DNA of 64,000 nucleotides from Pseudoips prasinana. Its lineage: Eukaryota; Arthropoda; Insecta; Lepidoptera; Nolidae. The DNA lies in assembly GCA_951640165.1 (NCBI GenBank), contig OX621237.1:12090001-12154000 (forward strand), written 5' to 3'. Position numbers and translations under genes: made by a program. The first letter of the stretch is position 1. The number at the start of each line of letters is the position of its first letter. The notes under the pieces were generated by a model that did not search any database, was not told the origin of the DNA, and saw only the letters and a program-made list of their open reading frames with translations. Shown here in pieces: positions 1 through 64,000 of the stretch.

Positions 1-679
1 TCAGAGAATCTTGTTTTATCGTTATCTTGAACTAGGTAAGGTATATCACATAAAAACTCGACATTAATCCAAATAAAACCAGTACCTACTGATATATTTT
101 GACAAGCCTGCGTGCTTAGTGTTGAAACCATTGCTAAAACTAATATTTACTAAATTTTTCTTCTTCTTTAAATAAATAAGATTTGAATTTTGAAAATATG
201 GTTTTGTAAAGTTGTAGTCAATGAACAGAGAAACCTAATTTTGTTGGATGATATACTACTTAATATTACTACTTACTAATGAATATTATTATTATGAATT
301 TGAAATCGTATATTTTGATGTTTTTCGCAAAATACGCAATAAAAGTTTAGATTTGGATGAAATAGGCACACAAATAGTTTCTTTTCTTAACACATAGGAT
401 ACGTTTTATTCCGCAAAATGTTATGTTACTGTAAGAGTATCAAAAACTGCATTACACAACGTATTTTAAATAAATTTGGTATAGTTGTGTCATATGAAAC
501 ATCATTCCGCGATATAAACTATTCTTTATCTTATTCTAAAGTCAACGCGGAAGACTCACAGTCAGAAGCTAGTACGTTATAAATACTAAAGTTAAATCAT
601 TTGAAACGAGTGCTTAAATAAGTAAAATAAATAAAGGTATTACCAAACTAAAGTTTCCAAATTAAAATTTTATAACATT
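1..679. other. A+T-rich intergenic DNA, nothing recognised
   Basis: No long open frame, splice-flanked coding stretch or repeat that I recognise. Short ATT/TTA runs occur around 260-295. Confidence 0.5.
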
Positions 680-684
680 ACACT

Positions 685-866
685 ACTATTATAAAGGCTA
701 AAGATGGTGACTGTGTGAGTGTATATGTTTGTAACTTCTTCACGTCTAAACGGCTGGACCGATTTTAATAAAATTTGTTATAGAGTTAGCCGACACCCTG
801 GATTAACACAGACTTTAATTTATAAAGTTTAACGCGGGTAAAACCGCGGGGCACGGCTACTTATTC
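685..866 (+). repeat. Interspersed repeat of the family ending CGGGTAAAACCGCGGGGCAC
   Basis: It ends in GCGGGTAAAACCGCGGGGCA, preceded by a stretch reading 'cggctggaccgatttta'. The same 3' end closes copies at about 11119-11310, 11925-12222 and 26775-27083. The family is common in lepidopteran DNA; its class (SINE-like or Helitron-like) cannot be decided here. Confidence 0.65.
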
Positions 867-954
867 CATGTAAAACCAATCCTACATGAATTATATATAT
901 TGTAATTCACACATAAACTAATACTAAGACAAATACAAATGCATGTTAATACTA

Positions 955-1225
955 TTAAAATCTTCCAAAAAGTTTAATCATCATCATCATTATGTCAGCC
1001 AAAAGACGTGGACGACTTAACAATGACCTCCCAAAAGATCTCCACAATTGCCGCTCTTGCTCTACGCAGTCCATCCAGCGGCATCCAGCGATCCTCACAA
1101 GATCAACGGTCAACCTTGTAAGGGGGCCTGCCCACGTTGCGTCTACCGGTTCGTGGGCGCCACTTGAGAACCGTTCTGCCCCGGCGTCCGTCGCATCGGT
1201 TCTACCAATCAATGAAATATAAAAG
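955..1225 (-). repeat. LINE/SINE fragment with GATGAT tail
   Basis: Read on the minus strand, this copy ends in 'ttttggctgacataatgatg' with a GATGAT tail. That is the same 3' end as the copies at about 20278-20460 and 46255-46502. No intact protein is encoded. Confidence 0.6.
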
Positions 1226-1851
1226 GACTGTAGTAAATGCACGTTTACCTTGTACTATTTTAAGTAGGTACACCATTTGCCGAAAATGTTAGGCCATCAT
1301 ACTCCTATTTCAGCCATGGCAGCCAATCTCATTAGAGACTATCCACCTGTACAGGAGATTCTGTAGTATACGACTCAGTATCTATCCGTTACTCTTACGA
1401 TCTAATGGTACGGGCTAGCCGAGATGACCGGAGATAGGGAACACCACTGAGTTCCTGATTCCGGGTTGCTATGTGAATAACACTTTTTGGGCTGCCCGGG
1501 AACCTCAACCTCGAGAATGGCAGTTTACAACAAATATTTGCTAGGCCCAACCCCAAAATTTTTAATAAACTACCCAAACATATTTTACGGGAAGATAATA
1601 TCGAGTAAGACGTACTATTCTCTAAAAGAGTATTTGACCTATAAGCTCGATATTTAGGCGAATACTTCGTAGGTCCGATTGGTGATACAATTCGTTTTGA
1701 TTAGTTTATGTGTTATTTTTAAGTGTAAATTTGTAATTGACATGTAATGAAATTTATATTATTATTTTTATAACTTAATTTTTGTGAATCTGGTAAATAA
1801 TATTTTGCATGCCCTATCAGGCAGAACATATTGAACCATACATACATAGAC

Positions 1852-2118
1852 TCACGCCCGTTTCCCAGAGGGGTAGGCTGAGTCAACGGATTTCCATCTG
1901 TCACGATCTTTGCACACGTCTTTTGTCTCGATTACTGTCATTATATTCTTCATACATGCTCGCCGGTTTAGGGTACTTCTGACGTGCTCTTTCTTGAGAA
2001 CGTCTCCGATTTGGTCAGAGAATGTTCGACGAGGTCTTCCCCTTCCGGTTGTTCCATTCACACAGGCCAGGTATACTTCTTCGGTCAATGATCTTTCATT
2101 CATTACACACCCACCCAC
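1852..2118 (-). mobile_element. RTE-like LINE, C-terminal and 3' fragment
   Basis: The minus-strand frame reads [14 protein letters not shown], then KDRDRWKS, and ends YPSGKRA. This arrangement is typical of the C-terminal end of RTE-like reverse-transcriptase proteins in insects. A plus-strand relative of the last 75 bases lies at about 62438-62512. Everything upstream is missing, so this is a severely 5'-truncated copy. Confidence 0.7.
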
Positions 2119-2196
2119 ATTTATCTGACATCTTGAAATGTATTATATATTGTAATTACCTATGTTCAGAAATAAATGATTGATTGATTGATCGTC
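2119..2196 (+). repeat. Probable LINE 3' end with GATT repeats
   Basis: The stretch ends in an AATAAA-like signal followed by gattgattgattg, the form of a non-LTR retrotransposon 3' tail. No coding sequence is attached. Confidence 0.35.
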
Positions 2197-3004
2197 CTAG
2201 TTAAACACGCTACGACTAGACCAACGCGGCAGTGGATACTATAATTATGCTCCGAAGTAACAGGATGCGATTATAGCTATAAACTCTCTACAACTAATAG
2301 AGGACTAGACCGTGCGTATCGAGTATAGTGACGTCAATGATTCTCCAATGTTTTTTCAGGCGTAACGAAATGGGCTTACCTATTAACTAAAGCTCGTAAC
2401 TACCTGTACTAATCATGAAATAATTACATTCATATCTTTTACGTACCTAGCTCTTATACTTATATCTAACAGTCGCGAGAGAGGCTTAAACACATGCATA
2501 CTGTACGTGCGATTCTGGTGCATGTTGTGGCACCTTTAGAAGCTGTACATTTAAACTATATTATTGTAATGATTAAAACATTTTAGATTTAAGTAGATGT
2601 AACAGCTACTGGATGTCCTTAAATAAATAAAATAAAATATCATCATATCCCTGGAGAGAATAAATTTGTGTTCAGAAATAATCTACGATCATTCATTTCA
2701 TGTAAATTGTCATAGATTATTTTCTTTACAGCTAGTCATATTTTAAACCCGCCGCGAAAAGAGGAGGATTATGATTTTGAAGCGTATAATTACGAAAAGC
2801 TTATGATATACGAAAAATATATAGCACCCCATACAAAATTCATTATTAGCGATGATTATTATTTTATAGGAAGATAAAAGGCTTTTTTGAGATTTTCGCA
2901 TATTGATGCTATACACTTGTTAAAGCAAGTTAAGCTCCTTTAGTGACGTACAGAATTTGTGTTACCTTGTATATGCATACTTATTTATTCTTATAGGATA
3001 TGTT
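2197..3004. other. Non-coding DNA, nothing recognised
   Basis: No gene is supported. An AAATAAATAAAATAAAAT run at about 2620 could be an old LINE tail. Confidence 0.4.
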
Positions 3005-3175
3005 AATTTAGGGTAACCTATTTCCATTCTAAAAATGTAAATTATTTCCTACAATCCGTGTACCTAAATATCTATATGTAGCTAGAAATAATTATAAATT
3101 AATTATATATTACTACGAATATGTTCTGACTATTTACAAGCGCTTTTTTAAAGTCTACGTGAATAAAATCTTTAT
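3005..3175 (+). repeat. LINE 3' tail ending in 'acaagcgctttttt...gtctacgtgaataaa'
   Basis: The last 150 bases match, with divergence, the ends of copies at 27400-27695 (plus), 36945-37090 (minus) and 62740-62960 (minus). The shared order is an 'atctatgta-ctagaaataat' block, then 'gactatttacaagcgc', then 'gtctacgtgaataaa'. It is probably the 3'UTR end of one LINE family. Confidence 0.6.
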
Positions 3176-3249
3176 TATTTTATTTTTATTTTTAAAAATA
3201 AATTTTAAACAAATATCTAAATCTACAAACTTTACAAGTTAATAATTCT

Positions 3250-3425
3250 AGCTATGCCCGAGGTCTTACCAACGATTTGTAGGTATATGTGTTAGTTCAG
3301 GGTATAACCTATCTCCATTTCCAATTCCAACCACATTCTTTGAGCCGCTTTCGAGCGATTGAGTAATAAACATCCAACTCGTCGAAACATTCACACATAC
3401 AATCTTTCGCATTTAAAATGTCAGT
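3250..3425 (-). repeat. Degenerate copy of the GCGGGTAAAACCGCGGGGCAC-type repeat
   Basis: In reverse orientation it starts 'agctatgcccgaggtcttacc' and ends with 'aatctttcgcatttaaaat'. The layout matches other lepidopteran members of this class, but the copy is old and diverged. Confidence 0.4.
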
Positions 3426-3639
3426 AGTATTTAGCTAAGCGGAGAGTTAAATGATAACACCAGAGTTGTGCGTTTCGAAAGCTCTTACTACAACACGGGT
3501 TTTTTCCCCAATGTACTATATGTGGAAAGTATTGTATTTAATTTCCCATTCTTATTCATAGCAAATGAATGTAAATATCTTGGGACCGCTATCCTACTTA
3601 TACCCGATCCCAAACTAACCAGTGACTGTACTACGCAAA

Positions 3640-3795
3640 CTAGGCAACTGCTAAACATATACTTATATATTTCTAAAATACATACATATTATAAAAAATG
3701 CCACCCAGACACAGAACAAATAAACGTGCGTATCATACAAAGATTTGTTCTGTGTGAGGATTGAACCCACGACCTCAGGCTTAGACAGGCACAGA
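3640..3795 (-). repeat. tRNA-headed SINE fragment
   Basis: On the minus strand a B-box-like GGGTTCAATCC lies before a body shared with the SINEs at 16570-16725 and 25040-25310. It is not a tRNA gene: there is no acceptor stem and the body continues into SINE sequence. Confidence 0.55.
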
Positions 3796-3890
3796 CACTA
3801 GACAGGTCAATCAATTTCAGCTAAATTAGAAGTCAGGGTCATTTACCAATATACCACAGACACTAGACAGGCCAGTCAATTTCAGCTGAA
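3786..3890. repeat. Two-copy direct repeat of about 35 bp
   Basis: The motif 'cagacactagacagg' followed by 'caatttcagct' occurs twice, at about 3791 and 3856, with two or three mismatches. Confidence 0.6.
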
Positions 3891-4084
3891 TAGTTCCTGT
3901 AGTTTATTTTTGATAATCTCACATGATACCCTACATTTTTTCGGTATAAAAAATATACTTAAAAAATATATTAAAACTGTTTATCGACTACCTGTCTGCA
4001 ATATTTCATACAATTCCGCTCAGACCTTATTGCTGAGCTGAGTAACAAAAATCTAAGGATCTAAACAAACTTTCACATTTATTA

Positions 4085-4255
4085 AAACTAGCCGTGCCAC
4101 GTTAATATTTATAAATTATATTTGTTAATTGGCTGTACATAAGCTATATTACTATAAAATTTCATCGAAATGCAGTCTGTAGTTTTTACGTGAAAGAGTA
4201 ATAAACATACATCCATACTAAAACCTTCGCATTTATAATATTAACAGGATTACTA
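4085..4255 (-). repeat. Copy of the GCGGGTAAAACCGCGGGGCAC-type repeat, reverse
   Basis: It begins 'actagccgtgccacg' and ends 'aaccttcgcatttataatat', the mirror of the plus-strand copies. It is diverged from the other copies. Confidence 0.5.
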
Positions 4256-4259
4256 ACAT

Positions 4260-6480
4260 CTCTTGGTACAGCGCACATAACGTAGAGAGAAAAAATAGAA
4301 GGTATAGAATACTCCTGTACTTTATATCATTTTGAATAATTATTACGTCATTTCCTATTTCCCGTAGACAATGTATTATAGACGTGTCTAGCCGACACCC
4401 ACTTCTCGTATAAAGAGTTTAAAGAGACTCGCGGGGCATCTCTTAACTGGCGGTCCGCTATAATAATAAATCAAAGGAAAACATTATCGTTCAAAGAACA
4501 GGAATACGAAATGTATTGTTTTGTAACTACTAGTACTAGTTTACTAGTACTTGTTCTGCAAAGTAATCCATTATTCAATTAATGCTTAATAGCGTGTTTA
4601 TAATTCGACTAATTAACACTAAACAGCGCAAGGCCGCAGAGTCGTTAATAAGGTGACCCATGGTTTTAATTGGTTATCTTGTTAAATAACAAATGCAAGG
4701 GTATAGTGCATATGTCTAATAAAATTTTGAGAAGACCGATCTATTTTTCTTTTCTATTTTATATCTTCTATTTCTGCACACCTATCTACTGTAATAACCC
4801 CCCCCCCCCCTGTCGGAAGACTGTCGTGAAGTCTGTACTCATACCTAACCTCTGCTGATATACTAGTGTGAGATTTTATTTAATTAATAATTTTTAGTTG
4901 AGTTTTAGTTGGGCGTGATCGTCTATATTGAGTTTTATAGGGCGCGTGATCGTCTAGATTAAATTAACATAATATTCTAATACATCCTATATTCATACCT
5001 TAGTTTTTATAAATTTAATTAATGCCGTTTTAAAAGAAAAGTGCTGTAAATAAACATCCTAGTTCGAATTGTTGTTAAACACAGTATATGGCTCCAAGTT
5101 TCAGTAATGATTCGTGAAAATAAAATAATATATGGGCTATTTTCTACAACTTACCCCGGGTTTCAGCTACCGCGTGTAAATGCCGGAAAATGGTTTTCAC
5201 ACGAGTCCTGTAGGATGAAGCGGAAAATGCAAAACTACTGTCTACTTAATCTTAACATAGCTTGTAATAATTTGTAAAGAAATATTATCAATGCAATTAG
5301 TCTCATGAGTTATGATGAGTTAACCATGATTTCCTAGAATTATTAATATCAGTTATTTTATTTATTTCATATTCTCAGGGTCATTTTCAAGGTCATGTGT
5401 CATCAAGAGTGTGTCAGAAATAGTTGACTTATATATATATGTATATTCAGATACTTTTGATTGTAAAATCCCACTCATGTGATTGTGAATTAACTCAGTA
5501 ATTCAGTTATATGATATTTTGTTAATTTTACGCTAATGGCAATTACTTTGAGCTTTCGCAATTATTCACGTTATCTGAGAGAAATGTTTCGGTAGCTTAA
5601 ATCTAACATTCTCGACAACTTAAGTTGTAGCATGCGTGCATGCGTGCTTGTGTGTTTGTGTGAATATGAGAATACTCGGATAGTTGCTAGATCTAAGTAA
5701 TCTATAGCCATAATAGTTTGAGTATAGGGTATGTTTCGGAGATTTATAATATGTGTCGATCACAGACGTGAGCTCAAAATGCTGTAACGGTAGGCTTGCT
5801 TCTAGCACGTCCCGCGTTGCATGAGAGAGTCTGTCTGCGAAGGGATCTATGCCCTTTATTCACATGTACGTGACCCGCGTTGGGCAAACAGATATCTCCC
5901 ACACATGACTTATCGCATGCCCGCTTGTTTAGACAGTCTACACATACAGGGATTACACGCTGTCGACACTATAGTATATAATGGTAGCTTGATTCAATTG
6001 GCGTGTTCGATCATCTTGATCCGAACCATCCGAGATAGATGTCTCATTAGTGTTAGTGTGTGTGTGCCGTAAAAACCGCCCTCTTTGTATCGTATTCATC
6101 GGGAAATAGATAAAGTTTACGCACACTTACGCAGATTGCGTCACATTATAGGTATTCCAAAATCACATCTCCCCGTACATACAATTGTATATATATATTC
6201 ATTCTACTTTATGTTTTATATTTACTAACTGCCAACACTCTACTTATGTGTACACACATCAACACAATCTAGGGATATTGAACATTTCATTGATTATCTA
6301 GAAAACTATAAACATTTTGTTATGACTGTAAATGGAAGAATTAAAGATAATTTCATGGCCGATATTTAAACATTAACAACACGATGCGATTTTGTTTTTC
6401 TAATTAATAAAAGTCTTAAATTAATTAAGCCATAGAAAATTACTGAGTGAACAAAAACATTTTATTCTTATAAAATTATT
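4260..6480. other. Intergenic DNA with simple repeats only
   Basis: No gene is supported. A run of 12 C lies at about 4799-4810. An imperfect direct repeat built on 'gcgtgatcgtcta' lies at about 4900-4960. A TG-rich stretch lies at about 5630-5665. The short open frames show no family features. Confidence 0.5.
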
Positions 6481-6521
6481 CAATCGAATTAAATGAATAA
6501 AAATCTTACCAAATCTGATAA

Positions 6522-7568
6522 TCAGTAATCGGTATTTCCTCCTCTAACATTAATCACACAGCGGCAACGATTTTCCATACTTAAAATTAAGGTGTCAATG
6601 TCTTGCTGGGGTATGCAGTCCCAAGTTCTTTTTAAATGTTCGAAAAGTTGTTCTTCTGTTGTCAAGTTGGGCGGAAAATCCCTCAATGCTCTTCGCTGTA
6701 ACATGTCCCAGGCGTGTTCAATTGGGTTTAAGTCTGGCGACTGTGGAGGCCAATCTAATACCTGAACATCGTGTTCTCGAAGGGCGGCCCTCACCAGCCG
6801 CGCTGTATGGGAAGGTGCATTGTCATGCATGAGCTGAAATTCTTGCCCCGTTAGGGCCCTGAGCTGGACAATGACACGTTCTACTACCTCCTCACGGTAT
6901 CTATGGGCAGTCATGCTGCCCTGAATCCAAATGAGTTGGGTTCGTCCGCCGATTCGTATTCCTGCCCACACCATAATTGTCCCGCCTTGGTAAGAGTGGA
7001 CCTCCTGTGGATGTCGGAGACGGCTGACCCTGCCTGGAGTTCTCCAAACGCGTGTTCGTCTCGAATCTGGATGAAATCCATAGCGGGACTCATCAGTGAA
7101 CAGCACCAATGACCATTGTTGATCACTCCATGTCAAATGTTCTTGAGCCCATAAAAGTCGCCTACCGCGATTGCCACGTCGCAGCGCTGGGACTCGTAGC
7201 GGTCTGCGAGCATGAAGACCAACTTCATGCAGCCTCCTTCGCACGGTTTGGTCGCTCACCAGCAGCTGCTGACCCTCCTGGAGCCTTTGCACTAGTTGCA
7301 TCGCTGTGATATTGGGTAGTCTTCTGGCGGTCATTTGGAGAAATCGATCCTGTCTCTGAGTGGTAACACGATATCTACCTGTGTGCCGTTCTGCCACATC
7401 TCCAGTAGCGCGATAACGTGACCACAGCCTGGATACCACATTTTGGCTTGTGCCCAGAGACTCAGCAACGACGCGTTGAATAGCACCGTTTTGTAACATG
7501 CCAACTGCCCGTAACATTTCATCTCGACTCAAATGATGGCGTGGCATGACGCTAAAAAGCTTACACAA
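6522..7568 (-). CDS. Tc1-family (IS630-Tc1-mariner) transposase, uninterrupted ORF
   Basis: This is a cut-and-paste DNA transposase. The frame is open for 348 residues; the likely natural start is the internal Met of MPRHHLSRDE (about 7547), close to the usual 340 aa. An N-terminal helix-turn-helix region (residues about 10-120, with a 'VAESLGTSQNVVSRLW' helix) is followed by the catalytic core. The first Asp is in LFTDESRYGF, the second in LMHDNAPSHT and the Glu in SPDLNPIEHAW. Second Asp and Glu are separated by 34 residues, so the triad is DD34E as in Tc1. There are no stops or frameshifts, which suggests a fairly recent copy. I could not find convincing terminal inverted repeats or a TA duplication in the flanks, so the element limits are open. 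Confidence 0.92.
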   Translation of the reverse strand: MCKLFSVMPRHHLSRDEMLRAVGMLQNGAIQRVVAESLGTSQNVVSRLWSRYRATGDVAERHTGRYRVTTQRQDRFLQMTARRLPNITAMQLVQRLQEGQQLLVSDQTVRRRLHEVGLHARRPLRVPALRRGNRGRRLLWAQEHLTWSDQQWSLVLFTDESRYGFHPDSRRTRVWRTPGRVSRLRHPQEVHSYQGGTIMVWAGIRIGGRTQLIWIQGSMTAHRYREEVVERVIVQLRALTGQEFQLMHDNAPSHTARLVRAALREHDVQVLDWPPQSPDLNPIEHAWDMLQRRALRDFPPNLTTEEQLFEHLKRTWDCIPQQDIDTLILSMENRCRCVINVRGGNTDY

Positions 7569-7639
7569 CCAATTGAGAAAAGAAAATAAAACAATTTATC
7601 AGGTTTTCTTCAATTAACACGCAAAAAAAATTTTAATGC

Positions 7640-7995
7640 AACTTCTTGAAATTAGATACAACTCAAGATTGCGCTGTGCTTTGCGTGTTTTCATTTGTTT
7701 CTCATTTTAATTTTTAAATTTTGAATAAAGAATAGACAAGGTTTAAATCTGTAAATAAACTTTTTAAGGAAACTAAATAGGTTTTAAACAATAAAGCCAT
7801 GTTTGATTTCAAAATAACGTATCCCTAGACTTTGTTGATGTGTGTATATGGTCATGTAAATGTCGTCAAAGTAAAAGTCAACCATCAGTATATATCGACG
7901 TCGTCGTTCTGTACATAATAATGTCCTTAATAGATAATATATAAAGAATTTAGACAAGGCTTTCCAGGATTTGTACCAGTTATTTTTATATCTTG
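7640..7995. other. Non-coding flank of the Tc1 element
   Basis: A+T-rich. It may contain the transposon's 5' end, but no matching inverted repeat was recognised. Confidence 0.4.
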
Positions 7996-8002
7996 TAAAC
8001 AT

Positions 8003-8165
8003 TCATTAATAAATAACGGATAAACCACTTATATAAGTATTTAACTGGATTTGAACCAGTTATCTCTATATCTTGAATACCGTTACGACAATGCGCATAT
8101 AAAAATCTCCATTAATATATAACGGATAAATCATTTAGATCAGTATTTAATTGGATTTGAACCAA
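8003..8165 (+). repeat. Two-copy direct repeat, period about 118 bp
   Basis: 'aacggataaa' followed by 'agtatttaactggatttgaacca' (split here) occurs near 8015 and again near 8133 as 'agtatttaattggatttg'. The copies differ at several bases. Confidence 0.6.
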
Positions 8166-8416
8166 TAGATCTAGTTAACCTTCACCTTAGGTTCTCACAG
8201 TCGGGTAAACATTGTAATGTCTAGATTCATAATCGTCAGTTCTAGCCATGAAAATTAGAAATAATGATCGGATATAATCCAAAGTGTGGCTGAGAACCTA
8301 TCTCAAACACAATAAAATAATAATCATTTGATTATTATGGATAGCTGTTTGTCTGTGCAACAACAACAATGCAAGAGTAATAAATTAACCCCTAACAAGT
8401 AAGCCAAAGTTACATA

Positions 8417-8765
8417 TGGGTACTTAGTATTTAATAGAAATAACATCTGAACAGTAAACAGCGTTCTGCCTAATGTACTTAGTATATCTAGTTGAAATGA
8501 AATGTTTACAGTGTTTTGCCCAGTAATATATATATAGTACTTAGTATATAGTACTTAGTGTTGAGTGAAATAATTGTTAAGAAAATCAACAGTATCTATA
8601 GTTTTGCCTAGTTTACTTAGAGTTTAGTACTTAGTGTTTAGTGAAATGAAATATGAAATAGTAAACAGCGTTTTGTCCAGTAATATATAAATATAGAACT
8701 TAGTATTTAATGGAAATAAAATATGAAATAGTAAACAAAGTTTTGCCTAATGTACTTAGCTTTCA
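8417..8765 (+). repeat. Degenerate minisatellite, about five units of 60-70 bp
   Basis: The motifs 'tacttagtatttag', 'gaaatgaaatatgaaatag' and 'taaacagcgttttgcc' recur in that order across the stretch, with units near 8420, 8475, 8560, 8625 and 8695. Units differ in length and by many substitutions, so this is an old tandem array. Confidence 0.65.
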
Positions 8766-8769
8766 ATTT

Positions 8770-10435
8770 CAGGAAACCGGCTGCATTCACTTAATTTAAT
8801 TAATTTAGTTATAATATTTTATAAGCAAACACTGACTCTAACACTAATACACACTGACTTTAACGCTATAAAATTAGGATATGTTAGAGAGTAACAATCC
8901 CGATTGTAACCGCGCGTCAAATGAAGACTGAACATAAGTTCAAAGCTATCATAACTAGAAACGTGGTATTTCTTTCCCCGTCCCCCACTACCCCGCGTAT
9001 TCGGCGTCCAAACAGATTTCTTTACCATTGTCTTTTCCTAGAAAGGACCCGATAAATATTGTTCAACCTCGACCCTAACACATGTTCTAAGTGCTCAACA
9101 CATTTCTAATACTTACGTCGATATTGTTTTTTTTTATATTACCCGTCCCGAGGTTTTATGGTCACTTTCCAAGTTTTTAAAATTGTTAACAAATCCCAAA
9201 ACGATAAATATTACTGTTTTTTTTCTACATCCTATGGCTGACTATTGTGAGAATCTTGGAGTGCATTCATTTATTTGAGGTCCTATATAATGCTTATGTA
9301 CTTGCCAGTACCTACCATATTCAAACACATAGGTAGAAATTTCTGCATCCTTTAAGTATGGGGTATCGTAATACTACACTACCCGCAAGAGTGGCGTCGT
9401 GAACTTGTAAAGAACACTAAAGCATTGTTAATGTTTAATTTACACACAACACACGTAAATGTTTAATTTACAACACTCAACAGATAATAATAGCATGTTA
9501 ACTTATTATCTATTTTATACAAAATAGTACATAAATATACGTCTGTACACTGCGAAACTTAAGAAGTTTTACTTGATTTTCCGGAACCCGATATAGCACT
9601 TAAAGAAACACAAGCGTAAATTATATAATTTACGCTGTAAGAGCGAGTTAAATTTACCTGAATAGAGGACGTACATCAAGATCCAGCATTGAATGAATTA
9701 AACGAATGTTAATTTGACTCAGTGCCAAAAATGTTCCACATTTATAATCAACATCAATCATTTCCTTGTTTCAGAGGCGGTAGAATACAATAGGTCATCA
9801 TCACACATTATCTTTGTTTCTTTATCGTATGACTCTAGAATTAGAGTGGTTCAAGTCACCTAGTATGCTTCTGACATCGCTTAACGACTGTTATCTAACG
9901 ACTACAACCGGTACCGTCACCTTAACGAACCGTCCGAAGCATGGAATTTCGCAGAAATTAAAACAGTTATGTGGTCACCTACCTATACATGTACATTGAC
10001 CACGCGACTAGATGCCTAAGCTCAACAATTTCGCGTAGTGAGAGCTGAGGTGCTCATAAACATTGGTCAAACGACATAGTCCACAGAATCTAGAGCCCTT
10101 GGTTGGTAGCTCATTGAAGGCCTCACATGATATCTTACTGTGAAAATTTACTCTCGCCAGGAGCCGTCTCCTGAGCCGTTCAATTTTTTTTTTTCATCTT
10201 TATTCGTTAATGCCTTTTCTGCAAACGAATTTAATACTTCATTTCATATTCTCAAAATATTATTTCTTCATAAGTGAATTTAAGTGAAACTTATTTTTAT
10301 AATTTCTTTTATTTATTTGACTGCTACTACAACATGATAACTTATTTGACATAATATAACAGGAAGGTTTACGTTTGAAGACCTTTAACTATCATAAGAA
10401 AATGGTAGTCATAAATAAAATATCTATTTATTTAT
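8770..10435. other. Non-coding DNA with one short perfect palindrome
   Basis: No gene is supported. A 22-bp perfect palindrome, GCGTAAATTATA centred then mirrored, lies at 9614-9635. A 'taaatgtttaatttac' direct repeat lies at about 9428-9468. Confidence 0.45.
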
Positions 10436-10439
10436 TTTT

Positions 10440-10550
10440 TATTTATTTATACTTCAGTACAATAGGAATGTAAATGGGCGGACTTAATGCCAAAGGCATT
10501 TTCTGCCAGTCAACCTTAGGGTAGTACAGAGAGATCATGGTAGGTGCATT
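10440..10550 (-). repeat. LINE 3' end fragment
   Basis: A T-rich (ATTT)n run is followed by 'gcggacttaatgccaaaggc' and 'gccagtcaacc'. On the minus strand this reads as a LINE 3' end with an A-rich tail. Confidence 0.45.
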
Positions 10551-10655
10551 TAGGTATAAAAATGTATTTAAGTACTTAGTATAATTATAAATAACAATAA
10601 TTAAGAACGCTATCTATCCTAACTAATATTATAAATGCGAAAGTAACTCTGTCTG

Positions 10656-11118
10656 CATTTTTATATACTGTGGACACGGGTCTCATCGCGATAAATATTT
10701 AGGTAAATCATTACCTTGTTTACCCGACGTTTCGGCATGGATTGCACCAGCCGTGGTCACGGGTCGACTGGTGTGGCTCGGCAGCGTCGTCTCCGTGAAG
10801 CTCGGGTTTCGGTATCTACCCTCGCATGGTCTTGATATTTTTCATTTTCCTTTACGAAACTGTCGGTACACACGACACTAATGACATCAGCGCCCGGGCG
10901 CACTACGTTGGTTACACGACGATGGCACTTCGTTATTACAGGATTCCAAGATGGTGAGAGGCGGTATCCGTCCTCCCGGTTGAAATTGATATGTTTCTTT
11001 ATTTCAACCGCTTCACGTACTATTCTGGAGTAATAGTGACGATCGGTGGAGAGGACCTGTGGCTTGTGTAAATTTGTAATCCAGTGTTGGGATCCTGTGT
11101 CGACTACGTGAACATTAA
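10656..11118 (-). mobile_element. Penelope-like element, C-terminal fragment with target duplication
   Basis: The minus strand encodes the C-terminal end of a Penelope-like retroelement protein. SQHWITNLHKPQVLS is followed by DRHYYSRIVREAVEI and HINFNREDGYRLS-PSWNP, the stretch that follows the GIY-YIG nuclease in this group. The frame ends with a stop after ATPVDP. The insert splits a repeat of the CGGGTAAAACC-ending family and is bordered by a 12-bp direct repeat, TAACTCTGTCTG, at 10644-10655 and 11119-11130. The copy is strongly 5'-truncated: no reverse-transcriptase motifs are present. Confidence 0.72.
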
Positions 11119-11310
11119 TAACTCTGTCTGTCTGTCTGTTACTCTTTCACGCCAAAACTACTGAACGGATTTGAATGAAATTTGCTATACAGATGGTCTA
11201 GACCCTGAGAAAGAACATAGGCAAATTTTTATAGTTAGGATAACACATAGGCCATATTTTATAAAGTTTAACACGGGTAAAACCGTGGGGCACAGCGAGT
11301 AATATATAAA
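11119..11310 (+). repeat. GCGGGTAAAACCGCGGGGCAC-type repeat, right part (left part at about 10615-10655)
   Basis: It reads 'ctctttcacgccaaaactac' and ends 'gggtaaaaccgtggggcaca'. The start of the same copy ('attataaatgcgaaagtaac') lies left of the Penelope-like insert, which separates the two halves. Confidence 0.65.
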
Positions 11311-11366
11311 TATAAACAATCTCTTTTTAAGTAATATGACGTTAAAATACAGAAATTTTAAAAAAA

Positions 11367-11407
11367 TATCTTAAAATATTAATTGAATTAATTAATATTT
11401 TAAGATA
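11367..11407. repeat. 18-bp-arm inverted repeat
   Basis: Arms TATCTTAAAATATTAATT (11367-11384) and its complement (11390-11407) are perfect and separated by 5 bases. No function is evident. Confidence 0.8.
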
Positions 11408-11924
11408 AAAATCGCTAGAAATATGCTACATCAAAATAGGATACACAAATAAATTATTTGAACAATTATTGAGTAGGATGCATGCAATTTCAATGTTGCT
11501 TTATACAGGCTGGCCGATGAGTTGACGTTCAAACGCAAAATTTTGATACCTACTGTATGATGTGGAGTATCCGAAATCCTCTTTTAACTGTATCTCAGGG
11601 CATTTGAGTCATCTGCAGCTTATTGCTATTACGGAACGTATTACGTGTTTAGGTATGTATTTTGAGTGTGAACGTTATCCTTGAGTTTACTTCATTCCTT
11701 ACAGGTTGTTTTTTACTAATATACCACGACACTGCTTGTATGCCTTGACGTTAGATGACGTATAGTTTTAGACTAGGTATATATCCTATAAAATTAATAT
11801 AACTGTTTAAGGTAATTAAGCTTATATTGGGTTGATATATTAGGTGGAGTTGCGTTGTTATCGACGCGACTGAAATACAAATGATAAAAAAAGATATAAA
11901 TAGGTAAGTTATACATATAATAAA

Positions 11925-12222
11925 ATCGTAGGAAAGTCAAAACTGAACATTGAATATTTTTAAAAAGGATACTTGGGGCTGATCTACTATCGACATCGAA
12001 GCCAAAAATATAGTTTTTAGAATTTTTATCGGTTTGTCTGTATGTATGTCCGGGCTAAACTCAAAAAGTGCTGCATGGATTTACTTCAAATTTTGCATGA
12101 ATATTACTAAGAGGTCGGGTCAACATATAGGCTACATATTGTCACGCTATCACCTACGGGGTAGGAGTTGTGATAACTTATAAAATTGAACGTTGGTGAA
12201 ACCGCGGGGCACAGCTAGTATT
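11925..12222 (+). repeat. Interspersed repeat, about 300 bp, paired with the copy at 26775-27083
   Basis: Starts 'aaaatcgtaggaaagtcaaa' and ends 'gaaaccgcggggcacagct'. The copy at 26775-27083 matches it along its whole length with roughly 10% differences, which defines both ends. Confidence 0.8.
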
Positions 12223-12224
12223 TA

Positions 12225-12705
12225 AATAAGTAGAAAGTATATCTTCTAAACCAATAATTTTGTTTTCAATCCTACTTTCCCCTTTTTTCGTTTAACGCTC
12301 CAGAGATTCCACAATCAAAGTATTTGAGGGATTTATCTGCGGAATCCGAAAGTTGTTAATATCCGGAAATTCAGTAAACGAAGAAACGCCTTTGAGCGGC
12401 CGGTTCATTGTACCTAAGCTTCTTTAAGTCCATGAGTTATACGTTTGCATATTCGCCGTCGCTACACGGCGTTTCTAACTGCTAAAGTTTTCTATTAAAA
12501 TTGTTGTAAGTATCCTGAAGCACAGAACTATAATGAATGCGTATGTACGAATACAGAATAGCTAGAACAGCCCATGGGTTAAGCTAGGACAATTGTTTCA
12601 TGAAGCAATCAATATTTAGGAACAACTAACACACTGCCATTTGATCCCAAACTAGGCAAAGAGACCCCTGATGATGTCTTAATGGATATATATTATAGAT
12701 ATTAA
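12225..12705. other. Non-coding DNA, nothing recognised
   Basis: No coding or repeat signature was recognised. Confidence 0.4.
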
Positions 12706-12968
12706 AGTTTAATAATAATATCTTGGGACAATGTCACACAGATCATCCTAGCCCCAAACTAAGCAAAGCTTGTTCTATGGGTACCAGGCGATGATATACA
12801 TACTTATATAGATAGATAAATGTTCCACATACATTGCTTAAGTACATAGAAAGCATCCAAGACTCAGAAACAAATATTCGTGCTCATCACACAAATATTT
12901 GCACTTACCGGGATTCGAACCCAGGACCACCAGCTTCGTAGGCAGGAGCACTACCTACTAGGCTACGG
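12706..12968 (-). repeat. tRNA-derived SINE (family with TTATTA tail)
   Basis: On the minus strand the head has an A-box-like 'tagcctagtaggtag' and a B-box GGTTCGAATCC, followed by a body and a TTATTA tail. A second copy at 18037-18273 matches over the full length. These are RNA polymerase III promoter motifs of a SINE, not a tRNA gene. Confidence 0.85.
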
Positions 12969-12984
12969 TTTAGCGATATGTATA

Positions 12985-13500
12985 AAGTCTAAAAGAAATA
13001 GTGGACGTAACTTAAGAAGCGCTAACTTCCCATGAAAATAAACAGATTAAATCGTTTAGATTGTATAATTAAGAGTATGGGGAGTTAACACACACTATTT
13101 ACGTTATGTCTTGTATATATCAAGCTCTGAACTTACAGTAATTGAAATACATGAAAATAAATCTCAACAACACAACTCTGTAAACTAAATGTAAACAATA
13201 GTTACTTATCAAAAAAAGAAAATACCGATATGAATCATACGATGAGGAAGTGCAAACCAACAAAGAATAATCCAAAGTTCAAACTCACAACGGTAATGAC
13301 TAATATTATTCAATATCAGAAAAAAAGAAAATATGTGTCATTTCATAATTACCTTTCTTGGCTAATACAATGGAGACGTAAATTCGCTTCAAAATTCTTC
13401 ACCATACATTTAATTCCATACTCATAATAAAAACAAATATTTATTTCGCAAATATAGAAAAATTTACATGAAATAGTGTCACTACCCATATTTACGAAAT
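12985..13500. other. Non-coding DNA, nothing recognised
   Basis: No gene or repeat was recognised. A 65-codon open frame at 13230-13427 has no family features. Confidence 0.4.
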
Positions 13501-13504
13501 TGAG

Positions 13505-13765
13505 AGTATTAAACTATATCGTAGGTGCTTTTGCAGCTGGCTTCTTTAGTTGCAACCCTCTCGTTTTATGAGGCTCTAGTTTTTGTATATCATTCTGTCT
13601 CCCGTTTTGCTCTGGAGGGAAGTGGAACTTCTTATTCCAATTACCTCTTTGTTTCTTTCTGATGAAATTCTTTGCGGGATCCAAGACAGTCGAAGCAATT
13701 CCCCGGGACATCCCTGAGTGCCGCCGCTCAGTAATAATACTGAGCGGTGTGGCTGGATGTCCATT
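13505..13765 (-). other. Unassigned coding-like fragment
   Basis: A minus-strand frame of about 65 codons contains LDPAKNFIRKKQRGN and several Lys/Pro/Gln-rich stretches. It is preceded on its own strand by a pyrimidine-poor 'cactcag'. It looks more like protein than background but lacks partners or a motif that I can name. It directly abuts a LINE 3' end, so it may be a transduced or retrocopied piece. Confidence 0.25.
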
Positions 13766-13769
13766 TACA

Positions 13770-14085
13770 TTAGAGAATTTACATTAGAGAATTGTCTACG
13801 AATAAGTTTAAAAGAATTATTAAAGCCAAATTGTGTAGCAGGGCATATTACAAAATTTCTGATTATTTAAGTGATAAAAGTGCTTGGGATTGAGTTGTTC
13901 TGAGTCAACACACATGATTGTAATTAATCTTAAGTATATTTTATTCTAAAAAAGGATTCCTACTGAGTTTTCTGGCAGTGTTTCTCAGTAGCTGCCACGT
14001 CATGCACTGCACGGTAGGGTAAAAAAATATGACAATTCCACGTAAATGTAATCTTTTACGGAATAAATGATTTTTGACTTTGACA
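13770..14085 (+). mobile_element. Solo 3' end of the LINE A family
   Basis: Matches the end of LINE A at about 61405-61719 nearly base for base. It encodes the last 36 or so residues (KFKRIIKAKLCSRAYYKIS...SAWD, then stop) and a shared 3'UTR ending 'ataaatgatttttgactttg'. The 5' junction carries a short duplication, 'tttacattagagaa' twice. It is a 5'-truncated insertion. Confidence 0.85.
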
Positions 14086-14089
14086 TTGT

Positions 14090-14600
14090 ATGCCATTATT
14101 GATGCCGGCTTACAGGCATGACAGTCACGGGTTGTTGCAGTGTGGTTTTATTCCCTCCTTGTTGGCAGGAACTAAATCCATTTAAATAAATATCTGGACT
14201 TGTATTCTTGATACTTGACAAGGAAGTGAGGCCGTAATATGCGTGAGAGGCCCTGAGAATGATCTATGCTGAGAATATATAGCGTACGGACATATATAAT
14301 GTTTGATTTGAGATGTTTTAAAGACAAGCACAGAGATATCGTGTGATATGGACACTACAGCACTGATTGTCATCCTGGAAATTCTCTATTCACTATCCAA
14401 CTAGGTATAAATAAATATCCATGTTTGTAGATAACCAATCAATTAACTATAATGGGACGGTGAAACACATTGTTTACATTTAGATTCCTCTTTCTTTAAG
14501 TAAGAATTTATAGTTAAACATTGAATCAGTAGCGAGCTTTTAAATCGGCATAAACTAAACAAACACTCGTAAATCCCACATACATTAAATTGACGTCTGA
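14090..14600. other. Intergenic DNA upstream of SmydA
   Basis: No repeat or gene was recognised; it presumably contains distal promoter sequence. Confidence 0.35.
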
Positions 14601-14639
14601 TTCGACACGTGATCCTGTTCTATGGAACCGACGAGATTT

Positions 14640-14768
14640 ATTATTTCCAGTGGCTATTTTGATCACGGGTCATGCACATCGATGTCCGCTGGATAGGCGG
14701 CGTCAGTCAGTCGCGCGGCGCTGGTAGACCCACCATGCCATTAAGCGCAGTACCATCGCAGAACCGAC
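14640..14768 (+). promoter_or_regulatory. Probable promoter/5'UTR of the SmydA gene with overlapping uORF
   Basis: G+C content rises just before the gene. Two TCAGT initiator-like motifs lie at 14703-14711. An ATG in a good context (CACCATGC) at 14735 opens a 28-codon upstream frame that runs past the main start and stops at 14821 in another frame. The transcription start is inferred, not seen. Confidence 0.4.
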
Positions 14769-15921
14769 ATGGCGAGCTCCGCTTCAGGAAAGGAAACTAT
14801 ACTCTTGACGGAATACCTTGAAATGTCGTCAGAACCCCTCTGGATTATCAATCAATCTAGCCTAGGTGGAAGGGGCTTATTTGCAGCTCGACCAATCAAG
14901 AAAGGAAATCTTATCTTTCATAATAAACCGTTGGCCGTGGCCTCGCGAGATATTACGGGACTTGTTTATTGTTCAGTTTGCTACAAAAGGAGTGAATCGT
15001 GTCGCGCTTGTGAAACATGCCTTCTAATCATATGCTCTGAAGAATGTAAGACATCTCATCAACATACCGCAGAATGTGACTTTATCAAAAACAATTGGAA
15101 ACCCAAGTCACAATTTCCCAAGCATGCGGAAATTCTTGCGCATTGGCAGATTTACATACGTTTTCTATTATTACCCAATGAACATAAGTCACTGTTATCG
15201 ATCCTGCAACGTTCTAAAGTGGATTTTAATGCTGAAGAGCTGCAAATCATGAGGACTGATTATAATATACCTGAACAGCATGTCGCATTTATTAAGTACG
15301 TGCACTCAGTGATGAGAATAAATTCGTTCAGAATTGCTGATGACGCACAAAACAAAAAGGTACCATTGCGGGGCCTATATCCCTTATCATCGTTTTTGAA
15401 TCACAGTTGTGTGCCAAACACAAGGAACGTATTTAGGAAAGATTACACAATGGCTGTCTATGCTACTAAAGATATTGCTGTTGGCGAAGAGATTTGTACG
15501 TGCTACACTGGACTTCTATGGTGTACGCCAGCAAGAAGGACCCAGCTTTATAAAACTAAAATTTTTTGGTGCAAGTGTGATAGATGTAAAGATAGCGCTG
15601 AAATGGATACGAAATTATCAGCTCTCAAATGCTTGAACAAAGAGTGTGTGGGTGTCTTGCTGCCGATGTCACCCTTGGAGGCTCAAGGGGAGTGGTGTTG
15701 TGATAACTGTAGTACCAAAGTTGCACCAGCTGAGATAAGCACCATTCACAGCATTTTAGGTAGTTTAGTCGGGTCATTAGACCTGGATGATCAGTTTCGC
15801 CTAGAATCATCTATTTTAGCAAGGTTAGCTGAATTTGTACCGTATACCAATCATATCTTTATTGATATACGATTAAGACTAGTGCTGAAGCTCGGATTTA
15901 CGGACGGATTAAAACTGAATG
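14769..15921 (+). CDS. SmydA: SmydA-type SET/MYND domain protein, exon 1
   Basis: This encodes the catalytic part of a SMYD-like protein lysine methyltransferase of the arthropod SmydA group. The split SET domain starts with GGRGLFAA (residues 33-40). A MYND zinc finger follows, with Cys at 68, 71, 78, 81, 84, 89 and 93, His 97 and Cys 103. The SET core motif SFLNHSCVPNT is at about 208-218, GEEICTCYTG at 239-248, and the post-SET cysteines are C268, C270 and C273. The frame runs to a stop at 15956, but a donor (AATG|gtacat) at 15921 joins in phase 1 to exon 2 at 25758. The C-terminal helical region continues in exons 2 and 3 (490 aa in total). The substrate is unknown; the insect-specific SmydA group is poorly characterised. 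Start chosen: first ATG in this frame, preceded by CGAC. Confidence 0.92.
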
Positions 15922-16569
15922 GTACATTTTTTATTCAATTCTTGTCCAGCTTTTGATGTGATAATAAGCTAGAATACAGAACATATCATTCCGCTTCACT
16001 AAATATATAACATGTAAGTACCTACTCAAGTAATACATAACATTAAAGTCATAACATAACTATTATTTTATATATATCTTATACCTATTGCTGTAAAATT
16101 ATTTGAGTATCAGTTAATAATTGACCAAATTACCTGAATAATACTCTAATTACACTTAAATTAATGTCATGTATTAAATCTATAACATTAATATCATCTA
16201 CAACCCGTAGATGATAAGATCCTCGAATAAACCCTCAAAATTACAAACGTCAAAATGGCGGCATAATTTTACGATCGCTGTATCTACATACTCAACCGGA
16301 ACTATTTGATACCTAGCATTATAATTTTCGTACCTGTATAGTCTAGACAATACTATCCCCCTTTCTAGACGCATCAAGATGGCGGGATCACCCCTTTTCA
16401 TCAAAATTGAATCGCAGAGTATGCAGTTTAATAAAGTGGGAAATAAATTGAATGTAAAGGCCTATATTATCTAGTCTACGGAGCTACTCAAGTTATAATG
16501 CTGGATATCAAAAAATGAAAGAAAAAGATGGCGGGGTCACACCTTGTAAAACTTTATCATCACTATTCT

Positions 16570-16728
16570 TTTGTAAATACATACTTACATTACAATTAGA
16601 TAATTACACCCATACTCAGGACAAACAGACATGTTCATGCACACAAATATCTGTTCTGGGTGGGAATCGAACCCACGACCTGCTACGTAAAAGGCAACCA
16701 TTTACCAATCACCCCAACGCTTTATAGA
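16570..16728 (-). repeat. tRNA-headed SINE
   Basis: On the minus strand a B-box-like 'gggttcgattcccacccaga' is followed by the body 'cagatatttgtgtgcatgaa', as in the copy at 25040-25310. This copy is shorter and lacks the tail. Confidence 0.7.
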
Positions 16729-16729
16729 C

Positions 16730-18030
16730 CTACCGCTTATTGATCAATTTTTTATTCAATAAAATATATCACTAAACCACTTTGAGGCCTCGCACAGCCT
16801 GTAACTAGGGCCCTGCAAAACTCATCTCGCCTTCAGCAAACATGAGTTTACGCGATTGTTCAGGAACTTAAATTACCCATGAAACTGAACAACTTGTATA
16901 ACTCAGTTTGTAAGTTACATTTTTTTTTATCTCTTCGAACTGAGTACTTTTAGACAACTTTCTACGTGAAAAAGAAATATCACACAGTTTGAAAATGTCA
17001 TTTTCCATCAGCCGTTTAGTGTAGGAGCTAGATTGATCACCTAAATAACTCAAACTCTTATAAAATGAACTATATATAGGTAGAACAAAACCTTAGTATT
17101 ATTAGTATACGCATTCTTAACTACTAAACATCGTTCAATTTAATTCTCTAGCTGTATCTGTATATCTCAATTTAATGTTTTTCTTTTGATAATGGATTCT
17201 ATAAATACTTTAATAGCAAAGCGCAAGCTGTTCGTAAACATTTAACCTAGTAAATGAATATTATGATTTAAACCCACTGCGCTCGTATTGTGTTTCTAGG
17301 ACGACTTGTGGTATGTAGGTACTATGTCAAGGTTTCACAATATAATATGCATCAACTATACATACCTACAGTAAACAATATACAGATGGGATCTAAAAGC
17401 CGTTATTGTGTGTTAAGAAAACAATTCTAGAAACCCTCTAACTTTTAATAAATATTAAGAAAAGTTTTGCCTTTGTCGCTCGCATGTTGCTTTACACGCG
17501 TGCTTTTAAGACAAAATATCAATGAAACAGATCTATAGTAAAAAAATGAAATTAATGATTAATTATAGATGTTAAAAGACTTGCAAGTTTTGTTTATATA
17601 TCTTCGTATATTTAGTATGCTGCTCTCAATGACAGCAAATACGTAGGTAATCCTGAATGATTCAGTCAAATAATGTTAAATTATTTGACAGAATTATTTA
17701 GGATTAAATATTTTAGGTTAACTAAAAACACAAATTTCCTCAATCGCCTCTACCTAGATTTTTTTTTGGTTACTTTTGGCTCGCTAAACGCATTTTCATG
17801 AAACAGCTATGAACCATTTGACGGCTTTGATTATAGATTTGGATGTATTTCGATTATTTTAATTGTATGCCTCAGATCGCTAGACAGATCTTTATATTCT
17901 GAAGTTAAAATCCTGCTCATTCGCAAATGAAAATAAACGTCAATAACGAGAAGAACAGAGAGACATAGTGTGTATTTTTTTACTAAACGAAACACTTCAC
18001 ATCATAATGCTTTTTTTATTTTCTTTTTAA
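16730..18030. other. Intronic non-coding DNA
   Basis: No coding stretch or repeat was recognised. Confidence 0.4.
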
Positions 18031-18036
18031 TAATAA

Positions 18037-18273
18037 TAATATCTAGGGACCATGACACACAGATCATCCTAGCCCCAAACTAAGCAAAGCTTGTACTATG
18101 GGTACCAGGCGACGATATACATACTTATATAGATAGATAAATACTTATATACATAGAAAACATCCATGACTCAGAAACAAATATTCGTGCTCATCACACA
18201 AATATCACTTACCGGGATTCGAACCCAGGACCACCAGCTTCGTAGGCAGGGGCACTACCAACTAGGCTACGGT
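18037..18273 (-). repeat. tRNA-derived SINE, second copy of the 12706-12968 family
   Basis: Same A-box/B-box head (minus strand), body and TTATTA tail as the copy at 12706-12968, with a short internal deletion at about 18150-18205. Confidence 0.85.
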
Positions 18274-19229
18274 GAACGTCATATGTTGAAGTTAAATAAA
18301 TGTTCTGTTCGCAACTAGGGTTTAGACACTGAAGCACTGAATAATAAATTTGGGACACACACGAAACTCATATTAAAGGAAAATAACGTTTAAATCTTGC
18401 TACGGCTACACGGCGAAATAAATTATGCTAAGGAACAACTTGCCGAGCATGTTCTATATGTATTTCCAATATGAATTATGCTGCCAACATTACATCACAG
18501 TCACCTAAATATCACAGTAAGAAGGTATACGAACAGTACTTACATAAATCGGGAATAAACGGGTCAAGGAATTACAATAAATATACAATAGTTTTACTTT
18601 AACAAAATGAAAATGGCAATTATGTTAACGTGTTGGTGTAATCAAACAATTTACGATCATTAAGTCGTCTCAATTAAAATTCTTTTACAATAATTATGCC
18701 AAAGAGAGAAATAAATACTAACTGTAAGAAACATTGCGTTTCGCTAAGAGGAATCGCCAACTGCCAAAACTATCATGCTAACCAGGCGTGCGAATGAAAA
18801 GGAAAAAGACACTAAAATCGTCATATCAGAGATTTCGTATTCATTCTCCAAAACTGAAACGGTTACCTACTAATTTTATGTTTCTTGGCATGTTTCTTTT
18901 CTTTTAAATAATAAGATATGAATTGTCTTGGCAGATCAAGGCTTACAGAGTTTAGTAAAGAGAAGTTATACTTTTGTATGGGAAAAGGCGGCCACAACTT
19001 GCTCTTAATTAAAGCAGATAATAAAATAAGAGGGGGACTTGCGTAGGGTTGACACTTGACTTTTTCGTTATAAGACCACAGCAAGATATTATCCATGTCG
19101 AATGTCATATAAATATGCGATAGTTACACTATTTCGTGTTAAATGATTAATATATCTAAAATTTCATTTTAACCCACTAACTTTTTGTTAAAGTCCATGT
19201 TTTATGACTAATATTATTCATATATTTCA

Positions 19230-19505
19230 ATCGCTCAAAGAGCAGCCCGACTGGGGAAGTACCTCCACCTTACAGAAGACATTCCTTAATAATAACATTA
19301 ATCATTTTAATGTTGTGTTTCCGAGTGTGAGTAAAGTTGCCAGAGCTCATTGGGGTGGAGGGAAGGGTCAGCAACACTTGTTTGCTGACTTTTATAGGCC
19401 GGCAACGCACCCGCGACACCTCTGGTGTTGCGAGTGTCAATGGGCGGCGGTGATCACTTAACATCAGGTGACCAACTTGCTCGTTTGTCGCCCTCTGATA
19501 TAAAT
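19230..19505 (+). repeat. Interspersed repeat with 'gggcggcggtgatcactta'
   Basis: About 275 bp starting 'cgctcaaagagcagcccgac' and ending at a short A-run. A diverged copy lies at 25963-26235 and the tandem twin at 21459-21734. The 'gtgatcactta-catcaggtga' block is a widespread lepidopteran repeat end. Confidence 0.75.
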
Positions 19506-20277
19506 GAAAAAAAACTTGATTTTTTAGGAGATGCCTACGAAAATAACAACATTATTAATTATAACCCAAGTTTAAGGTACCAAACCGTTGCTTTTAAAAG
19601 TAATTATTTGGCGTAAATTAGTAAAATATTATTTCTATGTATCAACCCGTGCAAAACCTACTAAACATACATACATATTTAAAGATTGAACAGCGTATGT
19701 GTTTTCAAGTTTCCTTGAAATTTCTATTACATCTGGTAATTGGCATGAAATTGGCTTTTGGCGTTTTTTAATTAAATTTTAAGGAGGTCCAATTTTAAAA
19801 ACCCATTAATAAAAGAACGTATTTATGAGAGATAAACCTTCAATTACAGTATTAATGTATGAAAATTTGTCAACACACTAACGCTCAAGCGTTTCGCAAA
19901 ATTTAATGTACCATCAATCATTATTTGGCACGGGTACAAGTTATGTGTACATAGAGAGGTATATTTACGGAGTGATCTAGCACAAAACTCATTTCTAACC
20001 GGATTCCAAATTATTCGTATTGCTAATACGTTAATGAGTAGGAGTGTACGTAACTCCGGTTAAACGCGTGTTTATTACGTTTGGGTAAATATATACACAC
20101 GTCACGGCTGATGCACATTTGGAGCATATACCTCTGACTCCTACGCTCCACGTTGAAACGATATATGTATACTTAAAGTATAGTCAGGTAGCATGAACGT
20201 GCTGCGGTGTATTCACAAGGCTAACCGGATATGAAAACGCTTACTTACCAATTTCTTCATTGATTAAAGAAAATCTA

Positions 20278-20460
20278 TCACCCAAAGAATCGTCCCAAGG
20301 GAATTCTACCAGAAAATAGGCAGCAGCGTCTCTCCGAGTTATATGACATGATCATCAAACTGCGATCGCCAACCCGTTTGTCAAGCGTTGCGATTATGGC
20401 ATATCCCTCCAGCAGTTGCGTCATTCGGCTGACATAATGATGATGATGATTTACATACAT
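20278..20460 (+). repeat. GATGAT-tailed LINE/SINE fragment (twin at 22507-22689)
   Basis: Contains 'aactgcgatcgccaacccg', 'gcgattatggcatatccctc' and 'ggctgacataatgatgatga', shared with the copies at 34209-34440 (minus) and 46255-46502 (plus). Confidence 0.75.
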
Positions 20461-21088
20461 AAGTAAAGACCGAAGACCGATTAGCGTGGGTCAAGTATTC
20501 AAGATGAAGAATTCTATATGAATATTGTTTTTAATGATATGATTAATTTTAAACGGTTTATGACGACAATGCCCGCTTTAGCGTTATAAATGCAAGGATC
20601 GCGAAAAAAATTACCAACATGGAATTCTCGGATACAAAGCACAATCAGACTCAAGACAACCATTTATGGGTCACACAAATAGTTGTCCTATTTGGGAACT
20701 CGAACCATGAGGGCACCGAATTGGCCACTACCTTAAAGCTCTGCACGTGCAGTCTAATGCAAATGAATAATATAAAGTACGTTGTCGCATTTAAAATTAA
20801 CGCAGCTCAGTTGTTGATAAATGCATGTTGAACTTTAATATGTTTACACGAAATTAAGACATCCATTAGCCTTGTCATTGCACTTGCTCCTGCCGAATTT
20901 ATTGTCAGATAATTCAGAACTTGTATATATTTTGCTTGCATTAATTCAGATAAAACCACAAGTAACGGGTAAACTTTCTTATTAATACGAGTATTTCCTC
21001 GTCGGAAATAAGATTATCTATTTTAAATAACTGTGTTAACGTGTCAGTGTTGATGTCTCGTCATTAATTATTGAAATTGCCGGAATGG

Positions 21089-23317
21089 CGGTTACCTACT
21101 AATTTTATGTTTCTTGGCATGTTTCTTTTCTTTTAAATAATAAGATATGAATTGTCTTGGCAGATCAAGGCTTACAGAGTTTAGTAAAGAGAAGTTATAC
21201 TTTTGTATGGGAAAAGGCGGCCACAACTTGCTCTTAATTAAAGCAGATAATAAAATAAGAGGGGGACTTGCGTAGGGTTGACACTTGACTTTTTCGTTAT
21301 AAGACCACAGCAAGATATTATCCATGTCGAATGTCATATAAATATGCGATAGTTACACTATTTCGTGTTAAATGATTAATATATCTAAAATTTCATTTTA
21401 ACCCACTAACTTTTTGTTAAAGTCCATGTTTTATGACTAATATTATTCATATATTTCAATCGCTCAAAGAGCAGCCCGACTGGGGAAGTACCTCCACCTT
21501 ACAGAAGACATTCCTTAATAATAACATTAATCATTTTAATGTTGTGTTTCCGAGTGTGAGTAAAGTTGCCAGAGCTCATTGGGGTGGAGGGAAGGGTCAG
21601 CAACACTTGTTTGCTGACTTTTATAGGCCGGCAACGCACCCGCGACACCTCTGGTGTTGCGAGTGTCAATGGGCGGCGGTGATCACTTAACATCAGGTGA
21701 CCAACTTGCTCGTTTGTCGCCCTCTGATATAAATGAAAAAAAACTTGATTTTTTAGGAGATGCCTACGAAAATAACAACATTATTAATTATAACCCAAGT
21801 TTAAGGTACCAAACCGTTGCTTTTAAAAGTAATTATTTGGCGTAAATTAGTAAAATATTATTTCTATGTATCAACCCGTGCAAAACCTACTAAACATACA
21901 TACATATTTAAAGATTGAACAGCGTATGTGTTTTCAAGTTTCCTTGAAATTTCTATTACATCTGGTAATTGGCATGAAATTGGCTTTTGGCGTTTTTTAA
22001 TTAAATTTTAAGGAGGTCCAATTTTAAAAACCCATTAATAAAAGAACGTATTTATGAGAGATAAACCTTCAATTACAGTATTAATGTATGAAAATTTGTC
22101 AACACACTAACGCTCAAGCGTTTCGCAAAATTTAATGTACCATCAATCATTATTTGGCACGGGTACAAGTTATGTGTACATAGAGAGGTATATTTACGGA
22201 GTGATCTAGCACAAAACTCATTTCTAACCGGATTCCAAATTATTCGTATTGCTAATACGTTAATGAGTAGGAGTGTACGTAACTCCGGTTAAACGCGTGT
22301 TTATTACGTTTGGGTAAATATATACACACGTCACGGCTGATGCACATTTGGAGCATATACCTCTGACTCCTACGCTCCACGTTGAAACGATATATGTATA
22401 CTTAAAGTATAGTCAGGTAGCATGAACGTGCTGCGGTGTATTCACAAGGCTAACCGGATATGAAAACGCTTACTTACCAATTTCTTCATTGATTAAAGAA
22501 AATCTATCACCCAAAGAATCGTCCCAAGGGAATTCTACCAGAAAATAGGCAGCAGCGTCTCTCCGAGTTATATGACATGATCATCAAACTGCGATCGCCA
22601 ACCCGTTTGTCAAGCGTTGCGATTATGGCATATCCCTCCAGCAGTTGCGTCATTCGGCTGACATAATGATGATGATGATTTACATACATAAGTAAAGACC
22701 GAAGACCGATTAGCGTGGGTCAAGTATTCAAGATGAAGAATTCTATATGAATATTGTTTTTAATGATATGATTAATTTTAAACGGTTTATGACGACAATG
22801 CCCGCTTTAGCGTTATAAATGCAAGGATCGCGAAAAAAATTACCAACATGGAATTCTCGGATACAAAGCACAATCAGACTCAAGACAACCATTTATGGGT
22901 CACACAAATAGTTGTCCTATTTGGGAACTCGAACCATGAGGGCACCGAATTGGCCACTACCTTAAAGCTCTGCACGTGCAGTCTAATGCAAATGAATAAT
23001 ATAAAGTACGTTGTCGCATTTAAAATTAACGCAGCTCAGTTGTTGATAAATGCATGTTGAACTTTAATATGTTTACACGAAATTAAGACATCCATTAGCC
23101 TTGTCATTGCACTTGCTCCTGCCGAATTTATTGTCAGATAATTCAGAACTTGTATATATTTTGCTTGCATTAATTCAGATAAAACCACAAGTAACGGGTA
23201 AACTTTCTTATTAATACGAGTATTTCCTCGTCGGAAATAAGATTATCTATTTTAAATAACTGTGTTAACGTGTCAGTGTTGATGTCTCGTCATTAATTAT
23301 TGAAATTGCCGGAATGG
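21089..23317. repeat. Tandem duplication, copy 2 (2229 bp)
   Basis: Identical to 18860-21088 wherever compared. It ends at 'gccggaatgg', after which the sequence diverges (cgcctg instead of cggtta). Confidence 0.95.
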
Positions 23318-23319
23318 CG

Positions 23320-25035
23320 CCTGTTTTAAATACGTCCGCCAACAAAGTATACTTAAAATATGTTCCTTTATTTTATTCGCGCATAACTGCGTCATTTCGT
23401 AAAAGCAAATGCGTAAAAGTTTAAAGGCTTGTATAGTCAGTATTGCAGTATGAGTTCAGAATAGCGTGCGACGAGTACTACGCAACAAGTGAATAAAATC
23501 GGGGACGATATTATTGTGAGGGGCAGTATAACGATTGTGCGCTGATAGATATGGGTGCCGCCGCGAGGAACGCGCGCCCTCACGTCGTCACCAGGTGGAT
23601 TTGTCTACCTGTGCCGTTAGTACTTATTCATAATTGTTCTACATACCCTTCCTGTACATTAAATTCTATTTCACTGCCAAGCAGATGTTCAGAACGTTGG
23701 CATTGACAGTGAACTGCAGGAATAGTGGCTTGCAACCGCGATGGAAGTGACGATACGGTGTCTCGTGTGCGATCTTTGAATTCTTAATTTATGTGTCATT
23801 TGATAACACATGACAAAGTTTGAGTGCCTTTAAAATTACTAGTCAGCATTCACAGCGCGACGCGCTTTGGAATTGGCGTGTTGCCGTTACCGATGAAGGT
23901 CTGCATTTTCTATTCTGCCAACTATTTCTATTACCAAGCCAGTATATGCGTTTGATGTATCGAAAGTCAATACATCAGCTATTCATTTTAAATTATTCGT
24001 GCGTGTCTACGGTAATAAATTTGCTGTATTAAGATGCAACTAATAAATAATATGAGCATCCAATTTAAAAGCTATGCTCTTGTGGGTAGAGCTTCCATTC
24101 CTTTCTATTCAAATGCTAAAAGTTATTTGGGGCAATAGCTGCAGTTTTATTTTTGTTTTATTCAGATTTTAAATTAGACATTGACAAGCAGGTACTTAAA
24201 TAAATAGTATAATGTAGATTATTAGCGTCATAAGAACAAAATATCTAATTGTTATGATATTAAAAGGTCACGGACGTATTGTCAAAGAATAAAGCACTTA
24301 TTTTAACTAGTGCTTTACTTAAACTAGTGATCGCACTTGCTCGAAATTCGACCATATACCAAATTACTATTCTTTTACGGCATATAACACGAACAAAAGA
24401 ATCGGTATGGTCTACATTATTGTTTATTTAGGTACAGTCCGCGTGGACTGCAGAACTTTACTTTCTAACAATTTGTTCCAAGAAATGTAGGAATCTACTT
24501 ACTCCTCAGATTCTAAATGTCAAATAATAGGCTTACAAATGGATCTTCGTTGTAACCTTGACACGATTAGAAAATTGTAACGTTGAAAATATTTAAATAA
24601 ATCAACATTATTTAGTTTGCATTTCAACCTAGTTGCGAATAGAAAAATGTAGAAGATATTTTTATTATCTTCGTAAATGGCGCAATGAATAACAATTGAT
24701 ACCTACATGTTTGCATCAACGTTATAAGAACAAAGAACTGCGTCTCTGTATAACACAGTTATTGAGACACCAAAGTTCCTTCACAAATTTAGATAGATAT
24801 GATTTGAATAGGCATATGATACTTTGTTTGAACGGATTTTGTTTAATGTTACAAATATGAAAGTACGGAACACTCGCTGCTTAAATCCGATCTCGCACTT
24901 TTTTTGTTACATGGTGGTGTATCCTAATACATAATTTACCTACCATGGGATACGACGGAGAACCTAAAATTTAAATGTTAGTTTCAAAATTAATTTCGAA
25001 TTATAAATATAATAAAGCATAAGTCCAATGTCAAA
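23320..25035. other. Intronic non-coding DNA with a small G+C-rich patch
   Basis: A G+C-rich stretch at about 23545-23620 stands out from the A+T-rich intron and could be regulatory, but no exon or motif can be defined. Confidence 0.35.
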
Positions 25036-25039
25036 AATG

Positions 25040-25310
25040 GCACCCTGTACATGCTTGCTTTTCACGCCAGAGGTCGTGGGTTCGATTCCCACCCAGGACA
25101 GATATTTGTGTGCATGAACATGTATGTTCGTCCTGAGTCTGGGTGTAATTATCTATAGGTATAAGTACCTATGCATTTACAAAAGAAAATTAGTATATGT
25201 AGTAGGTATATCAGTTATCTCTTTCAGTATAGTTATAGTACAAACTCTGCTGAGTTTGGGATCAGATGGCCGTGTGTAAATAATGTCCCAGGATATTATT
25301 ATTATTATAT
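25040..25310 (+). repeat. tRNA-headed SINE, plus strand
   Basis: Head with B-box GGTTCGATTCC, body 'cagatatttgtgtgcatgaa', conserved 3' part 'gagtttgggatcagatggcc' and an ATTATTATT tail. The same layout is seen at 30125-30400. Confidence 0.85.
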
Positions 25311-25757
25311 ACTTAGATATATTTTCCTAAGTTCATTAATGATAACATTTAATGCGATTTAATTTAATAATTGTTTTAGTTTACTGAATAGTAGAATATT
25401 ATGTATCACTAAGGATTCAAACATAACAATAGCTTGAAATTTTCTCTATGAAAATGAAATATGGAATAGGTCCTTTTTTTTGCTTCTACGGTATTACCAC
25501 GAATTTGTTGTCATTAATAATTATGCTTAAAGCATAGTAAATGACCCTTTCTTATTTTCACAACCGCATTATTTTATTTCGTTTCGTAGTCCTATCTTTT
25601 ATTATAAAAAAATATATTTCGTAATTTAGACATACCATACGTGCAGCAATCTCATAATACTCGTTGAGAAAGCAACTATGTCATCTTGCTCAGATCATAC
25701 GAGGGAACAAGCCCCTTCGTTTTTAAGGTAGGTTCTTAATATTGAACGTTTTTGCAG

Positions 25758-25921
25758 AGCTCTCGGAGTCACGGCTGGCGCTGAAAGAGAGCCTGTGCCG
25801 CGGCACTTTGCGCACGCTGGCGGCGCTGGGCGTGGGCGACGCGCACCTGCGAGGCCTGCTCCTCTACCACCTGCACGCCGCCCTGGCAGAACGCGCCAGG
25901 CGCTCGCCAGACCAGTATGAG
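25758..25921 (+). CDS. SmydA: SmydA-type SET/MYND protein, exon 2
   Basis: Adds 54 residues in phase with exon 1 (AAT G|AG CTC). They read ELSESRLALKESLCRG, then HLRGLLLYHLHAALAERARR, the helical C-terminal region of SMYD proteins. The acceptor 'tttttgcag' and donor TATGAG|gtaaac fit the consensus. G+C content and codon use are strikingly high compared with the surrounding intron. Confidence 0.93.
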
Positions 25922-25962
25922 GTAAACATTTGATAAATTCAAGAGAGGTAGGGCACAGCGTT

Positions 25963-26235
25963 CATTCGCTCAAAGAGCAGCCCGACGGGGAAGTACCTTA
26001 CAGAAGACTTTCTTTAATAATAACTTCAATGTGTGTTTCTGCGTGTGAGTAAGGTCGCCAGAGTTCATTGGGGTGGGAGGAAGGGTTAGCAACACTGGTT
26101 TGCTGACTCTTAAAGCTCGGCAACGCACCCGTGACACCTGTTGCGAGTGTCTATGGGCGGCGGTGATCACTTACCATCAGGTGACCCTATTGCTCGTTTG
26201 TCGTCCTATTACCGTAAGTAGTTTTTATTCTGTGC
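25963..26235 (+). repeat. Diverged copy of the 19230-19505 repeat
   Basis: Shares 'cgctcaaagagcagcccgac', 'ggcaacgcacccg' and 'gggcggcggtgatcactta' with that repeat. It lies just inside intron 2. Confidence 0.75.
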
Positions 26236-26239
26236 TATT

Positions 26240-26770
26240 ACATGAAAAAAAATTAGTACAGTCCATTATTGCCATAAATGACCGTTTAGCAGACGACTGC
26301 AGGCGCTGAATATACAGAACCAAATCATGCCTAGCATATATTTATTCTCAATGACCCTGACCGGGATATTGGTGAAAAAATAGAACATGATTGAGACACA
26401 TGCGATTGCGAGCTTGTTTCATATGCGTCCCCATTCCTAACGGAAATTAGCTACGAAAACATGTTGTCTTAAGATGGAATACTTATAATAAACTAATAAA
26501 TAAAACGAAAGTATAAAAGTGAAAGCTTTATCATATTTTTATTACTGATGTTTTTTTATTATTATCTTTTTGTCAAATTTGTTACATAGTTATAAAGTGA
26601 TTTAGTTAAACCGTGTTGGGCCTAACAGCTTTACTACCTGTTATTTTTAATAAATTAGCTAACCACCACTAAAGAGTACATCGATGACAAAGACGTCTGG
26701 CTCTCACTCTACTCTCACCTACCTGCACATTGCTAGCTGGAGATCTTGTAGCCATATAGACATGAACTAT
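26240..26770. other. Intronic non-coding DNA
   Basis: Nothing recognised. Confidence 0.4.
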
Positions 26771-26774
26771 CTAT

Positions 26775-27083
26775 ACATATAATGAAATCGTAGGAAAGTC
26801 AAAACTGTACATTGAATATTTTTTTAAAAGGCTACTTGGGGCGTGATCTGCTATCGATATCGGAGCCAAAAATATAGGTTTTAGAATTTTTGTCTGTTTG
26901 TCTGTATGTATGTCCGGGCTAAACTCAAAAAGTACTTTATGGATTTACTTCAAATTTTGCATGGATATTACTAAGAGGTCGGGTCAACATATAGGCTACA
27001 TATTATCACGCTATCACTAACGGGGAGGAGCTGTGATAATTTATAAAATTTAACGCGGGTAAAACCGCAGGGCACAGCTAGTC
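26775..27083 (+). repeat. Interspersed repeat, partner of 11925-12222
   Basis: Full-length match to the earlier copy, from 'aaatcgtaggaaagtcaaa' to 'aaaccgcagggcacagctag'. Confidence 0.8.
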
Positions 27084-27129
27084 TGTAATATGTGAAACAG
27101 ATGTGAACTATCTGTAATTTGATTGCTAT

Positions 27130-27700
27130 CATATACGTAATTTAAAATTATTGACTTTATCTCAAAATGAATAATGTTATTGTTTCGATGTTTTTCTTTT
27201 GTATTCCTAAACATAATCTAAAATAATAAGCATTCAGACAACCGACCGAGTAGATATTGTGTTTACCTACTAAATAATTACTTTAAGTGGACCAAATCCC
27301 GTGTCCATGCCCGCTTGAGTATGTTTCGCCGGTCCGTCTCGACTGGGTCGAGACGGTGGTAGCATTAAAGCGCGACTATCGTTATAAACACAAGGTCCGC
27401 CATAATAATAATACTTTAATATATATAGATAGAACAATTCAGACAATATGTAGTAAAATATAGCTAAAACTATAAATTTCGTTACTTAAACTTAAACACA
27501 ATCTCTTTGACAATAACTTAATACAAGCTAGCTAAATATCATTGCTATTATAAAATAAATTTTATAAATCTTTTCATACAATCTGTGTTCCTAAAAATCT
27601 ATGTAACTAGAAATAATAATGCATACCTACTTAATGATATTACTACAAACATGCTATTTACAAGCGCTTTTTAAAGTCGACCGAGACCGATCTTAGCTTT
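27130..27700 (+). mobile_element. LINE 3' end, about 570 bp
   Basis: The block matches 62750-63365 in reverse orientation. It includes 'cgggacacgg' neighbours, 'catgcccgcttgagtatgt' and 'tttacaagcgctttttaaag'. It ends just before the 'gtctacgtgaataaa' tail seen in the other copies. No coding frame remains. Confidence 0.7.
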
Positions 27701-28080
27701 ATTGTACAAAGTACCTATAATAGGGGCTTTAACCATAAAATTCATTAATATATATATTAGTAATTGTTAATATATATATTAGTATTTACCTGCACGTAGA
27801 AAATGTACAAATAATTATACATATATTATACATATATTATAAATTATCTATGCGTATTTTGCACGTAAGCAAAATTTTTTATAGTAATAATAAAATTTGA
27901 TTTAAACGAATAGCTTAGGCCCTAAGCCATTTGGTTATACCTAGTTTAAAAGGGCGGACTATCACATAATCCTAGAAATGAAATATAGAGAGTACTGAAA
28001 TAAATAACAATGCCTATTACAAGTTTTTAAGTGTGGTCACTCTAATTGTCAGAGTTGTTCAAGCCACCAATTAGGCCTAG

Positions 28081-28344
28081 GTAAGTGATCGGCGAGTTTA
28101 AGCAACTAGGCTCATAGTCTATTAATAGATGGGTGACCGCCAAAGTGGTTTTATTTCTGAGGGTCTCCGTAGTTCGGGGTTAACAACAGTAGGTGGTAGA
28201 TGGATCTACCACCTACTGTTGTTTAATCATTATAACCGGGACCAACAGCTTAACGTAAACCCCGAACTACGGAGACCCACTTTGGCGGTCACCCATCTAT
28301 TAATAGACTATGAGCCTAGTTGCTTAAACTCGCCGATCACTTAC
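28081..28344. repeat. Long hairpin made of two inverted 5S-rRNA-like SINE ends
   Basis: Arms 28081-28148 and 28277-28344 are near-perfect complements. A second stem (about 28159-28177 with 28258-28278) and a third (28183-28201 with 28205-28223) nest inside. The left arm reads 'gtttaagcaactaggctc' and then 'aatagatgggtgaccgcc'. This resembles the internal-promoter part of 5S rRNA (…TTAAGCA…TTAGATGGGGGACCGC). I infer two head-to-head copies of a 5S-derived SINE. Confidence 0.6.
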
Positions 28345-28599
28345 CGACCGGTTAGAGTATCGGACTATGAACGCCTAAAAAAATTAAAAATAATATTATA
28401 AATTGGGACTCCATCCCAACTATTGAGTGCAGAAGGCTCTCACCTATAATTTATTAAGTTAGCTGAAGAATTAATTTAAGTTACAACTTATCACGTACGT
28501 ATATATATTTTAATCTAAACTAAACCTCTTCTAGTAATGCTTAACCACGGACAAACAGCCTATTTTATTATTTTGCTCATATTGTTTTCATCGTTACAG

Positions 28600-28755
28600 G
28601 AGCTGAAATCTGAAATCGAGAGCGCCATAGAACAAGCCTTCAATATACTCCAGGGAGATATATCCGCTCCACCAGACCTTGAACTACGACGTCGCTACCT
28701 TGGCCCAGGCTGTGATAAACCCCAACAGGAACGCTTCTTTATTCTTGGTGCCTAA
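28600..28755 (+). CDS. SmydA: SmydA-type SET/MYND protein, exon 3 and stop
   Basis: Joined in phase 0 after TAT GAG, it encodes ELKSEIESAIEQAFNILQG, then SAPPDLELRRRYLGPGCDK and ends FFILGA before TAA. The acceptor is 'tcgttacag'. The run ending in DLELRRRYLGPGCDKPQ is characteristic, from memory, of the C-terminal end of insect SmydA proteins, which supports the three-exon model. An AATAAA lies at 28890-28895. Confidence 0.93.
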   Translation, partial: ELKSEIESAIEQAFNILQGDISAPPDLELRRRYLGPGCDKPQQERFFILGA

Positions 28756-28889
28756 TGGCAATGTGATAGATGTACCTACCTTATCTTTAGATCATGTTAT
28801 TATAACTCGTAATTTAGTACCTATTTAAGTTCTAGGATTAAGAAGAATATCTGTGACATATATTTTTAAATGTTGTCAGTGTACGAAAT

Positions 28890-28895
28890 AATAAA
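28890..28895 (+). terminator. Polyadenylation signal AATAAA of SmydA
   Basis: A canonical hexamer 135 bases after the stop codon. Confidence 0.6.
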
Positions 28896-28899
28896 TTTT

Positions 28900-29870
28900 A
28901 GTAAATATAATTTATCTTATTATTATGTGCCGCAGAGACGTAAGTATTTCGCCTCATTTATTACTAGAGGTAGACGAAAATAAAATAGTCCTCGAATCTG
29001 TTCACATCGCCATATGCTTATGCCAATCTAATCTATCCTGATTCATCCACCAGAGTTAGATCATTTTTTGTCTATTACCACTCACACAAAAAAAAATATC
29101 TACTTTTATCTTCTTGATGGACCTAACGCCCAAAAGCGAACTTCCGAGCCGTAGTGTAGGGTACCTAAATCTCATCATGCGATTTTGAGATTTAATACTG
29201 TATGGTTTTTTTTTTATGTTACAGATAAAAAAAAAACTAAATGACAATCTGTAATTTCTCTCAATTTTTTTGAACTTTTCGCTACTTCGGCCCTTTGTTT
29301 CACTCAATTAGGTACTCACCTTCATTATATCAAACATGTAAAGTATCACATGTATGACCTATACCTATCATAATAATGTATGAATATATGACCATGCTTT
29401 TGATGCTCCCTCATGAGGAGATTATCTTGGTTCATGACCAGATCATGACTATTATCTATAAGATAAAGCAAAGCTAATAGTAGTGTTGAAACTAATAAGT
29501 AAGTCATGATCTGATGGCGGAGACAAGATCGTCCTTTATCGCCCGCACGACGTCGCATGAAGATGCCCTCCTGATAAGGTCTAAACTGTTGGCCGAATCC
29601 AAAATAAAATTAATTACGTGAGTTACCCGTTACTATATTTCACTAGGTTTTATTTCCTAAACCTGCATCCAAGAAAAATTTAACCGAATTCAAAAATGGG
29701 GAAGTTCTTAATTCCATTAACTTTCTTATTTTTATTTATATCGAGAAAGCTCGTGAGACGGTCCAACAAAAAATTCGAATACATCACTCGCTACAGCTTT
29801 TGTGAATTCATTCACTACGCAGCATTTCTCGTAAGCTGATCGCAAGTTGGGCGTGCGAGAGTTTTACCAA
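28900..29870. other. Intergenic DNA, nothing recognised
   Basis: Short open frames only; no repeat family or exon was recognised. Confidence 0.4.
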
Positions 29871-29879
29871 AACCAATGT

Positions 29880-30026
29880 CCCAACAGAGGTCGCCCTGGT
29901 GGTTGCCATCCAACTAGACTGCAGTTGTGTGGTCTCCCAACAGAGGTCACCCTGGTGGTTGCCATCCATCTAGACTGCAGTTGTGCAGTCTAGATGGATG
30001 GCAACTATCAGGGTGACTACTGTTGG
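29880..30026. repeat. Direct repeat plus hairpin
   Basis: A 57-bp unit starting 'ccaacagaggtc' is present twice head-to-tail (29881 and 29938). The second unit then pairs with an inverted copy at about 29984-30026, with only a few bases between the arms. Three copies of one motif therefore form a direct repeat and a stem. Confidence 0.85.
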
Positions 30027-30124
30027 AACGTTGATGTGCAACCGTGTAGGAGATGCTTAATAGGTATACTCACCATTGACATTTATAACTTATGCAAAAT
30101 TCTTTCCAGCCCACAAGCTTGAAA

Positions 30125-30400
30125 ACACGGCCGGTTGGTGTGTTTGGTAAATGCTTGCCTTTCACGCTGCAAGTCGAAAGTTCGATTCCCACCCAGGACA
30201 GCTATTTGAGTGTATGAACATGTCTGTTTGCCCTGAGTCTGAATGTATCTATATAAGTATGTATTTACAAAAGAAAAGTATTAGGAATATGATATAGTAC
30301 CTATATCAGTTATCTGGTTTCCATAGTACAAGCCCTGCTTAGTTTGGGATCAGATGACCGTGTCTGAATAATGTTTGGGACATTATTATTATCTGAGGAT
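30125..30400 (+). repeat. tRNA-headed SINE, plus strand
   Basis: Same order as 25040-25310: B-box-like 'gttcgattcccaccc', then 'acatgtctgtttgccctgag', then 'agtttgggatcagatgacc' and a TTATTATTA tail. Confidence 0.85.
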
Positions 30401-30564
30401 AATAATGCAGCGGTCGTTTCGGAGATATTACGCCTCACTGTCTAACGCCAGGATGCAATTGGATAGCTTTTGAGTTCTGGTTCTGAGGTCAGACTGCCAT
30501 GGTGGCGTTACTATACAAACACTTTAATACCACACAATATCGATGGACGATTTGGCACCTTTGG

Positions 30565-30740
30565 AGAAACCACATTACGGGCCAGATGTCTTTCTTTCTC
30601 ATAGTCCACAAGCATAATTGCTGATGAGGTATACTTCTCGATTTTCTTCATAACTTGCCGCAGCGTATATACATACATACGTGCTCTATGGTGCTAAAGC
30701 GTTTCCGGAAACCAGCTTGTTCGCGAAGCTGAAAGTTGGC
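30565..30740 (-). mobile_element. RTE-like reverse-transcriptase fragment
   Basis: The minus-strand translation contains REQAGFRKRFSTIEHV, then LRQVMKKIEKY and MLVDYEK. These correspond to the RT block 'QAGFR…ST.DH…VDYEKAFD' of RTE-like LINEs. The frame is broken after DYEK. Confidence 0.65.
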
Positions 30741-31029
30741 GATTTGTAATAAATCTTTAAAACAACTTAAAAACATCGTTTAGCTGTGAGATAGGTATTT
30801 AAATCTTCCATAGGGTTTCGTCGCGCTTTTTAATAAAAGCAGCATCACATTATTGTGCCATGCTTCTAGTATGAATCCGATAAGCAAATATTTCTATGCA
30901 TTTACAATTTATAGAATAATAACATTGTAATGTTCTCTCGCATTAATGAAGTAACCGTGGAATTATAATTTGTGAAAGCAAAGTCATAGTGATTTAATAG
31001 TTTAGAACTGCTGCGATTTAAAGCAACAT

Positions 31030-32262
31030 AACCGACGATTTCATGGTTGCCACAACGTTTTCGCCGAGTAACGGTGTGTTACACCGGGTTTTGCCGAACT
31101 TCGGGGTCCATGGGAAGAACTTCGCCGTCTCTGTGGAAGTGTCTGGCCCTTTACGGGGCGCCCATCTGGTCGGAACGCCTGACGGATGCCACCCGCTGCA
31201 GAGCTATTTTAAATAGCCTGCAGCGTGTGGTGGCCATACTGGCCATACGGATCGCACGAGGATACCGTGCGGTATCTTTTGAGGCGGCGACACTCATAGC
31301 GCGCCTCCGATCTAGCTATTCGATCTAATGGCGGCAGTCGACGAGGCGGTTTTCTGCGAAATACGCGTCCGCCAGAGGATCGGAGGGGCGCCAGACCAGA
31401 CGCTCAGTGAGTATAAACGGGATGCATACCGGCGCGTACTAACACAGTGGCGCGCACGACTTGAATGGCGCTTGAACGCGCGCCAGCGTGCCGTTGGTGC
31501 TACCCTGCCTCACCTCCAGGCCTGGGTGGGATGAAGGGCGGTTAGGTCACCTACAGACTGACTCAGATTACACACCGAACATGGGTGCTTCGGTAATATC
31601 TGTGCCGGATAAACCGAGAAGCGACGAACATTGTCACCATTGCGGGAGCGATTTATTTGAACGCCATTCACGAAAACGATGTTCGGCGACTTAGCCGGTA
31701 GAGCCCCTGGACTCCGCCTGGCACACACTCGCCGAGTGCCCAGTCTGGGAGGCCGAGAGGCGTGTCCTGATCGCTGAGATCGGGCGGGATCTGTAGGTGC
31801 GACGCTGGCGGGTGACTTCTCCAAATGGGACGCCGTGGTCTCCTTCTGTGAGGCAGTCATGCTCCGGAAGGAGGCCGTCGAGTGGGAACGTACCGATCTC
31901 GCTCGCAGACGGGGGAGGCGTCGGGGCGGCGGCGGCAGCCGGTAGACCAACTCCCGTCGGGGCTGCCGCCACGTGCAAGCAGCTACGAGAAGACAGCGAT
32001 TGTTTGTGGCCCAGTCGATGTGCCGGACTGGTAGGAGTCGGCAATAAGGGAGTGCAATCCATAGCCATCTCAGGGTAAGTATCCCGACTCCCGACCATCT
32101 GGGACATGGCTCAAAAGGGAAGAACCGGAGCAGCATAGATACCGCGTCCCCGCGGCTTCCTCCACTAGGCGCCAGAAGAAATCCACGGCACGTAAGGTTT
32201 AGTCGGTGCGAGTCCGACATACTCACATTACTCACCTGTAGACACTTTTGCGAGTGCCATGA
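31030..32262 (+). mobile_element. R1-like LINE, C-terminal coding part and 3'UTR, degenerate
   Basis: Plus-strand pieces in different frames read LALYGAPIWSERL and AILNSLQRVVAILAIRIARGY (after the RT domain), then WRARLEWRLNARQRAVG and HCHHCGSDLFERHSRKRC. The last piece is the C-terminal CCHC-like knuckle, followed by LAECPVWEAERRVL, FCEAVMLRKEAVEWER and an Arg-rich end. This order is the C-terminal third of R1-clade ORF2. At least two frameshifts or stops separate the pieces. The G+C-rich composition contrasts sharply with the flanks. The long minus-strand frames here are shadows. Confidence 0.82.
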
Positions 32263-33065
32263 GCATTCCCCGTGCTTTTCAAAAAAACAATGGTTGCAAT
32301 AACGTTAATGTTAACCTTAACGTTAATTGTGTAATCGGTTTGAAATTATGATCACCTCGGCTCATAGAAGACTTTTCTTAAAAGCATATCGTTCTCTGGC
32401 CCGCCATTTTTATCAATCATTGTACTGCGAAGTCGTTCCAATGAATAAAATGTGATATCGCCGATACATTTCGTAATTAACTTACTACCGAGATCCACAT
32501 CACAACTATTAGTAAGTTATAATAACGATGGGGTCCAAACTTTAACCATAATGTTGCCATGCCAATGACAGATAAATTACAGCCACAATGCCCCACTTTG
32601 AATTTGAGAAGGATGACAACAGATAATTTAAACGATTAGTTTCCTTTTATGCTGAAATATGTTTAGGAATTGTTTTTAGGCGATATGTAAACATACTTAG
32701 ATAGAAGAAGAGTACAATAGAAGAATACACATTTGGCCTATGGGTGTTACATTTTTGTAAAAGATAAAGTTCAAAATAATGCCTCTCGCCGTTTGTCACG
32801 TATTACTATTATTATTTTTAATTGTATTATTTTTAACTAGTTTTGCATGTAGCATACTTATATTAGTAGCTCCATGATCTATGTATTTAATCGTTAATTA
32901 TTGTGGTTTCCGATTTATGAAAAAAAAAGTACGATCAAAAAAAAAATATTTGAGTTTCAGTTATATGTATGGGGAACCCCCAAAATTATTGTTGTTTTTC
33001 TATATATTTGTTGTAAAATCTTAATGCGGTTCACAGAATACATCTAGTTACCAAGTTACAATAGT
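32263..33065. other. Intergenic DNA, nothing recognised
   Basis: A+T-rich, without a gene or a repeat that I recognise. Confidence 0.4.
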
Positions 33066-33069
33066 ACAG

Positions 33070-33176
33070 CTCTTAAAGTTTCGGAAAAAAGTGGCTGTGA
33101 CATACAGACGGACAGACAGACATGACGAATCTATAAGGATTCCGTTTTTTGCCATTTGGTGACGGAACCCTAATAA
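33070..33176 (+). repeat. Interspersed repeat ending GACGGAACCCTAATAAA
   Basis: Contains 'gacagacagacatgacga' and 'aaggattccgttttttgcc' and ends 'tgacggaaccctaataaa', a very common lepidopteran repeat end. Confidence 0.6.
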
Positions 33177-33360
33177 AATATATATCACAATGCCGTCACA
33201 ACAGGACGTGTAATATATTTTCATAGCGATGCCGAAAGGTATCGTTACATGGTTACAAGGTTCCTTATTGATGGTTCTAGATAAGAATTACGTTATGGTA
33301 CCAAGATCCACATGCCTACTGATAAACTATAGATTTTTACTTCAATTCAAAGTAGGTAAT

Positions 33361-33391
33361 CCAAAGATATTATAATATAACAAGATTGCGC
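33361..33391. repeat. Inverted repeat arm, partner at 35338-35368
   Basis: 31 bases, from CAAAGATATTATAATA to ATTGCGCA, are the exact reverse complement of 35338-35368. A weaker match continues for a few bases on each side. Confidence 0.85.
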
Positions 33392-33399
33392 ACTGAGGG

Positions 33400-35330
33400 A
33401 GCAAAAACGGCCCGAGCAAGAAGTAGCTGTTTTGGATGGCATCTCCTTCTAATAGAGTGACCATGCGTCGTGGAATTATGCGAATGTTTTAACGCGCCAA
33501 ATTTAAAATTTTGTTTTTATGAGAATGAATAAACTTACTTTTGAAGTATAATCATACTACCTGTGCAGTGCTTTTAAAGTTACTGTTCGCCCCACTGCAT
33601 ACCTAGGTATACGTATTCGAGATGTTTTCGTTACTTATACTTTCTTTATTTTGTATGCCTCTCTGCAAGCAATATAAATTAAATTATACCAAGATTATTT
33701 GTAGATTTTTTAAACGTTTGGAAATTATATAATTATTTATAGTACAATTCCCGCCTAATGTAAGTGTGAGTAGTGGTAGATATTTTGGACAAAGGCAGCA
33801 GACTTTCCAAATATTATATATTCGTAATGTATCCAAATAGTTTTCAAGTATATTATATGTTTTATTTACTTATATTCTTTTTCGCAACAAGTGTTTTGTG
33901 TCAGTCGGGTATAGTATTCTAGGATAATTATTGTAATATATATATTCAATATAGATTAGATTGTGAAAATCAGGTAACACTAATAGACTACAAGCCCGAT
34001 TTTTTAATTTATTCCATGGATAGTACTATACTCACTACCTTAATTGAAAATATCTTCTAAGTGGCTTAATCTAAACAACTGAGATAATTTTATATCTTTT
34101 GTTATTAATAAGAGTGTAGCAATTGTCTATTTCTTACCTATTTACTCATAACAAACACTGACACGAGGAAACAGTAGCCTCGTTTTAGTGTTAGATATAG
34201 TGAAATAGACAATTATTCATCATCATCATCATTACAGCTTAAATAAGTCCACTGCTGGACAAGCCTCCCTCAAGAATCATCTTGAGGAGATATGCCATAA
34301 TCGCCACGCTTGGCAGGCGGGTTGGCGATCGCAGTATGATGGTCGTAGTACTCAGAAGGAAGCTGCTTCCCGTCCTCTGGTAGATATTCCCTCGGGTCGA
34401 CTTCTACGCCCCCCACGGGATGACATGGGGTGATGATATTCTGATTCTGATATTTGTCGCCGTCACCACACAGCAGACAATTATTACGTAGGTATAAAAT
34501 ACTTAATATACATTACGACAGGTTGGAAAAATCGTTTGTTGTAAGAGGCAACAATCTCGAGTAGGTATGCTTAGTGGTTGGTAGTGGGGAATAGTATTTT
34601 GTGTCAATGTGCAAAAACTCAAAAACAAATGTGAATGTTATTTGTAATAAAACAGTTAATTGCTATATCAGATTATTATTTACCGGGAACAATATTCATC
34701 CATTTTTGTTTCAATCCCTCGTTTTTGGGAAATCTAGAAAAACGATCCATTAAATACGTAACGAATGGTCACCCTGTTGCTGAACTTAGCCAAAATATAG
34801 AAACATTACAAGATAACAATTACTTGTGAAAAGATATACCACTCCCCAGATGACCCTCACTTTTACACCCTTTTACGCAACAAGTTCAAACCATTTTTAA
34901 GCAAATTGGAACTGGATTGGAGCACAATACGATAAATAATTTCAAAACAAACATTCGCCATATTTGTTTACAAATTGAGTGTGGTAAACGTCATTTCTTA
35001 TAAATACTGCTATTGAATTTACTAAACCCAAATTAAATGTATTTAAAAAGCTATCAAAGAATAAGACATAGTTTAAAAAAACGTTTTGTACGTCTTAAAT
35101 AAATAAAAATTATTTAATTATAGTTATATGAAAACATAATCCTAGGTGTTTGACCAAAAATTCTACTATTTTATACGTCAAGTAAGTTATTTTTAGGCTG
35201 GCCATCTGTTAGACAGGGACAGATTCCAAAACGAGAGCCTCTCAAGTGGTCCGTTTTTTCCTATTGGTACACTACAAAGAGAAATGGACTGTATCTTAAA
35301 GACTTTGAGTTCATTTTACTTTGAACTAAA
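33400..35330. other. Intergenic DNA between the two inverted arms
   Basis: Contains a GATGAT-tailed fragment at 34209-34440; otherwise no gene or repeat was recognised. Confidence 0.4.
34209..34440 (-). repeat. GATGAT-tailed LINE/SINE fragment, minus strand
   Basis: On the minus strand it contains 'actgcgatcgccaacccgcc', 'gcgattatggcatatctcct' and 'ggcttgtccagcagtggac', then GATGAT repeats. Same family as 46255-46502. Confidence 0.75.
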
Positions 35331-35337
35331 TCTTGGA

Positions 35338-35368
35338 GTGCGCAATCTTGTTATATTATAATATCTTT
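35338..35368. repeat. Inverted repeat arm, partner of 33361-33391
   Basis: Exact reverse complement of the distal arm; it lies about 330 bp upstream of the dipeptidase ATG. Confidence 0.85.
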
Positions 35369-35389
35369 GAGGTAATCAAAGGTTAGAAG

Positions 35390-35696
35390 TCAATGTCAAC
35401 GTCACTGTCAAAATCAACAATGAGAACGTCAGTCTTGTTGACAGCAGTGATAAGGATAAGACAAAATAGATATTAAAAAATAACCAACAATGCTTCAATA
35501 ACACGTAATCGTTGCTGTTTTTTAATCTTAAACATTTACTATACTATTGTATACACTGATAGGCAGTCAATATATCTGTCAACCGATAAGAATTTATCAC
35601 AAGTTAATGATTTTTAAAAAGTTTTGTTATCTTGACGTGCTGTTTTCCAATACTCTCAGTGCATCTGTGAGAACCTTGCAAACACATTATAGTACC
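35390..35696 (+). promoter_or_regulatory. Probable promoter/5' leader of the dipeptidase gene
   Basis: A cluster of TGTCAA/GTCAACG-type repeats at about 35392-35450 precedes the gene. An in-frame ATG at 35607 could extend the protein by 30 residues. No TATA box or transcription start can be assigned. Confidence 0.35.
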
Positions 35697-35794
35697 ATGT
35701 CCGCTCGCCAAGCTTTGTTACTTTCGTCATCGAACTGCCATGGATACACAATGCTAGAATTTGCCAAAACTGAGATTTGTTCATTTTTAACGAG
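35697..35794 (+). CDS. Alpha-aspartyl dipeptidase (peptidase S51), exon 1
   Basis: Cytosolic serine dipeptidases of this family (PepE) split dipeptides with an N-terminal aspartate. Exon 1 encodes MSARQALLLSSSNCHGYTML, the first beta strand and the 'LLSSS' start typical of the family. It ends ACGAG|gtaaca in phase 2. The spliced protein is 240 residues, close to the family size. The frame is also open upstream: a second ATG at 35607 would add MIFKKFCYLDVLFSN and 15 more residues, a basic, Ser/Thr-containing stretch that could be a mitochondrial presequence. The downstream ATG is preferred because it matches the usual N-terminus. Confidence 0.9.
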
Positions 35795-36165
35795 GTAACA
35801 ATTTTTTCAAGTCCTTTTTACATGCTTATAAGCACTAACAAAACATTTTGACCAAGCTCTCCTAAATTTGATAATTTATACTCGCAAACACTAATAATGA
35901 GTGCTGCTATAATGAGCTTGATGCAGTCTATTAGATTTTTTGACAACCATGTTTTGTACGAGATTTTTGACATAAAACTCGTTAACTATGGGTATTTATA
36001 TCTCTTAACTATGTGATTATCTACCTACTGTAGGTTTATAATCACATAAGATTTTTAGGGTACAAAATTTACAAGTTATAAATATAATTTTATTGTAAGT
36101 GTAATCAACTGTAGTTTGGAGATCTCAGTTAATATCTGCAGTGAACTGTCCTTTCTGCATTTCAG

Positions 36166-36729
36166 AAATAATGTAAGTGAATTGATATTTGTGCCCTATG
36201 CCCAAAAGGATTATGATGCTTATACAGCAAAAATAAGAGAAGTAATTGCTCCATGGGGATTCAAAGTTACTGGACTACATACATTTCCTGATACAAGCAA
36301 TGCTATCAACTCTGCGAAAGCAGTATTTATTGGTGGAGGCAATACATTCCTTCTTTTGAAAACTCTTTATGATCACAATCTTGTAAATTTAATTAAACAG
36401 AAAGTTGATGAAGGGAGCCTGGTTTACATGGGCAGCAGTGCAGGAACTAATGTGGCAACGAAAAGTATTCATACTACAAATGACATGCCCATCACTTATC
36501 CTCCTAGTTTTGAAGCCATTGGAATAGTCCCTTTCAACATAAACCCTCATTATATAAATCATGCAGATAGTCCTACACATAAGGGTGAGACTAGAGATCA
36601 AAGGATAGCTGAATTTATACAAATGAGCCATGCAAACCCAGTGTTAGGCTTGAAAGAAGGCTCTATTCTACATATTCATGGAAATAACTTGTCAATCAAA
36701 GGAGTTGCTGGAGCAGTTTTATTCAACAA
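36166..36729 (+). CDS. Alpha-aspartyl dipeptidase, exon 2 (catalytic core)
   Basis: Starts after 'ctgcatttcag' and completes an Arg codon (AG|A), giving NNVSELIFVPYAQKDYDAY. The nucleophile elbow YMGSSAGTNVAT places the catalytic Ser at residue 124. Asp139 (TTNDMPI) and His161 (NPHYINH) match the spacing of the Ser120-Asp135-His157 triad of the Salmonella enzyme. FIGGGNTFLLL (about 87-97) is another family hallmark. All key residues are intact, so the enzyme is likely active. The donor at 36729 is AACAA|gtaagt. Confidence 0.95.
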
Positions 36730-36944
36730 GTAAGTAATTTCATAAGCTTTCATTTTGTGCTCACATTGAAAAAAGTATCTTCCTGGTAGTTTCTTTCTAT
36801 TGTTAAATTCAATATTGTTGTATAAGTTCTAACACAGCAGATGTCAAAATAGAACTTTTCCAGAGAGCAATAAATCTTTTATTTAGCATCAAACTACTGT
36901 TTATAGTTATAATAATACTGTATATAAGACTTGTATGTAACCGT

Positions 36945-37090
36945 AGTTCAATAAAATAAAAAACTTTTTATTCACATAGACTTTACAAAGTGCTTGTAAA
37001 TAGTCAGAAAAAGTTTAGTAGTAATTAATTAAGTATACATAATTATTTCTGGTTACATAGATATTTAGGTACATGGATTGTATGAAAGCA
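36945..37090 (-). repeat. LINE 3' tail in dipeptidase intron 2
   Basis: Reverse-orientation copy of the 'gactatttacaagc-...-gtgaataaa' LINE end, starting on the plus strand with 'aaaaactttttattcaca'. Confidence 0.65.
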
Positions 37091-37278
37091 AGATAAAAAG
37101 GTTTTCTTGCTCTCCTGAAAATTATAGTGTTAGTACTTAAACAATGATATGGTGGAATTACTTCTTTATTACCTGATCATATCTGTAGAAGATGGGCAAT
37201 TTAAGTATTATCATCACCTTATATAAATATGTGGTATTAAGACAACAAAATTACAATCTCATATCTATTTTTTTTTAG

Positions 37279-37339
37279 GACTGGCGAGAAAATAGAATAC
37301 CCTGTTGGAGCAGATGTATCATTTATGTGTAATAATTAA
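37279..37339 (+). CDS. Alpha-aspartyl dipeptidase, exon 3 and stop
   Basis: The acceptor 'tttttttttag' joins in phase 2 (AA|G). It encodes TGEKIEYPVGADVSFMCNN and then TAA, the short C-terminal strand. An AATAAA-like signal follows at about 37378. Confidence 0.9.
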
Positions 37340-37820
37340 ATCAGAAAAGAAAGTTATGTAATATAAATGAAGTATTAAATAAAGGTGAATATTTAAACAC
37401 AATAAATATAAAAATCTATTTTAATGGAATATAATAATAAATATACAAATTATACTTAATACTTTAACAAATAAAAATATAAATGAAATCAAGAAAGATA
37501 TAATAATTGTATTCTTTAATTAGTATACGGAAACCACTTACACACCAATTCATTATAAAGTCTGATTCTAACTTGTATAGTTCATGCTATGTTGCCTGCA
37601 TCACTTTTACTTGATTAATTAGGTATGCCACATTACCACTTAAAATCCACAATTTACACTACCAACTGCAATCAAAATCTTTACATTTTCAATCCAGTAA
37701 AAAAACTGTTCACTTCATAAATTTATTCTTTTGACTTAGGCATTATCCAAATGTCTTGATTATTTCACTTCAAACTTATGGTTGAGCAATATAAACTCTG
37801 GAACGAGTTTAATGTTTGTG

Positions 37821-38036
37821 TCACCCTGTAACTGGAGCATGCAATAACAGGGATCGAGCTGCATGGAACAATGACGGTTGTGGTGTAACCCTAGACTGTC
37901 CAGTCCGTTCAGCTGTGGGCAAATGACACAGGTAACGTCGTAAAGCTAAATCTCGCCGGGCACTCAAGCCACGTGTTATCTCACAACCAGATCCAAATAA
38001 TACGGCACGTTGGCGTTTTCTCTTTTCTACAGCCAC
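37821..38036 (-). CDS. Flacc: Flacc/ZC3H13 homologue, last exon
   Basis: The C-terminal conserved block KRKRQRAVLFGSGCE...LSARRDLALRRYL corresponds to the 'RKEERASLLSNLG…FRRDSAIRKQL' end of vertebrate ZC3H13. The acceptor 'tctatcacag' is in phase 0. The frame ends after HAPVTG. The gene is convergent with the dipeptidase, whose stop is 480 bp away. Confidence 0.87.
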   Translation of the reverse strand: MAVEKRKRQRAVLFGSGCEITRGLSARRDLALRRYLCHLPTAERTGQSRVTPQPSLFHAARSLLLHAPVTG

Positions 38037-38197
38037 CTGTGATAGAAAAAATTGTATTAACAGAAGTTAGCACATTAGTAGTGCTATTCCATACCTAACC
38101 TAACTACATAAATCTATGAATCATTCAATTCCTTGTCTATTCATTATGCAGTTTTATTGGGGCTTAGTTCGAAAAGTTCCAGGTTTAAACTACTCAC

Positions 38198-38523
38198 CTG
38201 AATAGCAGCAACTGGATGTAAAGAAGCCACATCAGAATCTTTATTTTCTTCATTCTCATGAATGCCATTCAGTCCTACATTTTCACCCTGTTCTAAATTT
38301 TCTGATGGTTTCTTGTCAGAATGTATACTTTCGGCATTTTTGTGTAAGATGTCTTGTACAACTTCCTTGCCAGCCATGTGCAAGGAGAGGCCGAGACGCG
38401 CGAGAACTCTCTCGGGCCTCCAGCGATCCCTGGCGCCTCCTGAAGACACGCTAGTTTGTTCCCGGCGCCGTACGTCTGCCACTAGACTTGCCCAATCAAC
38501 TCCAAGAGCATCACCTAATCCAG
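38198..38523 (-). CDS. Flacc: Flacc/ZC3H13 homologue, exon 8
   Basis: Encodes AGLGDALGVDWASLVADVRR, then VLARLGLSLHMAGKE. This is equivalent to the 'IDVDWSGLM…MLRVGISKKLAG' block near the C-terminus of ZC3H13. It is joined by phase 1 (G|CT) and ends GCTATTCAG|gtgagt in phase 0. Confidence 0.9.
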
Positions 38524-38712
38524 CTGAAAACAAAGTTTTTGGTTTATCAATTATAACACTGTTTTGTACCTAAGACATCCAAACACAAGCTGCTACATTC
38601 AACTCTCAATAGTCTCCTATTGTACATATATGTGTGAACAAGTGCATGTAGTGGAAATGACTTGAATTTCTGTGGTAGTCAAAATGAGATTTAAAAACGC
38701 TGTTTTCTTTAC

Positions 38713-38830
38713 CTCTCGTCCGCTCCTCTTCAAGTTCTCCATCAGATATTTCCTCAAAGTCTAGATTGGTGACATCTTCCTCATCTTTAGGTTCCTGCGA
38801 TTCTTTTTCTTCTCCTGCTCCACTAGTATC
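38713..38830 (-). CDS. Flacc: Flacc/ZC3H13 homologue, exon 7
   Basis: Acidic exon: DTSGAGEEKESQEPKDEED, then LDFEEISDGELEEERTR, matching the 'YEPISDDELDEIL' motif of the family. Bounded by 'gtctag' and AGAG|gtaaag. Confidence 0.9.
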
Positions 38831-38902
38831 CTAGACAAAATACTTTTTTAGTATTTGTGTAAAAAATATGGGACAAATAATTTGCATTTTTTTTCTATTC
38901 AC

Positions 38903-38998
38903 CTGTGTAGACTCTTTCTCAGAGCCTTCAGGCTTAGAAACTGTTTCATCATTAGGTAAAGCTGATTGGCTATCTTCATCCAACACATGATCGCCCAT
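38903..38998 (-). CDS. Flacc: Flacc/ZC3H13 homologue, exon 6
   Basis: Exactly 96 bases, phase 0 at both ends: MGDHVLDEDSQSALPND followed by ETVSKPEGSEKESTQ. As a symmetric exon it could be skipped without a frame change. Confidence 0.85.
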
Positions 38999-39564
38999 CT
39001 GTAAACCGTAATTAGTTTAGTCAGTATTAAAAATACAATCAACTAGCTGTGCCGCGCGGTTTTACCATGTTTGTAGAGGAATTTGAGAATATAAGAAATT
39101 CACTGAAATAACATATAAAATCTTGACTAACATCAGTATGAAAAATTATCGGGTCTTCACGTCACACACCTGAGCTCACCAGCATATTATGGTGGTAACA
39201 AGAAGTGAACATTTATTATTACATACTTTCCAAAGTTTTACATTTTGAGCTTAATTATTCTACACTAATTTCGTTACGCGGTACACGTTACGGACATAAT
39301 AGTAAAATCTGTCGTATTAATATTCGCATCTGCCATGAGTAAGGAAAATTCATTATCTATCTAAGAATTCCTTTGTATGGCGTACATATTTTATGAAATT
39401 AACTCATATATCATCTATATTGTTTCATACAGACAATTAGATTTAAAGCCAATGGCAAAACACTAAATTCTTACACATTTATCACATTAAACAATTGGCT
39501 TGTCTTACGAAAATATTACTTCACACCCCTTGTATTACTAATTTCATGGTTTTGTTTTACTTAC

Positions 39565-39767
39565 ATCTTCCCTGTTCAGAATATCATCAGGATCATCACT
39601 GATTTCACTGAGATCATCTGGTATTGGCTTATCGTCTGCTTCGGGCTCCGGGCGCGGGGGGGCCGTGGGAGCGGGCTGCGGGGGCGCGTCCTTAGCGGGC
39701 GGCGAGGGCTCGCGCGGGACGCGCCGCTTGTTGCCCTCGCCACGCACGTCGGGCCTAATGCCGCGTC
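39565..39767 (-). CDS. Flacc: Flacc/ZC3H13 homologue, exon 5 (start uncertain)
   Basis: Pro/Arg-rich stretch, then IPDDLSEISDDPDDILNRED, matching the family's 'DDLSELSDDGEDILNKE' motif. It ends GAAGAT|gtaagt. The frame requires entry at 39767 (G|GA CGC), which is preceded by TG, not AG. The nearest AG (39755-39756) would put the exon out of frame. Either a non-canonical acceptor or a small sequence error is involved. Confidence 0.72.
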
Positions 39768-39851
39768 CATATTCATATGAAACAACAAGGCGCAAAAACA
39801 GCTTCATATGTTCTCAAAAGATAACCCAGTTATTGATAATACATTTCTTAC

Positions 39852-39936
39852 CATGCATTCTTCCACGGTGTGGCCCTGATGGATGACCTCTATGATGCCA
39901 ATCCACATCTGGTTCTTTATCACCCCATTCATTCAT
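39852..39936 (-). CDS. Flacc: Flacc/ZC3H13 homologue, exon 4
   Basis: Encodes MNEWGDKEPDVDWHHRGHPS and a GPHRGRMH end. The acceptor is 'aaatttcag' and the donor CATG|gtaaga, leaving phase 1. Confidence 0.8.
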
Positions 39937-40251
39937 CTGAAATTTAACAAAGATTAAGTTTCAATTATCCCCCTGCCCATATAAAAATAAAATTGACGTA
40001 ATAAAATAAACACTGACATACCAAAATGAGGATAAGGACAGCCAAGAAATAAATGGGATAGGATAAGGCAAGGAGTTTTATTGTTGGTACGGTAATCGAT
40101 TGGTTCATTCCGATACAGGTAAGTCTGATAGTATAAACTCACCTAAAGCAAAAACAACAAGCTTTTTAGTTGACAAATAATCGAAAATACCATATTATTA
40201 CAAGCTAGCAACTAGAACGGTAAACATGATGGAACGTGAATGGATTATTAC

Positions 40252-40415
40252 CTGTGGATCATGCATAGACCAATGGCGCTCTCTACCCCAGTCTCCTGGA
40301 CGATAATCTTCATTATCCCACTCTTTATGTGGATGCATGTATCCACGCTCACGATCCATAGAACCAGACCGTCCTTCCCATGATCGATCGCGATGCGGTC
40401 GACGGTCCTCATATC
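40252..40415 (-). CDS. Flacc: Flacc/ZC3H13 homologue, exon 3
   Basis: Joined as G|GA TAT, reading GYEDRRPHRDRSWEGRSG. It continues with Arg/Asp/Trp-rich low-complexity sequence and ends CCACAG|gtaata. The acceptor is 'atatttag'. Confidence 0.85.
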
Positions 40416-40501
40416 CTAAAATATACAACAACATCAACATAGACAATCAAAAATATTAAGTTACTTACATAATGCTACAGCTGAATCCATGAGTATCTTA
40501 C

Positions 40502-41775
40502 CCATATCCACACCCCTATGATCACCCATATGTTCACCATATAATCTATCATCATCTTCAGGATAACCCCTTGGAGGGCCTGATATATCATAACCAGAGT
40601 CATAATGTCTATCTCTACCTTGCATATATCCTGGAGACCTTTCATCTTCTCTAGGAACATCATCATAACGATCATCTCCACGATCATAGTGATCTATATT
40701 GCGATCATTGTCATATTGACGTTCCATACCCATTTCATAATCACCTTGATCTCTGTCCATGCTATCCAACCTATCTCTCTTTGTTGAACGGTCCCTTTCC
40801 AGCCTGTCCTGTTTACGGCCACCTCTTTCAGAGTGGGAGTCTTGCCTGTCCTTAGATGTTGAAGAATTTTTGTCAATATCCAGTGCCCTATTTGATATAG
40901 CTGCAAGAGCAGCCAGTCGCTCTTCTGGCCTTGGTAAGAGCCTCTCCATAGGTTTATTTGGCTTTTCTAATCCTTTGTCTGATCCTCCTCTACCACCTAG
41001 ACCCCGGTCACGGCCCCTTCTTTTACTATCTTCTCTTTTGTTATCCTTATTTCTGTCTCGACCTCTATCTTTCCGATCATGTCTATCTTTATCATCATGT
41101 TTTTCCTTTCTTCTCTCCAAAGATCTGTCTTTATGATCTCTACCCCTATCTCTATCTCTACTGGCAGATTTTTTTTTGTCTTGCGTCTTCCTTGCTGCAC
41201 TGCCATCACGCCTTACTGGTTTCTTAGGTGAAACAGGTCTACTTCTTTCAGAACTCTCCTTTTTCCTAACATCTTTTGAGTGGGTGGTGTGCTGCCTTGG
41301 AGATCTTGATCTACCTTTCCTCGGAGATCTACTGCGAGCCCTTGTACGATCCCTATCTTTTTCACGGTCCTTGTCCCTTTCCTTTTCTCTCTCTTTGTCC
41401 TTTCTATCTTTGTCTCTATCTCTAGTACTGTGTGGAGAAGCACTCCTATTTCGATCTCTTCTCTGTGGAGATTTTCCATGTTTTACTGTACTTTTGGTGA
41501 GACTCTTTGATGTAATTGGAGGTGTTCCACCAGCCTTTTTACCAGGTGATAATGATTTTTTTCCAATTGTAGTTTTTGTAACAGGTTTCTTTTTAGGAGT
41601 GTCATTTTTTTTCAGAAGCCTATCTTCCTTTTTCAAAGTTGGTTTTTTTGGGTCACTCTTATCCTTTTTCAGTGAATCAGATTTAGTAAATTTCTTTTTT
41701 GATGGGACATCTCCATCAGAAGAAGAGCTGGAATTCCTTTTCAGTTTTCCTTTTTTCGCTTTTCTTCTAGCATCT
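40502..41775 (-). CDS. Flacc: Flacc/ZC3H13 homologue, exon 2 (large Arg/Ser/Asp-rich exon)
   Basis: Flacc (Fl(2)d-associated complex component; ZC3H13 in vertebrates) bridges RNA-binding and WTAP-containing parts of the nuclear m6A mRNA methyltransferase complex. This exon encodes 424 residues. Lys-rich and Ser-rich stretches come first, then long RD/RE/RS dipeptide runs (SRSPRKGRSRSPRQ, ERDKDREKDRDR). A more complex segment, RLLPRPEERLAALAAISNRAL, follows, and finally a Tyr/Asp-rich part. The acceptor is 'tctgttgcag' and the donor ATATGG|gtaaga. No CCCH finger is present; the vertebrate protein has one at its N-terminus. The identification rests mainly on the C-terminal exons. Long plus-strand open frames here are antisense shadows. 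Confidence 0.87.
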
Positions 41776-42227
41776 CTGCAACAGAAATGAAATGTCCAAT
41801 AATTATACTGTCAATACTCAACCATAATAATAAAATGTGTTAAAATGTTATGTTTATTATTATTTATTATTAAATAATTACCAAAAATACGAATAAGCAC
41901 AAGCATTATCTTATTAAGTGACACTTAAACCTCATTGGTTTGAGTGTGCCACTTTATGTATGTATTTATGGTATTTTCTCTTTATGTATGTGGCTGGATA
42001 TTAGTACAATTGTAGCAAATCATTCTTGGATTTGTCACAATTGCTTTAATGTAAAATAATATTTGAATGACCTAATGTTTGTAATTTTTTTATATATATA
42101 AATATAGGAATCAATCATTATTGTGGTGCTTCTGAATATGCACTATCCATATAGAATTGTCAGAAGAACCCCTTCTGCATCCTCATACTATGTAAGAAAG
42201 ATGAGTAAAGAGGAAGTAAAGACTCAC

Positions 42228-42253
42228 TTCCTTTCCACACTACAATGGTTCAT
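42228..42253 (-). CDS. Flacc: Flacc/ZC3H13 homologue, probable first coding exon
   Basis: On the minus strand, ATGAACCATTGTAGTG... gives MNHCSVER plus two bases, followed by the donor GGAA|gtgagt. The phase fits the single leading base of exon 2 and yields Lys. All nine exons together give 836 codons. The short length and lack of a homologous N-terminus make this provisional. Confidence 0.5.
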
Positions 42254-42439
42254 TGTGCCCGAGGTTCGCTGTTCAAAGTATATTCGTTTTTGCTATTTCG
42301 TGATTTCTTTGTGTCCCGTATTCTGTTTCTAGCTTTGTGTTAGGGTTCATGACTAAAATACGTAAGGTTGTCAATGTTTTGATACGTAATATCTGGATTA
42401 TTTTGATGAATTTATCGTTCAGTAAGTAAACTTACTTTT

Positions 42440-45400
42440 ATTTTATTTTATTTTATTTTATTTATTTGGTTCACCGACAATTGTTTACACCAACAGTACA
42501 CAAGATAACAAATATATGATGCAAGTAGCAGTGTAACAATCACTTATAGGTAAACACCACATGGGTAATTAACAAATAGTAAGCTAACCTAAGACTGCAT
42601 TACGCATAATTATGTAGAATACAGAACAAATGGTATACATGAAAAAAAAAAATATTAATAACAATAATAACACAATAAAAGAAAGAAAACCGTAGGGTAC
42701 AAGGTTAACATATATCTAGCAGACAGTTAAAAATTTTTGATTTTAATTTTGCGAGTGAGTCGTGATGTATATCAATTTGATCACTGCAGTGATTTATGAT
42801 CTTGCAAAATCTGGCATACGGCGAATTAGCGCCTAAAACAGTTCGTCTAAATGGGGGGCAGAGTGGAGTGATAGAATTGCGTGGTATTCTGGAGGGTACG
42901 CGGAATTTGTACAAGGTTAATAAACTGGGGCAGTCAATGGAAAAATTTAAAATTTTGCACGTGAATAATGCGTCATTGAAACATCTTCTCTTGTCAAGCG
43001 TATTCATGGCAAAGTGCTTTAATCTAGCCTCGTAAGTAGGTATCTTTTTTGCGAGTCCTGCAGAAAATGCAAGATGCCATATAAAGCGTTTCTGGATTCG
43101 TTCAATACGCAAGCTGTGCACAGCATAATGAGGTCGCCATACCACGCTACAATATTCTAAAGTAGACCTCACTAAACTGTTAAAAAGAATGATTTTTGTA
43201 TTACTTTTACGAAAGGTTTTACAGTTTCTTATTACATATCCCAGTATTCTTGATGATTTTTTAATTAAATTGTTTAAGTGCGGTGTAAAGGTTAGTTTAT
43301 TGTCAAATAGGACTCCAAGGTCACTTATAACGTCTACTTCTTTAATTGTTTCAGAATTAATTATATAATTAGATGTAATTAAGTTATTTTTTCTAGAATA
43401 TTTAACGTGATAACATTTCTTATAATTTAAATACATTTCATTCTTATCACACCATTGAACCAATCTGTCTAGATCCCTTTGTAAGTGTTTTGTGTCATCT
43501 TCATTTGTTACTATTCTAAGAAATTTGAGGTCATCAGCATACATAAAAATCTTGGAATACCGAAAACATGTAGGTATATCATTAATAAAATAATTAAATA
43601 AGACGGGCCCTAAGTGAGATCCCTGTGGTACCCCTGAAGAAATGTTATACAATGTCGATTGAAACCCATTCACTACTACGTAAAATGATCTGTTAGCCAG
43701 ATATGAACTTATCCAGTTCAGCAAATTCCCGGTGATTCCATAAGCCCTTAATTTTTTTATTAATATTTTGTGGGAAACTTTGTCGAACGCTTTACTGAAA
43801 TCCGTATAAATTACATCTGCTTGATGACCTGAATCAATAGCCTCCACTAAAGTTTCTGTAAATGACACCAAATTCGTGCTTGTAGAGCGTGCACAAACGA
43901 ACCCATGTTGGTAATCACTTAGGTAAAGTTTCAAGTGGTATTGAAAATACGGACAGATCAGGGATTCAAACAGTTTGGCAAATGTTGAAAGAATGGATAT
44001 CGGCCTGTAATTGGATATGCAATCGTCGCTGTCAGATTTATGAATTGGAACAACTTTTGCCGATTTCCATTTTTGAGGAAATACGCCGGAGGATAAGGAT
44101 TTGTTAAAAATTATCTTGAGAGGACAAACCAGTTCAGATGCGCACGCTTTAATAAAAAACGGAGGTATTTCATCGGGCCCGGCACTCTTTTTTGTATCGA
44201 TATCTTTTAACTTTTTAAGTAGAGCCGCGGATTGTATTACTGGTGTTGTTAAGCATTCGCTGTTATTATTTAATAATTTTAAGAATGCGGCGTCATTATA
44301 ATCACTACTTATTCGGGTAGCGTTTCTATAAACAGATGAGAAATACGATGCGAATAAATTACATACTTCTGTAGCAGTAGAAACAATTGTGGTTCCATCT
44401 GTCATAGTCATGGGGTATGTGCTAGACCCCCCGCGTTTAGTCTTTGCATGAGACCAGAACAACTTAGGATTTTGCTTTAGTTCGTCCTCCAGTTTTTTTG
44501 TGTAGTCGTTGTAACTAACAGTTGCTAAATGGTTACAACGTTTACCAATGAGTCTTAACTGAATTTCATCCAACGGGTTTTTATACTTGTTGTATCTCAA
44601 TCTGATTTTGTTTTTGGTATTTAATAATTTTATTAATGTTCGGTTAAACCATGGCGGAAATTTGTGACTTTTCGGAAGACGACATGGTACAAATTTTTTT
44701 ATAACATTATTAATAGTTTCATAAAAACTCGCCAGCATCTCGTCCACTCCACCTTGCCCCTTAAATAGGTCAGCCCAGTCAACTTCCTTTAAAAAGTTTC
44801 GGATAGCTGTGTAGTCGGCAATATAAAAGTTTGGCTTAATTGTTGAATTGTTATATGGTAACCTTGCCTTTCCATTAAAATGAATGACTATATCTAGTGG
44901 GGGATGCTGTAGATCAACATTAGACAATGGATTTATGGTCTCAGTTACGCTGCATAGTAAGTATGTTGAGAAAAAGAGATCTAGTACACGGCCTGCAGCA
45001 TTAGTTGTGTGGTTAAATTGATTTAATCTGTTAACACATGCAAAGTCAACCAATAATTCACTTGTACTATGTAATCCAGTTTTGCTATTTGGGCCGTTTA
45101 CCAAGTTCCAATCGATACTACTCAAGTTGAAGTCGCCCACAATGTAAACATTTGAATCTTTACTTTGCTCAAAAACGCTATTACAATTGTTTAAAAAGTA
45201 CTTTAGAGAAGAGTGACGTATAGGTGGGGGCAAGTACACTGCGCAGAGAACCATTCGACGCAGGTTACGTGGTAGTGGTAAGTCTAGTATGACCCACAAG
45301 TCTTCGCAATTACTCTCCCAGTTCATAGCACGTTTAGATTTTAAGCTTTTTTTGACAGCAATTAAAACACCACCACCTTCTTTACCGTTTTGCAAGCTGG

Positions 45401-45500
45401 AGGATTCCCTGTCCCTTCTGTATACCACATATCTATCGTCGAATAGTTCACTGCTCAACACAGAGCTGTTGAGCCAAGACTCAGTCAGAATTATTTATAT
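42440..45500 (-). mobile_element. LINE D: Jockey-like non-LTR retrotransposon, 5'-truncated
   Basis: Minus-strand element with a 3' tail of (TTTTA)n at about 42436-42470 (read on the plus strand) and a 3'UTR to 42704. The 5' end is lost inside the endonuclease domain near 45500, just before '...ILTESWLNSSVLSS'. It sits about 190 bp upstream of the putative Flacc start and is in the same orientation as Flacc. Confidence 0.9.
42705..45461 (-). CDS. LINE D ORF2 (endonuclease-reverse transcriptase), 918 codons uninterrupted
   Basis: This protein nicks the target and copies LINE RNA. Endonuclease (N-terminal part missing): VYIVGDFNLSSIDW at about 97-110. The reverse transcriptase spans about 400-720: NYRPISILSTFAKLFE, then YTDFSKAFDKVSHK (about 550-563), SSGVPQGSHLGPVLF (about 607-621) and FMYADDLKF (about 639-647) with the catalytic YADD. 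The C-terminal region contains STLEYCSVVWRPHY and IQKRFIWHL, typical of Jockey-group elements. No stop or frameshift interrupts the frame. The true start codon is lost with the 5' truncation, so the first Met is arbitrary. The copy is recent but unlikely to be autonomous. Confidence 0.95.
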   Translation of the reverse strand: MLSSELFDDRYVVYRRDRESSSLQNGKEGGGVLIAVKKSLKSKRAMNWESNCEDLWVILDLPLPRNLRRMVLCAVYLPPPIRHSSLKYFLNNCNSVFEQSKDSNVYIVGDFNLSSIDWNLVNGPNSKTGLHSTSELLVDFACVNRLNQFNHTTNAAGRVLDLFFSTYLLCSVTETINPLSNVDLQHPPLDIVIHFNGKARLPYNNSTIKPNFYIADYTAIRNFLKEVDWADLFKGQGGVDEMLASFYETINNVIKKFVPCRLPKSHKFPPWFNRTLIKLLNTKNKIRLRYNKYKNPLDEIQLRLIGKRCNHLATVSYNDYTKKLEDELKQNPKLFWSHAKTKRGGSSTYPMTMTDGTTIVSTATEVCNLFASYFSSVYRNATRISSDYNDAAFLKLLNNNSECLTTPVIQSAALLKKLKDIDTKKSAGPDEIPPFFIKACASELVCPLKIIFNKSLSSGVFPQKWKSAKVVPIHKSDSDDCISNYRPISILSTFAKLFESLICPYFQYHLKLYLSDYQHGFVCARSTSTNLVSFTETLVEAIDSGHQADVIYTDFSKAFDKVSHKILIKKLRAYGITGNLLNWISSYLANRSFYVVVNGFQSTLYNISSGVPQGSHLGPVLFNYFINDIPTCFRYSKIFMYADDLKFLRIVTNEDDTKHLQRDLDRLVQWCDKNEMYLNYKKCYHVKYSRKNNLITSNYIINSETIKEVDVISDLGVLFDNKLTFTPHLNNLIKKSSRILGYVIRNCKTFRKSNTKIILFNSLVRSTLEYCSVVWRPHYAVHSLRIERIQKRFIWHLAFSAGLAKKIPTYEARLKHFAMNTLDKRRCFNDALFTCKILNFSIDCPSLLTLYKFRVPSRIPRNSITPLCPPFRRTVLGANSPYARFCKIINHCSDQIDIHHDSLAKLKSKIFNCLLDIC

Positions 45501-45504
45501 AGTG

Positions 45505-46185
45505 AGGGTGTCGCGTAAAACGTAAGAGACGTTGGTTAACGCGCTGATGACCTACGTTTAAATTAAAGCGCTTGTCTATTTTAGGTGAACAAGTATTTGA
45601 AACAAAATGATATTCCTCGGAATAGGGGCAGAGATGGTTTTATTAAGAGTAAACAGACGGCCAGAACAATATTATAATAATATGGTAACGGCGAAACAAA
45701 CAGTGGGGACTATTGCGATCCATTGAGTCACGCATCCGTTTATTTATCAAATGAATTGGTGATTCCAACTGGAGTATCAATATCGCGAATAAGCTATCGG
45801 CGATGGATTGCACGCAGCGCCTAACTAATAATGTCTCGTTACTTGCGCTAAAATCTTCATGTAATGAAACTAAATAAATATTGAAAATCCTACGTACGCG
45901 GAGCAATTGAATCTGCGTTTACCGAAAAAACGCCGACCTCATTGTACAGCATATCCCACCGCAGAGCTATTAGCCGATTATGCGACTTCGTCGCTGACTA
46001 AGGACTTTCATTTTATGGCCACCTTATTTTATGCAAATCTATCTTTGTTTCCTTTTTTCAATCAAGATCACTTTGTAAAGGATACATGTTAATCTTGTCC
46101 TGATATCATTTTGGTAGTGAATTCGCCACATGGTAGCTTTTCATTAAAAAAGTCTAACATATCCTAATAATTTGCTATTTTATTA
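45505..46185. other. Intergenic DNA, nothing recognised
   Basis: Short open frames on both strands without family features. Confidence 0.4.
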
Positions 46186-46254
46186 ATGATGATGGGTTGT
46201 GGCGGCAGAACTTTCCTCTGTTTCTCCATCTCATATCTAAGTTCTAACTGTTAT

Positions 46255-46502
46255 TTTGGTCATCATATTTTGTTGTTGGATAGAGTGTGGTGATGGCATA
46301 GAATATCATAACCCCATCTCATCCCATGGGGGCCCTAGAAATGACCAAGGGTATACTTACCAGAGAACTGGTGTTTTTCTGTGAACTATGGCCATCAAAC
46401 TGCGATTGCCAACCCGTCTGCCAAGCATGGCGATTATGGCATATCCCTCCATTCTTTGGAAAGCTTTTTGTCCAGCAGTGGACGTACTTTGGCTGACACA
46501 AT
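46255..46502 (+). repeat. GATGAT-tail family LINE/SINE fragment, plus strand
   Basis: Contains 'actgcgattgccaacccgtc', 'gcgattatggcatatccctc' and 'ttttgtccagcagtggacg' and ends 'ttggctgacacaatg'. The terminal GATGAT run is absent. Confidence 0.75.
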
Positions 46503-46504
46503 GT

Positions 46505-47385
46505 GGTCAGTTTCGTTTTTATTCTGCTCTTTTTTCCAATCCACCCAGTTTCTTTAGATCCTCGTCATGTGTCTTTCAGTGGAAGAAGATAAAAGGAAAC
46601 CTTAAAAAAGCTTATAGCGTGTTCTTTTTTAGATCTTAATTGGTTTTTCCATAACTTGAATAACATTTTGTTATTTAAAATATTTGGCCTATTTATTTAT
46701 TTTTATTGCAGGATTTGTTTTATTGCATGCGTTTTGCATTAGGTTGGACTTATCAGCAAATTATACGCACGCATATAATCCTACATACACACTTACACAA
46801 AAATAATAATTTGAGTATAATTATTATTGTTGCAAATAAAATAGCCAAGTTCCCATTAAATACATGATATTCGTCAGATTTGTTCCACTTTTTCGTCCTA
46901 CATTCCAAAGAATTCCTCTTTTGCCCCATATTAAATTTGATTCCTGTTTCGCCCTACTTTATAGTACTTTGCTAACCAAAGTAAGCTTAGCAAATTGAAA
47001 TCTGTTATAATACTATTATGAAAGGCCTGCTGGTGCATATATACAAACATAAAGGCCAAAATATGTGGTTTTGGTTTCCATTCAAGACAAATCTTATATG
47101 GTAGGTAAGGTGGTTATTTTGTTCTGGGTGGAACTGATCTATAATATGCAGGAAGTTAGAAATGTATGAGTATCTTTGTCAATTTTCTAAATACCATATT
47201 ATAATCATAATATTTATCTTAGTTTTCAACCTCCGTTTCTCCAATACCAAGTAGGCCACCACAAAGTCTACCATGGTATCCTACCTATTTTGTGATCAGA
47301 CAGCTGTATGTAAGTAGTTCCCAATTACATTGGGAATAAAAATAAAAACCACGTCGTCAATCATATATTTTTTAATAACAAGTAA
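46505..47385. other. Intergenic DNA, nothing recognised
   Basis: A+T-rich, no gene supported. Confidence 0.4.
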
Positions 47386-47389
47386 ATTT

Positions 47390-47487
47390 CTTAATTATAA
47401 ATCACAATCAGAATCACAGAACTTTTACTAAATAGTCTCTTAATTATAAATCACAATTGGAATCACAGAAGGTTTACTAAATAATTA
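47390..47487 (+). repeat. Two-copy tandem repeat, unit 49 bp
   Basis: Unit starting 'cttaattataaatcacaat' at 47390 and again at 47439, with a few substitutions. Confidence 0.85.
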
Positions 47488-47589
47488 ACTAGTATAGTTT
47501 TTAAAAACAGCAAAATCAACAGAATATAATTACAAGATACCTTACTAATAAAGTTTAAACATTGACATAAATATTAATTTTAATAATTA

Positions 47590-47899
47590 CGACTTACCAT
47601 ATTCAACTCTCTAAAACACCCTTCTGTACTTTAACTTCAGTAATTAATAACTTCAGCTTCAATAATCACCAGGTTGTAAGCTCGTTCATCAGGGAAAAAT
47701 ATATTCATGGTGGCTCTCTAATTCTCATAAATAAGTTGTTAAAGTTTAAAGAAAGAAGTGATGTTGTGAGCCTTTCTGTTGAGCGAGTTGTAGAGATTTC
47801 ATGTGTTGAGTTGGAGCAATGTATTGTTTTGAGTCCAAACCTCCTTGTGCACCATTTGATACTTTTTCAAATATTATGGAGGATGCATTAAATAAATTA
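47590..47899 (+). pseudogene. LINE A segment 1: endonuclease, N-terminal part
   Basis: Reads SSFIREKYIHGGSLILINK, then LKFKERSDVVSLSVERVVE and SCVELEQCIVLS. After a small indel it continues KPPCAPFDTFSNIMEDALNK. Segment ends at TTA 47897-47899, the target of insert 1. Confidence 0.8.
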
Positions 47900-49984
47900 C
47901 ACTGGTCAACACTGGTTTTGCCACACGAACTTTGATAGCTAATTTTGTTTTATCAATCTACCCTCATTATTAAATCACAGTTGTCATATGTCAATTAGCC
48001 TCATATTTGTTGTGATACGGTAATACTCATAACTAGTACTACGGCATTAAATTAACAGAAATGCTTACAAGTAAATCGTTATAAAATATTTGTCGTTGAA
48101 TTTGAACACTTTTTTTGTGATTTATTAACCGTGTGAACATGTCGAGGAAGTGTAATAATAACCCTAACTCTTTTTGTTATGTCTGCGGAGAACTAACATT
48201 CAAAAAACAACGACGAAATTTAACGAATCTTGTGTTGGAGTGTTATCACCAATGTTTTGGTTTTTCTGTCGCCCATCAAGACAAATCCTGGGCCCCTCAT
48301 ATCTGTTGCATAACGTGTGCGAAAAATTTAACTGACTGGAAGAAAGGTGCACGACCTATGCCGTTTGCTGTACCCATGATATGGACTGAACAGCGAGATC
48401 ACGTTTCAGATTGCTATTTTTGTCTCACTGACATAAAAGGTATAAATTACAAGAAAAAAAACACAGTTATTTACCCTAACTTATCATCGGCTATAAGACC
48501 AGTCTCTCATTGTAAAAAAATGTCAGAACTAATACCAGTTGCAACTACGTCTGTTGAGAACGACAATGTACAACCGTCCACTTCAGGTCAATGTGTTCAC
48601 GAGGACAATGACTTTGAGTTTGAAGAAATTGTAAACGAGCCACATTTGATAACTCAAGGAGACCTAAATGATTTGCTTCGGGATTTAAATTTGTCAAAAA
48701 AGCAGTCAGAACTATTAGGATCTCGTCTAAAAGGATGGAATTTGCTACATCATAATACAAAAGTTAGCTATTTTCGAAACCGTGATCAACACGTATTTTT
48801 CTCAGGATGGAGATTTGGTGTTTTGCAATAACATAAATGAGATTATGAAAATGTTGGACATAGATTTTGATCTCTCTCAGCGGCGTTTATTCATTGATTC
48901 TTCGAAAGCAAGTCTAAAAGCAGTTTTATTGCATAATGGAAATATGCTTCCGTCTGTACCTCTGGCCCATGCTGCGAATATGAAAGAAACCTATGAAAAT
49001 ATGAAACTCTTACTTGAAAAAATAAATTACAGTACATATTCCTTCAAAATCTGCGGTGATCTTAAAGTTGTTGCACTATTGCTTGGACTTCAGCTGGGTT
49101 ATACAAAGTTTTGCTGCTTTTTATGTGAATGGGATAGCCGAGACAGAACTAAACACTATATAAAAAACATGGCCTTCGCGTGCATCGTTAGTTCCTGGGC
49201 AAAAAACGTAAAGTATTTACCCCTTGTACAGCCAAATAATGTGCTTCTACCACCATTGCATATCAAATTAGGATTAATAAAAAATTATGTGAAGGCAATG
49301 GATCGCAATGGGAGTGGATTTTTGTATCTAAAAGAAAAATTCCCTAAAATAAGTGATGCAAAGATAAAAGAGGGTATTTTTGTTGGCCCTCAAATTAGGG
49401 AGTTAATAAAAGATTCGACATTTGAAGAAAAATTAAGCGATTTAGAAAAATCAGCATGGAAGGCTTTTAAAAATGTTGTTGCTAATTTTTTGGGTAACCA
49501 CAAGAGTGACAGCTACAGAGAATTGGTTAGCGAGCTATTATTGTCATATCAAGCATTGGGTTGCAACATGTCACTTAAGATCCATTTTCTAGACTCGCAC
49601 CTGGATTTTTTTCCTGACAATTTAGGGGCTGTCAGCGACGAGCACGGTGAGAGGTTCCATCAGGAAATTTCTAATATGGAAAAGCGGTACCAGGGCAAAT
49701 GGAGCCCAAATATGTTAGCAGATTACTGCTGGACAATTAAAAGGGACCAACCACAAGCTAAATATTCAAGAAAATCTTTATTATTTATTACGTCATTTAT
49801 AAAAAAATAAACTTGATTTACGAGATGTGTTTTTTTCTTAATATTTTAAATTACTCAATAGAATAAAATCCTTGTCTAGCAAATTCTTTTTAACTGTTTA
49901 TTTTTTCGTACAATCACGAGTTAAAGTAAAAAATACCAAAAAAGTCCGTGTGGCACGACAAAGTTAAAATTTTGTTGACCAGTG
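47900..49984 (+). mobile_element. Insert 1: CACTG-ended DNA transposon with TTA target duplication
   Basis: 2085 bp. The ends are inverted: left CACTGGTCAACA, right the complement of CACTGGTCAACA. A second inverted block, GCCACACG(A/G)ACTTT, lies 10-30 bases further in on both sides. TTA is duplicated at 47897-47899 and 49985-49987, and removing the insert plus one TTA restores LINE A's frame. The ends and 3-bp duplication resemble CACTA-type elements; the protein (48133-49810) is described separately. Confidence 0.88.
48133..49810 (+). pseudogene. Transposase-like protein of insert 1, one frameshift
   Basis: Two overlapping frames (48133-48831 and about 48800-49810) form one protein of about 560 residues, broken by a one-base indel in a T run near 48800-48806. 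The N-terminus has a Cys/His cluster (FCYVCGE, then CCITCAKN, then DCYFCLTD with a later HC), probably zinc-binding. An acidic linker follows. The second half has candidate RNase-H-like catalytic acids: Asp in RLFIDSSKASLK, Asp in FKICGDLKVV (followed by FCCFLCEWD, a CxxC), and Glu in VSDEHGERFHQE. The C-terminus ends NMLADYCWTIKRD and then a basic tail. I recognise related sequences as recurrent uncharacterised proteins in arthropod genomes, but cannot name the superfamily. The catalytic assignment is inference. Confidence 0.75.
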
Positions 49985-51075
49985 TTATCTAACAGTCATA
50001 AAACAGTTATCATTTGGGGAGATTTTAATATAAATATTTTGGAGAAAAGCGCAATAAGTTGCAATTTATTAAATTTGTTTAAATCCTATAATTTATATCA
50101 CAATTTTACAGAACCAACTAGAGTAACTGCTACAAGTGCTACATGCATTGATAATATATTCAGCACTGTAAATCCTTTATTAAAATCAATAATCAATAAA
50201 ATTCAGTCAGACATAACTTATTCAAATGCTCCAAAAATTAAAAGAAAACATATAAGCTATATTCCATTTAGTGAAAACCACTTAGAAAAATTTAAATGTA
50301 ATATAGTAAAACAAATAGCATGGCTGCCCTATCATGATAATCCGGATCACTTGTACAACTCTTTATGCAATTTGATTAATGATGAGTTTTGCACAATATT
50401 CACACCCAAACAACTGACTGTAAGTGACCATCTGGTATTCAGTGATTGGGCAACTCCAGGCATCTATAAAAGTCGAAATCGGTTGTATGAATTGTATGAA
50501 GAAAGATCCCATAATCATTAATACAGCTTTTCAAGAATATGTGAAACAATATGCCAAAACATTTAGACGAGCCTGTAACGCTGCTAAATCTTTGCACATA
50601 AAAAATATACTTAAATCTTCTACAAATATAATCAAAACTACTTGGAAGATAATTAACAGAGACAGGTAAAACAAAACTACATAGTCGTGATTTTAACTTA
50701 GTAATAAATAACATAGATATTAAAGGCGATTTGGAGATTGCAACTGAGTTTGTGATATTTTTCGATATTCCATTCATAATTACTAACTCTCTTTCATGTT
50801 CTTCTACATCTGCTGAGCAGATAGATACTCAAGCAAAGCGTAGGGTCGTGTGACACAGTTTTTTAATTTTTGGTGGTTAGCCCTAAAGATATTTTAAATG
50901 CTTTCAAGAGTATTAATATGAAAAACACAAAGGATGTGTGGGGTCTATCTGTTAAGACTGTTTCGTCAATTATTACTATAATCGCCCCACACTTAGCTAT
51001 TGTGTTCAATTGCTGAGTTGCATCAGGTGTATTTCCTGACTTGATGAAGTATAGTAAAATCATTCCTTTGTTTAA
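49985..51075 (+). pseudogene. LINE A segment 2: endonuclease end to RT start
   Basis: Begins in frame with TVIIWGDFNINILEKS (endonuclease core), then EPTRVTATSATCIDNIFST. After a frameshift at about 50500 it reads FQEYVKQYAKTFRRACNAAKS, and later SPKDILNAFKSINMKNTKDV and SGVFPDLMKYSKIIPLF. Ends at TTAA 51072-51075. Confidence 0.85.
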
Positions 51076-53459
51076 CCCATTTAAGCCCGCTGTCCCCATT
51101 TGGGGCCACTTCTTTAAGTACCCACATTTTCTAAATTATACTGACTAACTTTAGTTGGCAGGCAAATATTGAGTGCCAAGGAGTGTAACTTTGTGGAACA
51201 ATTATAAAATTTTGTAATTTATTGGATTTAGTGGTTGGAATAACTTAATTTATTCACTTCATCGAACAAATAGGTAATTGACCAAAGGTAAGTCATACTT
51301 TTTATATTTACAATAGTATTTATCTATCTATTTTTGTATTTCTCACTTTGCCATACTTTGTTCTAGTAAATAATGCAATTATGTCAAGTATTTTACAAGA
51401 TTATACGGTAAAGGGAAATATTTTAGTAGGTGTCCCCAAATGGGTCCAATGGGCTGATTGCTATATTTTTTATTTTTATTCGGCAGGTTTAGTTTCGGCG
51501 TGAACAATGACTAAGCGATCGTTTGACGTATCAAATGATTATCGAGGACTTGAGGAGGCTATAGAAAACATCTTGAATGAAGAGGATGATCAAGATATTA
51601 CGTACGAAATAGTGGCCATTCCTCCAGACCCGAGTGTTCTGACGGATGAAGAAGAAGGCGATGAGGACGATGTCCAACAAAACATTCTTCCGCGTGATAT
51701 CCCAGGTAGAGTTGAAGTATTTGAGTCCAGGAACGGAGGAGAGGACGATCAATGGGATAGCAGCGATGATGAACCGTTACAACGACACAGGAGAGTAGAA
51801 ATCCAGGAACCTCGTTGGCGTAAATGTGATGGTTCCTATGTCGACATGCCTTCAGCGATACATAATGTTCAGAAACGAAAGGACGACCTTGTAAACCAGC
51901 TCAAAGACCAAGCGCCAGTCAACATTTTTGAAAAGTTATTTGATGTGGAGGTATTTGATATGATCCTTATAAACACGAAGTTATATGCCGCACAACATAA
52001 CAAACATTGATGATTTGAACATTGATGATGACTTCCAAATAACTGTTGATGACATCAAATTATTTCTTGGCATTCTTCTCTTGACTGGATATCACTCACT
52101 TCCACGAGAACGGTTGTACTGGTCTTTAGATGAGGACTGCAATGTTACCATTGTTTCAAAAGCAATGTCAAAAAACAGATTTATGGAAATAAAAAAAATC
52201 TTGCATTTTTGCGACAACGAAGCTGCTGCTACGTCCACCGATAAGATGTTCAAAGTACGACCACTTGCTGACTTGCTAATCAAGAAATTCCTGGTGTACC
52301 CCCCACTGGTGTAGTCCACGAGCATCTATTGGTTGATGAATCAATGGTGAAATATTTTGGACGTCATCCAGCCAAGCAGTTTATAAGGGGCAAGCCCGTA
52401 CGATTTGGCTATAAAAACTGGATGATTGCAAGTGCTGATGGTTATTGTTATGCCTTCGATGTATACTGCGGTAAATCAGCAGGGGGATCCAGTAATGAGC
52501 CTTTGGGATCAAAGGTGGTGAAGGGTCTGTTGGAAAAAATAAACTGCGTTTCACATGAGCATATCGTGTATTTTGACAATTTTTTCACCACTCATGCATT
52601 GCTACAAGATCTGCATGACGCTGGTTATCGGGCAACTGGTACTGTAAGAGAAAATAGAACTAAGAAATGCCCACTAGTATCTGTCAAGGACATGAAAAAG
52701 AAGAACCGAGCAGAATTTGATTACCGGTTCGATACAGCCAATCAAATTTTGTTCGTGCGATGGCTTGACAACAGTGTTTGTACCATGGGTACAAACTACG
52801 ACTTCGTTTACCCTCTTGGTAAAGTAAAAAGATGGACCTCTGAAGAAGGAAGAAAGGTGAATATTCCATATGTCTTCCAGAACTACAATAAAGGCATGGG
52901 CGGAGTCGATCAAGCTGACCAGTCTATTGCAGTATACAGAACAGCTATACGAGGCAAAAAATGGTGGTGGGTTCTGTTTACATACATGCTGGACTTGGCT
53001 GTAGCTAATGCTTGGCGTCTCCATGTTATGACCGCTGAAGAGAAACTAGACCAGCTACAGTTTCGCCGAAGTATCGCCCGGGGTTATTTGAGGAGTGTAG
53101 GTACTGAAAGATCCGATGGAAGGCGTCGTAAACCTTCTTCTGTGGTGCCAAGTGTGAGTCAAGATGGTGTTGGACACTTCCCCCAGAAACTGCCTAGCCA
53201 GTTACGATGCCACGAATGTCACATGAAAGCACGTTGGGAATGTAAAAAATGCCGCAAAACATTGTGCATCGAAAAAGGATGTTTTGAAAATATCATACAT
53301 GAGCCCATTGGCCCCATTTAAGGACGGTGTTTTTTAATACATAAGGAAGTATTTTTTTGCAGGTTTTTTTTTTGAAATTGTCTTTCTAGCCTCCAATAGT
53401 CACATTAATAAAGCTTTTTTCAAAAATTTACTACTGGTTCATATTTGGGTCCAAATGGG
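51076..53459 (+). mobile_element. Insert 2: piggyBac-type transposon at TTAA
   Basis: 2384 bp between TTAA copies at 51072-51075 and 53460-53463. The ends are CCCATTT... and ...AAATGGG, a 7-bp perfect inverted repeat. A C/G-rich motif, CCCATTTGGG or its complement, recurs inside both ends (about 51095, 51430 and 53447), as expected for transposase-binding repeats. It interrupts the LINE A reverse transcriptase exactly at ttgTTTAAAgct. Confidence 0.93.
51507..53321 (+). pseudogene. piggyBac transposase with two frameshifts
   Basis: Three pieces: 51507-52010, 51985-52314 and about 52317-53321. The acidic N-terminus (NEEDDQDITYE, EEEGDEDD) is followed by the DDE_Tnp_1_7 core. The catalytic Asp residues are all present: HLLVDESMVKYFGRHP, IVYFDNFFTTHAL and KGMGGVDQADQS. 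GKPVRFGYKNW is a family signature. The C-terminal Cys-rich domain reads CHECHMKARWECKKCRKTLC. The first break lies at about 51985-52010 and the second in a run of six C at about 52299-52305. The rest is open to a stop at 53321. The copy is recently inactivated, or carries sequencing errors at the C run. Confidence 0.93.
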
Positions 53460-54383
53460 TTAAAGCTGGTGATACTTCAGACTCAGACCCTTCAAATTTT
53501 CGACCTGTTTCCGTGCTGCCCACTCTTAGTAAAATATTTGAAAAGCTTATACTTAGCCAGCTGCTCAGACACTTTAATACACATAATTTACTACACCGGA
53601 AACAGTTTGGATTCACAAAGGGTTGTTCAACCATAGATGCAGGGGTCAACTTATTAAAAAGTATATTAGCGGCTTGGGAAGACTCGCAAGATGCATTAGG
53701 TATCTTTTGCGATTTGTCCAAAGCGTTCGATTGCGTTCATCATGATACTCTGGTCAGAAAATTACACCATTACGGTATTAGGAACAAGGCTCTCGAACTT
53801 CTGACTTCTTACGTGGGCAATAGAATTCAGAAGGTTGAAATAAACGGTAAAATATCTCCGGGATCGCCAGTGGTAATGGGCGTCCCACAGGGGTCAATTC
53901 TTGGCCCATTTTTGTTTTTAATTTATTTAAATGACTTACCTTACTATGTAAGGGATAAGCATGAGATTGTGTTGTTTGCAGATGATAGTTCCCTGACATT
54001 CAAAATAAACCGACAATTAAGCAATTTAGACGATGTTAATGATGCAATCTCTAAAGTTGTTCATTGGTTTAATGCCAATAATCTTGTGCTTAATGATAAG
54101 AAAACTAAAGTCATAAAATTCACTACACCGAATGTGAAACAGGCGACAACCAATGTACAACTTAATGGAGCTAGGTTGGACCCTGTTGAATCAACTGTAT
54201 TCTTGGGTATCACTATTGACTCAAAGCTAAAATGGAGCCCAAAAATAAAAAACTGTCCAGCAAATTAAGTTCTGCAGCATATGCAGTGAAAACTATTAGA
54301 CGGCTGACTGATGTTGACACAGCTAGAATGGTTTATTTCAGTTATTTTCATAGTGTATGGAATTCTTCTCTGGGGCAGGGAGT
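53460..54383 (+). pseudogene. LINE A segment 3: reverse transcriptase
   Basis: In frame from the TTAA: KAGDTSDSDPSNFRPVSVLP, GIFCDLSKAFDCVHHD, VMGVPQGSILGPFLFL, IVLFADDSSLTFK and STVFLGITIDSKLKWSP. A stop or indel at about 54265 and another near 54350 separate VKTIRRLTDVDTARMVYFS from YGILLWGR. It ends where LINE B begins. Confidence 0.88.
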
Positions 54384-56833
54384 TTATCGTGTTAGGTGAC
54401 ATGAACTTGAATATGAATGTAGTGAATAAGGATGTAAAAACTATGAATGACATATTATCGATAAATAACCTTTCGAACATTGTAGACTTTCCTACAAGGG
54501 TGACGAATTCTACGAGTTCCAGCCTTGATCACGTATACGTCAGCCGCGAGTCCGCGGTAGCGGCTCGCGCTGCGCCCGTTCACACTGATCTTAGTGATCA
54601 TTTTGCAATTCGTGTTGTCGTGCCGTGCGCGTCGGGCCCGGGGCCCGCGCCAGCTCGCATGTTCAGGTCATACAGTCAGGCTAACAGGCACAGTTTTGTC
54701 TTAGCCTTAAATAGTGTGGATTGGAATGAAATAGAACAAAAACACTCTACCTCGTCCGAGTCACTAGCCGCAGCAGTAATTTATATAGTCAAAAATAAAA
54801 TCGACATTTGCTTTCCCTTAAAAAAAGGAAGAATACCACATAGAAATGTATCCTGGATAACGGATGAAATAGTTAATTTTAATTTATTTTTGACAGATTT
54901 GCATAAATTGACATTGAAATTCCCATCAAATACTGACTTGTTACTATTATTTAATCAATACAAAATAAAATATGACAACCTCCTTAAAAATGAGAGAAGT
55001 AACTACTATTGTAATGTAATTGGTAAATCTAATAATTTAATTAAATCCATGTGGGAAGTAGTTAAGACGGAAACTGGTAGAGACAGAAGATATCACGATT
55101 ACACTGAAACACTGAGAAAGCCTGATGGGTCTAAATTTCTGAGCAAGACTGACGCAGTTAATGCGGTCAATGACCATTTTGTAAATTCTGCAACAACATG
55201 CGGCGCGCCTCCCGCCGATGTCGCCGAAGCAGCTCGCGTGTTGGCGGCGGTGCGTCCACCAGCAGACCGTTCGCTAAGGATTAGACCGTTTACCCCGGAT
55301 GAGGTATTTCGCATACTGGTGAGTGAATTAGCCCATAAAAAGTCTAAGGATGTATATGACATATCGGTCTCATTACTTCATACTGCTGCAGGGCCCTTAT
55401 CACCCATACTTTCCTGCCTGTATAACAAATGTAGTACTGAAGGACGATATCCCCCTGCACTGAAACATGTGAAAGTATCACCTGTGTATAAAGGGAAAGG
55501 TAAGCAAGAGGAAATAAATAGCTATAGACCTGTGTCAATAATACCGGGTATAGCAAAAATTTTTGAACACGGTTTAAGTACCCGGCTTACTGAGTACCTA
55601 ATGAATTGCCAATCTTTAAGTGATAGACAGTATGCGTATCGTAAAGGCCTTTCCACAACATGTTTAGCCAGGGAACTGATTCGCCGAATTCTCGATGCAC
55701 GTGAAAGCCAAAAGCAGGTCGCAGTAATCTTCTGTGACCTTTCGAAAGCTTTTGACGTTGCGGACCACGAGGTCATATCGATGAAGATGAAGTATTACGG
55801 TATAAATGGCCCAGCATTAAAACTGTTTTCTGAATTCATGTCGGACAGATGTCAGGTGGTCGTGGGCGATGGTGGGACTGTGAAATCAAAGCAATTGCAG
55901 ACCGTAATAGGCGTTGCTCAAGGCTCATCAATTTCCAACATTGTATTCTCCCTTCTTCTTAACGATTTACCAGAGTCCATTAATGACGGGCATATATTAA
56001 TGTATGCCGATGACGTCGCGGTTGTCGTAAGCGCTACAACCTTGGAAAGGCTGGAGCAAAAGCTGAACGTAGTGGCGCGAGACCTACATCAGTGGTTTAA
56101 AATAAATGGTCTAATATTAAATGCAACCAAAACTCATTTTTTGCATTTTAACATTTCTGGAAAAACTTATAGACCACTTGCAGTTCAGGTAGGGTCTATA
56201 AAATTGGAACAGTTGAAAACCATCCCATTTCTGGGCTTCCAAATAGATAGTCGCTTGACTTGGGAGGCGCACATTGACAAACTTTGCGAGAAGGTTGGGA
56301 ATGCTTGCTTCGCACTGTGGCGCATTTCTGCTATTCTGCCTTATGACATGGTCCGGAGTTGCTACTTTGCCTCCGTACACTCGCTTTTACAATATGGCGT
56401 CGAACTCTGGGGACGCAGTGCTGAAGCGGGGCGTATCCTCAGAATGCAAAAGAGGGCAGTAAGAGCCATAGCGCGAGTGCCACAGGAGACATCGGCAGCA
56501 CCCCTATTCCGGTCCATGAATATACTGACTGTCCCGGCGTTGTTGTGCCTTCAAGTGGCGTTATTTGCGTACGATAACCATGAAGAGTACTTGAGGCGCG
56601 GTGACGGTCAAAAGTATAGCATGCGGTATAAAGACCGCCTGCGACCAGTGCCACGTCACCTAGAAAAAACAGCTAGGCTAGTGCATGCAATGGCGCCGGC
56701 CGTCTACAACAGACTTCCAGAGGACGTGAGAAAGCCCGGCTCTAGAAATGCGTTTAAATATAAGACTAAAAAGTGGCTTGTTGAACAGACATTTTATTCA
56801 TATGACGATTTAATGAAACTGCCATTGACATAG
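54311..56833 (+). CDS. LINE B endonuclease-reverse transcriptase ORF, chimeric 5' end
   Basis: An 840-codon frame. The first 25 or so codons come from LINE A; LINE B starts at about 54384 with FIVLGDMNLNMNVV, inside the endonuclease domain (DLSDHFAIRVVV follows). Reverse transcriptase: SYRPVSIIPGIAKIFE, FCDLSKAFDVADHEV (about 474), IGVAQGSSISNIVF (about 535) and LMYADDVAVVV (about 563). The template-grip motif reads GVAQGS where most LINEs have GVPQGS. The C-terminus has LLQYGVELWGRS and RMQKRAVRAIARV and ends YDDLMKLPLT. There are no stops, so the insertion is much younger than LINE A, but the 5' truncation makes it non-autonomous. A protein started from the LINE A Met is fortuitous. Confidence 0.93.
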   Translation: MLTQLEWFISVIFIVYGILLWGREFIVLGDMNLNMNVVNKDVKTMNDILSINNLSNIVDFPTRVTNSTSSSLDHVYVSRESAVAARAAPVHTDLSDHFAIRVVVPCASGPGPAPARMFRSYSQANRHSFVLALNSVDWNEIEQKHSTSSESLAAAVIYIVKNKIDICFPLKKGRIPHRNVSWITDEIVNFNLFLTDLHKLTLKFPSNTDLLLLFNQYKIKYDNLLKNERSNYYCNVIGKSNNLIKSMWEVVKTETGRDRRYHDYTETLRKPDGSKFLSKTDAVNAVNDHFVNSATTCGAPPADVAEAARVLAAVRPPADRSLRIRPFTPDEVFRILVSELAHKKSKDVYDISVSLLHTAAGPLSPILSCLYNKCSTEGRYPPALKHVKVSPVYKGKGKQEEINSYRPVSIIPGIAKIFEHGLSTRLTEYLMNCQSLSDRQYAYRKGLSTTCLARELIRRILDARESQKQVAVIFCDLSKAFDVADHEVISMKMKYYGINGPALKLFSEFMSDRCQVVVGDGGTVKSKQLQTVIGVAQGSSISNIVFSLLLNDLPESINDGHILMYADDVAVVVSATTLERLEQKLNVVARDLHQWFKINGLILNATKTHFLHFNISGKTYRPLAVQVGSIKLEQLKTIPFLGFQIDSRLTWEAHIDKLCEKVGNACFALWRISAILPYDMVRSCYFASVHSLLQYGVELWGRSAEAGRILRMQKRAVRAIARVPQETSAAPLFRSMNILTVPALLCLQVALFAYDNHEEYLRRGDGQKYSMRYKDRLRPVPRHLEKTARLVHAMAPAVYNRLPEDVRKPGSRNAFKYKTKKWLVEQTFYSYDDLMKLPLT

Positions 56834-57085
56834 TATGTAACAACATTAATTAATTTAATTGTTTTTGCAATTGAACTGTATTATTATTATTTTTTTGTAT
56901 TAATTATTTTATGTATCATTTTTAAAATGGGCTTATTATAATTTTTATTTAACTATTCACACCGTATAATTCTATGTTATTTAATTCTTTGTAATTCTTT
57001 GTTATATAATTTTATTATAATATATGTATCTTGACATGTAACATAATTCTCTGTTACCAATAAAATGAATATGAATATGAATATG
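54384..57085 (+). mobile_element. Insert 3: LINE B, 5'-truncated, (ATGAAT)n tail
   Basis: Coding part as described, then a 230-bp A+T-rich 3'UTR and a tail of ATGAAT repeats at about 57064-57085. The flanks share only AG, so no clear target duplication was found. LINE A resumes at 'agctctgctgacatta'. Confidence 0.88.
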
Positions 57086-57531
57086 TAGCTCTGCTGACAT
57101 TAGAGCGTTTCTCAAAAAAATTTTACCTTTTCTCAGAAATTATGCTGAAATTAAAATATTGAGATATACTTGATTTCTTTATTTTAAGCTATGGGTAAAT
57201 GCCTAAAGATTAGTTTTATAAGGTTTGTTTTGAGATTTAAAACGTAAATATATAGCAAAATCCATAAAAACAGACCCAAGGTGGAGAAAAATTCTTATTT
57301 GGTTACCTTCATTCGTTTACGTAAATTTAATGTAGAAACCAATTACCGGAATATTTATTGAATTAAATGTGATAATAAAACAACATTCCACTTGTTTTTC
57401 AGTCAATCACTCTATATTAGTATGCAAATCTTAAATTAAAGGCGGTATTATTTCCTTTACGTTACTACCCGTTCACAACTCTTGTTTAACTTTACATTAT
57501 TGACCCTACTTTATTTTGTATTAAAATTATG

Positions 57532-57634
57532 TACATTTTTGTGATAAAAACTAAAATATATGGTTAGTCTTTGCATTATGTATATAATAATGCAAAGACT
57601 AACCATATATTTTAGTTTTTATCACAAAAATGTA
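57532..57634. repeat. Perfect hairpin, 48-bp arms, 7-base loop
   Basis: The arm 57532-57579 (TACATTTTTGTGATAAAA...) and its exact complement 57587-57634 are separated by gtatata. It is MITE-like, or the joined inverted ends of a lost element. Confidence 0.93.
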
Positions 57635-58186
57635 TTTATGTTAAAAATATATAAATAAAGAAAAGAAATATGCGTCTGCTTTTATGGGACAGTGACAAAA
57701 AAAGAAATCTGGAAACAAAATAGGATTTCTTAAGCCTAGACTTCACAGTTGTGCAAATAATTATATTTGGCTTAAATATATTGATAGAGGAACCTCTGTA
57801 AGGAAACATTTATATTTCGTAATAATCTAATAATAATAAACTCTGACCGATTAGACAGTTTATAGGTTTTTAAAAATTCTAGGACTATACATTGTTAGCA
57901 TGAATATTACTCTCAATCAATTTCTATACATATATTTATAAATGTTTATTATTTTTATTTTTTTATTCGTTTTCTATAATAATAATCTCTATCTCTTAAC
58001 ATAATTAGTTTAATTTTTTTTGGAGGTGTATTTTGAGTTTATTCTTTCCAAGTTCTTTTTAAAATATAAATATAATATTCAATTTTATTAAAACTGATAA
58101 AATTACATCGTCATGATTATACTCAAAATCAGGCAGTCAATACTCTGCCTAACAATTTCCTATTTTGTTATTCACTTTTCCATATA

Positions 58187-60328
58187 TAGACCAGGGTCGA
58201 TAATTTTTAAAACCAAAAAAAATAATAGTAGGATGAAACCCATTAGAAAAGTAGGGGAATATTATAAAAATGAAAGGAAAAATAATTTACGGGCGATCTG
58301 AGTTCGGTAAGGGTATGGGGGTGAGTTTTTAAGGGTAAAAAACGGTTTTCCTCGATTTCCGGCAAAACTAAAAGTCCTATCGAAAAAAGTCAAATCGCAA
58401 AGTTGTAGGTAATAAAAAGATCTAAAACTTTTGTATTTACACTTTTTTCACATAACCTAAAATTTATGTGAAAACTTCAAAAAACCAAGTTTTTGGTTTT
58501 TTATTTTTATCTTTTACATAAATTTTTCTTTTTTAACGAAATTTGGTGAAAACTTACCTTATTATGTCCCAAATACGCTGTAATTTATTCGATTAAAAAT
58601 ATTTATTTTTTCACCTTATTTTGAATTAATATCGAAAAAACACCCTAATTTTCAATCGAAAAGTCACCCGTCAAAATATCAGCTTTTTTCGAAAAGTTGG
58701 TATGTTTTCTGTTCGTTGAAATCTCTACTTTCCGATGGTGAAAAAAAATATATATGTACCTATAGTAAATCTTCTCAGAAAATGCAAAAAAAACGATTTA
58801 TTTTTTTAATTACATCTAAAATTTTGAGCTATTTATTAAAATTAACACTTTAATTACTCAAAAAACATTAGATTACATGTAACATTGATAAAAAAAAACT
58901 GCAAATAAAAATATACTACTATAATTAAGTAACAAATAAGTTAATCAAATTAATATTTAATAAGACATCTACAATATTTGGAGTAAGATGTCGAATCTTC
59001 TTTAAATTATATGCGTAGATGTCTATCTATATTTTAAGATAAATTATATACCTGAGTGAACTACGAAAAATAGTAGCCCATCAAAAGGTATTTCATGGAG
59101 AAGTGGGGAAGGGGCTAGGCGGGTCTGGGTCTTACTACATACATACTAATAATAATCTCCTTAATTTTGCACCAACAAATTTAGTTAATCCCATAAAAAA
59201 AATATATTTCAAAATACATAAAAATATATTAAAAATCTATAAAAAATATATGTCGTAAATATATTTTAATAACAAACGTTTGGCCGATTTTCAAATATAT
59301 TCTATACATTTCAAATATATTTCAGATATATTCAAAATATATGAAATATACATGAAAATCAGCCAAAAGTTAGTTATTAAAAATATAATTACTATACATA
59401 TTTTTTATATATTTATACATTTTAAATAGATTTTTAATATATTTATAATATATTTTTTATACATTTTGACATTTATTTCTTTAATATTTTGTTGTTTAAA
59501 AATATTGTAATGAATAACGTAATCAGAATAAAGTATCTACATTTAATTGTACAATTTATATTTATATATAATGAGATTTCTATGACATAAATGTAATTAA
59601 CAGTAAATAAATCAACTTTTTAATTGAAACAAATTGCAGCAATCACATTTTTAGATGTTTTTTTTCATAATAAATTTAAAAAAAAATCGAATTAAATATT
59701 TTCGATTTTTTGCATTTTCTGAGAAAATGTACTACAGTAACATACATATTTTTTTTCACCATCGGTAAGAAGAGATTTCAACGAACAGAAAACATACCAA
59801 CTTTTTGAAAAAAGCTGATATTTTGACGGGTGACTTTTCGATTGAAAATTAGGGTGTTTTTTCGATATTAATTCAAAATAAGGTGAAAAAATAAATATTT
59901 TTAATCAAATAAATTACAGCGTATTTGGGACATAAAAAGGTAAGTTTTCACCAAATTTTGTTAAAAAATAAAAATTTATGTAAAAGATAAAAATAAAAAA
60001 CCAAAAACTTGGTTTTTTGAAGTTTTCACATAAATTTTAGGTTATGTGAAAAAAGTGTAAATACAAAAGTTTTAGATCTTTTTATTACCTACAACTTTGC
60101 CATGTGACTTTTTTCGATAGGACTTTTAGTTTTGCCGGAAATCGAGAAATACCATTTTTTACCCTTAAAAACTCACCCCCATTCCTCCACCCCCTTCCCG
60201 ACCTCAGATCGCCCGTAAATTATTTTTCCTTTCATTTTTATAATATTCCCCTCCTTTTCTAATGGGTTTCATCCTACTATTATTTTTTTCCACTTTTTAT
60301 TAATTTTAAACGCTTCTACCCTGGTCTA
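58187..60328. mobile_element. Foldback element with arms of about 610 bp and ATATA duplication
   Basis: The arms 58187-58795 and 59702-60328 are inverted copies with scattered differences and small indels. The outer ends are TAGACCAGGGT and its complement. ATATA flanks both sides (58182-58186 and 60329-60333). The arms contain alternating 'aaaaaccaagtttttggtttt' type stretches and a 'gacttttagttttgccgg' block but no protein. The centre (58796-59701) is A+T-rich and also partly self-complementary. It is a long-terminal-inverted-repeat, non-autonomous DNA transposon. Confidence 0.88.
59195..59475. repeat. Inner imperfect inverted repeat within the foldback centre
   Basis: 'aacaaacgtttggccgattt' at about 59270 mirrors 'aaatcagccaaaagttagtt' at about 59354, with AATATATT-rich arms extending outward on both sides. 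Confidence 0.7.
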
Positions 60329-60333
60329 ATATA

Positions 60334-61100
60334 ACGAATTCAGGTTACAAAAATTATTAATATTGTTTACGCTCACAACTCTAGCTAGTGCTTGTTTATG
60401 ATTTGACTTTCGAAATCAAGATTAAGAGCTTTAATGGTACTCGAGGAGAAATAAAATATAAAATTGGAGCTTAGCTCTAATTGTTGGGTAACAAAGTTAG
60501 GATTCTTTTCGGACCAGCAACCAGGCGGACAACATTCAATGTTCCCCCGCACGGCACGCAAAATAAATATCTAAACTTAAACAAGATGAATGCTGATCTT
60601 GCTAATGCTGCCACTAGTCTAAAACATATTTATACCAAATAGGCGTTGATATTTTCCAAAATTATGGTCACAAAAGAAGAAAACTAAAAAAGAACTTTTT
60701 ATGGGATACAATAAAATAATTATTTAGTAAATATATATGTTCTATAGGACTAAAGATTTATTTATAAATTCATTGGGGTCTTTTATTTCGTAATAAATAC
60801 ATTTAAGTGATTCTAGAATATCCGGAAGTTCACTCAGTACAATCTATCGTTTGGAATGGTATGAAATTGGGACACTTCACTTTTCATACACCTAGATTAA
60901 ACCGATTTTTAAAATATTTTATAAATTATTTTTATAAATTCTTATTGTATTTATACATTTTTTATTTATTTTACTTAGAGCAATCAACTTACTAATTATA
61001 TAATTTAGTAGAAACTAGTAATGATCTATTTTATGTATAGAAAAACAAAATAGAAAATATGGGACAGAGAATAAGATAGAAAGTACATTTTTTTTGAGAA
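60334..61100. other. Right part of insert 4, non-coding
   Basis: No transposase motif or repeat was recognised. Confidence 0.4.
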
Positions 61101-61107
61101 ATGCTCA

Positions 61108-61719
61108 TTAACACATATTTATATTGGAACAAAGAGCTGTAAGAGCTATCTATAATCTAGGCCCGAGAGTGTCTCTAAGAGAAAAGTTCAAAGAGGTTAA
61201 CATTCTAACTGTACCATCTCAGTATATATATATGAAAACTTACTATATGTGCATAAAAATATCAATTCCTTCTGTAAAAGGAGCGATACACATAATGTAA
61301 ATACTAGATATAAGAATAATCTCATATTGCATACTACCCATCTCCACAAAATAAGTAACTCTTTTATGGGGCAATGTATAAGATTCTTTAACAAACTTCC
61401 CAATGACATTAGAGAATTGTCTATGAATAAGTTTAAAAGAATTATTAAAGCCAAATTGTGTAGCAGGACATATTACAAAATTTCTGATTATTTAAGTGAT
61501 AAAAGTGCTTGGGATTGAGTTGTTCTGAGTCAACATAGATGATTGTAATTAATCTTAATGTATATTTTATTTTAAAAAAGGATTCCTACTGAGTTTTCTG
61601 GCAGTGTTTCTCGGTAGCTGCCACGTCATGCACTGCATGGTAGGGTAAAAAAATATGACAATTCCACATAAATGTTAAATTTTTACGGAATAAATGTTTT
61701 TTGTGACTTTGACTTTTGA
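61108..61719 (+). pseudogene. LINE A segment 5: C-terminus and 3'UTR
   Basis: FILEQRAVRAIYNLGPRVS is followed by KFKEVNILTVPSQYIYENL, then HKISNSFMGQCIRFFNKLPN, and ends YLSDKSAWD at 61518. The 3'UTR to about 61719 matches 13800-14085. Confidence 0.9.
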
Positions 61720-62432
61720 CTAACTATTTTATAGATCACACACAAAACACAGAAAATAACAAAGGAGTAATATTCATGTTGCTTACATGTTGCAATGTCT
61801 AGTCACCCGGCCATCTCCCTTACTGATTAGATAATGCTTCCTGATTGGGTCGGCCATTTGGTTGGCCTCGAAAAAGGGTTTGCAATTCGATCTATTGTCT
61901 AATGTTTTGCTGTGTTTGAACAAATTAATACTAACTGTGACAAAAATATGATTGAATAATTATTGACTTTAAAAACTTTGTATGCTGTCTGTACTAAAAT
62001 TCTATTAATTTGCACACAAAAAATATTCGAAGGGAATAAGGAATAGAAAATAGAGCTAAACAGAAATAAAATATTTAATTCTAAATAAATATTACATTTG
62101 GGGCTAAAATTAAAAAAATGTAGGGTGAATGCGGATTTTTTTATGTGGCGCAAAACTATGTGTGGCAAATGCGGAGCAAACCATTTGTCACTTAAGTTCC
62201 ACTTCTTTGTAGACATTATTAAATAGAAAACCATACAAATTAAATAATGCATTAAAGGTAGTTAAATATCAGATCGACTGGACATTGCAACATGTAAGCA
62301 ACATGAATATTACTCCTTTGTTATTTTCTGTGGTTTGTGTGTGATCTATGAAATAGTTAGTCAAAGTCACATCGATCTTTAATAATTCTTTTAAACTTAT
62401 TCATAGACAATTCTCTAATGTCATTGGGAAGC
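61718..62432. repeat. Inverted duplication around 470 bp of unique DNA, with reversed LINE A piece
   Basis: The arms 61718-61804 and 62276-62362 are near-perfect complements of about 87 bp. Beyond the right arm, 62363-62432 is a reversed copy of LINE A 3' sequence (equivalent to about 61398-61447 joined to the very end), so the mirror extends into LINE A with an internal deletion. Confidence 0.8.
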
Positions 62433-62512
62433 AATCGAGGCAAAAGACATGTGCAAAGATCGTGACAAATGGAAATCTGTTGTCTCTGCCTACCCCTCTG
62501 GGAAACAGGCGT
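62433..62512 (+). mobile_element. RTE-like LINE 3' fragment
   Basis: Reads KDMCKDRDKWKSVVSAYPSG, the same end as the minus-strand fragment at 1852-2118. Confidence 0.65.
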
Positions 62513-62516
62513 GAGT

Positions 62517-63740
62517 CTATGTATGTAAATATCAGAAAGACTTGGGAGTTCATATTACCTCAAATTTAAAAAAGGAAATTAACATCATTACAATCACAGA
62601 GAATACCAATTCAATCAAGATATCAGAAAAATCCTCAGTAATGGCTGCGTACCACGGCTACGTTGCCTCTATCCTGAGGTATGGTTTAATCTTCTGGGGT
62701 AACTCCACAAACAAAGATATAAAAAAAAAAAAAATAAAAATAAAAAAGGTTTTTATTCACGTAGACTTTAAAAAAGCGCTTGTAAATAGTCAGAACATGT
62801 TTGTAGTAATATAGTTGTATACATTAGATATTATTTCTAGTAACATAGATATTTAGGTACATCTTGTATGAAAACATTTATAAAATTTATTTTATTACAG
62901 AAATGATATTTAGCTAGCTCGTATCAAGTTATTGTCAAGAGATTATGTTTAATTATCTAGTTTAAGTCTAATATTTTTACTACATATTGTCAATGGTTCT
63001 GTCTATATTAAAGGTATTATTATTATGACGGACCTTGTGTTAATAACGACGGTCGCGCTTTAATGCTACCACCGGATCCAATGCGCCCCAACTGAGAAGA
63101 CCCAGCGAAACAAACTCAGTGGGTTCATCTACTACCGGTTTCAACACGACCCAGTTGAGACGGTCCGGCGAAACATACTCAAGCGGGCATGAACACGGGA
63201 TTTGGTCCAATTAGAGTAATTATTTAGTAGGCAAACACAATATATGCTCGATCGGTTGTCTGAATGCTTATTATTTTAGATTATATTTAGGTATACAAAA
63301 GAAAAACTTCGAAACAATAACATTATTCATTTTGAGACAGAGTCAATAATTTTAAATTAAGTATAGCTTTCAAAATATAGTATAGCTTTCAAAGCCCAAA
63401 AGAGATGCATAAGATCAATAGCTAATATTGAATCAACTGATTCCTGCAAGCCCTTCTTCAAAGAGCTAAATATATTACCCCTTCCATGCATGTATATCTA
63501 TGAATGTGCCATCTTCGCGAAATCAAATATTGTTCTTTTTAATTTTTGTGATCGAGCTAGACATAGAAATAAAATGACGGGTATACACCACAAAACAGCA
63601 TTATTTCATAAAAGTGTTTTTTATCTGATCCCTGATATATATAATAAAATACCCAAGACCATTAGAGATATAAGAGACATAAAAAAATATAAAAACACAT
63701 TATATACCTTTTTAATTAGTAAATGTTATTATAGTCTAAG
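62517..63740 (+). mobile_element. LINE C: Jockey-like LINE C-terminus, interrupted
   Basis: Left part: KDLGVHITSNLKKE and ASILRYGLIFWGNSTNKD. Right part from about 63380: IAFKAQKRCIRSIANIEST, then FFKELNILPLPCMYIYE and IPKTIRDIRDIKKYKNTLY. The halves join as NKD-IAFKAQKR once the 62722-63366 insert is removed. The 5' part is absent. Confidence 0.82.
62722..63366 (-). mobile_element. LINE 3' end inserted in LINE C
   Basis: A minus-strand copy of the 27130-27700 family. Its A-rich tail is seen as a plus-strand 'aaaaaaataaaaataaaaaa'-type run and 'tttttattcacgtagac' at 62722-62770. Right of it a 19-bp unit, 'agtatagctttcaaaatat', is repeated. Confidence 0.75.
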
Positions 63741-63779
63741 TGAATATTTTAATGATAATAATAATAGGTCTTTACCTAT

Positions 63780-64000
63780 GAAATTGCCGTTTTGTATGAA
63801 AAAATTTAAACGAATTTTTTTCATGAATTTTTTTATTTGTATTAATCGAAGTAATCACCCATGCAATCAATGCATCTTTGCCATCGCAGTGGCAGTTTAT
63901 TGATGCCCTTCTTAAAGAAATCAGCTGGACGGGAGGCAACAAATTCTTCAAAGGCATTTTGTACTGCCTCTCGGGTATTGAATTTTTTTCCCGCCAAGAA
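63780..64000 (-). mobile_element. mariner transposase C-terminus, cut by the window end
   Basis: The minus-strand translation reads FNTREAVQNAFEEF, then DFFKKGINKLPLRWQRCID, and ends MGDYFD before a stop at about 63845. This corresponds to the C-terminal 'F..GI..L..RW...I...G.YF' of mariner transposases. The catalytic residues would lie beyond 64000. Confidence 0.75.

Follow-up and report, generated by a model that had tools for sequence, protein, structure and literature searches.

A DNA transposon of very probable Chapaev3 type in Pseudoips prasinana, with inner end blocks at depths that differ by ten base pairs

The analysed window was a 64,000-bp stretch of the Pseudoips prasinana genome (assembly GCA_951640165.1, contig OX621237.1, positions 12,090,001 to 12,154,000 of the forward strand), and its own numbering is used throughout. 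A DNA transposon of 2,085 bp occupies 47900-49984. It is bounded by perfect 12-bp terminal repeats CACTGGTCAACA (47900-47911 on the plus strand and 49973-49984 on the minus strand) and has TTA at either flank; the left TTA (47897-47899) is preceded by A, as in Chapaev3, and the right TTA (49985-49987) is directly followed by T. An initial annotation of this DNA had claimed the limits, the length, the repeats and the flanking TTA, all of which could be read directly in the sequence. The second inverted block that it had described was located as well. This block, TGCCACACG(A/G)ACTTT, reads TGCCACACGAACTTT at 47919-47933 (plus strand), starting at position 20 of the left, short-spaced end, and TGCCACACGGACTTT at 49941-49955 (minus strand), starting at position 30 of the right, long-spaced end.

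The transposase gene of the window copy is frameshifted and split over two overlapping plus-strand frames, 48139-48828 and 48731-49807 (the latter also delimited as 48791-49807). The first, which runs to the frame break, contains a Cys/His cluster (C5, C13, C16, C57, C60, H88, C92 and C95), and the second contains D256, D310, C329-C332, LH at 377-378, H486-H491 and E505/E508. Residues are numbered after an open copy elsewhere in the genome (L004), in which the protein (P0001) fills a single frame of 551 aa; this copy differs from the window copy at about 49163-49215. A single protein with a Cys/His cluster and a D-D-(CxxC)-E arrangement had been annotated here: the motifs are present, but the window copy is not intact, being divided between the two frames.

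The transposon interrupts a LINE frame, the left stretch of which (47855-47899, plus strand) joins across a single TTA to a right part (49985-50521, plus strand) that was recognized by the joining of the frame and by a GDFNIN motif. The joined flanks give the unbroken reading FDTFSNIMEDALNKLSNSHKTVIIWGDFNIN, as expected from the earlier claim that the interrupted frame proves the TTA duplication; the empty site is shown by the frame alone. The LINE label of this frame depends on the GDFNIN motif, which we take to be as in LINE endonucleases, and 49979-50518 had no Pfam match at E 0.001. Other mobile elements were seen in the window: a broken piggyBac-type element at 52272-53318 (plus strand; DDE_Tnp_1_7 match, E 1.5e-46) together with 51504-52314, within which 51504-52010 (plus strand) resembles, by eye, its N-terminal part; a Tc1/mariner-type transposase frame of 357 aa at 6525-7595 (minus strand; DDE_3 and HTH_Tnp_Tc3_2 matches); and long LINE-type frames with RVT_1 matches at 42708-45494 (minus strand) and 54308-56830 (plus strand), open over 929 and 841 aa. 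Host-like coding frames were present for a SET-domain protein (14745-15953, plus strand) and a peptidase S51 family protein (36059-36730, plus strand).

A DNA search of the host assembly (1.126 Gb, 56 contigs) resulted in 42 matches, eight of which, the window copy included, were near full length, the others being shortened or internally deleted. The seven further near-full copies were 96-99% identical and 2.05-2.10 kb in size, and together with the one open frame this likeness shows that the family moved recently. The 15-base pattern TWACACTGGTCAACA matched the genome 68 times and its reversed control once; with the 42 DNA matches, this places the occurrence of the repeat beyond chance. Single copies, such as L002 and L005, have mutated ends. 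Two copies on different contigs, L010 and L013, have an identical left flank (ggcagtcgacctattatacttatta), so this insertion was probably duplicated along with its surroundings. The ends, the duplication and the further genomic copies bear out the first identification of the element as a DNA transposon.

With 79 of 677 candidates scored, a protein search of the same genome gave at least 91 matches, some of them to relatives of about 50% identity. Compared with the window family, termed lineage A, lineage B (L039 and others) was 51% identical, lineage C (L049) 49% and lineage D (L055) 43-70% in three pieces. The terminal sequences were CACAGGTCTGCA in B, CACAGGTCTGCG with CACTGGTCTGCG in C and CACTGGTCAACA in D, and open frames of 567 and 565 aa were present in B and of 562 aa in C. 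At least 39 internally deleted copies of C were found, of two kinds (35 and 4; 40 of 108 candidates scored), and the deleted copies of D comprised nine pairs of about 1.13 kb, eight of them read at the ends, plus pairs of 1.3 and 2.4 kb. Another lineage, G, was discovered via its end sequence and has transposase remnants 28-56% identical to A. When 20 of the 27 unassigned single TWACACTGGTCAACA matches were read by eye, 17 were of G type, two of D type and one of another type. The divergent locus L068/L077 had no recognizable ends and was excluded from the end counts. At G000:C33:35931958-35948101 several same-strand transposase matches were spaced about 3.8 kb apart, as if within a tandemly repeated segment; L061, the one copy read from it, belongs to lineage B.

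The motif residues of the transposase were invariant in A, B and C. This applied to D256 (in FIDSSK), D310 (in CGDLK), C329, C332, L377-H378, H486, H491, E505 and E508, and in the N-terminal set to C5, C13, C16, H54, C57, C60, H88, C92 and C95. The D and L068 pieces had the same residues wherever readable, with the exception of H54 in D, so that the N-terminal cluster is otherwise kept in A to D; one L055 piece was misaligned at H486-H491, and both histidines were present in the next L055 piece. In lineage G, aligned by eye, a glycine stands at the position of E505 and E508 is retained. On this alignment E508 rather than E505 may be the catalytic third acid, although the pointer is weak because the G copies are defective. 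No sequence match to the transposase was obtained in Pfam, NCBIfam or solved structures (PDB), apart from one chance-level hit. P0001 matched no Pfam family up to E 10 and hence not the CACTA transposase model, the catalytic domain of which we take to be of the Transposase_21 type. A single-sequence structure model of 48791-49807, made to look for the RNase-H fold with clustered D, D and E of CMC/CMCT transposases, was of low confidence (pLDDT 42.9, pTM 0.27). No relative was found in the viral or genome contig collections searched; DNA patterns derived from its peptides hit 3 + 3 + 1 loci in viral contigs, none of them a relative by tblastn.

Identical 3-bp flanks, expected by chance at about 2% each from base composition, were present at 20 of the 26 insertions of lineages A to D that had both ends (A 10/12, B 9/12, C 1/1, D 0/1). 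The duplication was TWA in 18 of these 20, and 19 of the 20 had A before and T after it; the six two-ended insertions lacking it were L002, L021, L043, L047, L050 and L055. L061 was included in spite of its mutated right end. Left out were L013, which has the left flank of L010, and the one-ended copies L011, L014, L015, L017/L020, L018 and L026 of A and L039, L040, L041, L053 and L057 of B. The ends were also read in 20 of the at least 39 deleted C copies, of which 16 had a 3-bp duplication, in every case TWA (16/16) and in 15 of 16 within the A..T context. The remaining four comprised two that fit 4 bp by eye and two without any duplication; the former, L089 and L111, fit TTAT or TAAT, and duplications of 3-4 bp are described for Chapaev in general (PMC4079192). 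Convergent TWACACTGGTCAACA pairs, paired by eye from the list, had the same TWA on both sides in 17/17 cases, six of which are A copies already counted; the pattern demands TWA, not agreement between the sides. In lineage G, L159 had TTA on both sides and L160 had TTA versus TAA and thus no duplication. The TTA duplication initially proposed therefore holds at the window site but not for the family, the target of which is TWA (TTA or TAA). The annotation had called for a search for other copies with the same ends and flanks, and had named copies with other ends or duplications as evidence against its view; most copies keep the ends and the TWA duplication, with some misses, so that this counter-evidence did not arise.

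Chapaev3 transposons are of the cut-and-paste kind and are distant relatives of the ancestor of the antibody-gene recombinase. Chapaev3 is described as having CAC/GTG termini and TWA duplications always flanked by A and T, and a 2,289-bp element encodes a 556-aa transposase with C(2)C, LH and H(4)H motifs; most members are single-exon and deletion derivatives are present (PMC4079192). EnSpm, Mirage, Chapaev and Transib all have C(2)C and H(3-4)H, placed after the second D and before E, as their common mark (PMC12730594). Here, the ends of A, B, C, D and G are all CAC...GTG, the duplications are TWA in the 18/20 and 16/16 proportions given above, preceded by A and followed by T, with L055 (0/1) as an exception, and the 551-aa transposase lies in one exon in L004. 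The three motifs correspond to C329/C332, L377-H378 and H486/H491. Garfield, Merrow and Conan have the CAC..GTG ends, the A-TWA-T target, C(2)C/LH/H(4)H and deletion derivatives in common with the present element (PMC4079192). The window element is 2.085 kb long, whereas full Chapaev3 members measure about 2.3-2.5 kb; the transposase has 551 aa here and 556 aa in Garfield_BM, and one exon here and two in Garfield and Merrow (PMC4079192). The initial view of a possibly undescribed family with an unplaced transposase was not supported as to the kind of element: the ends, the A-TWA-T target, the size and C(2)C/LH/H(4)H are those of the published Chapaev3 description (PMC4079192). By these published marks, not by sequence comparison, the element is very probably a Chapaev3-type transposon of the CMC/CMCT group, and we file it as a new member of Chapaev3, a known kind.

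Two other placements were weighed. The element could represent a separate, undescribed superfamily of CMCT (EnSpm/CACTA, Mirage, Chapaev, Transib, Plavaka and others) that merely resembles Chapaev3 in ends and target. EnSpm has also been given CAC..GTG ends and 3-bp duplications (PMC12730594), and the transposase had no profile match to any named family. The absent Pfam match says little, however, because Pfam may contain no Chapaev model, and Chapaev3 is reported to have the A-TWA-T target, the size, the single exon, LH and H(4)H all together (PMC4079192), which makes a separate superfamily improbable. The link to CACTA-type elements drawn in the annotation stands as a relation to the CACTA side: CACTG-like ends, 3-bp duplications and the CMC group are common to both. 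A CACTA/En-Spm element proper is nevertheless very improbable, given the Chapaev3-type A..T context in 19/20 and 15/16 duplications, the single compact 551-aa gene, a target context and gene layout like those of Chapaev3, and the lack of any Pfam match, that to the CACTA transposase included. An animal CACTA type with CCC ends and 2-bp duplications (PMC1636069) does not fit the element. A literature search with the literal end sequences returned only unrelated titles among the matches listed.

The ends of this very probable Chapaev3 member are asymmetric. Behind the terminal 12-mer each end has an inner block, and the depths of the two blocks differ by 10 bp, about one helical turn. The block starts at positions 20 and 30 in A, 17 and 27 in B and in D, and 21 and 31 in C (L049); lineage B has further blocks at 53/63 and 61/71. 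With one representative per lineage, an offset of 10 was the best of 51 offsets in A, B, C and D, and the best score was reached at any offset by 0/2000 shuffles for A, 0/2000 for B, 2.25% for C and 1.3% for D. For C, the offset was again 10 (shuffle frequency 0.43%) in a consensus built from 20 deleted copies. Both G copies read had the same offset, with shuffle frequencies of 9.15% for L159, weak alone, and 1.15% for L160. Relative to the gene, the long end is the 5' one in G and the 3' one in A to D, and the inner-block sequences differ among lineages. In representatives of all five lineages, each element thus carries a short end and an end with 10 bp more spacing, despite different blocks and a different side of the gene.

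The spacing varied somewhat among individual ends. Among distinct A ends the block started at 20 in 14, at 30 in 11 and at 29 in one, with no block match in eight; for an older A-like type (CACTGGTACACA), which may overlap the A count, the start was 30 in three, 29 in one and none in two. Lineage B had 13 ends with a start at 17 and another 13 with a start at 27, one each at 23 and 25, and three without a match; B_L048 had an offset of 8. The new convergent pairs, meant beforehand as a test of the offset, proved to be D derivatives and hence represent no further lineage; 10 of the 11 were read, and the offset was 10 in four and 9 in six, the difference lying within a run of A.

A function of the one-turn asymmetry in transposition would be one reading of these data. 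Chapaev3 may be subject to a spacing rule akin to 12/23, with one short and one long end per element and a transposase that needs both, and we give this nearly an even chance. Somewhat less than an even chance goes to a functionless accident of inheritance, in which an ancestral insertion into one of the ends simply persisted. All five lineages share a common ancestry and come from a single genome, so that the spacing is possibly inherited and not needed; A, D and G have T-rich and TGCC-like letters in common in their inner blocks, and single copies have spacings of 8 and 9. An accident accords less well with the change of block and spacer letters in step at both ends while the offset stays at 10, or with the reversed position, relative to the gene, of the long end in G.

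If the count starts after the first seven bases, the window element would have spacers of 12 and 22 bp, and B and D spacers of 9 and 19 bp; we do not press the likeness to 12/23, because the spacer count depends on the chosen block start. The end difference of 10 bp is neither the 11 of 12/23 nor the 4 of the 27/31 ends of ProtoRAG. Spacers of 12/23 are known from recombination signal sequences (RSSs) and a few Transibs, and outside V(D)J recombination this asymmetry is described for some Transib elements only (PMC8355894). The activity of ProtoRAG depends on its unequal 27/31 ends (PMC8289069), and invertebrate RAG-like elements are expected to be relatively insensitive to asymmetry (PMC7204232). 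Transib, RAG1-RAG2 and ProtoRAG have the CAC terminus in common with the present element, and some have unequal bipartite ends (PMC4411706, PMC8355894, PMC8289069, PMC7204232); Transib/RAG likewise have C(2)C and H(3-4)H in the stretch from the second D to E (PMC12730594). ProtoRAG duplications are, however, 5 bp long (PMC8289069) and those described here 3 bp, and unlike RAG1-RAG2 this is a single-gene element of 551 aa with no RAG2-like gene. An N-terminal 'Chapa' zinc finger is described for Chapaev3, and TransibSU is described as having it in the form of a truncated N-terminal portion of RAG1 (PMC4411706). When a RAG1 zinc region was compared with the Cys/His cluster, the score was above 500/500 full shuffles, but 2/500 shuffles that kept Cys and His were higher. 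Asymmetric Chapaev ends were not found among the open-access main articles listed by the searches, and may already be known; neither 'asymmetr' nor 'spacer' occurs in the main text of PMC4079192, and PMC4411706 mentions Chapaev without the word 'asymmetric'.

By analogy with DDE transposases in general, the single 551-aa protein would bind both ends and cut at the terminal CAC. The element would then be joined into A-TWA-T targets by 3-bp staggered cuts, chemistry that would leave the TWA duplications observed. Each end is bipartite, consisting of the terminal 12-mer and an inner block, and the inner blocks of the two ends differ in depth by about one helical turn. The transposase might pair one short-spaced with one long-spaced end, its inner contacts then lying one turn apart but facing the same side of the helix; both steps are tentative and fall just short of an even chance, and our high confidence concerns the placement as a Chapaev3-type transposon and does not extend to the pairing of the ends. 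Copies with internal deletions, which retain these ends and have duplications of their own, would have been moved in trans.

A protein family that has no match in Pfam or NCBIfam is now tied to defined ends and a target site. The spacing rule, if true, would make the pairing of unlike ends an older or commoner trait of the RAG/Transib/Chapaev group than one would conclude from the few asymmetric Transibs, ProtoRAG and the RSSs. If the one-turn difference held in the Chapaev3 elements of other animals, these would provide an outgroup for testing the origin of unlike-end pairing.
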